This document shows positions 1 to 64,000 of a stretch of 64,000 nt of DNA, one piece after another. A model generated the notes under the pieces. That model saw only the letters and a list, made by a program, of their open reading frames with translations, was not told the origin of the DNA and did not search any database. The translations under genes and the position numbers were made by a program. Positions within the stretch are counted from its first letter, which is position 1. Each line of letters begins with the position of its first letter. The stretch is from NCBI GenBank assembly GCA_021781655.1, contig JAJXWJ010000006.1:1-64000 (forward strand), written 5' to 3'. The DNA is from Bacillota bacterium. Its GTDB lineage: Bacteria; Bacillota; Clostridia; Clostridiales; Clostridiaceae.

Positions 1-43
1 ATAATACAACACCATACAACATAAACATAAGAAAATTTGACAA

Positions 44-83
44 TAAAAAAATCAGGAAACCCTTTATTATAGGCATTCCTGAT
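44..83 (-). terminator. terminator-like hairpin at left edge
   Basis: Arms ATCAGGAA (51-58) and TTCCTGAT (76-83) are perfectly complementary. Read on the minus strand, the hairpin is followed at once by a six-T run (45-50), as in an intrinsic terminator. No minus-strand gene lies to its right in the window, so it may serve an unseen small transcript, or act bidirectionally for the gene to the left of the window. The stretch 84-181 is AT-rich and shows no gene. Confidence 0.4.
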
Positions 84-181
84 GCTTATGAATCATTTTA
101 TTTTGTTTGTAAGTGTTTAAAACCCGTTAAATGATAAATTTAAAAAAATTATTAATTAATCATTTTTTTGCAAAAAAACTC

Positions 182-210
182 TTCATTTTTTTACCAGTTT
201 AGTTTATAAT
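182..210 (+). promoter_or_regulatory. putative sigma-A promoter of the first small gene
   Basis: A perfect TATAAT (205-210) lies 34 bases before the start codon at 245. The best -35 at 17-bp spacing is TTCATT (182-187), a weak match. The -10 is convincing; the -35 is not. Confidence 0.4.
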
Positions 211-244
211 GTAAACATTATCAAATTAGAGATGGGGTGTTTTG

Positions 245-463
245 ATGAGTTTATGTTCATTTTTAAGTACAACAAGGGAAAAGGTAGAATGTTTCAAAAC
301 TTGTGCATTTTACAAATATGAAGATAATAATGGTGAATGTCCATTCAATGACTTGGTAAATTTTAAAAAAGATAACACAAAAAATGATTATGATGATTAT
401 TATCTTGAGGAAGAAGATGATATTTTTGTGTTTGAAGGTGAACTTGAAAGGGTTGAAATATAA
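245..463 (+). CDS. small acidic Cys-containing protein, hypothetical
   Basis: This encodes 72 residues of unknown function. The ATG at 245 is preferred over the TTG one codon earlier; a GATGGGGTG ribosome site precedes it. The N-terminal half carries four cysteines (one near residue 4, then C-x3-C around 16-20 and an ECPF motif near 32), which could bind a metal. The C-terminal half is rich in Asp, Glu and Tyr. There is no signal peptide or membrane segment. It sits 39 bp before ndk with no terminator between, so the two may be co-transcribed. I do not recognise the family. Confidence 0.6.
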   Translation: MSLCSFLSTTREKVECFKTCAFYKYEDNNGECPFNDLVNFKKDNTKNDYDDYYLEEEDDIFVFEGELERVEI

Positions 464-502
464 TTTAGCATAAAAATAATGGCAGAAAGTGGAGGTATTA
501 TT

Positions 503-916
503 ATGGAAAAAACTCTAGTATTAATTAAACCAGATGGTGTAGAAAGAGGACTTATTGGAAGCATCATAAGCTTTTATGAAAGAAAAAGCTTAAAAATTGT
601 TGCTCTAAAAATGGTTCAGGCTGACAGGAAAATTGCAGAAGAGCATTATTCAGAACATTTAGGCAGAAGTTATTTTGAAGAGTTAATTCAGTATATTACA
701 GAAGGCAGACTTTGTGCTCTTGTAGTAGGAGGAGAAGATGCAGTTGCTGTTGTCAGAAATGTAAATGGAAATAAAGACCCTAAGGTTGCGGATATGGGAA
801 GTATTAGGGGCATGTATGCTGATGACAAGACAAGAAATTTAGTTCACGCATCAGACAGTATAGAACATGCAGAAAGAGAAATTTCATTATGGTTTCCAGA
901 ACTTATGAATAAATAA
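503..916 (+). CDS. ndk: nucleoside diphosphate kinase
   Basis: The enzyme transfers the gamma phosphate from ATP to NDPs through a phosphohistidine, balancing NTP and dNTP pools in the cytosol. The 137-residue length is normal. The start MEKTLVLIKPDG carries the conserved substrate lysine, and NLVHASDS holds the catalytic His at about residue 115. The ATG at 503 is chosen because GGAGG (491-495) lies just before it; an upstream in-frame start at 479 would put that ribosome site inside the gene. One deviation: the usual GATNP loop before the GTIRG-like segment reads NGNKDP here, with GSIRG following. The family assignment is secure, the loop change is real, and its effect is unknown. Confidence 0.93.
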   Translation: MEKTLVLIKPDGVERGLIGSIISFYERKSLKIVALKMVQADRKIAEEHYSEHLGRSYFEELIQYITEGRLCALVVGGEDAVAVVRNVNGNKDPKVADMGSIRGMYADDKTRNLVHASDSIEHAEREISLWFPELMNK

Positions 917-923
917 AATATTT

Positions 924-953
924 AAATGCCGGTACATGTTATTGGCATTTTTT
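924..953 (+). terminator. intrinsic terminator after ndk
   Basis: Arms AAATGCC (924-930) and GGCATTT (944-950) form a hairpin with a 13-base loop that runs into a TTTTTT tract. It lies 8 bp after the ndk stop codon. Confidence 0.75.
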
Positions 954-1005
954 AATGTCCAAAATTATGAACAAATATTCAAAAACAATTCCAAAATAGG
1001 AACAA

Positions 1006-1033
1006 AATGAGATTTTTTTAGGATACTCTCATT
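1006..1033. other. inverted repeat upstream of the export operon
   Basis: Arms AATGAGA (1006-1012) and TCTCATT (1027-1033) are separated by 14 bases. The repeat lies about 50 bp before a TATAAT (1085-1090) that probably drives the macA-like gene. It could be an operator, for example for the co-encoded response regulator, or a weak terminator since ATTTTTAG follows. Chance occurrence in AT-rich DNA cannot be excluded. Confidence 0.3.
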
Positions 1034-1130
1034 ATTTTTAGAAAAATTTAATATATATTTTATACTGCTTTTATAAGAAAATAGTATAATAACCATATAC
1101 ATTTAAAATATAAAAATACCGGAGGGTAAC

Positions 1131-2360
1131 ATGAAGAAGAAATATATTGTTTGGGTAATTATAGCAGCATTAATAGTGGGAATAATTGGTCTAAATATCT
1201 TTGTAAAAAACAGAAAAAAAGCAGTAACGGTTAAAACTTCAAAAGCGGCTGTTGGTAATGTAAAGGAATACCTGTCTACTACAGCCATTATCAAATCAAA
1301 AAATTCAAAAGATTATTATGGACCACAAGCAAAAGTTTTAGCCATAAACGTAAAAGTTGGAGATAAGGTTAAAAAAGGTCAAGTGTTAATAAATTATGAC
1401 TCACAAGACTTAAATACTGCAGTGGAGCAGGCACAAATAAATTTAAGTACAGCACAAAGTCAGAAACAAGATTTACTAAATACTGTAGCTAGTAACAATC
1501 AAAAACTGTCACAAATTAATAGTCAAATTACAGATACACAAAATCAATTAAATAGTGCAAATGCTACTTTAAAGCAATTAGAAGCTAGCAAAAGTGCTAG
1601 TAGTTCAGATATTTCCGCAGCTCAGCAGCAAGTTCAAACTTTAAATAGTCAATTGACATCACTAAACAATTCAGAAGGTCAATATCAAACTGATTATACT
1701 GAGAAATTAAAACAAGCAGATAATGCAATAAGCTTAGCACAAGTGAACCTTAATAGTGCTGAAAATAATCTTTCTAAAAATGTAACAAATATTACTTCAG
1801 ATATGGATGGAGTCGTTACAGCCATAAATGTAACTGTAGGTCAAACATCTGCAGGTGCACAGCCAGCAATTACAGTTCAAGATGTTAACAATTTAGAAGT
1901 AGAAGCAAATGTGGATAAATATAGTGCTAGTGAGGTGAAAATAGGTGAGCCTGCTACAATTACTTATGGAAACGAAACTTATACAGGGGCCGTATCCTTC
2001 ATTGCACCTACAGCTCAATCAACAACCACTGCAACAGGTGCAACTACTACCTTACCAGTGGATATAAATATTAATAATCCTAAGGAAGATTTAAAAATTG
2101 GATTTGATACTGATACAAACATACTAGTAGGTGAAGCTGATAATGTCCTTAGTATCCCTACAGAAAGTATACAAACAGATAAAAATGGAAGGGATTATGT
2201 ATTTATAGTTTCTAACAATAAAGCAGTGGAAAAAACAGTATCACTTGGGTTACAGTCAGATGTTACTGCACAAGTATTAAGCGGGGTAAGTGCAGGAGAT
2301 CAAGTCATTTTAAATCCTGGAGCTACAGTTTCAAATGGAACTTTAGTTAAAGCAAATTAA
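1131..2360 (+). CDS. MacA/YknX-like efflux adaptor (HlyD family)
   Basis: This is the membrane-fusion (adaptor) subunit of a tripartite-type ABC exporter, acting outside the membrane with the two downstream subunits. It has an N-terminal membrane anchor (about residues 5-24), a biotinyl-lipoyl-like half-motif KVGDKVKKGQVL (about 80-90), a long Gln/Asn/Leu-rich coiled coil (about 95-215), the second lipoyl half DGVVTAINVTVGQ (about 225-237), and then beta-barrel domains. The 409-residue length fits. The start follows GGAGGG. It is the first gene of a five-gene operon with short gaps. In Gram-positives such adaptors (YknX type) serve export of, or protection from, peptides; the substrate here is unknown. 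Confidence 0.88.
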   Translation: MKKKYIVWVIIAALIVGIIGLNIFVKNRKKAVTVKTSKAAVGNVKEYLSTTAIIKSKNSKDYYGPQAKVLAINVKVGDKVKKGQVLINYDSQDLNTAVEQAQINLSTAQSQKQDLLNTVASNNQKLSQINSQITDTQNQLNSANATLKQLEASKSASSSDISAAQQQVQTLNSQLTSLNNSEGQYQTDYTEKLKQADNAISLAQVNLNSAENNLSKNVTNITSDMDGVVTAINVTVGQTSAGAQPAITVQDVNNLEVEANVDKYSASEVKIGEPATITYGNETYTGAVSFIAPTAQSTTTATGATTTLPVDININNPKEDLKIGFDTDTNILVGEADNVLSIPTESIQTDKNGRDYVFIVSNNKAVEKTVSLGLQSDVTAQVLSGVSAGDQVILNPGATVSNGTLVKAN

Positions 2361-2416
2361 AGTGAAAGATTTTATGTGATTTGTCAGCATGAAGCAAAAT
2401 TGCTAGGAGGAAATTT

Positions 2417-3109
2417 ATGATTGAAGTTGAAAATGTAGTGAAAAGATATGTTACTGGAGATATAGATTTTACAGCCTTAAAAGGTGTAAGCTTAAAAATA
2501 GAAAAAGGAGAGTTTACGTCTATTATGGGTCCTTCCGGCTCTGGAAAATCTACTTTTATGAATATACTAGGATGTCTTGATAGAATGGATAGCGGAATAT
2601 ATAGGCTGAATGAAGAAGATGTTTCAAATTTATCTGATAATCAATTGGCATATGTAAGAAATAGAGAAATAGGTTTTGTATTTCAAGCCTTTAATCTTTT
2701 ACCGAGAATGACGATACTTGAAAATGTAGCACTTCCAATGGTTTATGCCGGTGTTCCATTAAATAAGAGACGTGAAAGGGCAATGAATGCGTTAGAAAAG
2801 GTAGGACTTCAAGATAGAGTAAAGCATAAATCCAATGAAATATCAGGAGGGCAAAAGCAAAGAGTTGCAATTGCAAGAGCTATTGTAAATAACCCAAATG
2901 TTATTATGGCTGATGAGCCAACTGGTAACCTAGATACGAAATCTACAAATGAAATAATGAAAATATTTCAAGATTTAAATGATGAAGGTGCAACAGTAGT
3001 TATGGTTACACATGAACCTGACGTTGCGATTTATACGAAACGAATAGTAAGATTTAAAGATGGAGAAATCATATCGGATGAAGAAGTGAAAAATAGAATT
3101 TTGCTTTAA
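2417..3109 (+). CDS. ABC transporter ATPase, MacB/LolD type
   Basis: The cytosolic ATPase of the exporter. Walker A GPSGSGKS is at residues 38-45, the Q-loop at VFQAFNLLP, the signature at SGGQKQR (about 143), Walker B at VIMADEPTGNLD (about 160-171), and the switch His in VTHEPD. This is the LolD/MacB/FtsE subfamily that pairs with FtsX-fold permeases. The 230-residue length is usual. An AGGAGG site precedes the ATG. The permease follows 18 bp later, so ATPase and permease are separate polypeptides rather than fused as in Gram-negative MacB. Confidence 0.93.
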   Translation: MIEVENVVKRYVTGDIDFTALKGVSLKIEKGEFTSIMGPSGSGKSTFMNILGCLDRMDSGIYRLNEEDVSNLSDNQLAYVRNREIGFVFQAFNLLPRMTILENVALPMVYAGVPLNKRRERAMNALEKVGLQDRVKHKSNEISGGQKQRVAIARAIVNNPNVIMADEPTGNLDTKSTNEIMKIFQDLNDEGATVVMVTHEPDVAIYTKRIVRFKDGEIISDEEVKNRILL

Positions 3110-3127
3110 GTTAAGAAGGAGGCAGAA

Positions 3128-4330
3128 ATGAATTTAATTGAAAGCTTTAAAATTGCACTAGAAAGTATAGAGGCAAATAAACTTAGATCGTTTTTAACTA
3201 TGCTTGGAATAATAATAGGAATTAGCTCGGTAATTACGATAGTTGCTTTAGGTCAGGGTGGTCAAAATGCTGTAACAGACGAGTTTAACAAAATTGGTGC
3301 AACAAATCTAACAATAACACTTGATACAACTAAAGCACAGCCAAGTGATTATTTTACCATTGAAGATGCAAAAAAAATTAAAAGTGAAGTGCCTTCTGTA
3401 CAATATGTAAGTCCTGTGGTTTCAGAAAAAGGTGTAGCTGTATCACAAATTAGCAGCAAAAATGCTACTATAACTGGAAGCACTACAGATTATGCTGATA
3501 TAGAGGATTATCAAATAAATTATGGAAGATACTTTAATTCCTTAGAAACAAATGAAGGAAAAGCTGTTGCAGTAATCGATGAAAATGCAGCAAAAAGCTT
3601 GTTTGGATATACAGATGTTGTTGGAAAAACTTTCAACATAGGACCAGCAAATGCACCTCAAAAAGTAACGGTAGTTGGAGTTAAAGCGTCAAACAATCTT
3701 TTTAGCAGCAATCCTAATATTCCAATAAGCATAGACGTACCTATTACATTTTTGCAAACAATGTATTCAAATAACTTTATTATAAGCAGTTTAACTGTTT
3801 CAGCTGATAGTAAAGATAACACAAGCGATGCAGGAGCAGGAGCAATAAGTATTCTTGAAAGTAGACATAACAATAGAGGAAAAGATATTTATATTGCTAC
3901 AAGCCTAATGAGTCAACTTAATCAAATAAATAGTGTACTTGGCGTTATAACAGATTTCGTTGGTGCTGTGGCAGCAATTTCTCTTATTGTTGGAGGAGTT
4001 GGTGTCATGAATATAATGTTAGTTTCCGTAACAGAAAGAACTAGGGAAATCGGAATAAGAAAAGCAATAGGCGCCACTACAAGCAATATTATGATACAAT
4101 TTTTAATTGAATCTGTTATAATATCATTAATTGGTGGAATAATTGGAATAACTTTAGGCATACTTGGTGCAGATTTAATAGGAATTGCCGCAAATATCAC
4201 TCCGGTTATTTCTCCAGCAGTAATCATAGGAGCAGTTGCATTTTCTTCTGCTGTTGGAATGTTCTTTGGAATATATCCTGCAAAGAAAGCAGCATCTTTA
4301 GACCCGATTGATGCATTAAGATATGAATAG
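3128..4330 (+). CDS. MacB/YknZ-like ABC permease (FtsX domain)
   Basis: The permease has the MacB topology: one N-terminal membrane helix (about 20-42), a large extracytoplasmic domain (about 45-275), and three C-terminal helices (about 280-305, 325-350 and 362-385). The TERTREIGIRKAIGA segment after the second helix and the C-terminal DPIDALRYE are family hallmarks. The 400-residue length fits. A GAAGGAGG site lies 6 bp before the ATG. With the adaptor and ATPase it should form a mechanotransmission-type exporter. The substrate cannot be deduced. Confidence 0.92.
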   Translation: MNLIESFKIALESIEANKLRSFLTMLGIIIGISSVITIVALGQGGQNAVTDEFNKIGATNLTITLDTTKAQPSDYFTIEDAKKIKSEVPSVQYVSPVVSEKGVAVSQISSKNATITGSTTDYADIEDYQINYGRYFNSLETNEGKAVAVIDENAAKSLFGYTDVVGKTFNIGPANAPQKVTVVGVKASNNLFSSNPNIPISIDVPITFLQTMYSNNFIISSLTVSADSKDNTSDAGAGAISILESRHNNRGKDIYIATSLMSQLNQINSVLGVITDFVGAVAAISLIVGGVGVMNIMLVSVTERTREIGIRKAIGATTSNIMIQFLIESVIISLIGGIIGITLGILGADLIGIAANITPVISPAVIIGAVAFSSAVGMFFGIYPAKKAASLDPIDALRYE

Positions 4331-4369
4331 AAATATAATAGCATTATAAATGAAAGTTTAGGTGAAAAA

Positions 4370-5824
4370 ATGCTGATTAAGACACGATTAAGAATATCAA
4401 ATATTGCTGTTCTAGTAATTCCTTTAATAATATTTGCTGCATTTACCTTTTGTACGGTTATTATTATAAAAAATAATATTGAAAATGCATATCATATTAA
4501 ATTTGGTATGAATCCCTTTATTGATTTTGCTAATAATGGAGTACAGGTTATGAATGAAATTGAGCAAGACATCGAAAGTGATCCAAGTTATTTGAATAAT
4601 GTTAATTATTACAATTATATCGATAAAAAGCTTAATGACAATACTGGAATAGTAATAAGAGAAGATAATTCAATAAAATATGAATCAGCATTTTTAAAAA
4701 AAATAGATATTAAACAGGAGCTTCCTTCCTTTGGTTCATTTTTAAGAAGTTTTAGTTCACATGCGTTTGTTGGAAACATGAATGTTTTAATAAGACAATA
4801 CGATTTTTACTTTGAAAATGGTAATAAAGGTAGTATTTTTATAGTAACAGATACAACCTATTTAATTAAAATGATAAAAGTATTTATAATGACTGAAGCT
4901 ATTGCTTTTGTCTTGATTTTAATTGTAACAAATATCATTTTAACCTTTATTGTTTCAAAGAGTATTATTACTCCTCTAGAAGCTTTAAAAAACGGTGCAA
5001 ATGAAATAAAAGAAGGTAATTTGGATTTTGAATTAATTAATAACAATGGAGATGAGGTAAGTGAAGTAAGTAAAGCTTTTGAAGAAATGAGACTAAAATT
5101 AAAGGATTCTATGCAAAAGCAAATTCAATATGAAACAAATAGAAAAGAGTTAATATCAAATATTTCACATGACCTCAAAACACCTGTAACTGCAATTAAG
5201 GGGTATGTTGAGGGTATTAAAGACGGAATTGCAGATACCCCGGAAAAGATGGAAAAATATATCCAAACTATATATTTAAAAGCAAACGATATGGATAAAC
5301 TCATAGAAGAACTTTTTTTGTTTTCCAAATTGGATTTAAATAGTGTGCCCTTTCATTTCGAGAAGGTTGATATTGTTTCATATTTAAAATATAACATTGA
5401 GGAATTCCAGTTTGATTTGGAGAAAAGAAGCATAGAAATTGATTTAAAGGTTGAAGGTAGAACCAAAATATATGTTATAGCTGATAGGGAAAAAATAAGA
5501 AGAGTGTTAGTTAATATAGTTGAAAACTCAATAAAGTATATTGACAAGGACAAAGGTAAAATTAATATAATTTTAAGAGAAAAAAATAATTTTGTTGAAA
5601 TAGAAATAAAGGATAATGGCAAAGGAATTTTAAAAGAATCCATACCGCATATTTTTGATAGGTTTTATAGAGGAGATTTAGCTAGGAATTCCAATACAGG
5701 TGGAAGTGGCTTGGGACTTTCTATAGCAAAAAAAATAATTGAGGAACATGGTGGACAAATAAAGGCAAAAAGTGAAGAATATAAAGGAACTAGTATAACT
5801 TTTACCTTGAAAAAAATATTATAA
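4370..5824 (+). CDS. membrane sensor histidine kinase
   Basis: Two membrane helices (about residues 12-34 and 164-190) flank an extracellular sensor of about 130 residues, which I do not recognise. A HAMP linker (about 190-245) follows, then a HisKA domain with ISHDLKTP (phospho-acceptor His near residue 267), and a HATPase domain with N-box NIVENSIKY, DNGKGI and GSGLGLSI. It belongs to the EnvZ/PhoR-like class. The gene lies 39 bp after the permease and 17 bp before its response regulator, so the operon probably senses the compound or stress that it exports. Confidence 0.93.
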   Translation: MLIKTRLRISNIAVLVIPLIIFAAFTFCTVIIIKNNIENAYHIKFGMNPFIDFANNGVQVMNEIEQDIESDPSYLNNVNYYNYIDKKLNDNTGIVIREDNSIKYESAFLKKIDIKQELPSFGSFLRSFSSHAFVGNMNVLIRQYDFYFENGNKGSIFIVTDTTYLIKMIKVFIMTEAIAFVLILIVTNIILTFIVSKSIITPLEALKNGANEIKEGNLDFELINNNGDEVSEVSKAFEEMRLKLKDSMQKQIQYETNRKELISNISHDLKTPVTAIKGYVEGIKDGIADTPEKMEKYIQTIYLKANDMDKLIEELFLFSKLDLNSVPFHFEKVDIVSYLKYNIEEFQFDLEKRSIEIDLKVEGRTKIYVIADREKIRRVLVNIVENSIKYIDKDKGKINIILREKNNFVEIEIKDNGKGILKESIPHIFDRFYRGDLARNSNTGGSGLGLSIAKKIIEEHGGQIKAKSEEYKGTSITFTLKKIL

Positions 5825-5841
5825 GCGGAGAGAAGGAAATT

Positions 5842-6531
5842 ATGGGAAAAATATTAATAGTAGAGGATGAGAAAAGCATAGCTGAGCTTGAAAAAGACTA
5901 TCTTGAAATCAATGGTTATGAAGTTGACATAGAAAGTGATGGAAAAAGAGGACTTTTTAAGGCTAAAAATGATGATTATGATTTAATAATTTTAGATTTA
6001 ATGCTTCCCAACGTTGATGGCTTTGAAATTTGCAAGGAAATAAGGAAGGGTAAAGAGATACCTATAATTATGGTTTCTGCAAAAAAGGAAGATATAGATA
6101 AAATAAGAGGTTTAGGTTTAGGAGCTGATGATTATGTAACTAAGCCTTTTAGTCCAGGTGAGCTGGTAGCTAGAGTTAAAGCACACCTGGATCGTTATGA
6201 AAAGCTTACAGGAAATAAAAAAGGTACAAAAGATGAAATAAAGATAAGAGGACTTTCAATAGACAAAGCATCTAGAAGAGTAATGGTAGATGATAAGGAA
6301 GTTATATTTACTACAAAAGAGTTTGATTTACTTTTGTTTTTAGCTACGAATCCAAATAGAGTTTTTTCAAAAGAAGAATTATTCGATAAAATTTGGAGTG
6401 CAGATGCGATTGGAGATTTATCTACAGTAACTGTCCATATAAGAAAAATAAGAGAAAAGATTGAAATCGATCCTTCAAATCCTCAATATTTAGAAACAAT
6501 TTGGGGCGTTGGGTATAGGTTTGATGTTTAG
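5842..6531 (+). CDS. OmpR/PhoB-family response regulator
   Basis: The receiver domain (1-118) has the acidic pair at Glu8/Asp9, the phospho-acceptor Asp52 in LDLMLPN, the switch residue in MVSAKK, and Lys in VTKPF. A winged-helix DNA-binding domain (about 130-229) follows, ending in WGVGYRFDV, typical of the PhoB class. It is the last gene of the export operon and is followed by a terminator. It probably autoregulates the operon; the inverted repeat at 1006-1033 is a candidate site but is unproven. Confidence 0.94.
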   Translation: MGKILIVEDEKSIAELEKDYLEINGYEVDIESDGKRGLFKAKNDDYDLIILDLMLPNVDGFEICKEIRKGKEIPIIMVSAKKEDIDKIRGLGLGADDYVTKPFSPGELVARVKAHLDRYEKLTGNKKGTKDEIKIRGLSIDKASRRVMVDDKEVIFTTKEFDLLLFLATNPNRVFSKEELFDKIWSADAIGDLSTVTVHIRKIREKIEIDPSNPQYLETIWGVGYRFDV

Positions 6532-6551
6532 CAATTATAAATGCTAAATAG

Positions 6552-6596
6552 AAGGGGCTGTCGCACTAAATAATTAGAGCGAGAACCCCTTTTTAT
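6552..6596. terminator. bidirectional terminator between convergent genes
   Basis: The stem pairs AAGGGG with CCCCTT and internally TCGC with GCGA, and is followed by TTTTTATTT on the plus strand. It ends the export operon. Its right edge abuts the stop codon of the minus-strand gene, so it can serve both strands. Confidence 0.75.
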
Positions 6597-6934
6597 TTAT
6601 GGCAGCCATTGCAGCCACTAGTTTTATTTGAGCAGCTAGTGCAAGCTTTTTTTATAGGCTCACACTTTATCTGAAAACTGTTATTGCTATAAATTAGTTG
6701 AATTGATTTTATATTAATATTTATTTGATCATCTATTAAAAGCATCATATCTTTATAAGGGATTACCTTTTCTTTATCAAAATATTCATCTAAAATTATA
6801 TCAATTGTAGCTTTGCTGCAGCAGGAGTTAACATAAGAAAATCTTACACAGTTATATTCTTTATGAAGGCTCAAAAGCTTTTTTAATTCATCAAAAGCCT
6901 TTTCATCAATGTCAATATTAGCTATAATAATCAC
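6593..6934 (-). CDS. HesB/IscA-like protein with Cys-rich tail
   Basis: This encodes about 113 residues. The central YVNSCCSKATIDIILDE segment resembles the small clostridial HesB-like (Fe-S biogenesis fold) proteins. The last 20 residues add a Cys cluster (C-x2-C, then C-x2-C, ending CHK), giving a possible second metal site. The annotated start is GTG at 6934, but the ribosome-site-like AGGATGTGAT overlaps it and no in-frame ATG lies nearby, so a non-standard start slightly downstream (ATT or ATA) is possible. Fold assignment is by resemblance only; whether it carries an Fe-S cluster is unknown. It is monocistronic and convergent with the export operon. Confidence 0.6.
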   Translation of the reverse strand: MIIIANIDIDEKAFDELKKLLSLHKEYNCVRFSYVNSCCSKATIDIILDEYFDKEKVIPYKDMMLLIDDQININIKSIQLIYSNNSFQIKCEPIKKACTSCSNKTSGCNGCHK

Positions 6935-7106
6935 ATCCTATTCTATATATAGAAGCATAACTATTATACAATAAATTTAAAATGATAGCTATATACATTA
7001 ATTTGTAAAAAAAGTTATGATAGTTATTTTTTCTATTTTAGCTTTAGATAAAATATTGTAAAAAGTGTCAATAATAAAAATATATATAAATTCAGGATGG
7101 TATGTA

Positions 7107-9290
7107 ATGGATAATAATAATGATTTATTAGAACAATTTTACTCTTTAAGAGATGAAATAATTGAAAAAAGGTATGAACACCTTGATGCTTCACAAATAA
7201 AAGCAGTTTTAAGCGAAAATAAAAACAGTATAGTAGTTGCTTGCCCTGGAGCAGGAAAGACTCAAGTTATAATAAATAGAGTGGACTATTTGTGCACCTT
7301 TGGTACTGTTTATAAAGATAGACATGCTAACAATAATATAACTATGAAGGATATAGAACAATTAAAAGCATATATTAATGGTAAAGATGAAAATTTGCCA
7401 ATGGTTATTAGGCAGCAAGGCATAAATAAAAACAATATAATAATACTAACCTTTACTAAAGCAGCTGCTTTAAATATGAAAAACAGATATAAAAAATTGT
7501 TTAATAGCAAAGAAGAACCTTTTTTTGGTACTTTTCATGGACTTTTTTATAAAATCCTAAAAAATTATAAAGGAAATATCAATTTGATTCAAAGTTATGA
7601 AACTTATAGCATAATTAAAAAGGTATTAGAACAATATATGGATGAAATAAATGAAGATAAATTAAAAGAGGTAGTTAATGATATTTCCAAATATAAATGT
7701 TCCTTAGAAAAAGAACTTCAATTTGAACCTTCAGTAGAAAAAGCAATATTTATAGAGATTTATACTGAATATGAACAATATAAAAATAAAAAAGCTTTAA
7801 TGGATTTTGATGACTTGCAGCTTCAATGTTTAGAACTTTTTAAAGAAAATAAAAAAATTAGAGAAGGCTACAGTAATTTATTTAAATATATGCTTATAGA
7901 TGAATTTCAGGACAGTGACAGCCTTCAGCTTAACATACTAAAATTATTAAATAAAAATAGCAGTATTTTTGCTGTTGGAGATGAGGACCAATGTATATAT
8001 GGCTTTAGAGGCTCAAAACCAGATTGTATGGTCAATTTTAGTAAAATATTTGGAACTGGAGACAAAATATTTTTAAAAACCAATTATAGAAGTACAGTTA
8101 ATATTGTAAATATTTCAAAACAACTTATCGATAAAAATGCAATGAGAAATAAAAAAGAAATTAATTCAAATAGAAAGGATAAAGGAAGATTAGTAATTTT
8201 AAATTGCTTTAATGAAAATGAAGAGGCAGAACAAGTTTCATCAACTATTATAAAGGAAAAAGAAATAAACGGATATGATTATAGGGATTTTGCAATATTA
8301 TATAGAACAAATGTAGAAAGTAGAAGCTTAATAGATAGTTTCATTAGAAAAAATATACCATTTAAGCTTTTAGATAAAGAATACAATTTCTTTGAACATT
8401 TTATTTGCAAGGATATAATTTCATACTTAAAGCTTGCAATAGATAGCACTGACAAGGAAAGCTTTTTAAGAATAATAAATAAACCTTTTAGATATATTAG
8501 CAAATTAAACTTGGAAAAAATTAAAAGCTATAGATATAGTGAAAATTTATTTGAGGTTTTAAAAAGAATAGATGAAATACCAGTTTTCCAAATGAAAACT
8601 ATTGAAAATTTAAGAAAAGATATTGGTAAATTAAATAAAATGTCACTACAAGCAGCACTGCAGTATATAATATCGGATATTGGCTATATAGAATATATTA
8701 ATGAATATGCGAAAAAATATAAGTATGCGGTGGATGAACTTTTAGAAATCGTGGAAGAATTTAAAGAAGCAGCTTTACAATATAAAAGTATTATTACCTT
8801 TTTAGCTCATGTAAGGGAAGTTTCAGAAACCTTAAAGGTTAATAAGAAAGAGCATACAAAGGATAGCGTTATATTAAGTACTATTCACGGCGTAAAAGGC
8901 ATGGAGTTTAAAAATGTATTTATAATAAACTGTTTAGAAGAAACTATTCCCCACAAAAACAGCATTGAGCATAATCTTGAAGAGGAAAGAAGGCTTTTTT
9001 ATGTAGGGATAACAAGGGCTAAGGATAATTTATGGCTAGGAATAGGTAATGAAGTTAGGGGAAAAGCAAAAGAACCCTCTAGATTCATTACTGAATGTAA
9101 TTTAGAGATAAATAAAAATTATTATAGTGATTTTAAAGTTTTCGATACAATAAACCACAAATCCTTTGGGAAAGGTAAAATTACTTATTTAGATAAAAAT
9201 ACTATGGAGATAGAGTTTGAAAAGGGTATTAGAAGAAGATTCGATACGGTTATATTGGGAAATAATGGACTGGTTAGAAAGGTCGAATAA
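7107..9290 (+). CDS. UvrD/PcrA-type superfamily 1 DNA helicase
   Basis: A 727-residue 3'-5' DNA helicase. Motifs in order: Q-motif and Walker A ACPGAGKTQ, Ia ILTFTKAAA, Walker B LIDEFQDSD, III VGDEDQCIYGFRGS, IV KTNYRST, V STIHGVKGMEF, and VI FYVGITRAKD. The last 50 residues (HKSFGKGKITYLD onward) resemble the Tudor-like tail of PcrA that contacts RNA polymerase. The ATG at 7107 follows AGGATGG and is preferred over a GTG 42 bases upstream. It stands alone, so it may be a second UvrD paralogue besides housekeeping pcrA; a role in repair or replication is inferred from the family. Confidence 0.9.
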   Translation: MDNNNDLLEQFYSLRDEIIEKRYEHLDASQIKAVLSENKNSIVVACPGAGKTQVIINRVDYLCTFGTVYKDRHANNNITMKDIEQLKAYINGKDENLPMVIRQQGINKNNIIILTFTKAAALNMKNRYKKLFNSKEEPFFGTFHGLFYKILKNYKGNINLIQSYETYSIIKKVLEQYMDEINEDKLKEVVNDISKYKCSLEKELQFEPSVEKAIFIEIYTEYEQYKNKKALMDFDDLQLQCLELFKENKKIREGYSNLFKYMLIDEFQDSDSLQLNILKLLNKNSSIFAVGDEDQCIYGFRGSKPDCMVNFSKIFGTGDKIFLKTNYRSTVNIVNISKQLIDKNAMRNKKEINSNRKDKGRLVILNCFNENEEAEQVSSTIIKEKEINGYDYRDFAILYRTNVESRSLIDSFIRKNIPFKLLDKEYNFFEHFICKDIISYLKLAIDSTDKESFLRIINKPFRYISKLNLEKIKSYRYSENLFEVLKRIDEIPVFQMKTIENLRKDIGKLNKMSLQAALQYIISDIGYIEYINEYAKKYKYAVDELLEIVEEFKEAALQYKSIITFLAHVREVSETLKVNKKEHTKDSVILSTIHGVKGMEFKNVFIINCLEETIPHKNSIEHNLEEERRLFYVGITRAKDNLWLGIGNEVRGKAKEPSRFITECNLEINKNYYSDFKVFDTINHKSFGKGKITYLDKNTMEIEFEKGIRRRFDTVILGNNGLVRKVE

Positions 9291-9333
9291 TAAAATTGAA
9301 AATACTAATCTAATTGGAATGGAGTTATGTATT

Positions 9334-9501
9334 ATGAGAAAAAGTCTTAGCAATCGTTTATACTTTATTTCAGGAATTTTATGGGCTATTGCATCTATAT
9401 TAAACTTTATTAATAACAAAATGGCACTTGGAATGTTTGATGTTTGCATTACTATAGTATTTATAATACTTGCATTTTGCTATAAGAAAAATAATATATA
9501 G
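9334..9501 (+). CDS. two-helix membrane miniprotein
   Basis: A 55-residue protein with two hydrophobic helices (about residues 7-24 and 31-49) joined by a short polar turn INNKMALGM, and a Lys/Asn C-terminus. The ATG at 9334 has GGAG nine bases before it. Longer in-frame readings that start inside the helicase gene lack a ribosome site. It is the first of several tiny membrane proteins in 9.3-11 kb. Function unknown. Confidence 0.6.
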   Translation: MRKSLSNRLYFISGILWAIASILNFINNKMALGMFDVCITIVFIILAFCYKKNNI

Positions 9502-9639
9502 CATTCAGGTGTTATAAATCAGTAGTAACGTAAAGGAAATCATTATCAAATTTTTCTCTCTTATTGTTTTATTATCTTTAAAAAAAGTATTAAAAGGTAA
9601 AATTATGTATATAAATAATTTTTATTTGGAGTGAGGGAT

Positions 9640-9849
9640 ATGAAAATAAAATTTCTAAAAGTAATTATTAAATTATATTGTTTAATTGTGGCAATTCTTA
9701 CCTTGATAATCTATTTAGTTGCTATTAATCACTATGGAAAAATGACAATCGCTATTTCGGGAATTTTTGCAATACTTCTTGGAGTTGTTCCATATTTTCA
9801 ATTTAATTCTATAGTAGGTTATCTTAAAAAATTGAGAAATAATAAATAA
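9640..9849 (+). CDS. two-helix membrane miniprotein
   Basis: A 69-residue protein with a basic N-terminus and two hydrophobic stretches (about residues 8-30 and 36-58), ending in KKLRNNK. The positive-outside-of-helix pattern suggests both termini face the cytosol. GGAGTGAGG precedes the ATG at 9640, which I prefer to the overlapping GTG at 9631. Function unknown. Confidence 0.6.
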   Translation: MKIKFLKVIIKLYCLIVAILTLIIYLVAINHYGKMTIAISGIFAILLGVVPYFQFNSIVGYLKKLRNNK

Positions 9850-9870
9850 ATTCACCAGAGGTGTATGTAT

Positions 9871-10041
9871 ATGAAAAAAAGCAAAATTGTTTATATAGTG
9901 TGGTTATTTTTATCATCATTTTGGTTTATTGGAAATGTAATTGTACATAAATTAATAATTGTGAAAATTACTTGTTTATTACTTGGAATAGTATTCTTTT
10001 TAGGAGCAATATTTATAACGTTAGAAGAACTGAAAAAATAA
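9871..10041 (+). CDS. two-helix membrane miniprotein
   Basis: A 56-codon gene. It starts MKKSKIVYIVW, has two hydrophobic helices (about residues 6-26 and 29-50) and ends EELKK. An AGAGGTG site lies 7-8 bases before the ATG, and the gene starts 21 bp after the previous one, so the two are probably co-transcribed. The size and layout match its neighbours although sequence similarity is low. It ends directly in a terminator. Confidence 0.6.
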   Translation: MKKSKIVYIVWLFLSSFWFIGNVIVHKLIIVKITCLLLGIVFFLGAIFITLEELKK

Positions 10042-10073
10042 AATAAGAGTAGTTTAATGCTATTCTTTTATTT
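10040..10073. terminator. bidirectional terminator after the miniprotein pair
   Basis: AAATAAGAGTAG pairs with CTATTCTTTTATTT across a TTTAATG loop. T-rich tails lie on both sides: TTTTATTTC on plus, TTTTATTTTTTC on minus. It fits termination of both the plus-strand miniprotein genes and the minus-strand remnant to its right. Confidence 0.6.
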
Positions 10074-10079
10074 CAACAT

Positions 10080-10172
10080 TTACTTGATTGTTTGATCTTG
10101 TGATGCTTTATCAGCTGCTGCTTGATTAAAGTTATCCGTTCTGGTTTGATTTGATGTGCTGTGCAAAATCAA
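10080..10172 (-). pseudogene. possible C-terminal remnant of a lost gene
   Basis: On the minus strand, 30 open codons end in TAA. The last 25 codons give a protein-like, hydrophilic C-terminus (Asn/Gln/Ala/Asp/Lys-rich, ending SQDQTIK), unusually GC-rich and codon-like for an intergenic stretch here. There is no start with a ribosome site and a stop lies just upstream. It is followed by a minus-strand terminator, as a real gene end would be. It could instead be a chance reading frame. The rest of 10173-10335 is AT-rich and shows no other gene. Confidence 0.3.
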
Positions 10173-10335
10173 TTATATCAGGGATTTATCATAAATGTTT
10201 TTTTATTTTATTTAGTTATAAAATTATTCGAGCATTTCGCACTATTATAGTTGGATAATTTTTTCAAAAGGCGATATTAACATATTAATGGATTTATGTT
10301 ACAATAATATAAAATATTTATGTGGAGTTACTAAT

Positions 10336-10494
10336 ATGAATACAAAACGTAAAAAATTAACTGGAACAATTTTTGGCATATTAATTTCAGCAATTTTAAT
10401 GCTAATTGGTATATGGAGTAACATGAAAATATATAGTAATATAGGTGGCTTTATTTTGATATCTATGTTTATTGTGAATTTAATTAGGGGGTAA
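10336..10494 (+). CDS. small two-helix membrane protein
   Basis: A 52-residue protein with a basic N-terminus MNTKRKK and two hydrophobic helices (about residues 8-25 and 30-48). The start is the ATG at 10336, with GGAG ten bases upstream; an in-frame ATG at 10288 has no ribosome site. It ends two bases before the Ser-rich protein gene, whose ribosome site AGGGGG lies inside this gene's last codons, so the two are translationally linked. Confidence 0.6.
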   Translation: MNTKRKKLTGTIFGILISAILMLIGIWSNMKIYSNIGGFILISMFIVNLIRG

Positions 10495-10496
10495 TC

Positions 10497-11021
10497 ATGA
10501 GAAATAAAAATAAATTTAGAGGTTTAGTAATAGTATTAGTTTTTTTAATTACAATAGCCTTTCAATCATCAATAGTATTTGGTAAAATAGGTTCTTTTAA
10601 GTCTGGTTCCTTTAAATCCAGTAGTTCCAGTTCAGTAAAATCCAGTAGTTCCAGCACTCCAAAGTCAGGAGGATATAAATCAGGTTCTTACAGTAAATCT
10701 AGTGGGTCAAGTTCGTCATCTAGTACTAAAAAATCTAGCGGGTATAAGTCAGGTTCCTTTAGTAATGGAGGCAGTAGTTCTGCAACTCAATATAAATCCA
10801 CGCTATCGAAGTCAGGAGTTCCTAAAAATTATTATCGCTCGGCTCCTTCAACAAGCTTCTATTATTTTGGAATTCCACATAGAGTATATTATTATGATAC
10901 TTATGGACATATGTATTATTATACAGCAGGGCCAGGAATACTTGGTGTTTTATCAGATATTATTATAGTAATTATAATAGTTGCAATAATTCTGTTCTTT
11001 GTTAGAAGGAGAAGAAAATAA
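10497..11021 (+). CDS. Ser-rich secreted, C-terminally membrane-anchored protein
   Basis: 174 residues. An N-terminal signal-like helix (about 8-29) is followed by a low-complexity Ser/Lys/Gly region (about 30-95) with repeated GSFKS/GYKSGS units and runs of up to six serines. A Tyr-rich segment (about 110-143) comes next, then a strong C-terminal membrane helix (about 149-167) and the tail VRRRRK, which would stay in the cytosol. The Ser-rich part should lie outside the membrane. I recognise no family. The layout suggests a surface protein or a substrate of a processing enzyme; this is inference only. Confidence 0.65.
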   Translation: MRNKNKFRGLVIVLVFLITIAFQSSIVFGKIGSFKSGSFKSSSSSSVKSSSSSTPKSGGYKSGSYSKSSGSSSSSSTKKSSGYKSGSFSNGGSSSATQYKSTLSKSGVPKNYYRSAPSTSFYYFGIPHRVYYYDTYGHMYYYTAGPGILGVLSDIIIVIIIVAIILFFVRRRRK

Positions 11022-11100
11022 GTTTAATTTTCATAATTAAAAAAATGTAAAATTAATGCAAATGTGTCGCATAAAGCAGAATATTAGCATAACATAAACG

Positions 11101-11128
11101 TTGACTTACAAATGCACTGTGATATACT
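11101..11128 (+). promoter_or_regulatory. sigma-A-type promoter
   Basis: TTGACT (11101-11106), a 16-bp spacer and TATACT (11123-11128) form a near-consensus promoter 31 bp before the gene at 11160. Confidence 0.7.
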
Positions 11129-11159
11129 TATTTTAGTTTATTATTTAGGGGATGATAAA

Positions 11160-11456
11160 ATGATAGCATTTTCAAAAATGTGGGATGATGTTTTTAAAAT
11201 GGTAGAAGAAAATGGGTGTAATGGAGTTAAAATAGTTGAAAAATTTAAAAGTGGTTATATTGTTTTAATAGAAGATTCAAAAGAATTCATTACAAAAGAA
11301 GATTTTGTGAATTTTTGGTGCAGACTTTTATACTATAACGAAGTTGAAACAGACAATATAAAAAAATGTGGAGAAAAGGCAGAATATGTATACAAGTTTA
11401 TTAAGAATCTTCCATACGTTTCAGAAAATTCAGGAATAATTAAGCTTGTTGAGTAG
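11160..11456 (+). CDS. hypothetical small cytosolic protein
   Basis: 98 residues with no signal peptide, membrane helix or recognised motif; mixed alpha/beta composition with an acidic pI by eye. The ATG at 11160 is chosen because AGGGGATG lies before it and a good promoter ends 31 bp upstream; an upstream ATG at 11112 would fall inside the promoter. It is a single-gene unit with its own terminator. Function unknown. Confidence 0.65.
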   Translation: MIAFSKMWDDVFKMVEENGCNGVKIVEKFKSGYIVLIEDSKEFITKEDFVNFWCRLLYYNEVETDNIKKCGEKAEYVYKFIKNLPYVSENSGIIKLVE

Positions 11457-11497
11457 TTTTATTGAATATTTTGCTAGGATATTATATAATTTTAGTA

Positions 11498-11530
11498 GGC
11501 TCATGTTCATTTAGAATATGAGCCTTTATA
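11498..11530 (+). terminator. intrinsic terminator
   Basis: An 11-bp stem (GGCTCATGTTC with GAATATGAGCC, one G-U pair) with the loop ATTTA, followed by TTTATATT. It also argues that the next gene starts at 11557 and not at the in-frame codon at 11518, which lies inside this hairpin. Confidence 0.7.
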
Positions 11531-11556
11531 TTATTCATATAGAAGAGGTATTGGAT

Positions 11557-13584
11557 ATGATTAAACAGGAAGATGTAACATTTTCATTAGATATCGGAAC
11601 TCGATCAGTTATAGGAACAGTAGGAGTTATTAGAGATAAAAAATTTCAAGTCATTGCAGAAAAATATACTGAGCATAATGAACGTGCCATGATAGATGGT
11701 CAAATTCATGATATAAGCTTGGTTTCAAAGGCAGTAGGATATGTTAAGAGAGAGCTTGAAGAAGAACTAGGAATTGAATTAAAAAAGGTTGCAATAGCAG
11801 CAGCAGGAAGATTTTTAAGGACCACTGTTGCAAAATCAGAAATTGAAATAGATGATGATAAGGAAATAGATAAAGAATTAGTTAGAAGTCTTGAACTAAC
11901 AGCAGTAAAAAATGCGGAAGAAAAGGTTAATAAACAAGTAGTTGGAAAACTTTACAGTGTAGGATATAGTGTTAAAAATTACTTCCTAAATGGTTATGCA
12001 ATTTCAAATTTGCTTAGTCATAAAGGTCAAGTTATATCCGTTGAAATAATTTCAACGTTTCTTCCTAGGTCTGTTGTTGACAGCTTATATGCTGTAACTA
12101 AGAAGCTAGGACTTACAGTTACCAATTTGACACTTGAACCGATTGCGGCAATGGAAGCAGCTATACCACAAAATTTGAGACTTTTAAATTTAGCTTTAGT
12201 AGATATCGGTGCAGGAACTTCCGATGTTGCAATTAGTAGTAACGAAACTATTAGTGCTTATGGAATGGCAGCTATTGCTGGAGATGAGGTTACAGAGGCA
12301 ATAGCACAGGCATGCCTTGTAGATTTTAATACAGCAGAAACAATTAAGAGAAATGTTTTCCAAAAAGGAGAATATACGTATACAGATGTTTTAGGTATTG
12401 AAAATTTAATAACAAGTGATGAAGTTAAAAAAATTATTAAACCTGTTGCTGTTAAGATGTCAGAAGAGATAGGTAAGAAAATTATAGAATTAAATGGTGG
12501 TAAAACTACAAATGCAGTATTTTTAGTCGGTGGAGGAGCACATACCCCTCTTTTAAAAGAACTATTAGCAGAGAAGCTTAATCTTCCTCCTCAAAGAATA
12601 GCAATTAAGGGAAGAGAATCTGTTACTGATTGCATTTGCCTTGATAACGAACTTGGAAGTACTGGCGTTACAGTTTTAGGAATAGCTCTTGTAGCAATAA
12701 AGAAATTTGGTGGAGATTTTATAGATGTATTTTTAAATAACAGTGTTATTAGTTTGTTTAATTCAAAAAGTAATACGGTTATGGATGTGGTACTGCAGGC
12801 AGGCATGAATCCCAAGGTGCTAATAGGCAAAAATGGAAAAAACATAAGGTTTACCCTCAATGGATCAAAAAGAGTTGCTTTTGGTACCATTGCAAAAAGT
12901 GCTGTAATTAAAATAAATGGTGTAGCTTCCAGTATAGATTCTGAAATAAAGGAAAACGATAAAATTGAAATACAATTCTCTCAAAATGGAAACAATGCAC
13001 AACCTAAAATTAAAGACTATGTAAAAAAATTAGATGCCATAGGTTTTTATCTTAATGATATAGTTAAAAATATGGAACCTTTATTTTTTATAAATAAGGA
13101 AAAGGTAAGTTTAGATTCTGAAATAAATGAAGGTGACGTGGTAGAAATTGTTTTTCCTAAAACTGTTGAAGATTATAAAAGGTATTATGATAACGATCTT
13201 AATCTAGAAATTTATAAGGATAATCAATTGTTAATGGATAGCTATATAATTGAAGAAGGGGATAGGTTATATAGTAAGGCAGAAACTATAGAGGATATAA
13301 AAGATGAAGTGCTAGAGGAAATTATGGAACCAGAAGTTAAGCAAGAAGAAATTAAGCCTAGCTACGATAATATTATTATAAAAATAAATGGAGAAGATGT
13401 TACGTTAAAAGGTAAAGAAAAATATATATTTGTAGATATTTTTAATTTTTATGAATTTGACCTTACTGTTTTAAGAGGTCAGCTTGTTATGCTAATTAAC
13501 GGAGAAAAGGCTGGCTTTAGCGATCCTTTAAAAGAAGGAGATAATGTGGAAATTAGATGGGAAAGTTTTCCTTTCGAAAAATGA
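11557..13584 (+). CDS. FtsA-like actin-fold ATPase with C-terminal repeats
   Basis: 675 residues. Residues 1-350 are an FtsA/PilM-type actin-fold ATPase: phosphate-1 SLDIGTRSVIG, phosphate-2 VDIGAGTSDVAI, and adenosine motif FLVGGGAHTPLL. About 300 further residues follow that FtsA lacks. These contain repeated motifs of the form I-N-G/K ... E-G/N-D-x-V/I-E-I near residues 452, 511 and 645, with a partial one near 608, resembling beta-grasp (ThiS-like) units. I see no C-terminal amphipathic helix typical of FtsA. The ATG at 11557 follows AGAAGAGG. Such proteins are annotated as cell-division proteins in clostridia, but the gene is not next to ftsZ, so the role is uncertain. Confidence 0.75.
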   Translation: MIKQEDVTFSLDIGTRSVIGTVGVIRDKKFQVIAEKYTEHNERAMIDGQIHDISLVSKAVGYVKRELEEELGIELKKVAIAAAGRFLRTTVAKSEIEIDDDKEIDKELVRSLELTAVKNAEEKVNKQVVGKLYSVGYSVKNYFLNGYAISNLLSHKGQVISVEIISTFLPRSVVDSLYAVTKKLGLTVTNLTLEPIAAMEAAIPQNLRLLNLALVDIGAGTSDVAISSNETISAYGMAAIAGDEVTEAIAQACLVDFNTAETIKRNVFQKGEYTYTDVLGIENLITSDEVKKIIKPVAVKMSEEIGKKIIELNGGKTTNAVFLVGGGAHTPLLKELLAEKLNLPPQRIAIKGRESVTDCICLDNELGSTGVTVLGIALVAIKKFGGDFIDVFLNNSVISLFNSKSNTVMDVVLQAGMNPKVLIGKNGKNIRFTLNGSKRVAFGTIAKSAVIKINGVASSIDSEIKENDKIEIQFSQNGNNAQPKIKDYVKKLDAIGFYLNDIVKNMEPLFFINKEKVSLDSEINEGDVVEIVFPKTVEDYKRYYDNDLNLEIYKDNQLLMDSYIIEEGDRLYSKAETIEDIKDEVLEEIMEPEVKQEEIKPSYDNIIIKINGEDVTLKGKEKYIFVDIFNFYEFDLTVLRGQLVMLINGEKAGFSDPLKEGDNVEIRWESFPFEK

Positions 13585-13599
13585 AAAGAGGTAATATAA

Positions 13600-14778
13600 T
13601 TGGATTTTTTAAAAATGGCAGAAGATATAAAAGAAGAACTGGTTAATCTTAGAAGAGATTTTCATTCTAATCCTGAACTTGATTTCGAACTTTACAGAAC
13701 TAGTGAAAAAATTAAAAGCTTTTTAAGCAAGGAAGGAATAGAATATGAAGAAACAGCTAAAACAGGAATTTGTGGCATAATAAGAGGTGGTAAAGAAGGA
13801 AAGACTGTAGCTATAAGAGGAGATATGGATGCACTTCCAATCGAGGAAAAAAACCACGCTAGCTACTGCTCAAAAGAAGCTGGGAAAATGCATGCATGTG
13901 GACATGATGCACATACTACAATACTTCTAGGGGTTGCTAAGCTTTTAAATAGTATTAAGGGTGAGTTAAAAGGAAATGTTAAATTGTTTTTTGAGCCGGC
14001 AGAAGAAACAACAGGCGGAGCTCAAATTATGATAAAAGAAGGAGTACTTGAAAATCCTAGAGTAGATGCTATAATAGGACTTCATGTGGATGAAAATATA
14101 AAGGTTAATGAAATAGGTGTGAAAAAAGGAGTGTTTAATGCAGCTTCAAATCCATTTACAATAAAAATAAAAGGTAAGGGAGGTCATGGAGCACATCCAG
14201 ATGCTACTATAGATCCTATAGTAATTGCTTGTAATGTAGTAAATACGCTGCAAACTATAGTTAGTAGGGAACTTAAGCCTACTTCGCCAAGAGTATTAAC
14301 TATTGGCTCTATTCACGGCGGGACAGCGGAAAATATTATTCCTGAGGAAGTTGTTTTAAAGGGTACAATAAGAACGATGACATTAGAAGAAAGAGAATAT
14401 GTTAAGAAAAGATTAGTGGAAGTTACTGAAGGCATTGTGAAGTCTATGAGAGGAAGTGCAGAAATAGAAATTCATGATAGTTACCCATGCCTTTATAATG
14501 ATGATAAAATTTTAGAATTTTTAAAAAGCAGTGCAAAAAAAGTTATCGGAGAAGACAAAATAAACATTTTAGAGTATCCAAGTATGGGTGTTGAAAGCTT
14601 TGCATTTTTTTCTCTAGAAAGACCTAGTGCATTTTATTTTTTAGGATGTAGAAATGAGGAAAAAGGTATAATTCATCCTGCTCATAACAGTTTATTTGAC
14701 ATCGATGAAGCTTGCTTACCTATAGGGGTAGCAATTCAATGCGAAACAGCGGTAAATATATTAAACAACTTAGTTTAA
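13600..14778 (+). CDS. M20-family metal-dependent amidohydrolase
   Basis: 392 residues. Cytosolic zinc/manganese peptidase-amidase of the N-acyl-amino-acid or hippurate hydrolase type. Metal and catalytic motifs: GDMDALP, HACGHDAH, EPAEE, GLHVD, and the C-terminal HPAHN. The dimerisation domain (about 180-290) is present, with KGGHGAHP. The start is TTG at 13600, seven bases after AAAAGAGG; an ATG at residue 6 is less well placed. It begins 15 bp after the FtsA-like gene and ends 15 bp before the next, so it is in an operon. The substrate (N-acetyl amino acid, diaminopimelate precursor or auxin-like conjugate) cannot be told from sequence. Confidence 0.88.
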   Translation: MDFLKMAEDIKEELVNLRRDFHSNPELDFELYRTSEKIKSFLSKEGIEYEETAKTGICGIIRGGKEGKTVAIRGDMDALPIEEKNHASYCSKEAGKMHACGHDAHTTILLGVAKLLNSIKGELKGNVKLFFEPAEETTGGAQIMIKEGVLENPRVDAIIGLHVDENIKVNEIGVKKGVFNAASNPFTIKIKGKGGHGAHPDATIDPIVIACNVVNTLQTIVSRELKPTSPRVLTIGSIHGGTAENIIPEEVVLKGTIRTMTLEEREYVKKRLVEVTEGIVKSMRGSAEIEIHDSYPCLYNDDKILEFLKSSAKKVIGEDKINILEYPSMGVESFAFFSLERPSAFYFLGCRNEEKGIIHPAHNSLFDIDEACLPIGVAIQCETAVNILNNLV

Positions 14779-14793
14779 GATTTGGAGGAAAAG

Positions 14794-15747
14794 ATGAAAA
14801 TTGAAATAGGAGCAAATGAGGCAGGACAAAGAGTTGATAAGTTTGTAAGAAAGTGGCTTAAGGATGTTCCTTTGAGTGCTATATTTAAAAGCTTTAGAAA
14901 AGGTGATATAAAGGTTAATGGCAAGAAGATTAAAGAAAATTATTTTCTTCAAGAAGGTGATTTGCTAGAAACTTTTTATATAGAATCAAAACCAACTAAA
15001 AAGAAATTTGAAAGAATAGATAACAATTTAAAAATTACTTACGAAGATGAAAATTTGCTTTTGGTAGAAAAATGGCCAGGAGTATTGGTTCATTCCAATA
15101 ATAAAGAGGGAGAAGCTACATTGACTGATTATGTTCTTTCTTACTTATTTGATAAAGGTGATTATCAACCAGAAAGGGAGGTTACTTTTACTCCAGCTCC
15201 TTGCAATAGACTTGATAGAAATACTTCTGGGATAGTTATTTTTGGTAAAAACTTCGACTCCTTAAAGCTTTTAAATGAAATGATAAGAGAAAGAAGTATA
15301 AAAAAATATTATTCAGCTTTAGTTAAAGGAAGAATTAAAGATGGAATTTACGAAGGGTATATTTATAAAAATGAAGATGCTAATATATCCAAGGTATTTG
15401 ACGAATATAAGCCTAATACTAAAAAGATTGCTATGGAAGTTAAAACAATACAAAGCTGTGGAACCTTTTCATTTATAGAAATAGACTTAATTACGGGAAG
15501 AAGTCATCAGCTTAGAGCACATTTAAGTCATTTGAATAATCCTATAATAGGAGATTCAAAATATGGTGATAAAAAAATAAACAGCTTTTTTAACAATAAA
15601 TATGGACTCTCTTATCAATTCCTTTATGCATACAAGGCTATTTTTAAAGATTGCCCTGATAAATTAGCATATTTAAATAATAAAACAATAGCAGAATCCT
15701 TGCCACCAATATTTAAGAAGATAAAAACAGATGTATTTAAGTTTTAA
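14794..15747 (+). CDS. RluA-family pseudouridine synthase
   Basis: 317 residues. It isomerises uridine to pseudouridine in rRNA or tRNA. An N-terminal S4 RNA-binding domain (about 3-60) precedes the catalytic domain, with the family motif RLDRNTSGIVIFGK (catalytic Asp near residue 138) and the LITGRSHQLRAHL segment. GGAGG lies before the ATG at 14794. Target uridine unknown (RluC/RluD-like). Confidence 0.9.
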   Translation: MKIEIGANEAGQRVDKFVRKWLKDVPLSAIFKSFRKGDIKVNGKKIKENYFLQEGDLLETFYIESKPTKKKFERIDNNLKITYEDENLLLVEKWPGVLVHSNNKEGEATLTDYVLSYLFDKGDYQPEREVTFTPAPCNRLDRNTSGIVIFGKNFDSLKLLNEMIRERSIKKYYSALVKGRIKDGIYEGYIYKNEDANISKVFDEYKPNTKKIAMEVKTIQSCGTFSFIEIDLITGRSHQLRAHLSHLNNPIIGDSKYGDKKINSFFNNKYGLSYQFLYAYKAIFKDCPDKLAYLNNKTIAESLPPIFKKIKTDVFKF

Positions 15748-15767
15748 GGAGTAAGAAGGTTAGAAAT

Positions 15768-17378
15768 ATGAGGGAACAATCTACTACAAAAGGCTTTGCA
15801 ATTTTGTCTGCAGCAAATATAGTTGTAAAATTATTATCACTAATATACAATCCACTTTTAGTAAGAATTTTAGTTGGAGATCAAGCTTTTGGAATATACA
15901 ATGTAACTTATCAAATTTATGTTTTGATATACGTACTTACTAATACAGGAATACCGAGTGCTATATCAAAGCTAGTTTCGGAATTTTCAGCAGTGCAAAA
16001 CTTTAAAGCAGCAATAAAAACCTTTAAAATGTCGAGATCGCTTCTTTTAGTAATAGGAATAGTTATGGCAGTAATTATGTTTTTTATTTCTGGTCCAGTT
16101 ACAACGTTTATGAAAGTTCCACAAGCTAAACTATCCGTAATAGCACTTTGTCCTGCAATAATATTTACTTCAGTAGCCTCTGCTTATAGGGGATATTTTC
16201 AAGGTAGAGGAAACATGAAGCCAACTGCAATCTCTCAGATTTTAGAGCAGATTATGAATACAGTTTTCTCTCTTGGCTTTGCTGCTATTTTAATTAAGAA
16301 GAGCATGGAGTTAGGTGTTGTAGGTGCCACTATTGGAACTACTTTGGGAGCTATGGTATCAGCAACCTATTTATTTATTACATATGAAAGAACATCCCAT
16401 ATTAAGCATAAGACATCAGATTCAGAAGTTAAACATAAAAAATATACTAATAAGCAAATTATAAGAAAGATTGCAAAGTATGGTATTCCTATAACTATAT
16501 CCATTGGAGTTATGAATGCTGGAACTTTGGCTGATACAACCATTATAGTTAACAGGCTTATGTTTGCAGGTGATACACAAGCAAATGCAGAAGCAATATT
16601 TGGTGCATATGCTAAGTATATAACTTTAATTAACGTCCCTATTGCAATAATTTCAGCTTTAGCGGTAGCGGTACTTCCTGCTGTAGCAAAGGCTATAGCT
16701 TTAAAAGATTCAAATTTGGCAAAACGCAAGATTACCTTTGCTTTTAAACTATGTTTTTTAATAGCCATTCCGTCAGCAGTAGGACTATCAGTTTTAAGTA
16801 GACCTATATTTTTACTTTTGTATAGCAGATATCTAAATGGATATCAAATAATGCTATACGGATCAGTTGTTTTAGTTTTAATGTCTTTTCAGCAGATTCA
16901 AACAAGTATTTTACAGGGGCTTGGTAGACTAAGAATAGTAACCTTATATGCTATAATTGGAATTATAGTTAAGGTAGTTACAGATTATATTTTAGTAGCT
17001 AATAAAAATTTTAATATATATGGTGCAATTATAGGAAGTGTATTAGGCTTTTCTGTACCAATATTTTTAAATCATAAGTATATGTTAAAAACCTTAAAAC
17101 AAAAAATTAATTTGTCCCAATATATATTAAGACCGTTTATAGCATCGGTGTGCATGGGAGTTGTAGCTTATATAATAGATGTAGTATTAAGTTATTTGCT
17201 TCATTTTGCATCTAAAAGTAGGCTAGTGGATGACTTCTCCACTGTAATTGCTATAGTAATTGGTGGAATAACTTATTCGGTAGTTATTTTATTGATTAAA
17301 GGTGTATCAAAGGAAGAAGTAGATATCCTTCCAGGAAAAATAAGAAGATTAATTCCAGTAAAATTTCTTCAAGGCTAA
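15768..17378 (+). CDS. MOP-superfamily polysaccharide flippase (SpoVB/MurJ-like)
   Basis: 536 residues of alternating hydrophobic helices, about 14 predicted by eye. It belongs to the polysaccharide-synthesis/SpoVB branch of the MOP flippases, which move lipid-linked sugars across the membrane. Helical landmarks include the N-terminal LVRILVGDQAFGIYNV and the central AYRGYFQGRGNMKP. An AAGGAGTAAGAAGG site precedes the ATG. It ends the operon begun by the FtsA-like gene and overlaps the convergent paralogue by 4 bp. The substrate is probably a cell-wall or spore-cortex lipid intermediate; which one is unproven. Confidence 0.85.
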   Translation: MREQSTTKGFAILSAANIVVKLLSLIYNPLLVRILVGDQAFGIYNVTYQIYVLIYVLTNTGIPSAISKLVSEFSAVQNFKAAIKTFKMSRSLLLVIGIVMAVIMFFISGPVTTFMKVPQAKLSVIALCPAIIFTSVASAYRGYFQGRGNMKPTAISQILEQIMNTVFSLGFAAILIKKSMELGVVGATIGTTLGAMVSATYLFITYERTSHIKHKTSDSEVKHKKYTNKQIIRKIAKYGIPITISIGVMNAGTLADTTIIVNRLMFAGDTQANAEAIFGAYAKYITLINVPIAIISALAVAVLPAVAKAIALKDSNLAKRKITFAFKLCFLIAIPSAVGLSVLSRPIFLLLYSRYLNGYQIMLYGSVVLVLMSFQQIQTSILQGLGRLRIVTLYAIIGIIVKVVTDYILVANKNFNIYGAIIGSVLGFSVPIFLNHKYMLKTLKQKINLSQYILRPFIASVCMGVVAYIIDVVLSYLLHFASKSRLVDDFSTVIAIVIGGITYSVVILLIKGVSKEEVDILPGKIRRLIPVKFLQG

Positions 17379-18877
17379 TCAAAGTATTTTTTTATAGATG
17401 AAAGCATAAAGAAAAATAAAGAAAAGCCTAAAACTATTATAAATGTAGTTTTTAGTGCATAATTTGTATTTGGTAAAGTATTGTTTAATATACCTAATAT
17501 GAAAAATATTAAAATGCACAATAAGCTATCGATAAAGATATCTCGTGATTTTAAGGTTATTGTACAAGTTTTCTTAATTTCCCACATATTAAGCATATAT
17601 GAGGTTGTGCTAGTTATAAAGAGTGCTATTGCAAAGCTGTATATGTTGATTTGTCTAATCCCAGCTAAAACATATAATAGTACAAGATCTTCTACTGAAA
17701 CTAATAGGGAATTTACAAGGATCTTTCCTTGTTTCCCTAGTCCGCTTAAAATTGAATATGTAGAAGCAGCAGCAAAGGTAATGGGTGCACAAATTGAACT
17801 AGAGATAATAAAGCTGCCTAAGTCGTTTCTATTAAAAAATAATAGACCTAAGCTTTTGGGTATGCAAAGGCATATTATCATTGTTGCAATGCCAATGTAG
17901 AAGGAAAGTTTTATAACAGAAACTATCCTTTCTTCTACACTCAATTTATCTCTTTCACTTAATCTTTTAGAAATATCAGGCACTAATACGGTGCACATTG
18001 ATACTATGACAATCATAGGAAAGAACGTAATATTTAAAGCCATTCCATTGAATTTGCCGATAAGTGAGAGTGCATAATCGTACTGTAAGCCGGCAGCTAC
18101 TAATCTTCTTGGAACAATAAGGGTGCAGGCAGCGTTTAAAATAGAGGATAAAAACCCATTAATGCAAAGAGGAACAGATACTATTAAAATATCAAAGAGA
18201 AGTTGGCCGTTTTTTTCTTCTTTTGAAACTACACCTTTATATTTTGATCTATAATATACAAATGCAAAATATAAAAATATAAAACTAATAAATTCGCCTA
18301 CAGTTAATGCTCCGTAGACTGCAGTGACAGTTTTTGTAATATCTATTAAAAATAAATAGTTTATAATCCCAATAGTTACAGCTATTCTAATTGCCTTTTC
18401 AAGAATATCTATAAATGCTGGTATTTTAGCCTTTGAAATACCATAAAAATATCCTTTATACACATTAGAAAGTGCTACAAAAATTAGAGCAGGGCAAATT
18501 AATTTCAAGCTATTTATAGTTCGGACATCTTTTATAAAATATATACTAATGTTTCTACTATTAAAATAGACTAATATCGATATTAATAAAGACCAAAACA
18601 AAATAAAAATAAAGGAAGTCTTCATTAATTTGTTTATATTTCTAAAATCATTTTTTGTATAAAGCATTGCTGATTTTCGAGATAATGCTACGATTAAACC
18701 ACCGCAAACTAAGCAGCAAAACAAATCGTAAACAGGCATTATTATAGAAAACAACCCTAAGCCTTCCGCTCCAAGCTTATTTGACAGTATTATTGAAAAA
18801 ACGAATCTTAATATACCTGTAGCTAGATTTGAAATAGTAAGTATTAAAGTGTCTTTATAAAAATCATCTATTTTCAT
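17375..18877 (-). CDS. second MOP-superfamily flippase (SpoVB-like)
   Basis: 500 residues with about 14 hydrophobic helices, the same fold as the convergent neighbour. Shared landmarks are KLGAEGLGLFSI (N-terminus) and VYKGYFYGISKAKIPA. The ATG at 18877 has AGGAAAGG upstream; a TTG 42 bases earlier lacks a good site. Its last codons overlap the stop of the plus-strand paralogue by 4 bp, so no terminator can sit between the two genes and antisense transcripts are expected. A sporulation role is plausible by resemblance to SpoVB but unproven. Confidence 0.8.
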   Translation of the reverse strand: MKIDDFYKDTLILTISNLATGILRFVFSIILSNKLGAEGLGLFSIIMPVYDLFCCLVCGGLIVALSRKSAMLYTKNDFRNINKLMKTSFIFILFWSLLISILVYFNSRNISIYFIKDVRTINSLKLICPALIFVALSNVYKGYFYGISKAKIPAFIDILEKAIRIAVTIGIINYLFLIDITKTVTAVYGALTVGEFISFIFLYFAFVYYRSKYKGVVSKEEKNGQLLFDILIVSVPLCINGFLSSILNAACTLIVPRRLVAAGLQYDYALSLIGKFNGMALNITFFPMIVIVSMCTVLVPDISKRLSERDKLSVEERIVSVIKLSFYIGIATMIICLCIPKSLGLLFFNRNDLGSFIISSSICAPITFAAASTYSILSGLGKQGKILVNSLLVSVEDLVLLYVLAGIRQINIYSFAIALFITSTTSYMLNMWEIKKTCTITLKSRDIFIDSLLCILIFFILGILNNTLPNTNYALKTTFIIVLGFSLFFFMLSSIKKYFD

Positions 18878-19038
18878 ATCGTTAACCTTTCCTATTGTAG
18901 CTTGTATAATTTTATTCAAAATAAAGAAGTTATATTCGTTTTTTCCTATTTATTATTAATATTATTCAAAACTTATATTATTTTAAAATTTATGATAAAA
19001 TAATTTTGAAAATAAAATATAAAAAGGTGATGTTATAT

Positions 19039-19920
19039 TTGATTATAAATTCGTATGATAAAAATGGAAAATGGCTGAAGGGAAATCTTCATGCGCATAC
19101 TGAAAATAGCAGTTGTGGAAACTACAGCTTAGAAAAGGTAATAGAAATGTATACTTCTTATAAAATGAAATATGATTTTCTAGCTATAACGGATCATTAT
19201 CATTTAACTTCTTTAACGGAGCATATTAATGACGGTATTGTTTTATTCGAAGGAGTAGAATATAAAAAAGATAAGCTTCAATTTTTAGGTGTTAATATTA
19301 AAAAATATGAAGATGATAAAGCTAATTTGATAAATCATCAAGAACTTTTTGATGAAATCAAAAAACAAAAGGGTATAAGCATTATTTGCCATCCTCATGT
19401 ATTTAATGATAACTATTGGCCTTTTGAAAAACTTATGGAGCTTGATAATTATATTGGAATAGAAATTTATAATTATAATGTAAGGCACGATAATAAAGGA
19501 AGAGCAGTAGCTGTTGACTTGTGGGACAAGCTCCTTTCAGCTGGAAAAAAGGTTTATGGTTTTGCAAATGACGATATGCACGCCTTTTCAAGGGCTGGAG
19601 GGGCTTTTAATATGGTTTTAGCAGAAAAAAAAGATAAAGAAAGCATTTTAAAAGCAATTAAAGAAGGAAGTTTTTATGCATCTACAGGAATATACATAGA
19701 AAAAATAAAACTTATAGAAAAAAGTTTATTTATTAGTGTAAAGCACCTTTCGGTTTGTTTTTCGTTAATAGGTAAAGATGGCAAAGTTTTAAAAGTGGAA
19801 CATGGTATGGATGTAACCTTTAATCTGAAAGGATATACAGATTATGTAAGAGTCGAACTTAAAAGAGAAGATGGAGCTTTTGCATGGACACAACCATTTT
19901 TTATAAGAGGTGAAGCATAA
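19039..19920 (+). CDS. PHP-domain metal-dependent phosphoesterase
   Basis: 293 residues. PHP-fold metal ligands are visible: GNLHAHTENSSCG, ITDHYHL, CHPHVF and NDDMHAF. The likely start is TTG at 19039, seven bases after AAAGGTGAT; an ATG at 19030 is too close to that site. The C-terminal third (beyond about 200) looks like a beta-rich domain, as in some CehA-type PHP hydrolases. The substrate is unknown. The stop overlaps the next start (TAATG), so it is translationally coupled to the rubrerythrin-like gene. Confidence 0.82.
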   Translation: MIINSYDKNGKWLKGNLHAHTENSSCGNYSLEKVIEMYTSYKMKYDFLAITDHYHLTSLTEHINDGIVLFEGVEYKKDKLQFLGVNIKKYEDDKANLINHQELFDEIKKQKGISIICHPHVFNDNYWPFEKLMELDNYIGIEIYNYNVRHDNKGRAVAVDLWDKLLSAGKKVYGFANDDMHAFSRAGGAFNMVLAEKKDKESILKAIKEGSFYASTGIYIEKIKLIEKSLFISVKHLSVCFSLIGKDGKVLKVEHGMDVTFNLKGYTDYVRVELKREDGAFAWTQPFFIRGEA

Positions 19921-20471
19921 TGAAATGTTTAATTTGTAATATGGAAATAAATGAGAATAATCTTTTATTTAATAAGGAAGCTTTTTTACAAAGCAATGAA
20001 GAAAACAATATTTATCATTGCCCTTTTTGTGGAGTAAGTAGCAAATTTTTAAAGGATGAAGGAGAAAGTTTGCTTTCAAAAGCATTAAAGTTAGATGAAA
20101 ACACGATTAAAATTTTAGATCATGCAATGAAGCTTGAGGTATTTAATGGTGAGTTTTATGGAGAAGCAGCTAGGCTTGCAAAAGATTTAAATTTAAAAAA
20201 AATTTTTGAAGCTTTAAGCAGAATAGAACTACTTCATGCAAAAATTCATAAAGCTTTAGGAAAATTTACAGAGATGCCTGCATTACTAAAACTGGATTAC
20301 AGTAAATATGATAGCGATAAAAAGCTTCTAGAGCTTGCTAAAATGAGAGAAAAGCACGCTGTACAATATTATGAAAAATATAAGCATGAAGTAAGTGACA
20401 AAATTATTGCTCAAGTGTTTGAAGCTTTAGCAAATGTTGAAAGAGAACATATAATATTAACATCCAAATAA
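19920..20471 (+). CDS. rubrerythrin-like ferritin-fold protein with N-terminal zinc ribbon
   Basis: 183 residues. CLIC (3-6) and CPFC (34-37) form a zinc-ribbon or rubredoxin-like site at the N-terminus, the reverse of classical rubrerythrin. The four-helix part carries the di-iron pattern E (KLEVFNGE), ExxH (ELLHAKIH), E (EKHAVQYYE) and ExxH (EREH). It is likely to bind two irons and act in peroxide or oxygen defence, or in redox sensing. It is coupled to the PHP gene by a one-base overlap and followed by a strong terminator. Confidence 0.8.
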   Translation: MKCLICNMEINENNLLFNKEAFLQSNEENNIYHCPFCGVSSKFLKDEGESLLSKALKLDENTIKILDHAMKLEVFNGEFYGEAARLAKDLNLKKIFEALSRIELLHAKIHKALGKFTEMPALLKLDYSKYDSDKKLLELAKMREKHAVQYYEKYKHEVSDKIIAQVFEALANVEREHIILTSK

Positions 20472-20481
20472 TGATTGTCAT

Positions 20482-20527
20482 ATCCTATTATCTGATTAAT
20501 ATAAATTAGGTAATAGGATTTTTTATT
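20482..20527 (+). terminator. strong intrinsic terminator
   Basis: A 16-bp stem (20482-20497 with 20504-20519, two G-U pairs), a 6-base loop and then a T run. It ends the PHP/rubrerythrin-like operon. Confidence 0.85.
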
Positions 20528-20541
20528 ATTGTGGAGGTAAA

Positions 20542-21852
20542 ATGAAAAATATATTAAAAATAGTTGTAGTTACAGCTATAATATTTTTTTTGCTTATAAT
20601 TTCTGTTAAATTTGACTTATCAAAAAATTATAGTTTTGAAATAAAAGATAAAAATATACACAGTAAAGTTTTATATAAAGGTTTAAAAAATGCTACTGAT
20701 TTTACTGCGGACAACAATGAAAATTACTTTGTAGCATTTAATAATAAAATTCAATGTATAAATAAAAATGGTTTTAGTTATACAATTTTTAAGAATAACA
20801 ATTACTCTATTTATAGTATAGAATATTACGAAAACAAACTATATTTTTCAGCAAATAACAGTATATATTGTTTAGATTTAAAAAATAAAAAAGTAATTTC
20901 AATTATGAATAATTTGCCTAATTTTGGTGATTATAAAAAGGTAATAATAAAAATAGCTAATGGATATTTATATGCAAGTATAGGTTCGGCTACTAATTCA
21001 GGGGTAGTTGGACTAGATAACAAATGGATAAATATTTTCCCCTTTGGTCATGATATAACCCCAAAAACAATAACATTAAGAGGTGAAAAGTTTGGAGACA
21101 ATAATACCGGAGCTTTTTGTCCCTATGGAACAAAAAATTATTATGGTCAAATAATATCAGAACATTTCCCAGGAAATTCATCCATAATTATATATAATTT
21201 AAAGACAGGAATGGCTGAAACCTTTGCCTATGGAATCAGAAATACCGTAGGGATGGATTTTAATAGCGATGGAAATATTGTTGCAGCAGTTGGTGGAATG
21301 GAAGATAGAGGTTTGAGACCTGTAAAAGGTGATAAGGATTCCATTTATATTATAGATAAAAATAAATGGTATGGTTTTCCAGATTATAGCGGTGGAATGC
21401 CAATTTTAACTTTTAAAGGTATGTATAATAGAAGTATAAATAACTTATTAGATAAGCATCCAACTACTTTAGTTCCTCAGCCAATATTTAGAAATAACCC
21501 TGCTGGCTCCATTGGTATCATTGCAGTAGATTGTAAAGGGGTATTGAAAGATAAGGATAATATATATTATTATGATAAAAAGAACAATGATTTATGTTAT
21601 ATTGATAATAATAGAACTACAAAGGTTGTATTAAAGGTTCCAGTTGGACAAAACATTTCATCTATTAAGTTTATAAATGATAAGTTGGCAGTTTTAAATG
21701 ATAAAGATGGTTATATTTTGGAATTTTCTAGAAATATAGAAAATAGTTCAGAGGGTTTTACTAGATTGGATTTATATAGCTTTATAATAATTATCGTAAT
21801 TTCAATTGGAACTACAATAACAATTTTAATGAAAGGCAGGGGTGAAAAATGA
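20542..21852 (+). CDS. membrane-tethered beta-propeller, sugar dehydrogenase-like
   Basis: 436 residues. One membrane helix lies at each end (about 5-24 and 408-429). Between them is an extracytoplasmic domain of repeated short beta-blades. The segment around 228-290 (AYGIRNTVGMDFNSDG, then DRG, then WYGFPDYSGG) resembles the soluble glucose/sorbosone (PQQ-type) dehydrogenase propeller. The usual catalytic His could not be placed, and anaerobic clostridia are not known for PQQ synthesis, so a binding or structural role is equally likely. The ATG follows GTGGAGG. The last codons overlap the next gene by 4 bp. Confidence 0.65.
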   Translation: MKNILKIVVVTAIIFFLLIISVKFDLSKNYSFEIKDKNIHSKVLYKGLKNATDFTADNNENYFVAFNNKIQCINKNGFSYTIFKNNNYSIYSIEYYENKLYFSANNSIYCLDLKNKKVISIMNNLPNFGDYKKVIIKIANGYLYASIGSATNSGVVGLDNKWINIFPFGHDITPKTITLRGEKFGDNNTGAFCPYGTKNYYGQIISEHFPGNSSIIIYNLKTGMAETFAYGIRNTVGMDFNSDGNIVAAVGGMEDRGLRPVKGDKDSIYIIDKNKWYGFPDYSGGMPILTFKGMYNRSINNLLDKHPTTLVPQPIFRNNPAGSIGIIAVDCKGVLKDKDNIYYYDKKNNDLCYIDNNRTTKVVLKVPVGQNISSIKFINDKLAVLNDKDGYILEFSRNIENSSEGFTRLDLYSFIIIIVISIGTTITILMKGRGEK

Positions 21853-22553
21853 GAAAAAAAATTGAAAAACAATATGGAAGAGCTGTTAGGTCAATAATGA
21901 AATCTGTAAATCCGGTTAAGAAATTAATAATAAAAACCTCATGTTTAGTTCATAAAGTTATAAATGAAAAAGCACTAGAACTTATTTTAAAGGAAGGTTT
22001 CGAAGAGCAATATAATTTTTATAAAAACAATATAAACAAGATGAATGCAGGTACTGTATGGGCGGATCAAGATTTTAAAAGTACAAATCATTTTTTTCAT
22101 TTTAAGGAAGAGAAAGGGCTGTTTGGATTTTCAAACGCATTAGTTGAATGTACAAAGTATTTTACAATAGCAATTAAATTAAATAGGTCTGAACAACTGG
22201 ATAAATCATTATTTTATTTTGGTGCAGCTTGTCATTTGGTTCAAGATGCAACAGTTCCCCAACATGTAAATAACAGACTTTTAAATAGTCATAGAAACTT
22301 TGAACTTTGGATTATGGATAGAGTAGTGAATAATAATATATCAATTAATCCTGTTAAAATAAAAAGCTATGAAAAGGTTGAAGATTATATAAAAGAAAAT
22401 GCAAAGTTTGCAAATATAATTTATGAAAAATATAATAACATTGAAATAAAAGAGGAAAGATATGAAAGTATAGCAACAAAAATAATAGAGGAAGCAGTAC
22501 AGACTACAGCAGGTATAATGTTGGATTTTTACAAAATGCTTTCTTTAAATTAA
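21849..22553 (+). CDS. zinc-dependent phospholipase C-like protein lacking a signal peptide
   Basis: 234 residues resembling the alpha-toxin/zinc phospholipase C (S1/P1 nuclease) fold. Matching zinc-ligand positions: His35 (CLVHK), WADQD (Asp73/75), NHFFH (His81/84), HLVQDATVPQH (His129, Asp133, His139), and HRNFE (His148, Glu152). Secreted enzymes of the family need a free N-terminal Trp made by signal cleavage; here the N-terminus is a basic, uncleaved stretch (RKKIEKQYGRAVR), so it probably stays in the cell. ATGA overlap with the propeller gene implies coupled translation. Substrate unknown; virulence should not be assumed. Confidence 0.75.
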   Translation: MRKKIEKQYGRAVRSIMKSVNPVKKLIIKTSCLVHKVINEKALELILKEGFEEQYNFYKNNINKMNAGTVWADQDFKSTNHFFHFKEEKGLFGFSNALVECTKYFTIAIKLNRSEQLDKSLFYFGAACHLVQDATVPQHVNNRLLNSHRNFELWIMDRVVNNNISINPVKIKSYEKVEDYIKENAKFANIIYEKYNNIEIKEERYESIATKIIEEAVQTTAGIMLDFYKMLSLN

Positions 22554-22607
22554 TTAAAAGTGTATACTATAGTTTAGTTATACGAAAGAGCAAAAGGAGA
22601 TAAAATT

Positions 22608-24272
22608 GTGAAGGTATTGTTAGTTGGGATTAATGCTAAATTTGTACACAGCAATTTGGCAGTTAGATATTTAAAAGCTTATACAAATGATTTACCCTTT
22701 GATTGTAATATAAAAGAATTTTCTATAAATGATAGGATAGAAAAGGTATTCGAAAACATAATGGAAGAAAAGCTTGAAATTATTGGCTTTTCATGTTATA
22801 TATGGAATATCGAATATGTAATTAAGCTAGCCAGTTTAATTAAAACATTAGATAAGAAAATAGAAATATTTTATGGCGGACCAGAAGTATCATATGATAG
22901 CAGTAATTTCTTGCTAAGTAATCCAGGAGATTATGTAATTGAAGGGGAAGGGGAAGAGACCTTTAGAGATTTTATTATATGGAAACTTTCAGGAAGTGAA
23001 AAGACAGCTAATATTGAAGGATTACATGTGAAAAAAGGAGATAATGTATTTTTTGGTGGTAACAGAGAACTTATTCATATGGATTCTTTAATTTTCCCTT
23101 ATCATGAAAAAGATGATTTAAATAATAAAATAGTTTATTATGAAAGCAGTAGAGGATGTCCTTTTAGTTGCAAATATTGTTTATCTTCTACTATACACGG
23201 AGTTAGATTTTTAAATTTAGATAGAGTATTGAAAGAATTACAATTTTTTATGGATAAAAAGGTTAGACTTTTAAAATTTGTGGATAGAACCTTTAATTGC
23301 AATACACAATTTGCAAAGGCAATTTGGAGATTTTTAATAGATGCAAATACAGATACTACTTTTCATTTTGAGATATCTGCAGATTTATTAAAAGATGATG
23401 AACTTGAAATATTAAAAGCTGCACCTAAAGGTCGGTTCCAATTTGAAGTAGGAGTTCAAACTACTAATGATGATGTTTTAAATAATATAGATAGACATGT
23501 GAATTTTAGCAGTATAAAGGAAAAGGTACTAGAGCTCAATAAAATTAAAAATATAAAGCAGCATTTGGATTTGATAGCAGGACTTCCAGGCGAAAACTTT
23601 GAAGCTTTTAAAAAATCCTTTAACGATGTTTATAGTATTAAGCCAGATGAAATACAGCTTGGATTTTTAAAGCTATTAAAAGGTTCTTTGATGAGAGAAG
23701 AAGCTGAAAAATGGGGAATGGTTTATTCTCCGTATGCACCATATGAAATTTTTAAAACAAATGAAGTAACCTTCGATGAAATGATAAAATTAAAAAGGGT
23801 AGAGGAAGTAGTTGATAAATATTATAATTCTCAAAAATTCAATAATATTTTGAACTATTTTATTGATAAATATAAAACACCTTTTGATTTTTATTATTCT
23901 TTAGGTAAGTTTATGAAGGTTTCAGGATATTTTGATAGAAATATTTCATCTTCAGATTATTATAAAGTATTTTTAGAGTTTAATAACACAGAAGATGAAA
24001 TTTTAAAAGAGATAATAAAATTTGATTATTTAAAATTCAACAAAAAAAAGTGGCTTCCTCCATTTTTAAATAGAAAAATAAATAGGGAAAAGGAAAGAGA
24101 AATAATTAAAAAGCTTGGAAATAATAAAGATATTCATGTAGAAGTTTTTGATTTTGATATTTTAAAGTATTTTTCTGAAGGAATAATAGAAAAAGATGAA
24201 AAATATTTAATATTTGATGTTCAAAATGAAGAAAATATATACACTTACAAGGATCAGGTTGTGGCACAATAG
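22608..24272 (+). CDS. B12-binding radical SAM protein (DUF4080 type)
   Basis: 554 residues. An N-terminal cobalamin-binding Rossmann domain (about 1-140, beginning KVLLVGINAKFVHSN) is followed by a radical SAM barrel with the cluster motif CPFSCKYC (about residues 184-191), then a C-terminal extension (about 370-554) typical of clostridial DUF4080 proteins. It probably catalyses a methylation or rearrangement using B12 and S-adenosylmethionine; the substrate is unknown. It starts with GTG at 22608 after AAAGGAGA. The stop codon lies inside a perfect hairpin. Confidence 0.87.
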   Translation: MKVLLVGINAKFVHSNLAVRYLKAYTNDLPFDCNIKEFSINDRIEKVFENIMEEKLEIIGFSCYIWNIEYVIKLASLIKTLDKKIEIFYGGPEVSYDSSNFLLSNPGDYVIEGEGEETFRDFIIWKLSGSEKTANIEGLHVKKGDNVFFGGNRELIHMDSLIFPYHEKDDLNNKIVYYESSRGCPFSCKYCLSSTIHGVRFLNLDRVLKELQFFMDKKVRLLKFVDRTFNCNTQFAKAIWRFLIDANTDTTFHFEISADLLKDDELEILKAAPKGRFQFEVGVQTTNDDVLNNIDRHVNFSSIKEKVLELNKIKNIKQHLDLIAGLPGENFEAFKKSFNDVYSIKPDEIQLGFLKLLKGSLMREEAEKWGMVYSPYAPYEIFKTNEVTFDEMIKLKRVEEVVDKYYNSQKFNNILNYFIDKYKTPFDFYYSLGKFMKVSGYFDRNISSSDYYKVFLEFNNTEDEILKEIIKFDYLKFNKKKWLPPFLNRKINREKEREIIKKLGNNKDIHVEVFDFDILKYFSEGIIEKDEKYLIFDVQNEENIYTYKDQVVAQ

Positions 24273-24288
24273 TAATTGTGCCACAACC
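24257..24288. terminator. perfect 14-bp hairpin between convergent units
   Basis: Arms at 24257-24270 and 24275-24288 (each GGTTGTGGCACAAT or its complement) with a 4-base loop AGTA. It spans the stop codon of the radical SAM gene and abuts the end of the ech operon. No T run follows on either strand, so it may stabilise 3' ends rather than terminate by itself. Confidence 0.55.
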
Positions 24289-24290
24289 CC

Positions 24291-24617
24291 TTAGGAGTTT
24301 TTTGAAACTTTAAAAATTACTTTTTCTTTTGCAGGATAAATCCTTTCATTTGAAAGAATTATTGATTTTTTAGGGCAGGATGTTATACATTCAGAGCATA
24401 TAATACAGCGAAATGTGTTTAACTCGATAGTTTTATTGGTTCTATCTACTTTTATTGCATCTGCTGGACATTTTCTAGCACATAACCCGCAATAAATGCA
24501 GTTTTCGGAATTAAAAATTACATGGCCTCTACTTCTTTCAAAAGTAAGTCGGGTTTCAAAAGGATATTTTCTTGTTGCTGGTTTATGAAAAAGATTTTGC
24601 ATAATTAATTTAAACAT
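24291..24617 (-). CDS. echF: Ech hydrogenase subunit F, 2[4Fe-4S] ferredoxin-like
   Basis: 108 residues with two cluster motifs, CIYCGLCARKCP and CIICSECITSCP, like NuoI/HycF. It passes electrons between ferredoxin and the small subunit of the membrane-bound hydrogenase. It is the last gene of the minus-strand operon, 18 bp after echE. An AGGTG site precedes the ATG. Confidence 0.88.
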   Translation of the reverse strand: MFKLIMQNLFHKPATRKYPFETRLTFERSRGHVIFNSENCIYCGLCARKCPADAIKVDRTNKTIELNTFRCIICSECITSCPKKSIILSNERIYPAKEKVIFKVSKNS

Positions 24618-24635
24618 TAAATAAACACCTCATAT

Positions 24636-25709
24636 TTATCTTTCTGTACAACTAATGCAAGGGTCTATTGTCAAAATAAAAACAGGTACGTCAGCTAACT
24701 CACAGCCAGGTAACATCTTTAAAATAGATGGAATGTTTGCAAAGGTTGGAGTTCTGATTTTTAACCTAGATAGATTTTTAGTTCCATTAGCTTTAATGTA
24801 ATAAATTGCTTCTCCACGAGGCTGTTCTATTCGAGAGATTGCTTCACCCTTTGGAAAACCTTTAAAGGGAATTGAAATTTCACCTTTTGGAAGAAGCTTT
24901 AATGCTTCTAATATTAAGTCTAGCGATTGATAAATTTCTTTTATTCTTACCACTGTTCTGCCATAACAGTCGCAATTGTTAACAACTATAGGTGAAAAGC
25001 TTAAGTATTTATAGGCACTATAACCAGTTGTTCGAAGATCTAAGGGAATACCGCTCCCTTTTGCTACTGGGCCAACAGCTGACAAGCTTTCAATGTCTTC
25101 TTTATTTAAAATCCCCTTATCTACAAGTCGCTTTTTTACTGTGTAGTTTTTTAAAAATACATTTTCTAATTCCTTTATTTCTGGTTTTAATTCCAAGCAA
25201 AGCTTTGACAGCATCGATATGTGATCCTCGCATAAATCTTTTTTTATTCCACCTATTTTATTAGCAGAAATAATAATTCTATTTCCGGTAGTCATTTCAA
25301 AAAAATCTAAAACTTTTTCTCTATATTTGAAGCATTCCATAAATAGACTTTCAAAACCAATTGCATCGGCTAAAAAACCTAGCCAAAGAAGATGACTTTG
25401 AACCCTTGAAACCTCAGCAAAAATTGTCCTTATAAATTCAGCTCTTTCCGGAATTTTTATATCCATTACATTTTCAATTGCTCTAGCATATGCCATTGAA
25501 TGCATAAAACTGCATATGCCACAAACTCTTTCTACAATGTAAAGCGTTTGTGTGAAGTCCTTTATTTCTGCCAGCTTCTCTAAACCTCTATGGACGTAAC
25601 CTAAAGATGGCAGTGCTTCTACTACTTTGTCATCTTCAATAATAAGTTTTAACTGAAGAGGTTCAGGAAGTACTGGGTGCTGAGGACCAAAGGGAATTAC
25701 AGTTGGCAT
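24636..25709 (-). CDS. echE: Ech hydrogenase large subunit, [NiFe] catalytic
   Basis: 357 residues. The [NiFe] active-site ligands are the N-terminal RVCGIC and the C-terminal DPCISC. The chain ends three residues after the last ligand, so no C-terminal peptide remains to be removed during maturation; this is a feature I recall for some group 4 hydrogenases. It is homologous to NuoD but keeps all four nickel cysteines, which supports hydrogenase function rather than complex I. No hyp maturation genes are in the window. An AAAGGAGT site precedes the ATG. Confidence 0.92.
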   Translation of the reverse strand: MPTVIPFGPQHPVLPEPLQLKLIIEDDKVVEALPSLGYVHRGLEKLAEIKDFTQTLYIVERVCGICSFMHSMAYARAIENVMDIKIPERAEFIRTIFAEVSRVQSHLLWLGFLADAIGFESLFMECFKYREKVLDFFEMTTGNRIIISANKIGGIKKDLCEDHISMLSKLCLELKPEIKELENVFLKNYTVKKRLVDKGILNKEDIESLSAVGPVAKGSGIPLDLRTTGYSAYKYLSFSPIVVNNCDCYGRTVVRIKEIYQSLDLILEALKLLPKGEISIPFKGFPKGEAISRIEQPRGEAIYYIKANGTKNLSRLKIRTPTFANIPSILKMLPGCELADVPVFILTIDPCISCTER

Positions 25710-25727
25710 AATGATGACTCCTTTCTA

Positions 25728-26075
25728 TTATTTGCTTTCAGTTAATGGTATTATATTTTTATCTGTCATATAAAGATGACCTCTATAGTCAATTTTAAGG
25801 TTCAAAAAAGTAAAACCATATAAATCTTGATATTCATTTTCTATTAAAAAAGCACTGCTATATATGTTTGATATACTATCTATACAATCAAAAGGTTTAA
25901 CTAAAATTCTTAAATGCTTCATTTGAAAATTATAATCAAAATGATAGGTAAGTTCATAATTTCCATCTTCCTTTTCTGCTGTTAAGCTAGCAAATCTGAA
26001 ACCTTTTTTTTTCATCACGGTGACTTCGCTAATCAATGTTTCCTTATTAATTAAAATTAAGTTGTTTAACAACAT
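25728..26075 (-). CDS. echD: Ech hydrogenase subunit D (NuoC-like)
   Basis: 115 residues. A short NuoC/30-kDa-type subunit with the C-terminal family segment NEYQDLYGFTFLNL. It should support the small and large subunits on the cytosolic arm. The ATG at 26075 follows AAAGGAGG and overlaps the end of echC by 29 bp in another frame. Confidence 0.85.
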   Translation of the reverse strand: MLLNNLILINKETLISEVTVMKKKGFRFASLTAEKEDGNYELTYHFDYNFQMKHLRILVKPFDCIDSISNIYSSAFLIENEYQDLYGFTFLNLKIDYRGHLYMTDKNIIPLTESK

Positions 26076-26490
26076 TATTCCTCCTTTTTTCTTCCAATAT
26101 AGCTGTTCCAGAAATTATACCATCAAGTATTGCTTCTGGTTTAGGACAGCAACCTGGCACATATATATCTACAGGAATGAGTTTGTCTATGCCTCCAATA
26201 ACATTGTAGCAGCTGTGAAATATGCCACCAGTGCTGGCACATGCCCCAACAGCAATGACTACTTTAGGAGATGGAATTTGCTCATAAATATTTAAAAGTA
26301 CAGCTTTGTTTTTATTATTTACAGATCCGGTTACAATCATTATATCTGCTTGCTTAGGTGTTCCTATATTTAAAACTCCGAACCTTTCTGCATCATACAG
26401 TGGAGTTAGAGATGCCAAAAATTCAATGTCACAGCCGTTACAGCTATTACAGTTAACATGAACTATCCAAGGGGAATTTTTAATAGACAT
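26047..26490 (-). CDS. echC: Ech hydrogenase small subunit (NuoB-like)
   Basis: 147 residues. Binds the proximal [4Fe-4S] cluster next to the [NiFe] site: CNGCD, GACAS and PGCCPKP are the ligand motifs, as in NuoB. It starts at the ATG at 26490, nine bases after GGAAG; a GTG 9 bases earlier overlaps the ribosome site. Confidence 0.9.
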   Translation of the reverse strand: MSIKNSPWIVHVNCNSCNGCDIEFLASLTPLYDAERFGVLNIGTPKQADIMIVTGSVNNKNKAVLLNIYEQIPSPKVVIAVGACASTGGIFHSCYNVIGGIDKLIPVDIYVPGCCPKPEAILDGIISGTAILEEKRRNNVVKQLNFN

Positions 26491-26506
26491 TATTAACACT
26501 TCCTTT

Positions 26507-27367
26507 TTAAGTGATTTTAACAGAAAAGATATATATGAACATTAAATTGATTATACATAAGCTTAAAATAATGCTATAGGTAAACTTAAGCATCCATTCC
26601 CAAGATAATCTAGCAGTAATATTATCAACTATTATTGAGAGTATATATGTGATTAAAGCTAAAATAATTCCTATTACTAAGTTTGAACTATAAAATAAAA
26701 ATATTAAGGATAATAAAAAAATAGTTTCATAAAAGTGTGCTATTTCAATTAGTGCATAAGTAGTGCCAGAAAACTCTGTTAACATTCCTTTAACCAATTC
26801 TTGATGAGCATGATGAGAAGAAGAAAAATCAAAGGGTGATTTTTTAAATTTAATATTCATTATAAATAGCATAGATAAAAAAACAAAAGGTAAATACAAA
26901 ATTAATGGTTTTTGAATATTATCTAAAATATATATGTTGTAAGAACCAGTTAAACTATAAATACTTACAGCAAAAAATAATAATACTGGCTCATAGCATA
27001 GCATAGTCATAGTCTCTCTTTGACTACCTATGCGGCTGTAAGGAGAACCAGTGGACATGCCTCCAATAATTAAAGATACATTAGCAATAGTGTATACAAA
27101 AATAATCATGAGCAAATCCATTTTAAAAAACAGCATTAAATAACTTGAAATTACGAATAATAGATAGGCAAATATATAAATATTTTGAAATACTGAAACT
27201 ACAATGTTTTCTTTTGACATAAGCTTTACTATATCGTAAAAAGGTTGTAAAATTGGTGGCCCAATCCTACCTTGAAAATGAGCAGAGAGCTTTCTATCAA
27301 CTCCCGCTAAAATACCACCAACAATAGGTGCAAATATTAAAGCAATAAATAAAAGTAAACTATTCAT
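26507..27367 (-). CDS. echB: Ech hydrogenase membrane subunit B (NuoH-like)
   Basis: 286 residues with about eight membrane helices. It carries the NuoH-type cytosolic loops (GRIGPPILQPFYD and the FDFSSSHHAHQELVKG region), which couple the redox arm to ion translocation. It overlaps echA by 4 bp (ATGA) and has an AGGAGGAG ribosome site within echA. Confidence 0.9.
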   Translation of the reverse strand: MNSLLLFIALIFAPIVGGILAGVDRKLSAHFQGRIGPPILQPFYDIVKLMSKENIVVSVFQNIYIFAYLLFVISSYLMLFFKMDLLMIIFVYTIANVSLIIGGMSTGSPYSRIGSQRETMTMLCYEPVLLFFAVSIYSLTGSYNIYILDNIQKPLILYLPFVFLSMLFIMNIKFKKSPFDFSSSHHAHQELVKGMLTEFSGTTYALIEIAHFYETIFLLSLIFLFYSSNLVIGIILALITYILSIIVDNITARLSWEWMLKFTYSIILSLCIINLMFIYIFSVKIT

Positions 27368-29274
27368 AAAACTCCTCCTGCAAAGGCTAAAACAAGTAGT
27401 GTTATTGAAAGTAAATATCCTACTTTTGTAAAGGTCTTTTCATCGAAAATTTTTGGGAAATAAAAATTGGAAACCATAGCATCGTCACTAGTACCAAATC
27501 CATTTCTAAAGCTTATGTGGTTTTCATCATCGTTATTTTCTCCACATAAATAAATTTTTTTAAGCTTTATTGTATTGCCAAATATTTTATTTAAAGTTAA
27601 GGTTAAAACTAAGAGTATACACAAGAGGATGAATATTAAAGTATCGTTAAAGGCTCCAGTATTAAGGATAACATTATCAAAATTAACTATGATTTCTCCT
27701 TTTAAATGTAATAACTTTAAAATTTCTGGTTCAACAAAATAGCTGTAAATTGGAGAAAGCATTCCAGCTGCTATTATAATCAAACTAGAGAAAATCGTCA
27801 GTGGTAAGTAAATATTAAAATTTCTTTTAATTGATGATTTTAAAGTTAAAGTTGGATAAGATAACAAAGTGCCGAGCCATTTTATCCAGAATAAAGTTGT
27901 TAAAGCACTACCTAATACCAAAAATATAGTTACTATTAAATTGTTTTTAGAAGCTTCAAGGCATATCCATTTCGTTATTAAAACACCAAAAGGAGGTAGA
28001 ATCATAGAAACTATTCCGAAGCATGTAATGATAGTAAGGGTAGGAGATTTTTTTATTAAACCAGTCATATCGTCGATTAATCTGCTGCCTATAGTATGCT
28101 CGATTTCTCCTGTACATAAAAATAACAATGCCTTTGAAAGAGCATGAAATAATATTAAAATTATTGCAGCAGATAGTGTTGCAGAAGTTCCCATTCCAGT
28201 ACTGCATATAATTAATCCTAGATTTGCAATGGTGGAATAAGCCAGTATTCTTTTAGCATTTTTTTCCCCAACAGCAATTAACGAGCAAATTAAAAAGGAA
28301 AGTGCACCTAGAATAGATACTATTATGCCTAGCCTAGTTCCAGAGAAGGTAGGGGCTAGTTTTATTATTAAATATACACCTGCCTTTACCATCGTACTAG
28401 AATGCAAAAGAGCAGAAACAGGTGTTGGAGCAACCATTGCACCAAGTAGCCAAGAATTAAATGGCAGTTGCGCTGACTTTGCAAAACCTGCAATTAAAAG
28501 TAATATAGCAGGAATAGTATAAATTGAGCTTAATGAACCGCATAGGGCAATTTGTGAAAAAGTTTCTATATTTAGCATTGTTTTAAATAATATTATGCCT
28601 ATAAAAAAAGCAATACCACCAATAAGATTTAAAAAAAGAGCATTAAAACCACTAGAAATTGCTTCCATGTCTTGATTGTATGATATTAAAATAAAAGAAG
28701 CCAAAGTGGTTATTTCCCAAAATAAATACACTAAATTTAATGAATCGCTAATTACTAATCCATTCATTGCACTTAAAAATATACAAATAGTGAGATAAAA
28801 TGTTTTTTGTCTGCTTTTTAATTTTCTATGTTCTTCGTATTTATCTATATAACCTCGTGAAAAAATTACAATTAAAGTTCCAATTATGTTTATTATGAGT
28901 AGCATTAAAAGGCTAAGTTTATCGATAGAAAAATAAAAACTATTTTCACTTTTAATAAATATTAAATTGTAAAATAATAATATAACTTGAAGTAAATTTA
29001 GTAAAAAAACAAAAGGCTTTGAATTTTTGAAGCTTAAATAAAATATATAGATGCATATGGAAAATTCAACAATTTCAAATACAGCTTTTAGAGTTAAAAA
29101 ATTAGTTCCCTGTAAAACATTTGTAATTGGATTGCTAAAAAAAAGGCTAATTGCTAATAAGGAACAAACTCCAAATTGTAAGTAGGACAATAATGTATAA
29201 AATTTTTTATTTAGCATTAAAAATAAAAGAGAAAATAAAAGTGGAATAACAATTAACATAGCAATATACAACAA
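27364..29274 (-). CDS. echA: Ech hydrogenase membrane subunit A (NuoL-like)
   Basis: 636 residues of about 16 helices. An antiporter-like NuoL/MrpA subunit with the conserved core helix pair (LPFNSWLLGAMVAPTPVSA), where charged residues serve ion transfer. It starts the operon echABCDEF, which couples ferredoxin oxidation to hydrogen production and proton or sodium export. The start is TTG at 29274, six bases after GGGAGGGA; the first ATG is five codons in and too far away. The 101 bp upstream presumably hold the promoter, but no clear -35/-10 pair is visible. Confidence 0.9.
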   Translation of the reverse strand: MLYIAMLIVIPLLFSLLFLMLNKKFYTLLSYLQFGVCSLLAISLFFSNPITNVLQGTNFLTLKAVFEIVEFSICIYIFYLSFKNSKPFVFLLNLLQVILLFYNLIFIKSENSFYFSIDKLSLLMLLIINIIGTLIVIFSRGYIDKYEEHRKLKSRQKTFYLTICIFLSAMNGLVISDSLNLVYLFWEITTLASFILISYNQDMEAISSGFNALFLNLIGGIAFFIGIILFKTMLNIETFSQIALCGSLSSIYTIPAILLLIAGFAKSAQLPFNSWLLGAMVAPTPVSALLHSSTMVKAGVYLIIKLAPTFSGTRLGIIVSILGALSFLICSLIAVGEKNAKRILAYSTIANLGLIICSTGMGTSATLSAAIILILFHALSKALLFLCTGEIEHTIGSRLIDDMTGLIKKSPTLTIITCFGIVSMILPPFGVLITKWICLEASKNNLIVTIFLVLGSALTTLFWIKWLGTLLSYPTLTLKSSIKRNFNIYLPLTIFSSLIIIAAGMLSPIYSYFVEPEILKLLHLKGEIIVNFDNVILNTGAFNDTLIFILLCILLVLTLTLNKIFGNTIKLKKIYLCGENNDDENHISFRNGFGTSDDAMVSNFYFPKIFDEKTFTKVGYLLSITLLVLAFAGGVL

Positions 29275-29375
29275 AAGAAATCCCTCCCAATAGATTACAT
29301 TTTGATTTTTTCCTTTCTAACAATATAATATTCAAAAAATAAAAATATAGGACAAACTTCTTTCTTAAATATAAA

Positions 29376-30044
29376 TTACTTTTTATTATTAGTAATATAG
29401 AACCAGTAGGAAATAGTTATTACAGCAGCTGCTATTGGAACAAAATTTTGTATAAAAATTGGGATTTTTTTTGATATTAAGCTATCTCCAAATATCATTT
29501 CGAAAGCCGTATGTATTAAGATAGCGGCACCTATATATATTGTTATAGGATATTTTTTCATTATTTTTGCAACATAAATGCTTCCCCAAAAAATAATTGG
29601 AATGTTTAAGGCTAAACCAAATATTACTAAAAATAAATTTCCTTGAGCACTGGCAGCTATAGCAAGTACATTGTCAAAACTCATGGTAAGGTCAGCTAAA
29701 ACTATTGAAAGTACTGCGTATTTGAAGTTATCACTTTCCTTAATGTTGGAGGTTTCTAGGCTGGTTTTAGAACTTATTAGGTTATAGGTAATAAATAATA
29801 AAATTGTGCCGCCAACAAGTTTTATTGGTAGCCACTCTATAAGAAGTAAATATGTTACAAGAGAAGTGAAAATAATTCTTAATAAAATAGCGAGTACTAC
29901 TCCGATAAAAGAGGCTTTTTTAGCAAGTTTAGTGGGTAGTTGTCTTGTTGAAAGGGCTATTATTCCGATGTTGTCACCGCTTAAAACAACATCTAACAAA
30001 GTGATTTTTAAAATGCCGCTGAATAGTATTACATATGAATTCAT
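29376..30044 (-). CDS. TerC/YjbE-family membrane protein, putative metal exporter
   Basis: 222 residues with about seven helices. Family motifs include DVVLSGDNIGIIALS near the N-terminus and the repeat LADLTMSFDNVLAIA, each bearing the acidic metal-binding residues. YjbE/TerC relatives have been linked to manganese export and to metalation of secreted proteins. I see no yybP-ykoY (manganese) riboswitch in the short upstream region. A weak hairpin with arms ATTACT/AGTAAT overlaps the stop codon. Confidence 0.82.
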   Translation of the reverse strand: MNSYVILFSGILKITLLDVVLSGDNIGIIALSTRQLPTKLAKKASFIGVVLAILLRIIFTSLVTYLLLIEWLPIKLVGGTILLFITYNLISSKTSLETSNIKESDNFKYAVLSIVLADLTMSFDNVLAIAASAQGNLFLVIFGLALNIPIIFWGSIYVAKIMKKYPITIYIGAAILIHTAFEMIFGDSLISKKIPIFIQNFVPIAAAVITISYWFYITNNKK

Positions 30045-30156
30045 TTTCTTTATGCCTCCATTTTATAGTGAACTATTAAAAAGTAGAAAGATTCATAAAA
30101 AATACAAGGTAATAATAATTTATGTCAAATAAATAGAATAAATGCATATATTTATA

Positions 30157-30195
30157 TTGTAAAAATATGTAAAGGATATTATACTAGAAATATCC
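30157..30195 (+). promoter_or_regulatory. promoter with overlapping palindrome before the sigma factor
   Basis: TTGTAA (30157-30162), a 17-bp spacer and TATACT (30180-30185) form a sigma-A-like promoter. A palindrome with arms GGATATT (30174-30180) and AATATCC (30189-30195) overlaps the -10, a good position for a repressor or for self-regulation. Confidence 0.55.
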
Positions 30196-30228
30196 ACATT
30201 TATTAATTAATTTGAATGTGGTGGGAAT

Positions 30229-30798
30229 ATGAATATTGAAGAGCTTGTAATTTTGGCTAAAAATGGTGATAAAAATGCTGAGGAAGAAATAATAAAAGGT
30301 TTAGCTCTATTAATAATCAAATATTCGAGAAGGGTTTATATTTGCGGTCTTGATGAAAACGATTTCAAACAAATGGGTTTTTTGACTGTTATCAAAGCTA
30401 TAAAGAGTTACAATCCTGTAAAAAGCGATAGTTTTTTAAAGTTTGTATGTTGTTCTCTTAAAAATAATTACAATAATGAAGTTCGTAGAAAATATAAATA
30501 TAAATTTGAAACAAGCTTAAACAAGCTTATCGATGAAAATGTTGAATTTGAGGAATTTTTGGTTTCAGATATAAATATTGAGGAGGAATTTCTTTATCGA
30601 GAAAGCTTAAGGCATGTTTTTCGATTAGTAAACAAGCTATCCTTAGAAGAAAGAGAATTAGTGAACTATGTATACGTAAAAGGATATTCTCTAAGAGATT
30701 ATACAAGGCTTAAAAATATAAAATATTTCACTGCCGCAAAAAGAAAGGAAAGAATGCTAGATAAAATAAGAAACATGCTTAGCATGGAAAAATATTAA
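30229..30798 (+). CDS. small sigma-70-family factor (TcdR/UviA-sized)
   Basis: 189 residues. Region 2 spans about 25-90 (DENDFKQMGFLTVIKAIKSY, like the core-binding DLxQEGxxGLxxAI helix). Region 4 is a C-terminal helix-turn-helix (about 135-185, LSLEERELVNYVYVKGYS). There is no region 1 or 3, so it is an alternative sigma. Its size and layout resemble the clostridial group-5 factors (TcdR, BotR, UviA), which switch on toxin or bacteriocin genes, but sporulation-type or ECF-like roles are equally possible. No toxin gene is adjacent. A GGTGGGA site precedes the ATG. Confidence 0.78.
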   Translation: MNIEELVILAKNGDKNAEEEIIKGLALLIIKYSRRVYICGLDENDFKQMGFLTVIKAIKSYNPVKSDSFLKFVCCSLKNNYNNEVRRKYKYKFETSLNKLIDENVEFEEFLVSDINIEEEFLYRESLRHVFRLVNKLSLEERELVNYVYVKGYSLRDYTRLKNIKYFTAAKRKERMLDKIRNMLSMEKY

Positions 30799-30803
30799 GA
30801 AAA

Positions 30804-30885
30804 AAAGCAAATCGCAGGTAGTTTTAATTGACAGTTATCTATTGTCGATTAAATCTCCTTGTGGTTCGCTTTCTAATATTTTCAA
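30804..30885. repeat. dispersed hairpin repeat, copy A
   Basis: Two 30-base arms (30804-30833 and 30843-30872) form an imperfect hairpin with a 9-base loop, followed by TTTCTAATATTTTC. The same arms and 3' flank recur in diverged form at 47920-47988. On the minus strand the hairpin is followed by a seven-T run, so it can terminate the ppx transcript. It lies 6 bp after the sigma-factor stop. The remaining bases to 30980 contain a small GCAC/GTGC hairpin and no supportable gene. Confidence 0.65.
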
Positions 30886-30980
30886 ATTTGAGACTTCAAA
30901 AAGTATGTTCAAGAATCACATGGGCACGCCAAACCCCAAAGGTGCGTAATATTATTTATTTGCGGCAACCTCATAATAAA

Positions 30981-32483
30981 TCAAACTATATACAATTTCA
31001 TGCCAAAAGCCTTTTTAAAATCTGAGGCTGCTGCCATTGCTTCTTTAATCTCTATTGTAGGAGTATCCTCTGAAATCGTCTTAATTATTGCTGTAGTTTC
31101 ATCTAAAGTTACTATAAGATTTTTTACTAGGCCAGTCATGCTTTTGTCAAGATTTTCTGCTATTCTAAGAAGAATTCCTAATTTTTTAATTGTTTCCATA
31201 TCCTCTTTACTTATAATTTCTGCATATTCATTAAAGTTTTCTATATTATCATCTCGATGGCTAGCAGCAATAAATGCGCTCATTACTAATTCTCTATGAG
31301 TTAAACCATTGATTTGAGAATTTAAAATCATATAAAAAGAATGCTTATTATGAAAATAGTAGGTTATATTAACACCAATGTCATGGAGCAAAGCTGAAGT
31401 CTTAATTATATTATCTAGCTTATAACAAGTATTAATATGATTTTTAAATTCTTTATAAAGCCTTGAAAGTAAAAAATGAATATGCTCGGCATGGGATAAG
31501 TTACTATTCTGATTTTTTAAAATAGAATATAATGAAAAATCTAAAGCACTGTCAAGAGGCTTGTTATTTTTACAAATATGGCTAAATAATAAACCTTCTC
31601 TAATTCCATTTCTACTAATAACTACATTGTTAATAGAGCAATATTCGATAAGCACTGATATTGCGGCAGAAGAGCCTACAATTATATCTGCACGATCGCT
31701 TGAAAGTCCTTTAATTTTTTTTCGTTGAATACTATTTTTACTTTTAATTTCATCGTAGATAGATATGACATCATCTCCGCTTATTTGATAATTATGAATT
31801 AAATTAAGTGGATAATTCAGTCTCTTCTTATGAATTTTGCTTAGATTACGTATACTTCCACCTATTCCAATAAGATTCATACCTTTAGCATCTTTTAGCC
31901 AATCTAATGCATCAAAATAATTTGAAATATATTGTTTAAGTTCTTGCTCTGTATTTTTATCTAAGCAATCAGTTAATTTAAAATGATCTGTTAAAGTTAT
32001 AGCACCAAAGGGTAGACTCACACAATGAACCAATTTTCTGTTTTTAACCAAGATTAGTTCACAGCTAGCACCACCTATATCCATAATAAGTCCATCGCCA
32101 ATATCCATACTGTTAATGGTGCTAAAATAATCATAATATGCTTCTTCTTCTCCACTAAGTACAGTTATATCAAGTTGAAGTTCAGCTTTAATTAAATCTA
32201 AAAATTGTTTTTGATTTTTTGCTCTTCGTACCGCTTCTGTTGCTACAACTGTAATTTTTCCTACATTAAAAGCTGAACAAATCTTTTTGTAGGTTTTCAA
32301 TGTTAATAATGCAAAATTCATTTTATCCTTTGATAATATTTCGTTTTCATCTAATCCATGCCCAAGTCTAACATATTCCTTCAATTCGTTCAGGATTCTA
32401 AAGCTTTTATCGTCACATAATTCGGCCAATAAAAGTCTCATGGAATTTGAACCTATATCTATAATACCAATTATTTCTTCCAT
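30981..32483 (-). CDS. ppx: Ppx/GppA phosphatase with C-terminal HD domain
   Basis: 500 residues. The actin-fold exopolyphosphatase/pppGpp hydrolase core (about 1-300) has phosphate-1 GIIDIGSNSMRLLLAE and phosphate-2 IMDIGGASCEL. A C-terminal HD-type helical domain (about 310-500) includes SALLHDIGVN. It degrades polyphosphate and possibly (p)ppGpp. The ATG at 32483 is six bases after GGAGG. It is divergent from a paralogue and ppk. Confidence 0.87.
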   Translation of the reverse strand: MEEIIGIIDIGSNSMRLLLAELCDDKSFRILNELKEYVRLGHGLDENEILSKDKMNFALLTLKTYKKICSAFNVGKITVVATEAVRRAKNQKQFLDLIKAELQLDITVLSGEEEAYYDYFSTINSMDIGDGLIMDIGGASCELILVKNRKLVHCVSLPFGAITLTDHFKLTDCLDKNTEQELKQYISNYFDALDWLKDAKGMNLIGIGGSIRNLSKIHKKRLNYPLNLIHNYQISGDDVISIYDEIKSKNSIQRKKIKGLSSDRADIIVGSSAAISVLIEYCSINNVVISRNGIREGLLFSHICKNNKPLDSALDFSLYSILKNQNSNLSHAEHIHFLLSRLYKEFKNHINTCYKLDNIIKTSALLHDIGVNITYYFHNKHSFYMILNSQINGLTHRELVMSAFIAASHRDDNIENFNEYAEIISKEDMETIKKLGILLRIAENLDKSMTGLVKNLIVTLDETTAIIKTISEDTPTIEIKEAMAAASDFKKAFGMKLYIV

Positions 32484-32543
32484 CAAAATCCTCCTTGCTA
32501 TAAATAAAAATAAATTAAAATTAAAAAAAACATAACATTTATT

Positions 32544-32552
32544 TGGTATAAT
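32544..32552 (+). promoter_or_regulatory. extended -10 promoter of the ppx2-ppk operon
   Basis: TGGTATAAT is a consensus extended -10 element 73 bp before the ATG of the second ppx gene. A recognisable -35 is absent, as often with extended -10 promoters. Confidence 0.5.
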
Positions 32553-32624
32553 AAATATATATTATTGCATAAACTGCTCTTATTCAATAAAAAATTTAAA
32601 TTATATATTAATATGGAGGAAAAA

Positions 32625-34160
32625 ATGGGGGAAACAAAAATTGAGACTATAGCAGCAATAGATTTAGGAGCGAATTTTATTAGGATGATTATTGCTGAAA
32701 TTTCAAATAATGGTTCTATTAAAGTGTTAGATGATTTGCATAAAAACACATCCATTGGTAAGGATACCTTTAAAAATAAAAGAATAGGTTTAGAAGCAAT
32801 ATATGAATGTTGCGATACCTTAAATGGATTTATAAAGCTTATGAAAGATTATAATGTTAAAAGTTATTGGGCGGTTTCTACAAGCGGTATTAGAGAAGCT
32901 GAAAATAGAGAATATGTTCTAGAACAAATAAGAGTAAAAACAGGAATTTTAATTGAGGTAATAAATAATTCACAGGAAAGGCTTTTAGTTTTTAAAGCTA
33001 TAAGAGATAGACTTCAAGATTCGGAAAAGATATATGATGAAGGAGCTTTAGTACTAAATATAGGCTCAGGTGGAATAGAAGTTTCAGTTTATATGGAAGG
33101 TACATTAAGATTTACAGAGTATATAAAAATAGGTGCTTTAAGGCTTAGAGAAACTCTTTCTGAATTAGAGAATAAAAGTTCAAATTTTCCAGACTTAATG
33201 AGGGAATATGTGGAAAGTAAAATCTATTCTTCAATAAAATATATGAAACGAGTTAAAATTAAAAATTTTATATGCTTAGGTGGAAGTCTTAAACTTATTA
33301 TGAAGTTTTACGAAAATAAAGACGATAACTACCTCACAAAAGGGTTATTAGTTGATTTTTATAATAAATTGTGCGAAATGAGTACGGAAAAGGTTTGCGA
33401 TATATACAATTTAAGCAGTAGGGAGGCAAAGCTTTTATTGCCATCAATAACTCTTGTTTTAAGTTTTATAAACATGACGGAAGCTGAAGGAATATATGTA
33501 CCTCAAATTTCATTAAGACATGGTATGCTTAGAGATATGATAATAAGCAAATATGATTCAGCTAAAAAAGAGTTTTATAATCAAGATATTATTAGTTCTA
33601 TATGGTTTATAGCAGAAAAATATGGAGTTGATAAAAAACATGCAAACAATGTTGAAAAAACTGCTATGCAAATTTTTGATCAGACCTATAAAATTCATTC
33701 CTTTTCAGAAAGGGAGCGGACAATTTTAAAAATAGCGGCTATACTTCATGATGTTGGTAAGTATATTAGTTTAGACGATCAAGGTAAGCATTGCTACAGC
33801 ATAATTCATAATGAGCAAATTTTAGGTTTTTCTGATAGAGATTTAAATATTGTTGCCAATGTTGCAAGATATCAAAGCGATGAAATACCTTCACTTTCTC
33901 ATGAAAATTATAATGTTTTAAATTATAAGGATAAGCTAATAGTATCAAAGCTTGCAGCTGTTTTAAAATTAGCCGACGCAATAAATATGTCTAATAGAAA
34001 TAAAATTAAAGATGTAATGGTTACTTTTGATGAAAGATTTGTTTATTTCAATATAGAATCCTATTCAGATATTACATTAGAAGCTTGGTGTTTTGAAAAA
34101 AATGTAGATTTTTTTGAAGAAGTGCTAGGTTTAAAGCCTATTTTAAAAATAAAAAAATAA
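32625..34160 (+). CDS. second Ppx/GppA-like phosphatase with HD domain
   Basis: 511 residues with the same architecture as the divergent paralogue: AAIDLGANFIRMIIAE at the N-terminus, LNIGSGGIEVSVY as phosphate-2, and AILHDVGKYISLDD as HD motif. Phosphate-2 has Asn in place of the usual first Asp, and the sequence is more divergent, so it could be a regulator or have altered activity. The ATG at 32625 follows GGAGGAAAAA; the upstream ATG at 32613 overlaps that ribosome site. It is 18 bp before ppk. Confidence 0.82.
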   Translation: MGETKIETIAAIDLGANFIRMIIAEISNNGSIKVLDDLHKNTSIGKDTFKNKRIGLEAIYECCDTLNGFIKLMKDYNVKSYWAVSTSGIREAENREYVLEQIRVKTGILIEVINNSQERLLVFKAIRDRLQDSEKIYDEGALVLNIGSGGIEVSVYMEGTLRFTEYIKIGALRLRETLSELENKSSNFPDLMREYVESKIYSSIKYMKRVKIKNFICLGGSLKLIMKFYENKDDNYLTKGLLVDFYNKLCEMSTEKVCDIYNLSSREAKLLLPSITLVLSFINMTEAEGIYVPQISLRHGMLRDMIISKYDSAKKEFYNQDIISSIWFIAEKYGVDKKHANNVEKTAMQIFDQTYKIHSFSERERTILKIAAILHDVGKYISLDDQGKHCYSIIHNEQILGFSDRDLNIVANVARYQSDEIPSLSHENYNVLNYKDKLIVSKLAAVLKLADAINMSNRNKIKDVMVTFDERFVYFNIESYSDITLEAWCFEKNVDFFEEVLGLKPILKIKK

Positions 34161-34178
34161 GTTTTGAGGTGGTTACAA

Positions 34179-36281
34179 ATGGAGACAAAATACGAATATT
34201 TTATTAATAGAGAATTAAGCTGGCTAGAATTTAATGATAGAGTTCTAGACGAAGCAATAGATGAAAGTAATCCATTATTAGAAAAATTAAAATTTCTATC
34301 TATAACAAGCTCAAATCTAGATGAATTTTTTATGATAAGGGTAGCATCATTAATTGAACAAATTGAAGCAGGCTTTAATAAGGTTGATATTGCAGGAATG
34401 GAACCAGCAGTGCAAGTTAAAAAAATAACAGAAAAGGTTCACAAGATGGTGAAAAAACAATACGTAACCTTTAAGGAACTTTTATTAGCGCTAAAGGAAG
34501 AAAAAATACAAATACTAAAACCAGAAGAGGTTGAGGAAGAACAAAAAGAATTTATAAATACATATTTTCATAAAAATGTATTTCCTGTTCTTACACCTAT
34601 GGTTGTAGATAGTAGCAGACCATTTCCGTTAATATTAAATAAGAGCTTAAATATTGCTATGTTCATTGATGGAAAAGTAGAAAATGAAAAAATCTTTGCT
34701 ACGGTTCAAGTTCCTTCAGTATTAGGAAGGATAGTAGAACTACCTTCTGCAAAAGGAGAAAAAAGTTTTATTCTTTTAGAGGATATTATTAAAATGCATA
34801 TTTCAGATATATTCAAAGGACACAAAATAAAAACAATGGGCTGTTATAGGATTACAAGAAATGCAGACTTAAGTTTTGATGAAGAGGGTGCTGAAGACTT
34901 ATTGGATGCAATTCAGCAATCAATAAAAAATAGAAAATGGGGAGAAGCTATAAGAATAGAAATTGAAAAAGGCATGAATAGTGACCTTGTATCCTTCATA
35001 ATAGACGAACTTGAAACAAATTATGGTGAGGTTTATGAAATAGAAGGACCTATAGATTTAACTTTTTTATCAAAGGTAGGCTCTATGCATGGTTATGATA
35101 ACTTAAAATACTCTAATTTTCAAGCTTCTTCTGTACCAGAATTTATAAAGGATGAAAATTTATTTGCAGCTATTGCTAAAGAGGATATTTTGGTTCATCA
35201 CCCTTACCAAACTTTTGATTCGGTTGTTGATTTAGTTAGATATGCTGCAAAAGATCCAAAGGTACTAGCTATAAAACAAACCTTGTATAGAGTAAGTGGT
35301 AATTCACCAATAGTAAAAGCACTTATGGAAGCAGCAGAAAACGGGAAACAGGTTACAGTTTTAGTTGAATTAAAAGCGAGGTTTGATGAAGAAAACAACA
35401 TAATCTGGGCTAGGCGTCTTGAAAAGGCTGGATGTCATGTAATTTATGGACTTGTTGGTCTTAAAACTCATGGTAAAATTTTATTAATCGTAAGAAATGA
35501 AGATGATGGAATTAAAAGATATGTTCATATGGGAACAGGAAATTACAATGATGTAACAGCTAACTTTTATACAGACATAGGGTTATTTACTGCAAATCAG
35601 CAAATCGGGGCAGATGCATCCTCTTTATTTAATATGCTTTCAGGATATTCGCTGATAGATGAGCTAAATAAACTTTATATTGCTCCAACAGGATTAAGGA
35701 AAAAGGTTATATCATTAATAAAAAGAGAAATAGATAATGCTAAAAGTGGCAGAGAAGCAAAAATTGTTGCAAAAATAAACTCCTTAGTAGATAAAGAAAT
35801 TACAGAAGCCTTGTATGAAGCTTCTTTTGCAGGAGTTAAAATAGAACTTATAGTTAGGGGAATTTGCTGTTTAAGACCGGATATTGAAGGAGTTAGTGAA
35901 AATATAAGGGTAAGAAGCATAGTTGGAAGATTTTTAGAGCACAGCAGAATATTTTATTTTTACAATAACAGTGAAGAAAATATATTTTTATCAAGTGCCG
36001 ACTGGATGGGAAGAAATTTAGATAGAAGGGTAGAAATATTATTTCCAATTGAAGATGAATACAATAAAAAGAAAATAAAACAAATTATAAATGTTTACCT
36101 TTCAGATAATGTAAAGGCGAGAAAGTTGAATAACGATGGAAGCTATGATAAAATTAAGCCTGCAGAAGGTCAAAATTTAATTAGCAGTCAGCTTTTCTTT
36201 GGAAAAAGAGCTATTAAACAAGTTAAAAAAGCTAAGAAACACGAAAAAGAAAATCGTTTCAACCCAATAACATCTGTATAG
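34179..36281 (+). CDS. ppk: polyphosphate kinase 1
   Basis: 700 residues. Makes polyphosphate from ATP reversibly. Family landmarks: N-terminal FINRELSWLEFNDRVLDEA, active-site loop KARFDEENNI, KTHGK with the phospho-His, HMGTGNYND, and the second conserved His in LEHSRIFYF. The ATG at 34179 follows GAGGTGG. It lies in an operon with the second ppx-like gene, so synthesis and breakdown are encoded together. Confidence 0.95.
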   Translation: METKYEYFINRELSWLEFNDRVLDEAIDESNPLLEKLKFLSITSSNLDEFFMIRVASLIEQIEAGFNKVDIAGMEPAVQVKKITEKVHKMVKKQYVTFKELLLALKEEKIQILKPEEVEEEQKEFINTYFHKNVFPVLTPMVVDSSRPFPLILNKSLNIAMFIDGKVENEKIFATVQVPSVLGRIVELPSAKGEKSFILLEDIIKMHISDIFKGHKIKTMGCYRITRNADLSFDEEGAEDLLDAIQQSIKNRKWGEAIRIEIEKGMNSDLVSFIIDELETNYGEVYEIEGPIDLTFLSKVGSMHGYDNLKYSNFQASSVPEFIKDENLFAAIAKEDILVHHPYQTFDSVVDLVRYAAKDPKVLAIKQTLYRVSGNSPIVKALMEAAENGKQVTVLVELKARFDEENNIIWARRLEKAGCHVIYGLVGLKTHGKILLIVRNEDDGIKRYVHMGTGNYNDVTANFYTDIGLFTANQQIGADASSLFNMLSGYSLIDELNKLYIAPTGLRKKVISLIKREIDNAKSGREAKIVAKINSLVDKEITEALYEASFAGVKIELIVRGICCLRPDIEGVSENIRVRSIVGRFLEHSRIFYFYNNSEENIFLSSADWMGRNLDRRVEILFPIEDEYNKKKIKQIINVYLSDNVKARKLNNDGSYDKIKPAEGQNLISSQLFFGKRAIKQVKKAKKHEKENRFNPITSV

Positions 36282-36332
36282 TTGATTATATACCTTCTAT
36301 CTTACTTATACAGGAAAGGTTTTGAAAATTAG

Positions 36333-37568
36333 ATGAATATTATAAAAAAATCTCCGCTATTGCAAAATACTTCGTTTATATCATTGATTATATCAAGGAC
36401 AATTAATTCCTTTGCCTTTCAAATGCTAACAATAATTGTTGGATGGCAAATGTATGCTTTAACAAATTCACCATTTTATTTAGGACTTGTTGGACTAGCA
36501 CAATTTTTGCCTATGTTTTTGTTAACCCTTGTAGTTGGCTATGTTGCAGATCATTTCAATAGAAAACTTACAATTATTTTAAGCTTCATTTTAGAAGGAA
36601 TATGCATTTTTGTTTTAGCTTTTTTAAGTTATAAAGGTTTAATTTCAAAAGAAAGTATTTTAATAATAATGTTTTTTATCGGTGTGGCAAATGCTTTTCA
36701 GGGTCCACCAATGCAAAGTTTGTTACCAAATGTAGTTACTAAAGAATTGTTTCCTAAAGCAGCTGCGATGTCAGCTTCCTTGTTTCAATTTGCTGTAATA
36801 ATTGGGCCAGGCTTTGGAGGGTTTTTATACTCATTAGGCTCATATATTGTTTATTTAATTATAGGAATATTAATAGCTTTATCTAGTATATTTATGCTTT
36901 TTATAAAAGTTAATACCGAGCAGCAAATTAAAACTGGACAAGTAAATTTAAAATCTTTACTATTAGGCATTTCTTTTATTAAAAAAAGGCCTGTTATACT
37001 TGGAGCAATTTCTCTTGATTTATTTGCAGTTTTATTCGGAGGGGCCACAGCACTTCTACCAGTATATGCAAGTACAATATTATTTATCGGGCCAATAGGT
37101 TTAGGTGTTTTAAGATCAGCGCCTGCAGTAGGAGCACTTTTAATGTCAGCACTTTTAGCTAAAAATCCTATGAAAAGTAAAGTTGGAAAGCGAATGTTTA
37201 TAGCAGTCATAATTTTTGGATTAGCAACTATCGTGTTTGCTGTTTCTAAAAATCTTCCTCTATCAATTTTTGCTTTATTTGTGTTAGGAGCTTCCGATGT
37301 TGTAAGTGTAGTAATTCGCTCAACCTTAATTCAAATTTCTACGCCAGACGATATGAGAGGAAGAGTGAGTTCTGTTAACCTTATGTTTATAGGAACTTCA
37401 AATCAGCTTGGTGAATTTGAATCTGGATTAACTGCTTCACTTTTGGGCACGGTACCATCAGTTTTAATTGGTGGTATTGGGACTATTTTAGTTGTATTGT
37501 TGTGGATGAAGCTGTTTCCGCAGTTAGTAAATATTGACAGTATGGAGCATGGTTCAGTAAGTGCTTAA
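36333..37568 (+). CDS. MFS exporter (EntS/drug-efflux type)
   Basis: 411 residues with about 12 helices. The conserved MFS loop after helix 2 reads GYVADHFNRKL. It resembles EntS/Bcr-type exporters, with TPDDMRGRVSS in the second half. The start at the ATG at 36333 has only a weak GAAAGG site 17 bases upstream, so the start is less certain. Substrate unknown. Confidence 0.8.
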   Translation: MNIIKKSPLLQNTSFISLIISRTINSFAFQMLTIIVGWQMYALTNSPFYLGLVGLAQFLPMFLLTLVVGYVADHFNRKLTIILSFILEGICIFVLAFLSYKGLISKESILIIMFFIGVANAFQGPPMQSLLPNVVTKELFPKAAAMSASLFQFAVIIGPGFGGFLYSLGSYIVYLIIGILIALSSIFMLFIKVNTEQQIKTGQVNLKSLLLGISFIKKRPVILGAISLDLFAVLFGGATALLPVYASTILFIGPIGLGVLRSAPAVGALLMSALLAKNPMKSKVGKRMFIAVIIFGLATIVFAVSKNLPLSIFALFVLGASDVVSVVIRSTLIQISTPDDMRGRVSSVNLMFIGTSNQLGEFESGLTASLLGTVPSVLIGGIGTILVVLLWMKLFPQLVNIDSMEHGSVSA

Positions 37569-37625
37569 AAATTAATATTTTAAATGGTTTTGTAAAGCAA
37601 ATCCTCTCTAGTTAGCAAAAAAATA

Positions 37626-37655
37626 TTGACATTACAAGCTTTTGAGTAATATAAT
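37626..37655 (+). promoter_or_regulatory. consensus sigma-A promoter of the argS T-box transcript
   Basis: TTGACA (37626-37631), an 18-bp spacer and TATAAT (37650-37655): both hexamers are perfect. Transcription would begin near 37662. Confidence 0.85.
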
Positions 37656-37661
37656 TTAGCT

Positions 37662-37966
37662 TAGTGAATAAATTGTGAACTTTGTTGATGAGGAAAGTAG
37701 CCAATAGGATATTTAAGCGAGCTGAAAAATGGTGTAAGTTCAGTATTTGACTATTGAAAATATGTTTTAATACATATTTTTTAGAAATTATCTAAGTGAA
37801 GAGAGCCTTTGAAAAGCTATTAAGGAAATTTATATTTCTGAGAACAGCCGTTTGCTGCGTTAAAGCATCGAGAGGATTATGTTAACATGTTGTTAATTTA
37901 ATCAATCAGAGTGGTATCGCGGATTAGCCCGTCTCTGCAAATTTTGCAAGGACGGGTATTTTGGTT
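37662..37966 (+). promoter_or_regulatory. T-box riboswitch leader of argS
   Basis: A stem-I-like region carries AGTAG (37695 area) and the apical GCGAGCTG ... ATGGTGTAAG segment. The T-box core AGAGTGGTATCGCGG (37908-37922, canonical AGGGTGGNACCGCG) can pair with the uncharged tRNA 3' end. The terminator CCCGTC ... GACGGG (37928-37956) follows. It should raise argS expression when tRNA-Arg is uncharged. The candidate specifier is the AGA (Arg) at 37800-37802; this placement is tentative because I did not fold stem I. It also fills the long intergenic gap. Confidence 0.85.
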
Positions 37967-38013
37967 TGAATTGGATAAAATGATGTTAAAAGTTAAGTTG
38001 TAGGAGGTTGTGT

Positions 38014-39705
38014 ATGGATTATAAAAAACTTATCGCAAAAAATATATCTGAAAAAATTGAATTAGATTTAGAAACAATTGAAAAATTGATTGAAATTCCA
38101 CCTAAAAGTGATATGGGTGATTATGCTTTTCCATGTTTTACTCTTGCTAAAGCTTTAAGAAAAGCACCAAATGCTATATCAATTGAGCTAGCAGAAAATA
38201 TTGCTAAGGAAGGCTTTGAAAAGGTAGAGGCACAAGGACCATATTTAAACTTTTTTGTGGATAAAGCATGCTTTAGTAAAGATACTATAGAAGAAGTTTT
38301 AAGCAAAAAAGAAATTTATGGTTCATCTAAAATTGGCGAAGGAAAAAATATAGTTATAGATTTTTCATCACCAAATATAGCTAAGCCATTTCATGTAGGA
38401 CATCTATTTAGTACGGTTATAGGAAATTCTTTGTATAAGATGCTTTCCTTTGAAGGCTATAACTGCATAGGGATAAATCATCTAGGAGATTGGGGAACAC
38501 AATTTGGCAAGCTAATATGCGCCTATAAAAGATGGTGTGATTTAACGGCTCTAGAAAAAGATCCGATAAAAGAGCTTTTAAGAATATATGTAAAATTCCA
38601 TGATGAAGCGGAAAAGGATCCATCACTTGAAGCTGAAGGAAGAATGTATTTTAAAAAGCTTGAAGATGGAGAAAAAGAAGAAACAGAACTTTGGAATAAG
38701 TTTAGAAGCTTAAGTTTAATTGAATTTGAAAATGTATATAAGCTATTGGGAGTACACTTTGATTCATTTTCAGGGGAAAGCTTTTATAATGATAAAATGG
38801 ATGAAGTTATTGAAGAAATAGATAAAAAAGGACTGTTAGTGGAAAGTAACGGTGCTAAGGTTGTATCTTTAGAAGAGTATAATATGCCTCCTTGCATTAT
38901 AAAAAAATCCGACGGAGCTACAATATATGCTACTCGTGATTTAGCGGCAGCAGAATATAGAAATAAAACCTACGATTTTTATAAAAATATATATGTTGTT
39001 GGAAGCGATCAAATACTTCACTTTAAACAAATATTTAAAACTTTAGAATTAATGGGGCATGATTATGCACAAAAATGCAAGCATGTAAGCTTTGGACTTG
39101 TAAGATTTTCTGATAGAAAGCTTTCTACAAGAAAGGGAGATGTTATATTTTTAGAAGACTTATTAAAGGAATCTATTGATAAGACATCCGAAATTATTAA
39201 CGAAAAAAATCCACAGCTTAAAGATAAAGAAAAAGTAGCTACAACTGTTGGAGTAGGAGCAATGGTATTTACTTACTTGAAAAACAACAGAGAAAAGGAT
39301 ATAGTTTTCGATTGGAATGAAATGCTTAGTTTCGAAGGAGAGACAGGTCCATACGTTCAATATACTTATGCCAGAGCAAAAAGTATTTTAAGAAAGCTTG
39401 GAACCTTTGAAGGCGTTGCGGATTATTCCTTGTTAAAATCTGAGGAAGAATTTGAACTTATAAAACTTTTAGAAGGTTTTCAAAATGCAATATTTATGGC
39501 AATAGAAAAATTAGAGCCATCTATTTTAACAAGATACATAATAGATATTGCAAAAGTTTTCAATAAATTTTATAATCTACATAGGATAAAATCATTGGAG
39601 GATGAAAATCTTAAAAAAGCAAGGCTAAGGCTTACAGAAGCAGCAGCCCAAGTAATTAAAAATGGCTTAGATTTAATTGGTATTGAAGTAGTAGAAGAAA
39701 TGTAA
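38014..39705 (+). CDS. argS: arginyl-tRNA synthetase
   Basis: 563 residues, class I synthetase. The HIGH-equivalent is FHVGHL (about residue 124), and the KMSKS region reads LSTRKG (about 371), a typical ArgRS variant. The N-terminal tRNA-recognition (Add1) domain and the C-terminal DALR anticodon-binding domain are present. AGGAGG (38002-38007) sits six bases before the ATG at 38014. It is controlled by the upstream T-box. Confidence 0.96.
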
Positions 39706-39749
39706 TTCTAACGCAGGTAAAAGCAAAAGAAATTGGGAGGAATAGGGAT

Positions 39750-40127
39750 ATGTTGTCAAAACCACAAAGTATTATTGAATTAATTGCAATAATGATAGTA
39801 GTTTTTGTTGTCTATCATTATGTTAAGGACAAAATTATTAGTGTATTAAAGAGTAAAACTTGGTACAAATGGGTGATGCTTGGGGTGGTAATAATACTTT
39901 CAGCATTATATTTATACGCAGGTAGTAAATTTGGAGCAGCTAGTATTCAGTCTGACGTAATGATAGGAATTATGATTTTTGCATTTCTTATTGTTCTCGA
40001 TCTTTTTGGATGGACAAAAACATATGATAAATCAAAATCAAAATCAAAAGGTAAAAATGATGATATTATAATAAGAGAAAAAGCAAAACCAAATAGAGTT
40101 AAGAAATTAAATAAAGATGATAAATAA
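39750..40127 (+). CDS. hypothetical membrane protein, argS operon
   Basis: 125 residues. Three hydrophobic segments (about 7-22, 40-58 and 71-88) precede a highly basic, Lys-rich cytosolic tail (about 92-125, with a KSKSKSKGK run). The tail could contact nucleic acid or lipid headgroups. A GGGAGGAATAGGG site lies before the ATG. It starts 44 bp after argS and is followed by a terminator, so it is probably part of the T-box transcript. No recognised family. Confidence 0.65.
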   Translation: MLSKPQSIIELIAIMIVVFVVYHYVKDKIISVLKSKTWYKWVMLGVVIILSALYLYAGSKFGAASIQSDVMIGIMIFAFLIVLDLFGWTKTYDKSKSKSKGKNDDIIIREKAKPNRVKKLNKDDK

Positions 40128-40128
40128 T

Positions 40129-40172
40129 AAAAAAACTGTGTATATAAAGGAGTTTACATACACAGTTTTTTT
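40129..40172 (+). terminator. intrinsic terminator of the argS operon
   Basis: AAACTGTGTATATAAA pairs with TTTACATACACAGTTT around the loop GGAG, followed by a T run. The mirrored A/T tails suggest it also serves the convergent bgl gene. Confidence 0.85.
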
Positions 40173-40189
40173 ATTAGGAAATTAGATGA

Positions 40190-41629
<1,440 letters not shown>

Positions 41630-41736
41630 TTACAATAAATTCTTATTATGAATTAAATATATAATAAAAACGATTTGAAGTCAAATAAATTATCAAAATA
41701 TGAATACTTGCTTCAAATTTAGTTCAAAAAATGAAT

Positions 41737-41780
41737 AAAAAATCCGAACAGAAATATGAGAAATTGTGTTCGGATTTTTT
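41737..41780 (-). terminator. terminator of the DeoR-type gene
   Basis: AAAATCCGAACA (to 41750) pairs with TGTTCGGATTTT (from 41767), with T runs on the minus side and on the plus side. It separates the regulator gene from the glucosidase gene, so the latter needs its own promoter in 41615-41736. Confidence 0.8.
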
Positions 41781-41781
41781 A

Positions 41782-42522
41782 TTAAGCATATATTATTTTT
41801 AGAGTATCATTATTAAATTGAACCTTACTGTCAGTAATTGCGATGGCTGAGGATAAGCTACAGTAAGTATAAAACTTTTTAATATTAAATTTTGAGTTGT
41901 CCGCTAATATATAACAGGCCTTAGAAGATTTAATTACAGCTTTTTTTAGTTCCCCATCAAAAAGAAGTGCAGTAGTAAATCCAGCATCGGGGTCTATTCC
42001 CATTGTACCAAGGAAAGCTATATCAAAATTCATAGAGGCAATCTTTTTTTCAGTATCTTCTCCGTGAATCATATTTGCATTTGGTTTTGCGTATCCACCT
42101 AAAATGTATGTTTCTATATCGCTTCTTTCAAGAAGCTTTTGAATATGCACAATTCCGTTTGTTACAACAGTTACATTTTTTGCAGTAATAAAATCGATTA
42201 GGTAATAACAGGAGGAGCCGGAATCTATAAAAATAAAATCGTTATCTTTTATGAGAGAAGCTGCCTTTTTCCCTATTTTGATTTTCTCAGTCTTATTATA
42301 ATTTAAAACATTGTTTATTATAGATACTGTGGGAATTTCTTCTTTAAGGATTTGAGCTCCGCCCCTAGTGCGCTTTAAAAGCTTTCTATTTTCCATAGCA
42401 ATTAAATCTCTTCGTATTGTAGATTTGGAAATATTAAATTGTTTAATCATATCATCAATGGATGCATCATTATGTTCATTTAGGTAATCTAAAATTTTCA
42501 TCCATCTATCTATTAGTACCAT
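41782..42522 (-). CDS. DeoR-family transcriptional regulator
   Basis: 246 residues. An N-terminal winged helix-turn-helix (about 5-58, SIDDMIKQFNISKSTIRRDL) is followed by a sugar-phosphate-binding DeoR sensor domain (about 75-230) with FIDSGSSCYYL and LGTMGIDPDAGFT. GTAGGTG precedes the ATG. It probably represses the adjacent 6-phospho-beta-glucosidase gene until the sugar phosphate accumulates. Confidence 0.88.
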   Translation of the reverse strand: MVLIDRWMKILDYLNEHNDASIDDMIKQFNISKSTIRRDLIAMENRKLLKRTRGGAQILKEEIPTVSIINNVLNYNKTEKIKIGKKAASLIKDNDFIFIDSGSSCYYLIDFITAKNVTVVTNGIVHIQKLLERSDIETYILGGYAKPNANMIHGEDTEKKIASMNFDIAFLGTMGIDPDAGFTTALLFDGELKKAVIKSSKACYILADNSKFNIKKFYTYCSLSSAIAITDSKVQFNNDTLKIIYA

Positions 42523-42712
42523 TTTTTCACCTACTTAAAAAATAAATTGTTCATTATATGAATAAAATATATCATCGTAGATTATATATGTCAAATTATT
42601 AGCTAATTTAGGTTAATATTAAAGACTTAAATATATTGATAAATATTACAGTTAATGGTAATATTTAATTAAATACCGACTATATTTTAAATTTGCTCAG
42701 AGGGGTGATACT

Positions 42713-44092
42713 ATGGAATTTATGAGAAGGCGCTTTAAATTTGTAGCTATGCTAATAGTTTTTTGTTTCACATTGCTAATTATGTATTTTGGGATTTCCG
42801 TATATTTTACGAATCATTTATACTTTGGTTCTAAAATAAATGGAACTGATGTGTCCGGTAAGACAGTTGATCAAATTAAAACAGAATTGTCAACCCAATT
42901 AAATACATACTCATTAAGTTTGGTTGAAAGGGATGGCAAGAAAGAAAATATAAAAGCAAAGGATATAGATTTAAAATATTCGTTAGACAAACAGCTTTAT
43001 GCTTTTAAAGCAGAGCAAAACCCTTTAAATTGGGCATTGTCGATTTTTAATTCACAAAATAGTATGAAAATAACAATGTCATATGATAAGGAACATTTAA
43101 AGGAACTGGTTAATAATCTAGCTTGTGTTACTGATAAAAATGCAATTAAGCCCCAAAATCCAAGCTTTAAATTTAATAATAGCAAATTTGAAATTGTAGG
43201 TGCTGTAAATGGTACAGAGATAAACAAGGACGTATTATTAAGCAGTATTGAAAAAGCATTAAATAGTGGGGAAAGCACTATTGATTTAGTAAAAATGAAT
43301 TGTTATGTTAAGCCGCAATACACTTCAAAATCTCAAAAGGTTGTTGATGCAAAAAATGCATTAAATAAAGCAGTAGCAGCTAAAATAACTTATACTTTTG
43401 GGGATAAAAACGAAGTCTTAGATAGCAAAAATATAAGCAGTTGGCTTTCAGTGGATAACGACTATAATATTGTTGTTGATGAAGGAAAGGTTAAAAATTA
43501 TGTAGATACGCTTGCAGCTAATTACGACACTGTTGGAAAAACTAGAAGCTTTCACACCACAGCAGGAAATACTATAAATATAAATGGTGGTGATTATGGT
43601 TGGCAGATAGATATTGACAAAGAAGTTAAGGCTTTAATTGATAACATTAAAAATGGACAACTTATAACAAAAGAGCCTATATACAGTGAAAAGACAGCAT
43701 CTAGAGATAATAATGATATTGGAAATACTTACGTGGAAATAAATTTATCAGCTCAGCATTTATGGTTTTATAAAAATGGCTCACTTGTAGTAGATGGAAA
43801 TGTTGTAACCGGTAATGAAAGCATCAATGATGGTACACCTTCTGGCGTATACAGTGTAAAGGATAAAGAAAGGAATGCAGTTTTAAAAGGACCAGGATAT
43901 GCTGCTCCAGTAAATTATTGGATGCCATTTAATGGGGGAATAGGAATGCATGATGCTAGTTGGAGAAGCGTGTTTGGAGGAGAAATTTATGAAACAAACG
44001 GTTCTCATGGCTGTGTAAACTGTCCTTATAATTTGGCACAAGCCTTGTATAATAATATTGATGTTGGAACCCCGGTAGTTTGCTATTATTAA
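42713..44092 (+). CDS. L,D-transpeptidase (YkuD) with peptidoglycan-binding domain
   Basis: 459 residues. A single membrane anchor (about 10-33) holds two extracellular modules: PG_binding_4-like regions (about 35-310) and a C-terminal YkuD domain with the catalytic signature HDASWRSVFGG...GSHGCVNCP (the Cys is the nucleophile). It makes 3-3 peptidoglycan crosslinks or attaches proteins to the wall. AGGGGTGAT precedes the ATG. It is a single-gene unit bounded by a terminator. Confidence 0.92.
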   Translation: MEFMRRRFKFVAMLIVFCFTLLIMYFGISVYFTNHLYFGSKINGTDVSGKTVDQIKTELSTQLNTYSLSLVERDGKKENIKAKDIDLKYSLDKQLYAFKAEQNPLNWALSIFNSQNSMKITMSYDKEHLKELVNNLACVTDKNAIKPQNPSFKFNNSKFEIVGAVNGTEINKDVLLSSIEKALNSGESTIDLVKMNCYVKPQYTSKSQKVVDAKNALNKAVAAKITYTFGDKNEVLDSKNISSWLSVDNDYNIVVDEGKVKNYVDTLAANYDTVGKTRSFHTTAGNTININGGDYGWQIDIDKEVKALIDNIKNGQLITKEPIYSEKTASRDNNDIGNTYVEINLSAQHLWFYKNGSLVVDGNVVTGNESINDGTPSGVYSVKDKERNAVLKGPGYAAPVNYWMPFNGGIGMHDASWRSVFGGEIYETNGSHGCVNCPYNLAQALYNNIDVGTPVVCYY

Positions 44093-44094
44093 AG

Positions 44095-44118
44095 AAAAAA
44101 GGGGCAAGCCCCTTTTTT
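44095..44118. terminator. bidirectional terminator
   Basis: AAAAAAGGGGC and GCCCCTTTTTT are perfect arms around AA. It overlaps the nrdJ stop codon and ends both convergent genes. Confidence 0.9.
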
Positions 44119-47059
44119 AACTGCATCCAGTAGTTGTTCCGCAATCCATACAAACTAAGCAAGTTCCGTTTCTCATCATTCGTGTAGAAGAACAGTTTGG
44201 ACAAGTTGCATCATAAACTCTTTCAGAATTTGTTTTCTTGTCTTCAATTACTTCATAATCTTCTGGTTTAACCTGGCAGTTTGAAAAATCATTTAATTCT
44301 ATATCGATTATTTTGCTTATCAAATCGGAAATAGAAGCACAATATTTTATATATGGATGTTTTTGAACAAAGCCGTAAGGCTCATATTTTTGTCCTCTAA
44401 GCATTCTAGCTATGTCTTGAGCTGGTACATGATATTGAAGCATAACTGATATTGATTTTGATAATGAATTCAAAAGACCTGTAATAATTGTACCTTCTCT
44501 ATCAGTTGTTATATATATCTCGGTTATTTCTTTGTTTTCATTTCGGTTTACAGTAGTATAAATTTTAACATCTGCAATTTGAGCAGGGTGAGTTGTTCCT
44601 TGACGTATTCCAATAGGTTTAATTCGTTTAGAAGGAACAGCTGATTTTTGAAGCTGTTTAACTTTAGTTATTAATGCATCATAGGTCATGTTCTCTAATT
44701 TAACTTCACCAGAATCATCTAAAGAAGTATTTAGTGGCTGACTTACCTTAGAAGAATCTCTATAAAGAGTAATGCCTTTAACACCTAACTCCCAGGAAGT
44801 TTTAATTACGTTTTTAAAATCGTCAACGGTTGCTTCCTTTGGAAGATTTACAGTTTTAGATATAGAACCTGAAATTAGTGGAACAATAGAAGCTACCATT
44901 TCAACATGACCCATTGGAGCGATATATCTAATTCCGCTTCCGCACTTATTAGCACAATCAAAAATTGCAAGATGTTCATCTTTTAAATGAGGTGCACCTT
45001 CTATTTTACCATCTAAAATCTTTTCGTATTCATAATTTCCTTCAGTAACAGTTTCTTTTCTTAGCATATAGTTTACTATGTCTTCTACTTGTTTTTCTGA
45101 ATAGCCAAGATTTACTAAAGCATCCTCTAAAACTGGATTGATTATTGTCATGTATCCGCCGCCAGAAAGCTTCTTGTAAATTACATGGCTAAAAAAAGGT
45201 TCTATTGATGTTGCTCCACAATCCATAGCAAATGAAATCGTTCCAGTTGGAGCAATTACAGAAACTTGAGCATTTCTATATCCAAACTTTTCTCCGTGTT
45301 CAATAGCATTTTTAAAGCTATTTTTTAAAGTTTTACTAATAGCACTAAATCCTAGATCACATAATAATTTGTGATTTACTTTTTTTGGAGTATAATTTAA
45401 TTGCTCAAAAGGAGTTTCAATACTTCCTGCTGCTCTTGCATGATTTCGTATTACTTTAGTCATGTAGTCTTTATTTATGGAATACTTTTCAAAAGGACCT
45501 ACTTTTTCTGCCATTAGAGAAGAAATATAGTAAGAGTGTCCAGTAAGTATTCCAATAAGAGCAGAAGATATTGCTCTAGCTTCATTAGAGTCATAAGGAT
45601 AACCTAAAACCATTAAAAGTGAAGCAAGATTTGATATTCCAAGGCCTGTTGTCCTAAATAAATATGTTCTTCTTGCAACATCTTCAGTAGGGAATTGTCC
45701 CCAATTAATAGATGCTTCTAATACGAGCTGAACTAATCCTACAATATGGGTATAACCTTCTAAATCAAATTTTTTTGTTTTGGTATCATAAAAATTATAT
45801 ATATTGATGGAGGCAAGATTGCAGGAGGTATCATCCAAAAATGCATATTCTCCACATGGGTTAGTCGAATTAATTCTATTGTGTTCTGCTTTGTATTTTC
45901 CGTCTTCACCTGCAGGACAAGTATGCCAAGCGTTCATAGTATCTCCAAAAATCGGTGCAGGATCGGCACAATACCAAGCTGATTTATTAAAAGTGTCCCA
46001 AAGTTCGCTTACTTTAACTTTTGTATTTACTGTTTGATCAACTCTGCCTTTAAGTTCAATTGTTTCATCAGGATTTTTGTCTAAATTACTAACTTTATTC
46101 ATAAATTCATCAGAAAATATAACGGAATTGTTTCCATTTTGGCCAGATACTGTTTCATAAGCTTCGGCTTCAAAGCCTGTATCATATCCCATTTTTCCAA
46201 GTGCTTTAACCTTATCTTCTTCCTTTGATTTCCAAGTTATGTAATCCATAATTTCAGGATGATCAATATTTAGACAAAGCATTTTAGCAGCTCTTCTAGT
46301 AGTTCCACCAGATTTTATAGCTCCAGCATTTCTATCAAAGCCTCTTAAAAAACTCATTAAACCAGAAGATTTTCCGCCACCAGATAATTTTTCGCCAATA
46401 GCTCTAATATTTGAAAAATTTGTTCCAGTTCCGGAGCCGCCTTTAAACAACTTTGTTTCAGTTACATATTGATCTGTAATGGAATGGGAACCTAAAAGTT
46501 TATCTTCAATAGATATTATAAAGCAGGCAGATGCTTGAGTTCTAGTATAGTTATCCTCGGTTTCAACAACTTTTTTCTTAGATGCATCATAATAGAAGGT
46601 ACCTTGCTTGCTACCTTTTATTCCATAAACCAAGTTAAGACCAGTATTAAACCATTGAGGTGAATTTGGAGCATACATCTGACTTAAAAAGGCAAAAACC
46701 ATTTCATCGTAAAATATTGCTAATTCATCTTCTGTTTCGATTAAACCTTCGTCCTTAAGAGAAGCCCCCCAAAAACTTACTAACCTATGTGCAACCATCT
46801 TTAAACTGTTTTCATAATTTACTTCACCTTTTATTCCAGTTTTTCTAAAGTATTTTGATGCTATAATATCACATGCATTTTGAGAATAATTAATAGGAAA
46901 TTCTAAATCCTTCATATCGATTATAATTTTATTTGTTTTATGATCTTTTAAAAATACATCAACCTTTTTCCATTTGAATAAATCGTAAACGGTTTTATCT
47001 TTTTCTAAAGCTAGTTCTTTTGTATAAATTCTTTTAAATAAACTTTTAATACTGTCCAT
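44117..47059 (-). CDS. nrdJ: class II (B12-dependent) ribonucleotide reductase
   Basis: 980 residues. Reduces ribonucleotides with adenosylcobalamin. Visible are NPCGEYAFLDDTSCNLAS (active-site Cys region), QASACFI near the N-terminus, the PTGTISFAMDCGATSIEP loop, and a C-terminal zinc ribbon CPNC...CLVCMDCG. The C-terminal Cys tail passes reducing power from thioredoxin. Start ATG at 47059 after GGAGG. Two NrdR-like boxes lie over the promoter. Oxygen-independent, consistent with an anaerobe. Confidence 0.95.
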   Translation of the reverse strand: MDSIKSLFKRIYTKELALEKDKTVYDLFKWKKVDVFLKDHKTNKIIIDMKDLEFPINYSQNACDIIASKYFRKTGIKGEVNYENSLKMVAHRLVSFWGASLKDEGLIETEDELAIFYDEMVFAFLSQMYAPNSPQWFNTGLNLVYGIKGSKQGTFYYDASKKKVVETEDNYTRTQASACFIISIEDKLLGSHSITDQYVTETKLFKGGSGTGTNFSNIRAIGEKLSGGGKSSGLMSFLRGFDRNAGAIKSGGTTRRAAKMLCLNIDHPEIMDYITWKSKEEDKVKALGKMGYDTGFEAEAYETVSGQNGNNSVIFSDEFMNKVSNLDKNPDETIELKGRVDQTVNTKVKVSELWDTFNKSAWYCADPAPIFGDTMNAWHTCPAGEDGKYKAEHNRINSTNPCGEYAFLDDTSCNLASINIYNFYDTKTKKFDLEGYTHIVGLVQLVLEASINWGQFPTEDVARRTYLFRTTGLGISNLASLLMVLGYPYDSNEARAISSALIGILTGHSYYISSLMAEKVGPFEKYSINKDYMTKVIRNHARAAGSIETPFEQLNYTPKKVNHKLLCDLGFSAISKTLKNSFKNAIEHGEKFGYRNAQVSVIAPTGTISFAMDCGATSIEPFFSHVIYKKLSGGGYMTIINPVLEDALVNLGYSEKQVEDIVNYMLRKETVTEGNYEYEKILDGKIEGAPHLKDEHLAIFDCANKCGSGIRYIAPMGHVEMVASIVPLISGSISKTVNLPKEATVDDFKNVIKTSWELGVKGITLYRDSSKVSQPLNTSLDDSGEVKLENMTYDALITKVKQLQKSAVPSKRIKPIGIRQGTTHPAQIADVKIYTTVNRNENKEITEIYITTDREGTIITGLLNSLSKSISVMLQYHVPAQDIARMLRGQKYEPYGFVQKHPYIKYCASISDLISKIIDIELNDFSNCQVKPEDYEVIEDKKTNSERVYDATCPNCSSTRMMRNGTCLVCMDCGTTTGCS

Positions 47060-47074
47060 TTGCTACCTCCAAAT

Positions 47075-47121
47075 TTACTATATGTAGTGTTCGCTAATTA
47101 TTGCACAACTATATATTGTAT
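47075..47121 (-). promoter_or_regulatory. pair of NrdR boxes upstream of nrdJ
   Basis: TTACTATATGTAGTGT (47075-47090) and CAACTATATATTGTAT (47106-47121) each match the NrdR consensus acaCwAtATaTwGtgt at about 13 of 16 positions. They are 31 bp apart start-to-start with a 15-bp spacer, the known NrdR arrangement. The second box overlaps the nrdJ -10. Confidence 0.8.
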
Positions 47122-47148
47122 TATATTATGATTTGATGCTATAATCAA
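47120..47148 (-). promoter_or_regulatory. main nrdJ promoter
   Basis: On the minus strand TTGATT (47143-47148), a 17-bp spacer and TATAAT (47120-47125). A palindrome with 10-bp arms ATGATTTGAT/ATCAAATCAT (47128-47153) overlaps the -35. Confidence 0.65.
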
Positions 47149-47201
47149 ATCATGTTATTATTAAAAAATTAATTTAGGTTGTTTTTATGGCGACTTCCTC
47201 T

Positions 47202-47230
47202 ATTATAATAAAAAATAGACAGTACTTCAA
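47202..47230 (-). promoter_or_regulatory. possible second, distal nrdJ promoter
   Basis: On the minus strand TTGAAG (47225-47230), a 17-bp spacer and TATAAT (47202-47207). It would give a leader of about 140 bases. Confidence 0.4.
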
Positions 47231-47241
47231 TAGTAATTGTT

Positions 47242-47262
47242 TTATGATAACAATTATCATAA
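47242..47262. promoter_or_regulatory. Fur-box-like palindrome
   Basis: Arms TTATGATAA and TTATCATAA flank CAA: a perfect 9-bp inverted repeat. The core TGATAACAATTATCA matches the 7-1-7 Fur box TGATAATnATTATCA except for one base. It lies between divergent nrdJ and yaaR, just upstream of the distal minus-strand promoter. Confidence 0.5.
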
Positions 47263-47314
47263 TATTGTCTTTTGTCAAGTGGAAATAATTATAATCGAAA
47301 TATTAAATGAAATA

Positions 47315-47323
47315 TGGTATAAT
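47315..47323 (+). promoter_or_regulatory. extended -10 promoter of yaaR
   Basis: TGGTATAAT ends 48 bp before the ATG of the YaaR-family gene. No clear -35. Confidence 0.45.
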
Positions 47324-47371
47324 AATCATTAAAAGACTGGAAAAAATCAGTATTAATTTGGGGGTGATTTT

Positions 47372-47794
47372 ATGGAGATATCGAGGGTTAGGAGAAATGC
47401 ACCTATAACTGCTGATAAGAAGCAAAATACTGTAAAAAAAGAATTTTCTCAAAGCTTTAATTTTGCAAGACAACAAAAGTCTGAGCAGGAGCTTAAAGAT
47501 ATGCAGGATGATATAAAGAAAAAAGGAAATAGGCTTACGATAACTAAATGTTATGCAGATGTAAGAGCATATAAAAATATGATTAAAGAATATTTAGCTT
47601 CTGTTTTGGAACATATGTTTACTGTAAAGAAGGATATAAGCTTTTGGCAAACCCAGTATTTCATTACTGTTGAAGTCATTGATAATAAGCTGGAAGAACT
47701 AACTCAAATGCTTTTGCAAGAAGAAAAGGACAAGATAAATGTTGCATCTACTATAGATGAAATTTCAGGTTTAATAGTGGATATATATAAATAG
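47372..47794 (+). CDS. yaaR: YaaR-family protein (DUF327)
   Basis: 140 residues, all-helical, with long heptad-like stretches (about 40-140). It matches the DUF327/YaaR family found near DNA-metabolism genes in Firmicutes (I recall yaaR lying close to tmk/holB in Bacillus). Its role is not known. AGGGGGTGAT-like site before the ATG at 47372. Confidence 0.75.
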   Translation: MEISRVRRNAPITADKKQNTVKKEFSQSFNFARQQKSEQELKDMQDDIKKKGNRLTITKCYADVRAYKNMIKEYLASVLEHMFTVKKDISFWQTQYFITVEVIDNKLEELTQMLLQEEKDKINVASTIDEISGLIVDIYK

Positions 47795-47919
47795 TAAAAT
47801 AATTTGCGAATGTCAAAAAATAAGATTACAAACAAATTAAGGGATTGGCCGTGTCCATATTTCCTCATGAACCATGAGTTATCACTTATAAAGTTACGTC
47901 ATAATATACGTTATAATAT

Positions 47920-47988
47920 GAAACGCAGGTTGTTTTAATTGTCAAATGTCAATTAAAACAACCTGTGATTCACTTTCTAACATTTTTT
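47920..47988. repeat. dispersed hairpin repeat, copy B
   Basis: Arms at 47920-47941 and 47950-47971 (22 bases, near perfect) around an 8-base loop, followed by a T-rich flank CACTTTCTAACATTTTTTC like that of copy A at 30804-30885. It lies just before the nadE stop codon. In front of it (47895-47919) the unit TACGTYATAATA occurs twice in tandem. No gene is seen in 47795-47919. Confidence 0.65.
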
Positions 47989-49908
47989 CTACTCCGCATT
48001 AGCCCATTCTTTAAACGAAGCATCAGATGGCATTCTCCAATCACCCCTAGGAGAAAGGCTAATTGTACCTACCTTTGGACCGTCAGGGATTGCTGAACGT
48101 TTAAACTGCTGGGTGAAAAATCTATAAATAAATTTATCTAGCCATTTCTTTATGGTTTCTTCAGAGTACTCATTCTTAAAAGCGGCTTTTGCTAAAAACA
48201 ATATTTTTTTTGGCTCTGCACCTTGTCTAATAAAATAGTATAAGAAGAAGTCATGAAGTTCATATGGACCTACAATATCTTCGGTTTTTTGAGCTATGTT
48301 TCCAGTGCTGTCTTTTGGTAAAAGTTCTGGACTTACAGGAGTGTCTAAAATATCCAACAATATGTCAGCTATAGTTTTACTTACCTCTTTTTCGGCTACA
48401 TATTTAACAAGGTATCTAACTAAGGTTTTAGGCACAGAGCAGTTTACTGCATACATGGACATATGATCTCCATTATATGTGCACCAACCTAAAGCAAGCT
48501 CTGATAAATCACCTGTACCTATTAACAAAGCACCTTCTTTATTTGAAACATCCATTAAAATTTGAGTTCTTTCTCTTGCCTGAACATTTTCATAAGTAAC
48601 ATCGTGTATTTCTTTTGAATGACCGATATCATTAAAATGCGCTAAGCACGAATTAACGATATTTATTTCTCTAAAATCAGAACCTAAGTTTTTACATAAG
48701 GTTACTGCATTGGTGTATGTTCTATCTGTAGTTCCAAAGCCTGGCATAGTAATTGTTATAATGTTTTTTCGTGGAATATTTAAAAGGTCAAAGGTTTTTA
48801 CAATTACTAATAGAGCTAAGGTTGAATCAAGCCCCCCAGAAATTCCCACTACCGCTTTTTTTAAATTAGTATGTTCAAATCTTTTTGCAAGGGAAGCGGT
48901 TTGAATACTAAATATTTCTCTACATCTTGAATCTCTAAGCTGTTCATTAGAGGGAACAAAAGGATGTTTATCTATATATCTATCAAAATCACTAACGATT
49001 TTATTTGTATATTCAAAGTCTATTATATTTGCTTCAAATGGACAAATACTTTGGTTGTTTCTAAAGCTTATATTTTTCATCCTTTCAGCGTTAAGTTTAT
49101 CAAGATCTATTATGGAGGATACTATTTCATTATCTCTTTGGAATCTATCATTTTCCTTAAGTATAGCTCCATTTTCACTAATCATAAGATGGCCACTGAA
49201 TACTAAATCTGTTGAAGATTCGTGAACGCCGCTAGAAGCATAAATATATGAACACATGCATCTTCCACTTTGACCTTCAACAAGTTTTTTTCTGTAATCT
49301 GCTTTACTTACTATTTCGTTTGATGCAGATAGATTTCCTATAACATTTGCACCTAAAAGGCTTAAATAGGAACTAGGTGGTATTGTAACCCATAAATCTT
49401 CGCAAATCTCCAGACCAAGCTTAAACTTTCCACAAGCAAATATTAAATTTGTGCCAAAAGGGACATTCTTTTTAAAACTTAAATCAATGTGTTTGTTAAT
49501 AATTCCAAGGCCTTCTGTAAACCATCTTTTTTCATAGAATTCAGTGTAATTCGGTATATAAGATTTTGGAACAATACCTAAAATTTCACCGTTAAATATA
49601 GTAATAGCACAGTTATATAAATTGTTATTATTACTTATTGGTGCCCCAACTACAATAATTATATCTTTATCAATTGAAAATTCACATAAAGCTTTTATTG
49701 CAAGCTGGGATTTTTCTAAAAGAATATTTTGAAAAAATAAATCAGCACAAGTATAAGAAGTGATGCATAATTCTGGAAAAATTATAACTTTTGAGTTTTC
49801 TTCTTGTGCTTTATTAATGCAAATTATAATATTTTCTAAATTGAAAGAAACATCAGCAACCTTTGTTTTAGGACAAGCTGCTGAAATTTTCATAAAAGAA
49901 TTTATCAA
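47989..49908 (-). CDS. nadE: glutamine-dependent NAD+ synthetase
   Basis: 639 residues. The N-terminal CN-hydrolase (glutaminase) domain has IFPELCITSY (Glu), VPKSYIPNY (Lys) and LEICEDLW (catalytic Cys). The C-terminal NAD synthase domain has the P-loop GISGGLDSTLALL and TGDLSELALGWCTYNGDHMSMY. It forms NAD+ from deamido-NAD+ with glutamine or ammonia. The start is TTG at 49908, eight bases after GGAGTG; the first in-frame ATG (49893) is too far from it. Confidence 0.94.
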   Translation of the reverse strand: MINSFMKISAACPKTKVADVSFNLENIIICINKAQEENSKVIIFPELCITSYTCADLFFQNILLEKSQLAIKALCEFSIDKDIIIVVGAPISNNNNLYNCAITIFNGEILGIVPKSYIPNYTEFYEKRWFTEGLGIINKHIDLSFKKNVPFGTNLIFACGKFKLGLEICEDLWVTIPPSSYLSLLGANVIGNLSASNEIVSKADYRKKLVEGQSGRCMCSYIYASSGVHESSTDLVFSGHLMISENGAILKENDRFQRDNEIVSSIIDLDKLNAERMKNISFRNNQSICPFEANIIDFEYTNKIVSDFDRYIDKHPFVPSNEQLRDSRCREIFSIQTASLAKRFEHTNLKKAVVGISGGLDSTLALLVIVKTFDLLNIPRKNIITITMPGFGTTDRTYTNAVTLCKNLGSDFREINIVNSCLAHFNDIGHSKEIHDVTYENVQARERTQILMDVSNKEGALLIGTGDLSELALGWCTYNGDHMSMYAVNCSVPKTLVRYLVKYVAEKEVSKTIADILLDILDTPVSPELLPKDSTGNIAQKTEDIVGPYELHDFFLYYFIRQGAEPKKILFLAKAAFKNEYSEETIKKWLDKFIYRFFTQQFKRSAIPDGPKVGTISLSPRGDWRMPSDASFKEWANAE

Positions 49909-50157
49909 TAAAAATTCACTCCATTTCTTTAGTATATTTTATTATTAGTTTACATATTTTTATTTTTATATTCAATAGTAAGATTTTAATTAAAGCTTTT
50001 TCTTTTTTTTAAAATATATTGAATAAATATATGTTCTTTAGTTATAATTGGTAATAAGAGTAATATTTTTTATTGAACAATCGTAAAAAGAAGCTGTATC
50101 TTTAAGATTAATGTTTGATTACAATTATAATAACATTCGAAAAGGGAGAGTTGATTA

Positions 50158-51414
50158 ATGAGAATATTAATGTTGTCTTGGGAATATCCACCCAAAAGTG
50201 TCGGTGGACTATCAAATCACGTATATAATCTCTCACAGGAATTGGTTGCTGATGGAAATGAAGTTCATGTTATAACATGTGAAGAAGGTATTGCACCAGT
50301 AGAAGAAAATGATAATGGGGTTATAGCTCATAGGGTTACACCTTATAAAATAGATACTGAAGATTTCACCAAGTGGGTTATGCAACTAAATTTTTCTATG
50401 ATAGAAGAAAGCATAAGAGTAATTAGAAAAATAGGGAAAGTCGATATCATTCATGCACACGACTGGTTAGCAATTTATAGTGCCAAAGCTTTAAAATGGT
50501 CCTTTAACATTCCTATGGTCTGCACTATACATGCTACTGAAGAGGGCAGAAATAATGGAATAAGAACTGATATGCAACGCTATATTTCCTCCTCTGAATG
50601 GCTTTTATCCTATGAAGCTTGGAAAATAATTTCTTGTAGCCAGTACATGAAAAATCAAATAAAAAACAATTTTAAAGTTGAAGAAGATAAAATAAAGGTT
50701 ATTCCAAATGGCGTAAACACTAAAGTTTTCGATTTCAATTTTGATTGGCTGTCCTTTAGAAGAAGATATGCTTTAGATGATGAAAAAATAGTGTTTTTTA
50801 TTGGAAGACATGTTTTTGAAAAAGGAGTACATTTGATAATTGATGCAGTTCCACAAATTATTTCAGCGTATGGGAAAGCAAAATTTGTAATTGCAGGAAG
50901 AGGTCCGATGACGGATGAACTTAAAGATAAAGTAAAAAGAATGGGATACGAAAGTAAGGTTTTGTTTGCTGGTTATATGGATGATGATGATAGGAATAAG
51001 CTATATAAGGTTTCAGATGTAGCAGTATTTCCTTCTTTATATGAGCCTTTTGGAATTGTTTCTCTTGAAGCGATGGCAGCAGGTTGTCCTGTTGTTGTTT
51101 CTGATACAGGAGGATTAAGTGAACTCGTTCAGCATGGTGAAAATGGAATGAAGATGATAAATGGACTTACTCAAAGTTTAAAGGATAATGTTTTAGCACT
51201 TCTTTTTGATGAAAAATTAGCAAAGTACGTTAAAGAAAATGCAGAAAAAACTGTTGAAGAGAAATATACATGGGATAAGATTGCAAAAGCTACTGTCAAA
51301 ATGTATATGGAGGTAAAAAAAGAAGCAGAGGATACAGAATGGGATGTAGATAATAGAAAAATATTTAAAGTAGAAATGGAAAATAAAAAAGTTATTAAAG
51401 AGAAAACAGTATAA
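50158..51414 (+). CDS. GT4 glycosyltransferase (glycogen-synthase-like)
   Basis: 418 residues, GT-B fold. N-terminal MLSWEYPPKSVGGLSNHV, acceptor region DIIHAHDWLA, and the C-terminal nucleotide-sugar site FPSLYEPFGIVSLEAMAAG. It is probably a starch/glycogen-synthase-like transferase making an alpha-glucan or cell-surface glycan. AAGGGAGAG precedes the ATG. It is followed 73 bp later by the nucleotidyltransferase gene, which may supply its sugar donor. Confidence 0.88.
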   Translation: MRILMLSWEYPPKSVGGLSNHVYNLSQELVADGNEVHVITCEEGIAPVEENDNGVIAHRVTPYKIDTEDFTKWVMQLNFSMIEESIRVIRKIGKVDIIHAHDWLAIYSAKALKWSFNIPMVCTIHATEEGRNNGIRTDMQRYISSSEWLLSYEAWKIISCSQYMKNQIKNNFKVEEDKIKVIPNGVNTKVFDFNFDWLSFRRRYALDDEKIVFFIGRHVFEKGVHLIIDAVPQIISAYGKAKFVIAGRGPMTDELKDKVKRMGYESKVLFAGYMDDDDRNKLYKVSDVAVFPSLYEPFGIVSLEAMAAGCPVVVSDTGGLSELVQHGENGMKMINGLTQSLKDNVLALLFDEKLAKYVKENAEKTVEEKYTWDKIAKATVKMYMEVKKEAEDTEWDVDNRKIFKVEMENKKVIKEKTV

Positions 51415-51487
51415 ATTAAAAAGCTGTTATAAATTTTAAGGGTACTTAATAAAATATAACGTGGGGATATATGGGGAGGTGAATTTG

Positions 51488-53962
51488 TTGAAGGCGATAA
51501 TAATGGCTGGGGGGCAAGGAACTAGGCTAAGACCATTAACTTGTAACATTCCGAAACCAATGATACCTATAATTGAAAAGCCAGTTATGCAGTATATTAT
51601 TGAATTATTAGTGAAGTATAACATAACCGAAATAGGGGTGACTTTACAATACTTGCCTGATGATGTGATGAACTATTTCGGAAATGGAAGTGAATATGGA
51701 GTAAGTTTAAAATATTTTATTGAGGAAACACCTTTAGGCACAGCTGGAAGTGTAAAAAGTGCGGAAGATTTTCTTGATGATACCTTTATAGTAATAAGTG
51801 GAGATTCACTAACGGATATCGATATTTCAAAAACTGTGAAATTTCATAAAGAAAAGAGGGCTATGGCTACATTAATGTTAAAAGAGGTTTCAATGCCTCT
51901 TGAGTATGGTGTAGTAGTAACGGATAAAACAGGAAAAATCAGCGGGTTTATTGAAAAGCCTAGTTGGGGAGAAGTAATTAGTGATAAAGTAAATACGGGT
52001 ATTTATATTATGGAACCAGAAATATTTGAATATTACGAGAAAAATCAAAAGTTTGATTTTAGTAATGATTTGTTTCCAATACTTTTAAAAAATGACAAAC
52101 CTATTTATGGACATGTAGCAGAAGGATATTGGTGTGATATTGGAAGTATAGAACAATATATTAATTGTAATTTTGATATTTTAAAAGGTTTAGTTAATGT
52201 AAATATAAATGGAGATAAATATAGAGAAGGCATATGGGTAGGAGAAAATTGTGAATTAAGTAGCGATGCAAATATTATTCCTCCAGCATATATAGGAACT
52301 AACACCATAATATATAATGATGTAGAGGTTGGTCCTTTTAGTATATTTGGGAAAAATAACATTATTTCCCCTGGAGCAACAATAAAAAGAAGTGTAATTT
52401 TCAACAATTGTTACATAGGTAGTAATGCACAAGTTAGAGGTAGCGTATTGTGTAACAAGGTACAACTGGAATCAAGAGCTTCTGTTTATGAAGATAGTGC
52501 TATAGGAGATGATACCTTAATAAGTGAAAAAGCAATTATTAAGCCTGGTGTTAAAGTATGGCCTAATAAAATAATCGAATCTAGCACAGTTGTAAAAAGT
52601 AACATAATATGGGGTGGAAAGTTTTTAAAGTCACTTTTCGGTAAGTCTGGAGTTAGTGGAGAAGTAAATGTGGATATAACTCCAGAGTTTGTTTCAAGAT
52701 TAGGATCTGCGTATGGCTCTATACTAAAGCATGGTTCTAGAATAGTAATAAGTTCTAGCGATGATGGAGCTGCACAAATGTTTAAGTTTTCTTTAGCAAC
52801 AGGTCTTCTTTCTATGGGAATAGAAGTTTATGATTTAAGAATAATGACAAAAGGGATGGCTAGGTTAGCATTACTGTTTTTTGGTGTAGATGGCGGTATA
52901 CATGTAGTTACAGAAAAAGAAAACCATCAAAAAATAAATATAATATTTATGGATAAAAATGGATTAAACATTGAAAAACCTCTTGAAAGGAAAATTGAAA
53001 ATTGTTTTATTAGAGAGGATTTTAGAAGAGTTAAGTCTGATGCCTTCAAAAAAATAACTCATTTTTCTGATTGTATTGAGTACTATTCAAGACAAATTAT
53101 TAGTAAAATTAGTGTTTCTGAAATTAGTGAAAAAAAATTCAATTTGATTATAAGCGTTAAAAATGAAATGATTCGCTCGGTGATAAAAGGTATAATGAAA
53201 GAATTAAAAATAAACATAAAATATTATGAAGATGCAAAGGATTTAGTTGGACTCTCCAAAGAAGTACAAAAATCTAAGGCTAATTTAGGAATTTATTTTT
53301 CAGATGAGGGTGAAAGTGCTATTTTGATAGATGAAAATGGAGACATCTTACCGGATAGTATGTATGAAAATTTAAAATATTTAGTATTTCTAAAACTGAC
53401 TAAAGCAAAAACTTTAGTTGCACCAGTTACAGCATCTTCTGCAGTTGAAGATATTGCTAAAAAAGAAGGTGTAAGCTTTATCAGAACAAAGAGTTCCCAA
53501 AAAACAATTTTAGATACTTATTTAAAGCAAGAAAAAACTGCAAATAAAAAGGAATTAATAGATGCTTATGTTACAACCTTAGACGGTCTCAACGTAGTAA
53601 TGTTAATAATAGATTTAATGGCTATTTCTAATAGTTCCATATCAAAAATAATATCAAATATGCCACAATATTATTCTATAAGAAAAGAAATAGTGTGTCC
53701 TTGGAAAATGAAGGGTAAGGTAATGAGAACATTAATCGAAAGTAGTCCTCAAAATTCTATGGAGTTAATTGAAGGTGTTCGGCTAAATTACGAAAATGCT
53801 TGGGCAATTGTGCTTCCAGATAGTGATGAGCCACTTTGCAGAGTCATAATTGAAGGAAAGTCCATTGACAATGTAAAAAACTTAACACAATGTATAATCG
53901 ATAGAATTTATAATATTATAAATGAAACTGAAGAAAAGATTAAGAAGATTAATGGAAGTTGA
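51488..53962 (+). CDS. sugar nucleotidyltransferase fused to a degenerate phosphomannomutase domain
   Basis: 824 residues in three parts. Residues 1-230 are an NTP-transferase (MAGGQGTRLRPLT; GDSLTDID). Residues about 250-385 are left-handed beta-helix repeats. About 390-824 follow the alpha-D-phosphohexomutase fold, but the phospho-Ser loop TASHNP is replaced by VTEKENHQ and the metal loop DGDGDR by DENGDIL, so mutase activity is probably lost. Start TTG at 51488, six bases after GGAGGTG. Product likely NDP-glucose or GDP-mannose; the family is annotated as mannose-1-phosphate guanylyltransferase. Confidence 0.85.
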   Translation: MKAIIMAGGQGTRLRPLTCNIPKPMIPIIEKPVMQYIIELLVKYNITEIGVTLQYLPDDVMNYFGNGSEYGVSLKYFIEETPLGTAGSVKSAEDFLDDTFIVISGDSLTDIDISKTVKFHKEKRAMATLMLKEVSMPLEYGVVVTDKTGKISGFIEKPSWGEVISDKVNTGIYIMEPEIFEYYEKNQKFDFSNDLFPILLKNDKPIYGHVAEGYWCDIGSIEQYINCNFDILKGLVNVNINGDKYREGIWVGENCELSSDANIIPPAYIGTNTIIYNDVEVGPFSIFGKNNIISPGATIKRSVIFNNCYIGSNAQVRGSVLCNKVQLESRASVYEDSAIGDDTLISEKAIIKPGVKVWPNKIIESSTVVKSNIIWGGKFLKSLFGKSGVSGEVNVDITPEFVSRLGSAYGSILKHGSRIVISSSDDGAAQMFKFSLATGLLSMGIEVYDLRIMTKGMARLALLFFGVDGGIHVVTEKENHQKINIIFMDKNGLNIEKPLERKIENCFIREDFRRVKSDAFKKITHFSDCIEYYSRQIISKISVSEISEKKFNLIISVKNEMIRSVIKGIMKELKINIKYYEDAKDLVGLSKEVQKSKANLGIYFSDEGESAILIDENGDILPDSMYENLKYLVFLKLTKAKTLVAPVTASSAVEDIAKKEGVSFIRTKSSQKTILDTYLKQEKTANKKELIDAYVTTLDGLNVVMLIIDLMAISNSSISKIISNMPQYYSIRKEIVCPWKMKGKVMRTLIESSPQNSMELIEGVRLNYENAWAIVLPDSDEPLCRVIIEGKSIDNVKNLTQCIIDRIYNIINETEEKIKKINGS

Positions 53963-53973
53963 ATAATAGAACT

Positions 53974-54018
53974 AAAATAAGTAGGTGGAGCGGATAGCCC
54001 TCACCTATTTATTTTTAG
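53974..54018. terminator. bidirectional terminator
   Basis: AAAATAAGTAGGTG (53974-53987) pairs with CACCTATTTATTTT (54002-54015) across a 14-base loop, with T-rich tails on both strands. Confidence 0.75.
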
Positions 54019-54586
54019 TAGTTTTCTTTTTAACTGAATATCCAAAGTTTCCAAGAGGCTTAGAATTTAGAGCAAAATATTCTCCGTGATTATAACAAAT
54101 TAAATTAGCCTTGTTAAAGCAAATTTTGTTGTTTACATCTAAAATACACTCATCTATTTTCACGTTTAAAACTTCTAATAAAAACAAGTCATGGGTTCCT
54201 AGGGGAGTTATTGATTTCACTTTGCATTCTAATGCAATTGGGGATTTTTCTATGGAAGGAGTAGAAATGGCTTCACCAGCAGATAAGGTTAAATTAAAAT
54301 GTTTAATTTTGTCTGTCTTTCTTCCAGATACTACACCACAGTAATCAACAATTTTTACCATTTCTTTTGTTGGTAAATTTATAACACATTCACCACTGTC
54401 CTTAATATATTCATATGAAAGCCTTTCTGGTCTAACTCCCATTGCAATAATTGGCTCTTTAGTGCAAACAGTACTTATCCAACCAACAGTAAAAACATTG
54501 ATTTTGTTTTGTTTATTTTTAGCTGTAACTAAAACTACAGGCGTAGGGTTAAGAAGAGCACTTCCTTTAAAATTTATCTTTTTCAA
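54005..54586 (-). CDS. flavin reductase-like FMN-binding protein
   Basis: 193 residues of the split-barrel flavin reductase family (PF01613-like): NPTPVVLVTA, FTVGWISTVC, and GVRPERLSYEYI are typical. It is a small cytosolic flavoprotein whose physiological electron partner is not evident. The likely start is TTG at 54586, where AAAGGAG lies nine bases before; an in-frame ATG 27 bases upstream would place this ribosome site inside the gene. Confidence 0.82.
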   Translation of the reverse strand: MKKINFKGSALLNPTPVVLVTAKNKQNKINVFTVGWISTVCTKEPIIAMGVRPERLSYEYIKDSGECVINLPTKEMVKIVDYCGVVSGRKTDKIKHFNLTLSAGEAISTPSIEKSPIALECKVKSITPLGTHDLFLLEVLNVKIDECILDVNNKICFNKANLICYNHGEYFALNSKPLGNFGYSVKKKTTKNK

Positions 54587-54790
54587 TAGTATAAACTCCT
54601 TTGCAAATTTCAATTTTTTATATAAAGTTTAATATGAATATTTTAATTATAAAAAAATAATGAATAAAAATCAAATTAGGTGAAATAATTGTTAATAATA
54701 AAAATGATTATTGACCGTATATTTTTTTTGATTTAACATTAAGAAAAATAGGCAAATACATATGAGAAACAATTGGAGATGAGGGCAAGT

Positions 54791-55954
54791 ATGAAAAAAA
54801 GGACAATTGCTGCTATTATTATAAGTATTTTGGCAATAATAATTTATGTAGCTATAAACAACATTAGTAGTAGTAATGATAATCAAACAATACGAGGTAA
54901 AGTATTAAAGGTAATTCAGACAACTAATACTAATACTAATGCAAAAGGTTCAAATAAAAGCACCATGACTCAAAATATGGTTTCTGTGCAAATATTAAAT
55001 GGACCTCATAAAGGTCAAATAATAAATGTGGATAATTTAGTAAATGACAAGACTTCTCATGAAGCTTTTGCAAAGAAAGGTGATAGTGTACTACTTAACA
55101 TCACAGAAAATGATAACGGAACAATTAAAAGTGCGTACATTTACGAATTGGTAAGATATTATGATATATATGCTTTAATAATTTTGTTTGTCATTCTGCT
55201 GAGTGTTATTGGTGGCAAAAAAGGTGTAAAGTCCATTGTAGGCTTGGCAATTACAGGTATAGTAATTTTAAAGGTGTTGCTTCCATTAATTTTGGCTGGT
55301 TATAATCCGATTACTGTTTCACTTATATTGTGTATTGGTGTAAGTATACTTAATTTATTGATTATAAGTGGAAGAAATAAAAAAACCTATGCAGCAATAA
55401 TAGGAACTGTAGGTGGAGTATTAATTGCTGCAGCTATAGCTTACTATTTTAGTACGGTATTAAGACTTACTGGACTTAGCGATGATGAATTGCAAATGCT
55501 TGTATACATTTCGCAAAATCAATCCTTTGATTTTAGAGGACTGTTATTTTCAGGAATTTTGATGGGAGCATTAGGAGCAGTTATGGATATCAGTATGTCT
55601 ATTGCTTCAGCTGTAAATGAAATAAATGAGAACTCAGAGGAAATTAGCTTTAAAGAGCTTATTAGAGCAGGTATGAACGTTGGAAGAGATATAATGGGAA
55701 CTATGGCTAATACGCTTATATTAGCGTATGTCGGTGGCTCCATGTACACATTTATGTTAGTTTCATCTTATAATTTATCTATTAATAGGATGATAGATCA
55801 AGATTTGATTGCTTCAGAAATATTAAAAGCTTTAGCAGGAAGTATTGGGTTAGTATTTACAATTCCAATAACTGCAATTGCAACTGCTTGGCTCATAAAA
55901 AATTTCAAACCCAAAAAAGAAAAAGCTGAGGAGAGAATAATTGACAAATTATAA
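54791..55954 (+). CDS. YibE/F-family membrane protein
   Basis: 387 residues. An N-terminal helix (about 4-22), an extracytoplasmic stretch (about 25-115), then about seven helices. The YibE/F-family pattern includes GILMGALGAVMDISMSIA and MGTMANTLILAYVGGS. Function poorly known. The start at 54791 is chosen because GATGAGGG lies before it; an ATG at 54779 is inside that site. It is monocistronic. Confidence 0.78.
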   Translation: MKKRTIAAIIISILAIIIYVAINNISSSNDNQTIRGKVLKVIQTTNTNTNAKGSNKSTMTQNMVSVQILNGPHKGQIINVDNLVNDKTSHEAFAKKGDSVLLNITENDNGTIKSAYIYELVRYYDIYALIILFVILLSVIGGKKGVKSIVGLAITGIVILKVLLPLILAGYNPITVSLILCIGVSILNLLIISGRNKKTYAAIIGTVGGVLIAAAIAYYFSTVLRLTGLSDDELQMLVYISQNQSFDFRGLLFSGILMGALGAVMDISMSIASAVNEINENSEEISFKELIRAGMNVGRDIMGTMANTLILAYVGGSMYTFMLVSSYNLSINRMIDQDLIASEILKALAGSIGLVFTIPITAIATAWLIKNFKPKKEKAEERIIDKL

Positions 55955-56019
55955 TACATATTGTACAATACAACCAAAACATATAGAAATACTAAGTTAT
56001 ATTTTAAGAAGGTGTTAAA

Positions 56020-56457
56020 TTGAAAATATCAACCAAGGGCAGATATGGTTTAAGAGCTATGATAGATTTAGCTGCAAATGCTATAAATGACAGTGTAACC
56101 TTAAAAAGCATAAGTGAAAGGCAAAATATATCAGAAGGATATTTAGAACAAATATTTTCAGCACTTAGAAAAAAAGGATTAATTCAAGGGAGAAAGGGCT
56201 CTCAAGGAGGATATGTACTTGGAATGTCTATGTCTGAAATGACGGTTGGGGACATTTTAAGGGCTTTGGAGGGTGATTTAAGCGTAGTAGAGCCAGAAGA
56301 AAATAATGCTATGGATAAAGCTGAGCAATGTATTAGATATAAGGTTTGGAACAAATTAAATGATAGTATTAACAATATTGTTGACGGTATAACGCTGGAA
56401 GATTTGGTGCTTGAATTTAATACTATTTCAAATAATGATTTCATGTATTATATTTAA
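56020..56457 (+). CDS. Rrf2-family regulator (CymR-like)
   Basis: 145 residues. Winged helix-turn-helix (about 1-80): KGRYGLRAMIDLA and QNISEGYLEQIFSALRKKGL. It has only one Cys (about 104), not the three-Cys cluster site of IscR, so it is more like CymR, which senses cysteine status with CysK. TTG start after AAGGTG. It is followed 17 bp later by cysK, fitting a CymR-type circuit for sulfur metabolism. Confidence 0.83.
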   Translation: MKISTKGRYGLRAMIDLAANAINDSVTLKSISERQNISEGYLEQIFSALRKKGLIQGRKGSQGGYVLGMSMSEMTVGDILRALEGDLSVVEPEENNAMDKAEQCIRYKVWNKLNDSINNIVDGITLEDLVLEFNTISNNDFMYYI

Positions 56458-56474
56458 TCGGATGAGGTGATATT

Positions 56475-57404
56475 TTGTCAAGAATATATAAAAATGCAAT
56501 TGAACTAATTGGAAATACTCCATTAGTTGAATTAAACCAAATTGAAAAATGGAAAAATATCAATGCTAAAATATTAGCAAAGGTTGAGTTTTTTAATCCT
56601 GCCGGTAGCTTAAAAGATAGAATCGGAAAAGCTATGATAGAAGATGCAGAACAAAAAGAATTAATAAATAAGGATACAGTTATTATTGAGCCTACTAGCG
56701 GAAATACAGGTGTCGGTTTAGCTTTGGTCTGTGCAATTAAAGGATATAAGCTTATATTGACTATGCCGGATGGAATGAGCATTGAAAGAATAAAGATTTT
56801 AAAAGCTTATGGAGCAGATGTGGTATTAACCCCTACACTTGAAGGAATGAATGGTGCAATAAAAAAAGCTGAGGAATTAGCTAAAAAATATGAGAATTCA
56901 TTTTTACCGCAACAATTTAAAAATAGAGCAAATCCTGAGGTTCACGCTTTAACTACAGCAGAAGAGATTTGGCAAGATACAGATGGAAAAGTTGATGCTT
57001 TCATTTCAGGAGTTGGAAGTGGAGGTACTATTTCTGGGGTAGCAAAGGTTTTAAAGAAACGTAATCCAGAAGTAAAAATAATTGCAGTGGAGCCTTTTGA
57101 TTCACCGGTTTTATCTGGCGGAAAGCCTGGTCCACATAAACTTCAAGGTATAGGTGCAGGTTTTGTCCCAGATACGATGGATTTAACATTAGTAGATGAG
57201 ATAATTACGGTTAAAACCGATGAAGCTTATGAATTAACTAGAGAACTTGGTAAAAAAGAAGGTTTGCTAGTTGGAATTACTGCTGGTGCAGCGGTATATG
57301 CAGCAATCGAAGTTGCAAAAAGAAAAGAATTTAAAGGGAAAAATATAGTTGTAATATTACCTGATACTGGACAAAGATATTTTTCTATGTCAGTTTTTGA
57401 ATAA
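56475..57404 (+). CDS. cysK: O-acetylserine sulfhydrylase (cysteine synthase)
   Basis: 309 residues, PLP enzyme. The PLP lysine lies in NPAGSLKDR (about 35-43), the phosphate loop is [10 protein letters not shown], and the C-terminal loop [12 protein letters not shown] follows. It makes cysteine from O-acetylserine and sulfide. Start TTG after GAGGTGATATT. In CymR systems CysK also binds the regulator as corepressor; the gene order suggests this. Confidence 0.93.
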
Positions 57405-57418
57405 TAATTTTTAGTTGT

Positions 57419-57452
57419 ACGGCACAAAAAAATTTGTGCCGTTAAATTTTTT
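57419..57452 (+). terminator. terminator or attenuator between cysK and iscS
   Basis: ACGGCACAAA and TTTGTGCCGT (57419-57428, 57433-57442) form a perfect stem with loop AAAA, followed by TAAATTTTTT. It would reduce read-through from cysK into iscS. Confidence 0.75.
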
Positions 57453-57470
57453 AATGAAGGAGATAATTAA

Positions 57471-58625
57471 ATGAATAAAAAAATCATTTATTTAGATTAT
57501 GGAGCAACAACACCTTTATTTAAAGAGGTTTATACAGAAATGGAGCCATATATAATGAAATACTATGGAAATGGGTCTTCAGTATATTCCTTTTCTGAAG
57601 AATCAAAAATGGCAATAGATTTAGCGAGAGAAAGAGTTGCCGATGCAATTAATTGTAAAAAAAGTGAAGTGTTTTTTACTAGCGGCGGTACGGAAAGTGA
57701 TAATTGGGCTATAAAAGGAGCTGCTTTTGCTAACAAAAAGAAGGGGAAACATATAATTACTACTCAGATTGAACATCCAGCAGTTTTGAAAACTTGTAAA
57801 TACCTTAAAACAGTTGGATTTGAGGTTACTTATTTACCTGTTGACAAATATGGTATAGTAGATATAGATAAATTTAAAGCTTCTATTAAAGCTGATACGA
57901 TTTTAGTTTCAATTATGTATGCTAACAATGAAATAGGCTCGATTCAGCCTATAAAGGAAATTGGTAAAATTTTAAAAGATAAGGACATTATATTTCATTC
58001 AGATGGAGTTCAAGCAGCAGGTCATCTAAATATTGATGTAGAAGAGCAATATATTGATTTATTATCTATATCAGCTCATAAATTCCATGGGCCTAAGGGC
58101 AGTGGTGCTTTGTATATAAGAAAAGGTGTTAAAATTGAAAGCTTTATGCATGGAGGCTCTCAAGAAAGATCAAAAAGAGCTGGCACAGAAAATACGCCTG
58201 CAATCGTGGGACTTGGCAAGGCAATTGAGCTAAGCAAATTAAATATGAAAGAAGAGGAACAAAAACTTGAAAGCTATAGAAAGAAACTTATAGATGGATT
58301 ATTAACTATACCAAATACTTGGCTAAATGGTCCAGATCCATCTATGAGTAAAAGACTACCGGGAAATGTTAATATAACCTTTCAAGGGATAGATGCTGAA
58401 ATAATTTTAATGCATTTAGATTTAAAAGGAATTTGCATATCTGTGGGAAGTGCGTGCTCAGCTGGTGCTATGGAACCGTCTCATGTGCTTTTAGCATTAG
58501 GTTTAGATAAACTTTCTGCAAAGAGCTCAATTAGAATAAGTATGGGATTTGAAACAACTGAAGAAGAAGTGGATTTTACAATAGATGTTATAAATGAAGT
58601 AGTAAATAAGATTAGAAACAAATAA
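57471..58625 (+). CDS. iscS: cysteine desulfurase
   Basis: 384 residues. PLP-dependent enzyme that removes sulfur from cysteine. PLP Lys in [13 protein letters not shown]-terminal [21 protein letters not shown], and catalytic Cys in [25 protein letters not shown] precedes the ATG. Sulfur goes to the downstream MnmA for tRNA and possibly to Fe-S assembly; no iscU follows, so the pair iscS-mnmA suggests a tRNA-thiolation role. Confidence 0.94.
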
Positions 58626-58638
58626 AAGAGGTGATGGT

Positions 58639-59715
58639 ATGCTTAAAAGAGTAGTAGTAGGTATGAGTGGTGGAGTAGATAGCTCTGTTACAGCATATTT
58701 ATTAAAGGAGCAAGGCTATGAAGTTATTGGAGTAACAATGCAAGTTTGGCCGGAAGATAGCCAATTCGAAGAAATAGAAGGAGGTTGCTGTTCTTTGTCT
58801 TCTGTAGAAGATGCAAGAAGAGTAGCACATAAATTAGAAATTCCATTTTATGTTATGAATTTTAAAGAAGTTTTTAAAAGTAAAGTTATAGAACCTTTTA
58901 TAGATGAATATTTAAATGGTAGAACTCCTAATCCATGTATAGCTTGCAATAAATATATAAAATTTGATGAGTTTTTAAAGAAAGCAAGAGAACTGGATGC
59001 AGATTATATTGCTACTGGTCATTATGCTAAAATCTATGATAAGGATGGGCGATTTCTTCTTGAAAGATCTGAAGATGATAAAAAGGATCAAACTTATGTT
59101 TTGTATAATATGACTCAATATCAATTAGAACATACTTTGATGCCATGTGGTGAGTATAGTAAAGATAGAATTAGACAAATAGCAAAAGAAATAGGATTGA
59201 ATGTACACAATAAAAAAGACAGTGAAGAAATATGCTTTATCCCAGATAATGATCACGGTGCATATATTAAGAGAGAGGTACCTAAGTCTGTAAAGGAAGG
59301 CAATTTTGTAGATAGCAATGGCAAGGTATTAGGTAAACATAAAGGAATAGTGTACTATACTATAGGACAAAGAAAAGGTTTAGGAATTGCATTAGGTAAG
59401 CCTGTATTTGTAAAAGATATAAATGTTATGAAAAACGAGATTATACTTGGAACTGAAGAAGATATTTTTAAAACTGAACTTATCGCTAGTGATTTGAATT
59501 TTATTCCTTTTGATGATTTAAGTGAAGAACTTGAAGTTAAAGCTAAAATAAGATATTCTGCAAAAGCTACGGATGCAATAATATATCCATTAGGAAATGG
59601 AAAGGTCAAAGTGGTTTTCAAAGAAAAAGTAAGAGCAATTACAAAGGGTCAATCTGTTGTATTTTATAAAGGTAAGCTTTTAATTGGAGGAGGGATTATT
59701 GAACAAATTTTATAG
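58639..59715 (+). CDS. mnmA: tRNA-specific 2-thiouridylase MnmA
   Basis: 358 residues. Adds sulfur to wobble uridine 34 of tRNA Lys/Glu/Gln. P-loop [12 protein letters not shown], catalytic Cys in [13 protein letters not shown], second Cys in [11 protein letters not shown], and the ATP/tRNA region [24 protein letters not shown] precedes the ATG, 13 bp after iscS. Confidence 0.95.
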
Positions 59716-59865
59716 GAAAATTTTAATTATATACAAGAAAATTGATGTCAAAGTGTAATTTTTTAGTGATTACTAACAAAATATAAAATAAATTTACTTG
59801 TTTTACTAATTCAATTATGATATATTATATATATGGCAAGAGATTTAATATCATCAAACGGACAT

Positions 59866-59925
59866 TCTCCTTTTTCAGGAAGTGTAATTTGTGAGTTGTT
59901 AGATCCCTAATTCTAAAAAAGGAGG
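59866..59925 (+). promoter_or_regulatory. 5' UTR with anti-Shine-Dalgarno element
   Basis: CTCCTTTTT (59867-59875) is perfectly complementary to AAAAAGGAG (59916-59924), the ribosome site of the zinc-ribbon gene, giving a 9-bp hairpin with a 40-base loop. The first arm can alternatively pair locally with AGGA just downstream (59877-59880). A possible promoter lies upstream, TATATT near 59821. The rest of 59716-59865 is AT-rich with no gene. Confidence 0.45.
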
Positions 59926-59934
59926 TATGTTTAA

Positions 59935-60099
59935 ATGGCAGATAAAACAATAGTATGTAAAGACTGCGGCAAAGATTTCATATTCACAGAAGGTGAGCAA
60001 GCTTTTTACAAAGAAAAAGGTTTTGAAAATGAACCAGTAAGATGTCCTGATTGCAGAAAAGCAAGAAAGGCTCAAAACAACAGAGGTTTCAAGAGATAA
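59935..60099 (+). CDS. zinc-ribbon miniprotein (zf-trcl type)
   Basis: 54 residues. CKDC (8-11) and CPDC (37-40) form a zinc ribbon; the C-terminus is basic (RKARKAQNNRGFKR), suiting nucleic-acid binding. It is similar to the small clostridial zinc-ribbon proteins. GGAGG (59921-59925) precedes the ATG at 59935. Its leader may control translation. It is a single gene with its own terminator. Confidence 0.82.
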   Translation: MADKTIVCKDCGKDFIFTEGEQAFYKEKGFENEPVRCPDCRKARKAQNNRGFKR

Positions 60100-60114
60100 T
60101 TATATGTTATCAAT

Positions 60115-60153
60115 TAGCTGCTGATAAATTTCAGCGGCTATTTTATATTTTTT
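60115..60153 (+). terminator. intrinsic terminator of the zinc-ribbon gene
   Basis: TAGCTGCTGA and TCAGCGGCTA (one G-U pair) form a 10-bp stem, followed by TTTTATATTTTTT. Confidence 0.8.
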
Positions 60154-60181
60154 GGTACCTGACCCCAAGGGGTCAGGTACC
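60154..60181. repeat. perfect GGTACCTGACCCC palindrome
   Basis: Two 13-base arms (60154-60166 and 60169-60181) flank AA. It is GC-rich against an AT-rich background. It overlaps the end of the deacetylase gene on the minus strand, and the TGA inside one arm is that gene's stop codon. Similar GGGGTCAGGT palindromes occur near IS200/REP-associated transposases in other bacteria; no transposase is here. Confidence 0.7.
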
Positions 60182-60886
60182 CTGCTTGTTTATCCGATAA
60201 AAGTATTCAGGGGTACTATCTGTAATTGGCAGTATATCATAACCTTTATCTCTATAAAATTTGACTATGCTTGGAATAGCCTTGGCAGTATTCAAATTGT
60301 TTGAATTACAATGCATTAAAAGGATTATGCTCTTTTCACAGCTTTTACATTTGGAGGCATTTTTAAATAATTGTTCTTCTGACAAACTTGGGTTTACTCC
60401 GTCCTCTAAGCTTACATTCCAATCATAAATTTTAAAATTATTTTCATGTAATAAATTTAGCATTCCTTCAGTAAGATGGCCAGAAGTGCCACCTGGAAAT
60501 CTTATTATATTGGTTGAAGCACCAGTAACTCTTTCAACTAATGCTTTGGTATTTAGCATCTCATCAATAAATGTAGAATTGTCTTTGTATATCTTTTTAA
60601 AGTTATGAGAGTATGTGTGTAATCCAATTGAATGGCCTTCGTCATAAATTCTTTTTAATGTGGGTTCCCTACCTATAATTTCTTTACCCACAACGAAAAA
60701 GGTTGCTTTTACATCACATTGTTTTAATGCAGTTAATATTTCATCTATAATTATGCTAGGACCGTCATCAAAAGTAAGATATAAAACTTTTTTGCTTTGT
60801 GGTACCATATCAGCATAACAATTTATATTGAAACTGCAAAATAAAATAAATATTAAAGAAATTAAGCCTATCTTTTTTATAAACAT
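60173..60886 (-). CDS. secreted polysaccharide deacetylase (NodB domain)
   Basis: 237 residues. Signal peptide (about 1-26, cut near CYAD), then a NodB domain with TFDDGPS (metal Asp), HTYSH (metal His pair), RFPGG, and LMH. It removes acetyl groups from peptidoglycan or a polysaccharide outside the cell. Start ATG at 60886 is eight bases after GGAAG; an ATG 9 bases earlier touches that site. Its last residues and stop come from the palindrome at 60154-60181, so the original C-terminus may be altered. Confidence 0.88.
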   Translation of the reverse strand: MFIKKIGLISLIFILFCSFNINCYADMVPQSKKVLYLTFDDGPSIIIDEILTALKQCDVKATFFVVGKEIIGREPTLKRIYDEGHSIGLHTYSHNFKKIYKDNSTFIDEMLNTKALVERVTGASTNIIRFPGGTSGHLTEGMLNLLHENNFKIYDWNVSLEDGVNPSLSEEQLFKNASKCKSCEKSIILLMHCNSNNLNTAKAIPSIVKFYRDKGYDILPITDSTPEYFYRINKQGT

Positions 60887-60917
60887 TTGAGTCATCTTCC
60901 TTTTTGTATTTTTGGAA

Positions 60918-62084
60918 TTATCTTATGTGAATTAAATAAAAGGTAATGTCTTTATCACCCCAACCAAGATCCCATGGTACATGATATCTATCAGTAGTAT
61001 GAGAATTTACAAGAGGATAGCCATGTGAGTCCCAGGCAGTAATTATAGCAAAGTGATTCATATCACTTTTTTTTGCATAACACACTAAATCGCCTAAGTT
61101 TAATTTTTGTACTATGCTTTCATTAATTTCATTGTTTTGTGGTACAGCAAGCTGCAAAAAAGTTCCTTTTTTTAGTAGCATCCCTTTTCCACTATAAATT
61201 AAATAATTTTTAAAACCATCGGCATTTACCCATGCACTGCTCCCTTGGCTATTGCCATATTTTGAATAATTACAATACCAAGTGCCATCAGTTTTAAGCA
61301 TACCACCATCTTTATCACCTAAAACTTGAGATGCGAAATTTGTACAGTCTCCGCCGATTCCTGTAAAATCCCTATATTTATTATTATAAGTATATATACT
61401 TCCTTCAATATTTGCACCACAATATTTATCTGCATACTCTATTGCTTTCATACGGTCATATCTTTCAGAAATATTTAAATCAAAAGATTTTGATATATAA
61501 GGAATATTTAAGATATCACTTTTACTTTCGATTTTTTCAGTGGAACCAGTATAATTCGATAAAGCATCTTCAAAACAGTCAGTATACCAGTCGCTTTCGA
61601 TTTTCCAAAGGTCAGCTTTTTTGACTAGTGATACGGTATGTCTAAGTTTAGTTCCGAAAGTATTTATTGTAATATTTGTATCTTTAGGATAAATATAATT
61701 AAATGTATATATTTCATCTAAATTTATTCTTATATGATTATTTCCTTTTGCTGTAATCTTTTTTACTTTTACTAAGCTATTGATTTTTGTAAATTTAATG
61801 CCTCGCTCAGAAGCCCATTTGTTTAAATATTTAACTCTTTTAATTTCATGTTCAAATGCCCAAGTACCATTTCTAGAACTTTTATCATAGCAAGCTGCAA
61901 GCTCAAAAAAATTTTCAGAAGTCAAACAGTTAGTCTTAACTTCATATATTTTTTTGACTACTTCTGCTAATTCAGTTTTATCGTTATCATCTAGAAAGTT
62001 TATATTTGCTGCAAAAGCAATATCTGATTTAGCGAAACATAAAAAAAACATAAAAATCACAAAAAATGGTTTTTTAAAATTCAT
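60918..62084 (-). CDS. secreted amidase-domain protein (Amidase_6)
   Basis: 388 residues. Signal peptide (about 1-26). Residues about 210-388 match the Amidase_6 (putative Cys/His peptidase) domain: GGDCTNFASQVL carries the likely catalytic Cys, and HFAIITAWDSHG the His; TTDRYHVPW is typical near the end. The N-terminal 180 residues form an unknown domain. It is the first gene of a two-gene operon with the deacetylase 31 bp downstream, suggesting joint action on the cell wall, perhaps in sporulation or germination. Confidence 0.85.
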   Translation of the reverse strand: MNFKKPFFVIFMFFLCFAKSDIAFAANINFLDDNDKTELAEVVKKIYEVKTNCLTSENFFELAACYDKSSRNGTWAFEHEIKRVKYLNKWASERGIKFTKINSLVKVKKITAKGNNHIRINLDEIYTFNYIYPKDTNITINTFGTKLRHTVSLVKKADLWKIESDWYTDCFEDALSNYTGSTEKIESKSDILNIPYISKSFDLNISERYDRMKAIEYADKYCGANIEGSIYTYNNKYRDFTGIGGDCTNFASQVLGDKDGGMLKTDGTWYCNYSKYGNSQGSSAWVNADGFKNYLIYSGKGMLLKKGTFLQLAVPQNNEINESIVQKLNLGDLVCYAKKSDMNHFAIITAWDSHGYPLVNSHTTDRYHVPWDLGWGDKDITFYLIHIR

Positions 62085-62204
62085 TAATTATCACATCCTA
62101 AGATTATGTTTAATTTTAATATGTGTCTTTTTATATAAAAAAATACTTTGATTTATTTTGGTAAATTAGAAAAACTTATTAGTTTTAATATGGAGGTGTA
62201 AAAA

Positions 62205-63530
62205 TTGTTAGAAAAAAAGATGGTAAGTTATGTATTGAATTTATCAATGCCAATTATATTTGAAATGTTAATATCGACCTTCATGATTATATTTGATACG
62301 ATGATGATTGGAAATTTTGGTGGAAATAAAGCAGTTACAGCAGTTGGTATTAGTTCTGAAATTATATTTACACTTATAGATATTTTTATTGCAGTTGGAA
62401 TTACAGTTGGAATTACAGCATTAGTGGCACAAAGCATGGGAGCAAAAGATTTAATAAATGCAGAAAAATATGCATCGGAAGGTGTAGCTATAGGAAGTAT
62501 AATTTCAATTATTATATTTGTTGTAGTGTTTACCTTTTCAAAAGAAATTGCCATAATTGCAGGTGCAAAGGGAGATATTTTAGAAACTGCAGCCTGCTTT
62601 CAAAAGTTTTTTTCTATAGCAATGCTTTTTAACATGATAAGCACACAAATTAAAGGAGTATTAAGAGGATATGGAAATACATTTGTTCCATTAAAAATAT
62701 GTGCTTTAGTTTCAATAATAAAAATTTTGTTAGACTGGATGTTGATTTTTGGACATGTATTTCCAAGGCTTTGCATTATAGGAGCTGCATATGCTTCTAT
62801 AATTTCGGAAGGTGTAGGAATGTTATTTTTGTTTAAATATATTTTTATAAATTCAAAGGTTAAACTTAGAATAAAGTATATTTTAAATTTCGACAGAGAA
62901 ATTATTTCAAGATTACTAAAAATAGCAATACCATCTACTATGGAAGATGCAGTATTTAATTTTAGCAGATTACTTTGTACCTTTATGATTATGAGCAGGG
63001 GAAGTGTTAGTTTTGCAGCAAACCAAATTGCTAATACTATAGAAAATGTATCAATTATGCCAGGAGTTGCTTTTGGAATGGCAACAACTACTTTAGTTGG
63101 AATATCTGTTGGAGAGAAAAGTTTAAAAAAAGCACATAAATATACAGAAACGTGTGCTATATGGTCAATTTGCATAATGAGTTTTTTTTCATTTATTTTT
63201 TTATTTTTTTCTACTATTTTAGTGAAATTTTTCATAAAGGAGCAAGAAGCTGAAGTGATATTGCTTGCAGCAGCCTGTCTTTTTATTGGTGCTTTAGAGC
63301 AGCCTTTTATTGCAATATCTCATTGTTTTGCAGGAGCATTAAAAGGAGCAGGAAAAGCTAAAAGTCCTTTCGTTGTTTCATTTCTAACAAGCATTTTTAT
63401 AAGAGTGCCCTTAATTTATTATTTTATTTATATAAATAAATATCCTATAACCTATGTTTGGTGGATAACAGTTTTTCAATGGTTTGTAGACGGTATTTTA
63501 ATGTACATTTGCTATAAAAAAATGGTATAA
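62205..63530 (+). CDS. MATE-family multidrug/cation efflux pump
   Basis: 441 residues with about 12 helices. DinF/NorM-type pump: the N-terminal SMPIIFEMLISTFMIIFDTMM and the central GNTFVPL match the family. It exports cationic compounds with Na+ or H+ exchange. Start TTG at 62205, six bases after GGAGGTG. Its stop overlaps the extended -10 of the next gene. Confidence 0.88.
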   Translation: MLEKKMVSYVLNLSMPIIFEMLISTFMIIFDTMMIGNFGGNKAVTAVGISSEIIFTLIDIFIAVGITVGITALVAQSMGAKDLINAEKYASEGVAIGSIISIIIFVVVFTFSKEIAIIAGAKGDILETAACFQKFFSIAMLFNMISTQIKGVLRGYGNTFVPLKICALVSIIKILLDWMLIFGHVFPRLCIIGAAYASIISEGVGMLFLFKYIFINSKVKLRIKYILNFDREIISRLLKIAIPSTMEDAVFNFSRLLCTFMIMSRGSVSFAANQIANTIENVSIMPGVAFGMATTTLVGISVGEKSLKKAHKYTETCAIWSICIMSFFSFIFLFFSTILVKFFIKEQEAEVILLAAACLFIGALEQPFIAISHCFAGALKGAGKAKSPFVVSFLTSIFIRVPLIYYFIYINKYPITYVWWITVFQWFVDGILMYICYKKMV

Positions 63531-63531
63531 T
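63523..63531 (+). promoter_or_regulatory. extended -10 promoter of the response regulator
   Basis: TGGTATAAT overlaps the MATE gene stop and lies 37 bp before the ATG at 63568. Confidence 0.45.
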
Positions 63532-63567
63532 ATTATATAAAATATAGTAGTTTTATGGGGTGTGAAA

Positions 63568-64000
63568 ATGAATGAAACTGTGTTGATTGTAGAAGATGAA
63601 ACACGTATGCGAGATTTACTTAAAGCCTATTTTTCAAAAGAAGGGTATAAAGCTATTGCAGCAGAAAATGGAATAGAAGGTGTAAGGGTATTTAATGCAA
63701 ATAAACCAGATATAATTATATTGGATATTATGATGCCTCTTATGGATGGCTTTGATTTTTGTAAATATGTTAGAAAAAGTTCTAATGTACCAATAGTAAT
63801 TTTAACTGCAAAATCAGAAGAGGAAGATAAGCTATTAGGTTATGAACTTGGTGCCGATGACTACGTTACTAAACCTTTTAGTCCTAAAGTATTGGTTGCT
63901 AAAGTTAAGGTGCTGTTAAAAAGATACAATAATGATGACAAATTGACGAAAGATGCGATTGAAATTGAAGGCTTATTTATAGATGAACTTAGACATGAAG
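63568..64000 (+). CDS. OmpR-family response regulator, partial (runs off the window)
   Basis: The first 144 residues are visible. The receiver domain has the acidic pair in VEDE, the phospho-acceptor Asp in LDIMMPLMDG (about 52), Thr in ILTAKS, and Lys in VTKPF. The DNA-binding domain starts at about residue 125 and is cut by the window end. GGGGTGTG precedes the ATG. A partner histidine kinase is probably beyond the window. Confidence 0.9.
   Translation, partial: MNETVLIVEDETRMRDLLKAYFSKEGYKAIAAENGIEGVRVFNANKPDIIILDIMMPLMDGFDFCKYVRKSSNVPIVILTAKSEEEDKLLGYELGADDYVTKPFSPKVLVAKVKVLLKRYNNDDKLTKDAIEIEGLFIDELRHE

Follow-up and report, generated by a model that had tools for sequence, protein, structure and literature searches.

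How does a GC-rich palindrome come to lie across the end of a protein-coding gene and to provide its stop codon? The question arises at 60154-60181 of the window, the 64,000-nucleotide stretch of a Clostridiaceae draft genome analysed here, where the initial annotation had described a perfect palindrome with 13-base arms overlapping the end of a polysaccharide deacetylase gene and holding its TGA and last residues. The palindrome is there as described: it reads GGTACCTGACCCC-AA-GGGGTCAGGTACC, with arms of 13 nt that are 100% complementary and 2 nt apart (Table 1). On the minus strand, the deacetylase ORF ends AAC AAG CAG GGT ACC TGA; the TGA and the G-T codons (60176-60181) are inside the palindrome, and the Q codon (60182-60184) is immediately outside. 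Since the zf_Tbcl gene is on the plus strand and the deacetylase gene on the minus strand, the palindrome sits between convergent genes. The repeat unit that forms its arms is multi-copy, is missing at the matching place in relatives and supplies the present stop of the deacetylase gene.

Table 1. Features at the end of the deacetylase gene (positions in the window)
Feature	Position	Strand	Basis
Repeat unit 1, GGTACCTGACCCC	60154..60166	+	sequence
AA spacer separating both units	60167..60168	.	sequence
Repeat unit 2, GGTACCTGACCCC on the minus strand (GGGGTCAGGTACC on the plus strand)	60169..60181	-	sequence
TGA stop of the deacetylase gene, within unit 2	60173..60175	-	sequence, ORF
Added C-terminal codons CAG GGT ACC (Q-G-T)	60176..60184	-	comparison with four syntenic relatives; codon-by-codon alignment inferred
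Polysaccharide deacetylase gene, 240 aa, PF01522 (Polysacc_deac_1, E 1.3e-27)	60173..60895	-	ORF, profile match
Convergent neighbour, 54-aa zf_Tbcl protein (PF13451)	59935..60099	+	ORF, profile match
Terminator-like hairpin with T-rich tail, distinct from the repeat	60115..60140	+	terminator scan

In the window, whose GC content is 29.7%, only one other perfect inverted repeat has arms at least this long (loop of at most 6), at 24257-24288. It is longer than the deacetylase-end palindrome (arms of 14, loop of 4) and looks terminator-like; a 554-aa ORF on the plus strand (22608-24272) terminates in it, the stop falling in the loop, and a convergent minus-strand ORF ends beside it at 24291. An Rfam search of the whole window gave no match.

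The window's genome (G000; 3.71 Mb, draft, 168 contigs, 97.7% complete) contains 26 copies of GTRCCTGACCCC, 10 forward and 16 reverse, versus none for the reversed control pattern and an expectation of 0.04 from base composition; a two-mismatch match at C104:66741 was left out of the count, as the reversed control gives eight matches at such stringency. The search for further copies that the initial annotation had called for thus reveals a dispersed family, in which 26 units of 13 bp are grouped at 12 places in ones, twos, threes or fours, with unit-to-unit spacers of 2-3 A/T bases. Six places (C35, C36, C49, C61, C129 and the window) have the inverted pair seen in the window and two (C39 and C53) a pair facing the opposite way, outward; two direct units are present on C5 and three on C8, a single unit on C88 and four units on C115. 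A simple inverted pair is therefore absent at four of the 12 places. At nine places the hexamer G[GT]C[ACT]CC and three A/T bases stand before the first unit, and the last is followed by at least six A/T bases in a run. On C129 the hexamer is on the opposite side and the A/T run is missing; the window and C115 lack the hexamer and have an A/T run on one side, which makes the window copy a bare inverted pair.

Half of the places (C5, C8, C35, C49, C115 and the window) are clearly between convergent genes. The repeat lies between genes of one direction on C53 and C61, upstream of a gene on C36 and on C88, there near a contig end, and inside larC on C129; the setting on C39 is less clear. Five of the 12 (C8, C49, C53, C61 and C88) are within 1.6 kb of a contig end, perhaps because assemblies break near repeats. 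All or part of a stop codon is supplied at three of the 12 places, the outermost G of the repeat being the final base of a TAG stop on C35 and C115. The unit's own TGA ends an ORF of at least 100 aa in one of the 26 G000 units, the window copy; the corresponding counts elsewhere are 1 of 38 units examined (of 102) in Mesobacillus campisalis, 2 of 20 in Clostridium sp. Marseille-P3244 and 0 of 10 in a relative, G006. Donation of a whole TGA is, on these low counts, not the rule.

Relatives place the repeat at the deacetylase gene as a newcomer. A deacetylase search across 146 genomes of the family yielded 30 loci, the window and its 29 best relatives, and the unit occurs nowhere in those 29; they belong to other genera, with about 60% protein identity at best, so the empty sites are not base-exact. 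Four of them (L147-L150) keep the zf_Tbcl gene in the flank, and in these the codon of the matching last lysine stands directly before TAG, versus K-CAG-GGT-ACC-TGA in the window; the C-terminus there is three residues longer. A hairpin comes immediately after the TAG in L147 and L148, nine bases on in L150 and farther in L149. From the four TAG stops we infer an insertion of the repeat at the old stop, with a gain of Q-G-T; the MAFFT alignment puts the gap slightly differently from the codon-by-codon reading, so the junction is not exact. The initial annotation had proposed this comparison, allowing that a single-copy palindrome shared with relatives would be just a terminator. The palindrome is neither single-copy nor shared, and the idea of a small insertion gains from both the dispersed family and the 29 related loci without the unit. 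Its further suggestion, that the insertion reset the C-terminus, is right in that three residues were added and may overstate the case in that the insertion point was probably immediately behind the old TAG, now CAG.

The larC and C115 places also support insertion, though here too the empty sites are not base-exact. In larC (L065, 5444-6694, on C129) the repeat encodes, in frame, VPDPLGSGT within a His-rich linker that is highly variable among relatives, and neither the unit nor a sequence encoding this peptide occurs in any of 16 related larC loci, counted after LarC fragments L210-L212 had been dropped. The radical SAM protein on C115 ends in GIN, the G of its TAG coming from the repeat, while 13 of 16 relatives end in GV or GI; the unit is absent from all 16 related loci, paralogues L230 and L231 having been dropped before counting.

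An ordinary intrinsic terminator common to both convergent genes would account for a very stable hairpin in this position (region fold -37.2 kcal/mol, z -7.5). A terminator scan flags the palindrome on the plus strand, with the tail CTGCTTGTTT, and in the C5, C49 and C53 copies seven of the eight tail bases on one strand are T. On the deacetylase strand, however, the hairpin is followed by AAAAAATATA, with no T run on the transcribed strand, and a separate terminator-like hairpin stands at 60115-60140, with similar hairpins between the same two genes in relatives. Moreover, 11 further places carry the unit, some of them with direct or single copies, and these include larC and a site upstream of a gene. 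We therefore regard this explanation as quite unlikely. The palindrome is a poor terminator for the deacetylase gene, and the existence of further copies and the lack of a T tail on that strand speak against the terminator-only reading; since the scan flags the plus strand, where the T tail is weak and interrupted, a minor terminator role on that strand is possible.

If the repeat is mobile, what moves it? The initial annotation had pointed to IS200/REP-type transposases. G000 has three Y1 matches: an intact IS200-type gene on C150 (160 bits to transpos_IS200), a broken IS200-type gene on C90 (L054), its pieces split by stops, and a fragment on C32 that looks like a truncated IS200-like gene, its reading frame having led us to reject it as a decayed REP transposase. 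Nothing in G000 was matched by a profile built from seven RAYT-like proteins, run with no positive control, nor by REP_Tyr_transpos (NF047646), which has matches in 20 of the 30 genomes of the relative set, 4 of them above cut-off. A RAYT/TIRYT-like gene was thus not found in this draft assembly, and the REP half of the suggested link is not borne out in G000, whose Y1 matches are IS200-type or IS200-like.

It might be supposed that G000's own IS200 transposase moves the repeats in trans, given the intact gene on C150 and the remnants on C90 and C32. Yet the 13-bp unit is absent from the 13.9-, 8.5- and 8.6-kb stretches around the three Y1 genes, which makes this supposition a poor candidate in our estimation and led us to reject the ends of the genome's own IS200 elements as the source of the repeat. 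The 13.9-kb C150 contig holds one bare 7-mer of the unit.

Other genomes associate the unit with a different branch of Y1 enzymes. The exact inverted pair occurs in one of 391 genomes of a class sample, G000 itself, and half-sites (units) in six of the 30 genomes of the relative set, G000 included, with 10 in G006. Six units are spread over contig C51 of G006 (L175, L176) at distances of several kb, and a longer common sequence, TTTCYTTACAAGTGCCTGACCCC, encloses four of them. Across the 30 relatives no link is visible between the numbers of RAYT-like genes and of units, and the RAYT-like-rich G025, G027 and G028 have no unit. The GTGCC form of the pair appears in six stretches from five of the GTDB species genomes scanned: M. 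campisalis, Marseille-P3244 (two stretches), Bacillus sp. BHET2, an Omnitrophota MAG and an Acidimicrobiia MAG. The M. campisalis genome contains 102 units and a single Y1 gene; upstream of the latter, units begin at distances of 201 and 167 bp. In Marseille-P3244, 20 units form 13 clusters, three of which are no more than 6 kb from a single RAYT-like gene (binomial P 1.7e-4, with correction for two such genes; the gene was picked after inspection), and the stop of this adjoining Y1 gene is the unit's TGA, in the same frame as the TGA in the window. REP_Tyr_transpos is a better match than IS200 for both Y1 proteins, which score 65.9 and 69.7 with it, below the cut-off of 80. A unit was seen on one side only of any Y1 gene, never as inverted units on both sides. 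Of 14 RAYT-like loci scanned, with the gene parsed in 8 (L112 unparsed), GGGGWSAS was present within 400 bp only in M. campisalis. BHET2 has two units, none beside its Y1 genes, and the two MAGs gave no Y1 match; three stretches from viral contigs have a looser palindrome, with no Y1 match in the three records. The connection to a REP-type enzyme that the initial annotation had drawn thus finds support in other genomes with the unit beside RAYT-like Y1 genes and none in G000.

We posit, with moderate confidence, that the palindrome is a copy of a dispersed, non-autonomous REP/TIR-like repeat with the 13-bp unit GGTRCCTGACCCC, moved in trans by a Y1 enzyme. The repeat would have inserted between the convergent genes, just after the old deacetylase TAG; a later T-to-C change, on the simplest reading, would have turned that TAG into CAG, and translation would then continue to the in-frame TGA of the unit (GGT ACC TGA), adding Q-G-T. 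The plausible catalyst of its movement is a Y1 (HuH) transposase of RAYT/TIRYT-like type with single-stranded DNA as substrate; two further Bacillota genomes have the unit next to genes of this type, and the published GGGGWSAS motif points the same way. In G000 the enzyme may have been lost, left unassembled or gone unrecognised. The four places without a simple inverted pair are not predicted by a hairpin-based mechanism and count against this explanation.

A dispersed binding site for a protein, either a regulator or a chromosome-organising factor, could exist without any mobility, and would fit a long, nearly identical palindrome that occurs in several copies and whose unit is unchanged to the letter in distant Bacillota. 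Single and direct arrangements, a location mostly at gene ends, the copy read in frame in larC and the absence of the unit from the examined relatives of the same genes speak against it, and we consider it unlikely. More speculative, and in our judgement improbable, is a hairpin-independent Bacillota variant of TIR/REP elements that prefers the A/T-rich stop zone and carries its own in-frame stop, so that insertion would be nearly harmless and the old stop free to mutate; its units would multiply and turn round with no need of an inverted pair.

The deacetylase itself is probably little affected, with three residues added. The locus offers a clear case of a repeat turned gene stop codon; odd C-termini and VPDPLGSGT-like peptides would be explained as repeat-encoded, and the GGTRCCTGACCCC family in Bacillota (G000, Mesobacillus, Marseille-P3244) would be tied to a little-studied TIRYT branch of the Y1 transposases.

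How does this family compare with known repeats? In the open-licence papers searched, the unit was not found, and nothing turned up for RAYT, Firmicutes and REPIN together; GGGGTCAGG is present in a paper on the C. difficile rRNA spacer whose title is unrelated to the repeat. In published descriptions, RAYT-like enzymes with inverted repeats on either side, some of these sharing GGGGWSAS, go by the names TIRYTs and TIRtrons, and families of TIRs are dispersed (Di Nocera et al. 2013, PMC3733652); 20 of 26 TIRYT examples are assigned to TnpA-Y1 subclass 2.1 (Quentin et al. 2018, PMC6006769). Against these descriptions, GGGGTCAG fits GGGGWSAS in 26 of 26 G000 units (motif: PMC3733652, PMC6006769); like TIR repeats, the family is dispersed in single, dimeric or clustered copies, and RAYT-like Y1 genes adjoin the unit in two other genomes. 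Unlike a TIRtron as portrayed there, the present units are just 13 bp long and take any orientation, no TIRYT gene was found in G000, and no Y1 gene is flanked on both sides; because such a unit-flanked gene was looked for and not found, we do not claim TIRtron membership.

Rickettsial palindromic elements, to judge from PMC3733652, are similar in that a palindromic repeat lies in frame inside a protein gene, as in larC, and differ in carrying a CGTC tag, which the present unit lacks. The GTAG REPs and REPINs with their RAYTs (Nunvar et al. 2010, PMC2817692) are, like the present repeat, short palindromes at gene ends. According to PMC3733652, flanking ORFs often take their TAG stop from such a REP, and copies can also be intragenic, so that stop donation by REPs is already published, and both traits recur in the G000 family. 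In contrast to GTAG REPs, the flanks of the 12 G000 places share no GTAG or GTGG at the hairpin foot, and the genome has about a dozen places versus the high numbers usual for REPs; a cognate RAYT was also not found there (NF047646, no match). The repeat is closer to the GGGGWSAS-bearing repeats of TIRYT enzymes than to GTAG REPs, and we file it as REP/TIR-like.
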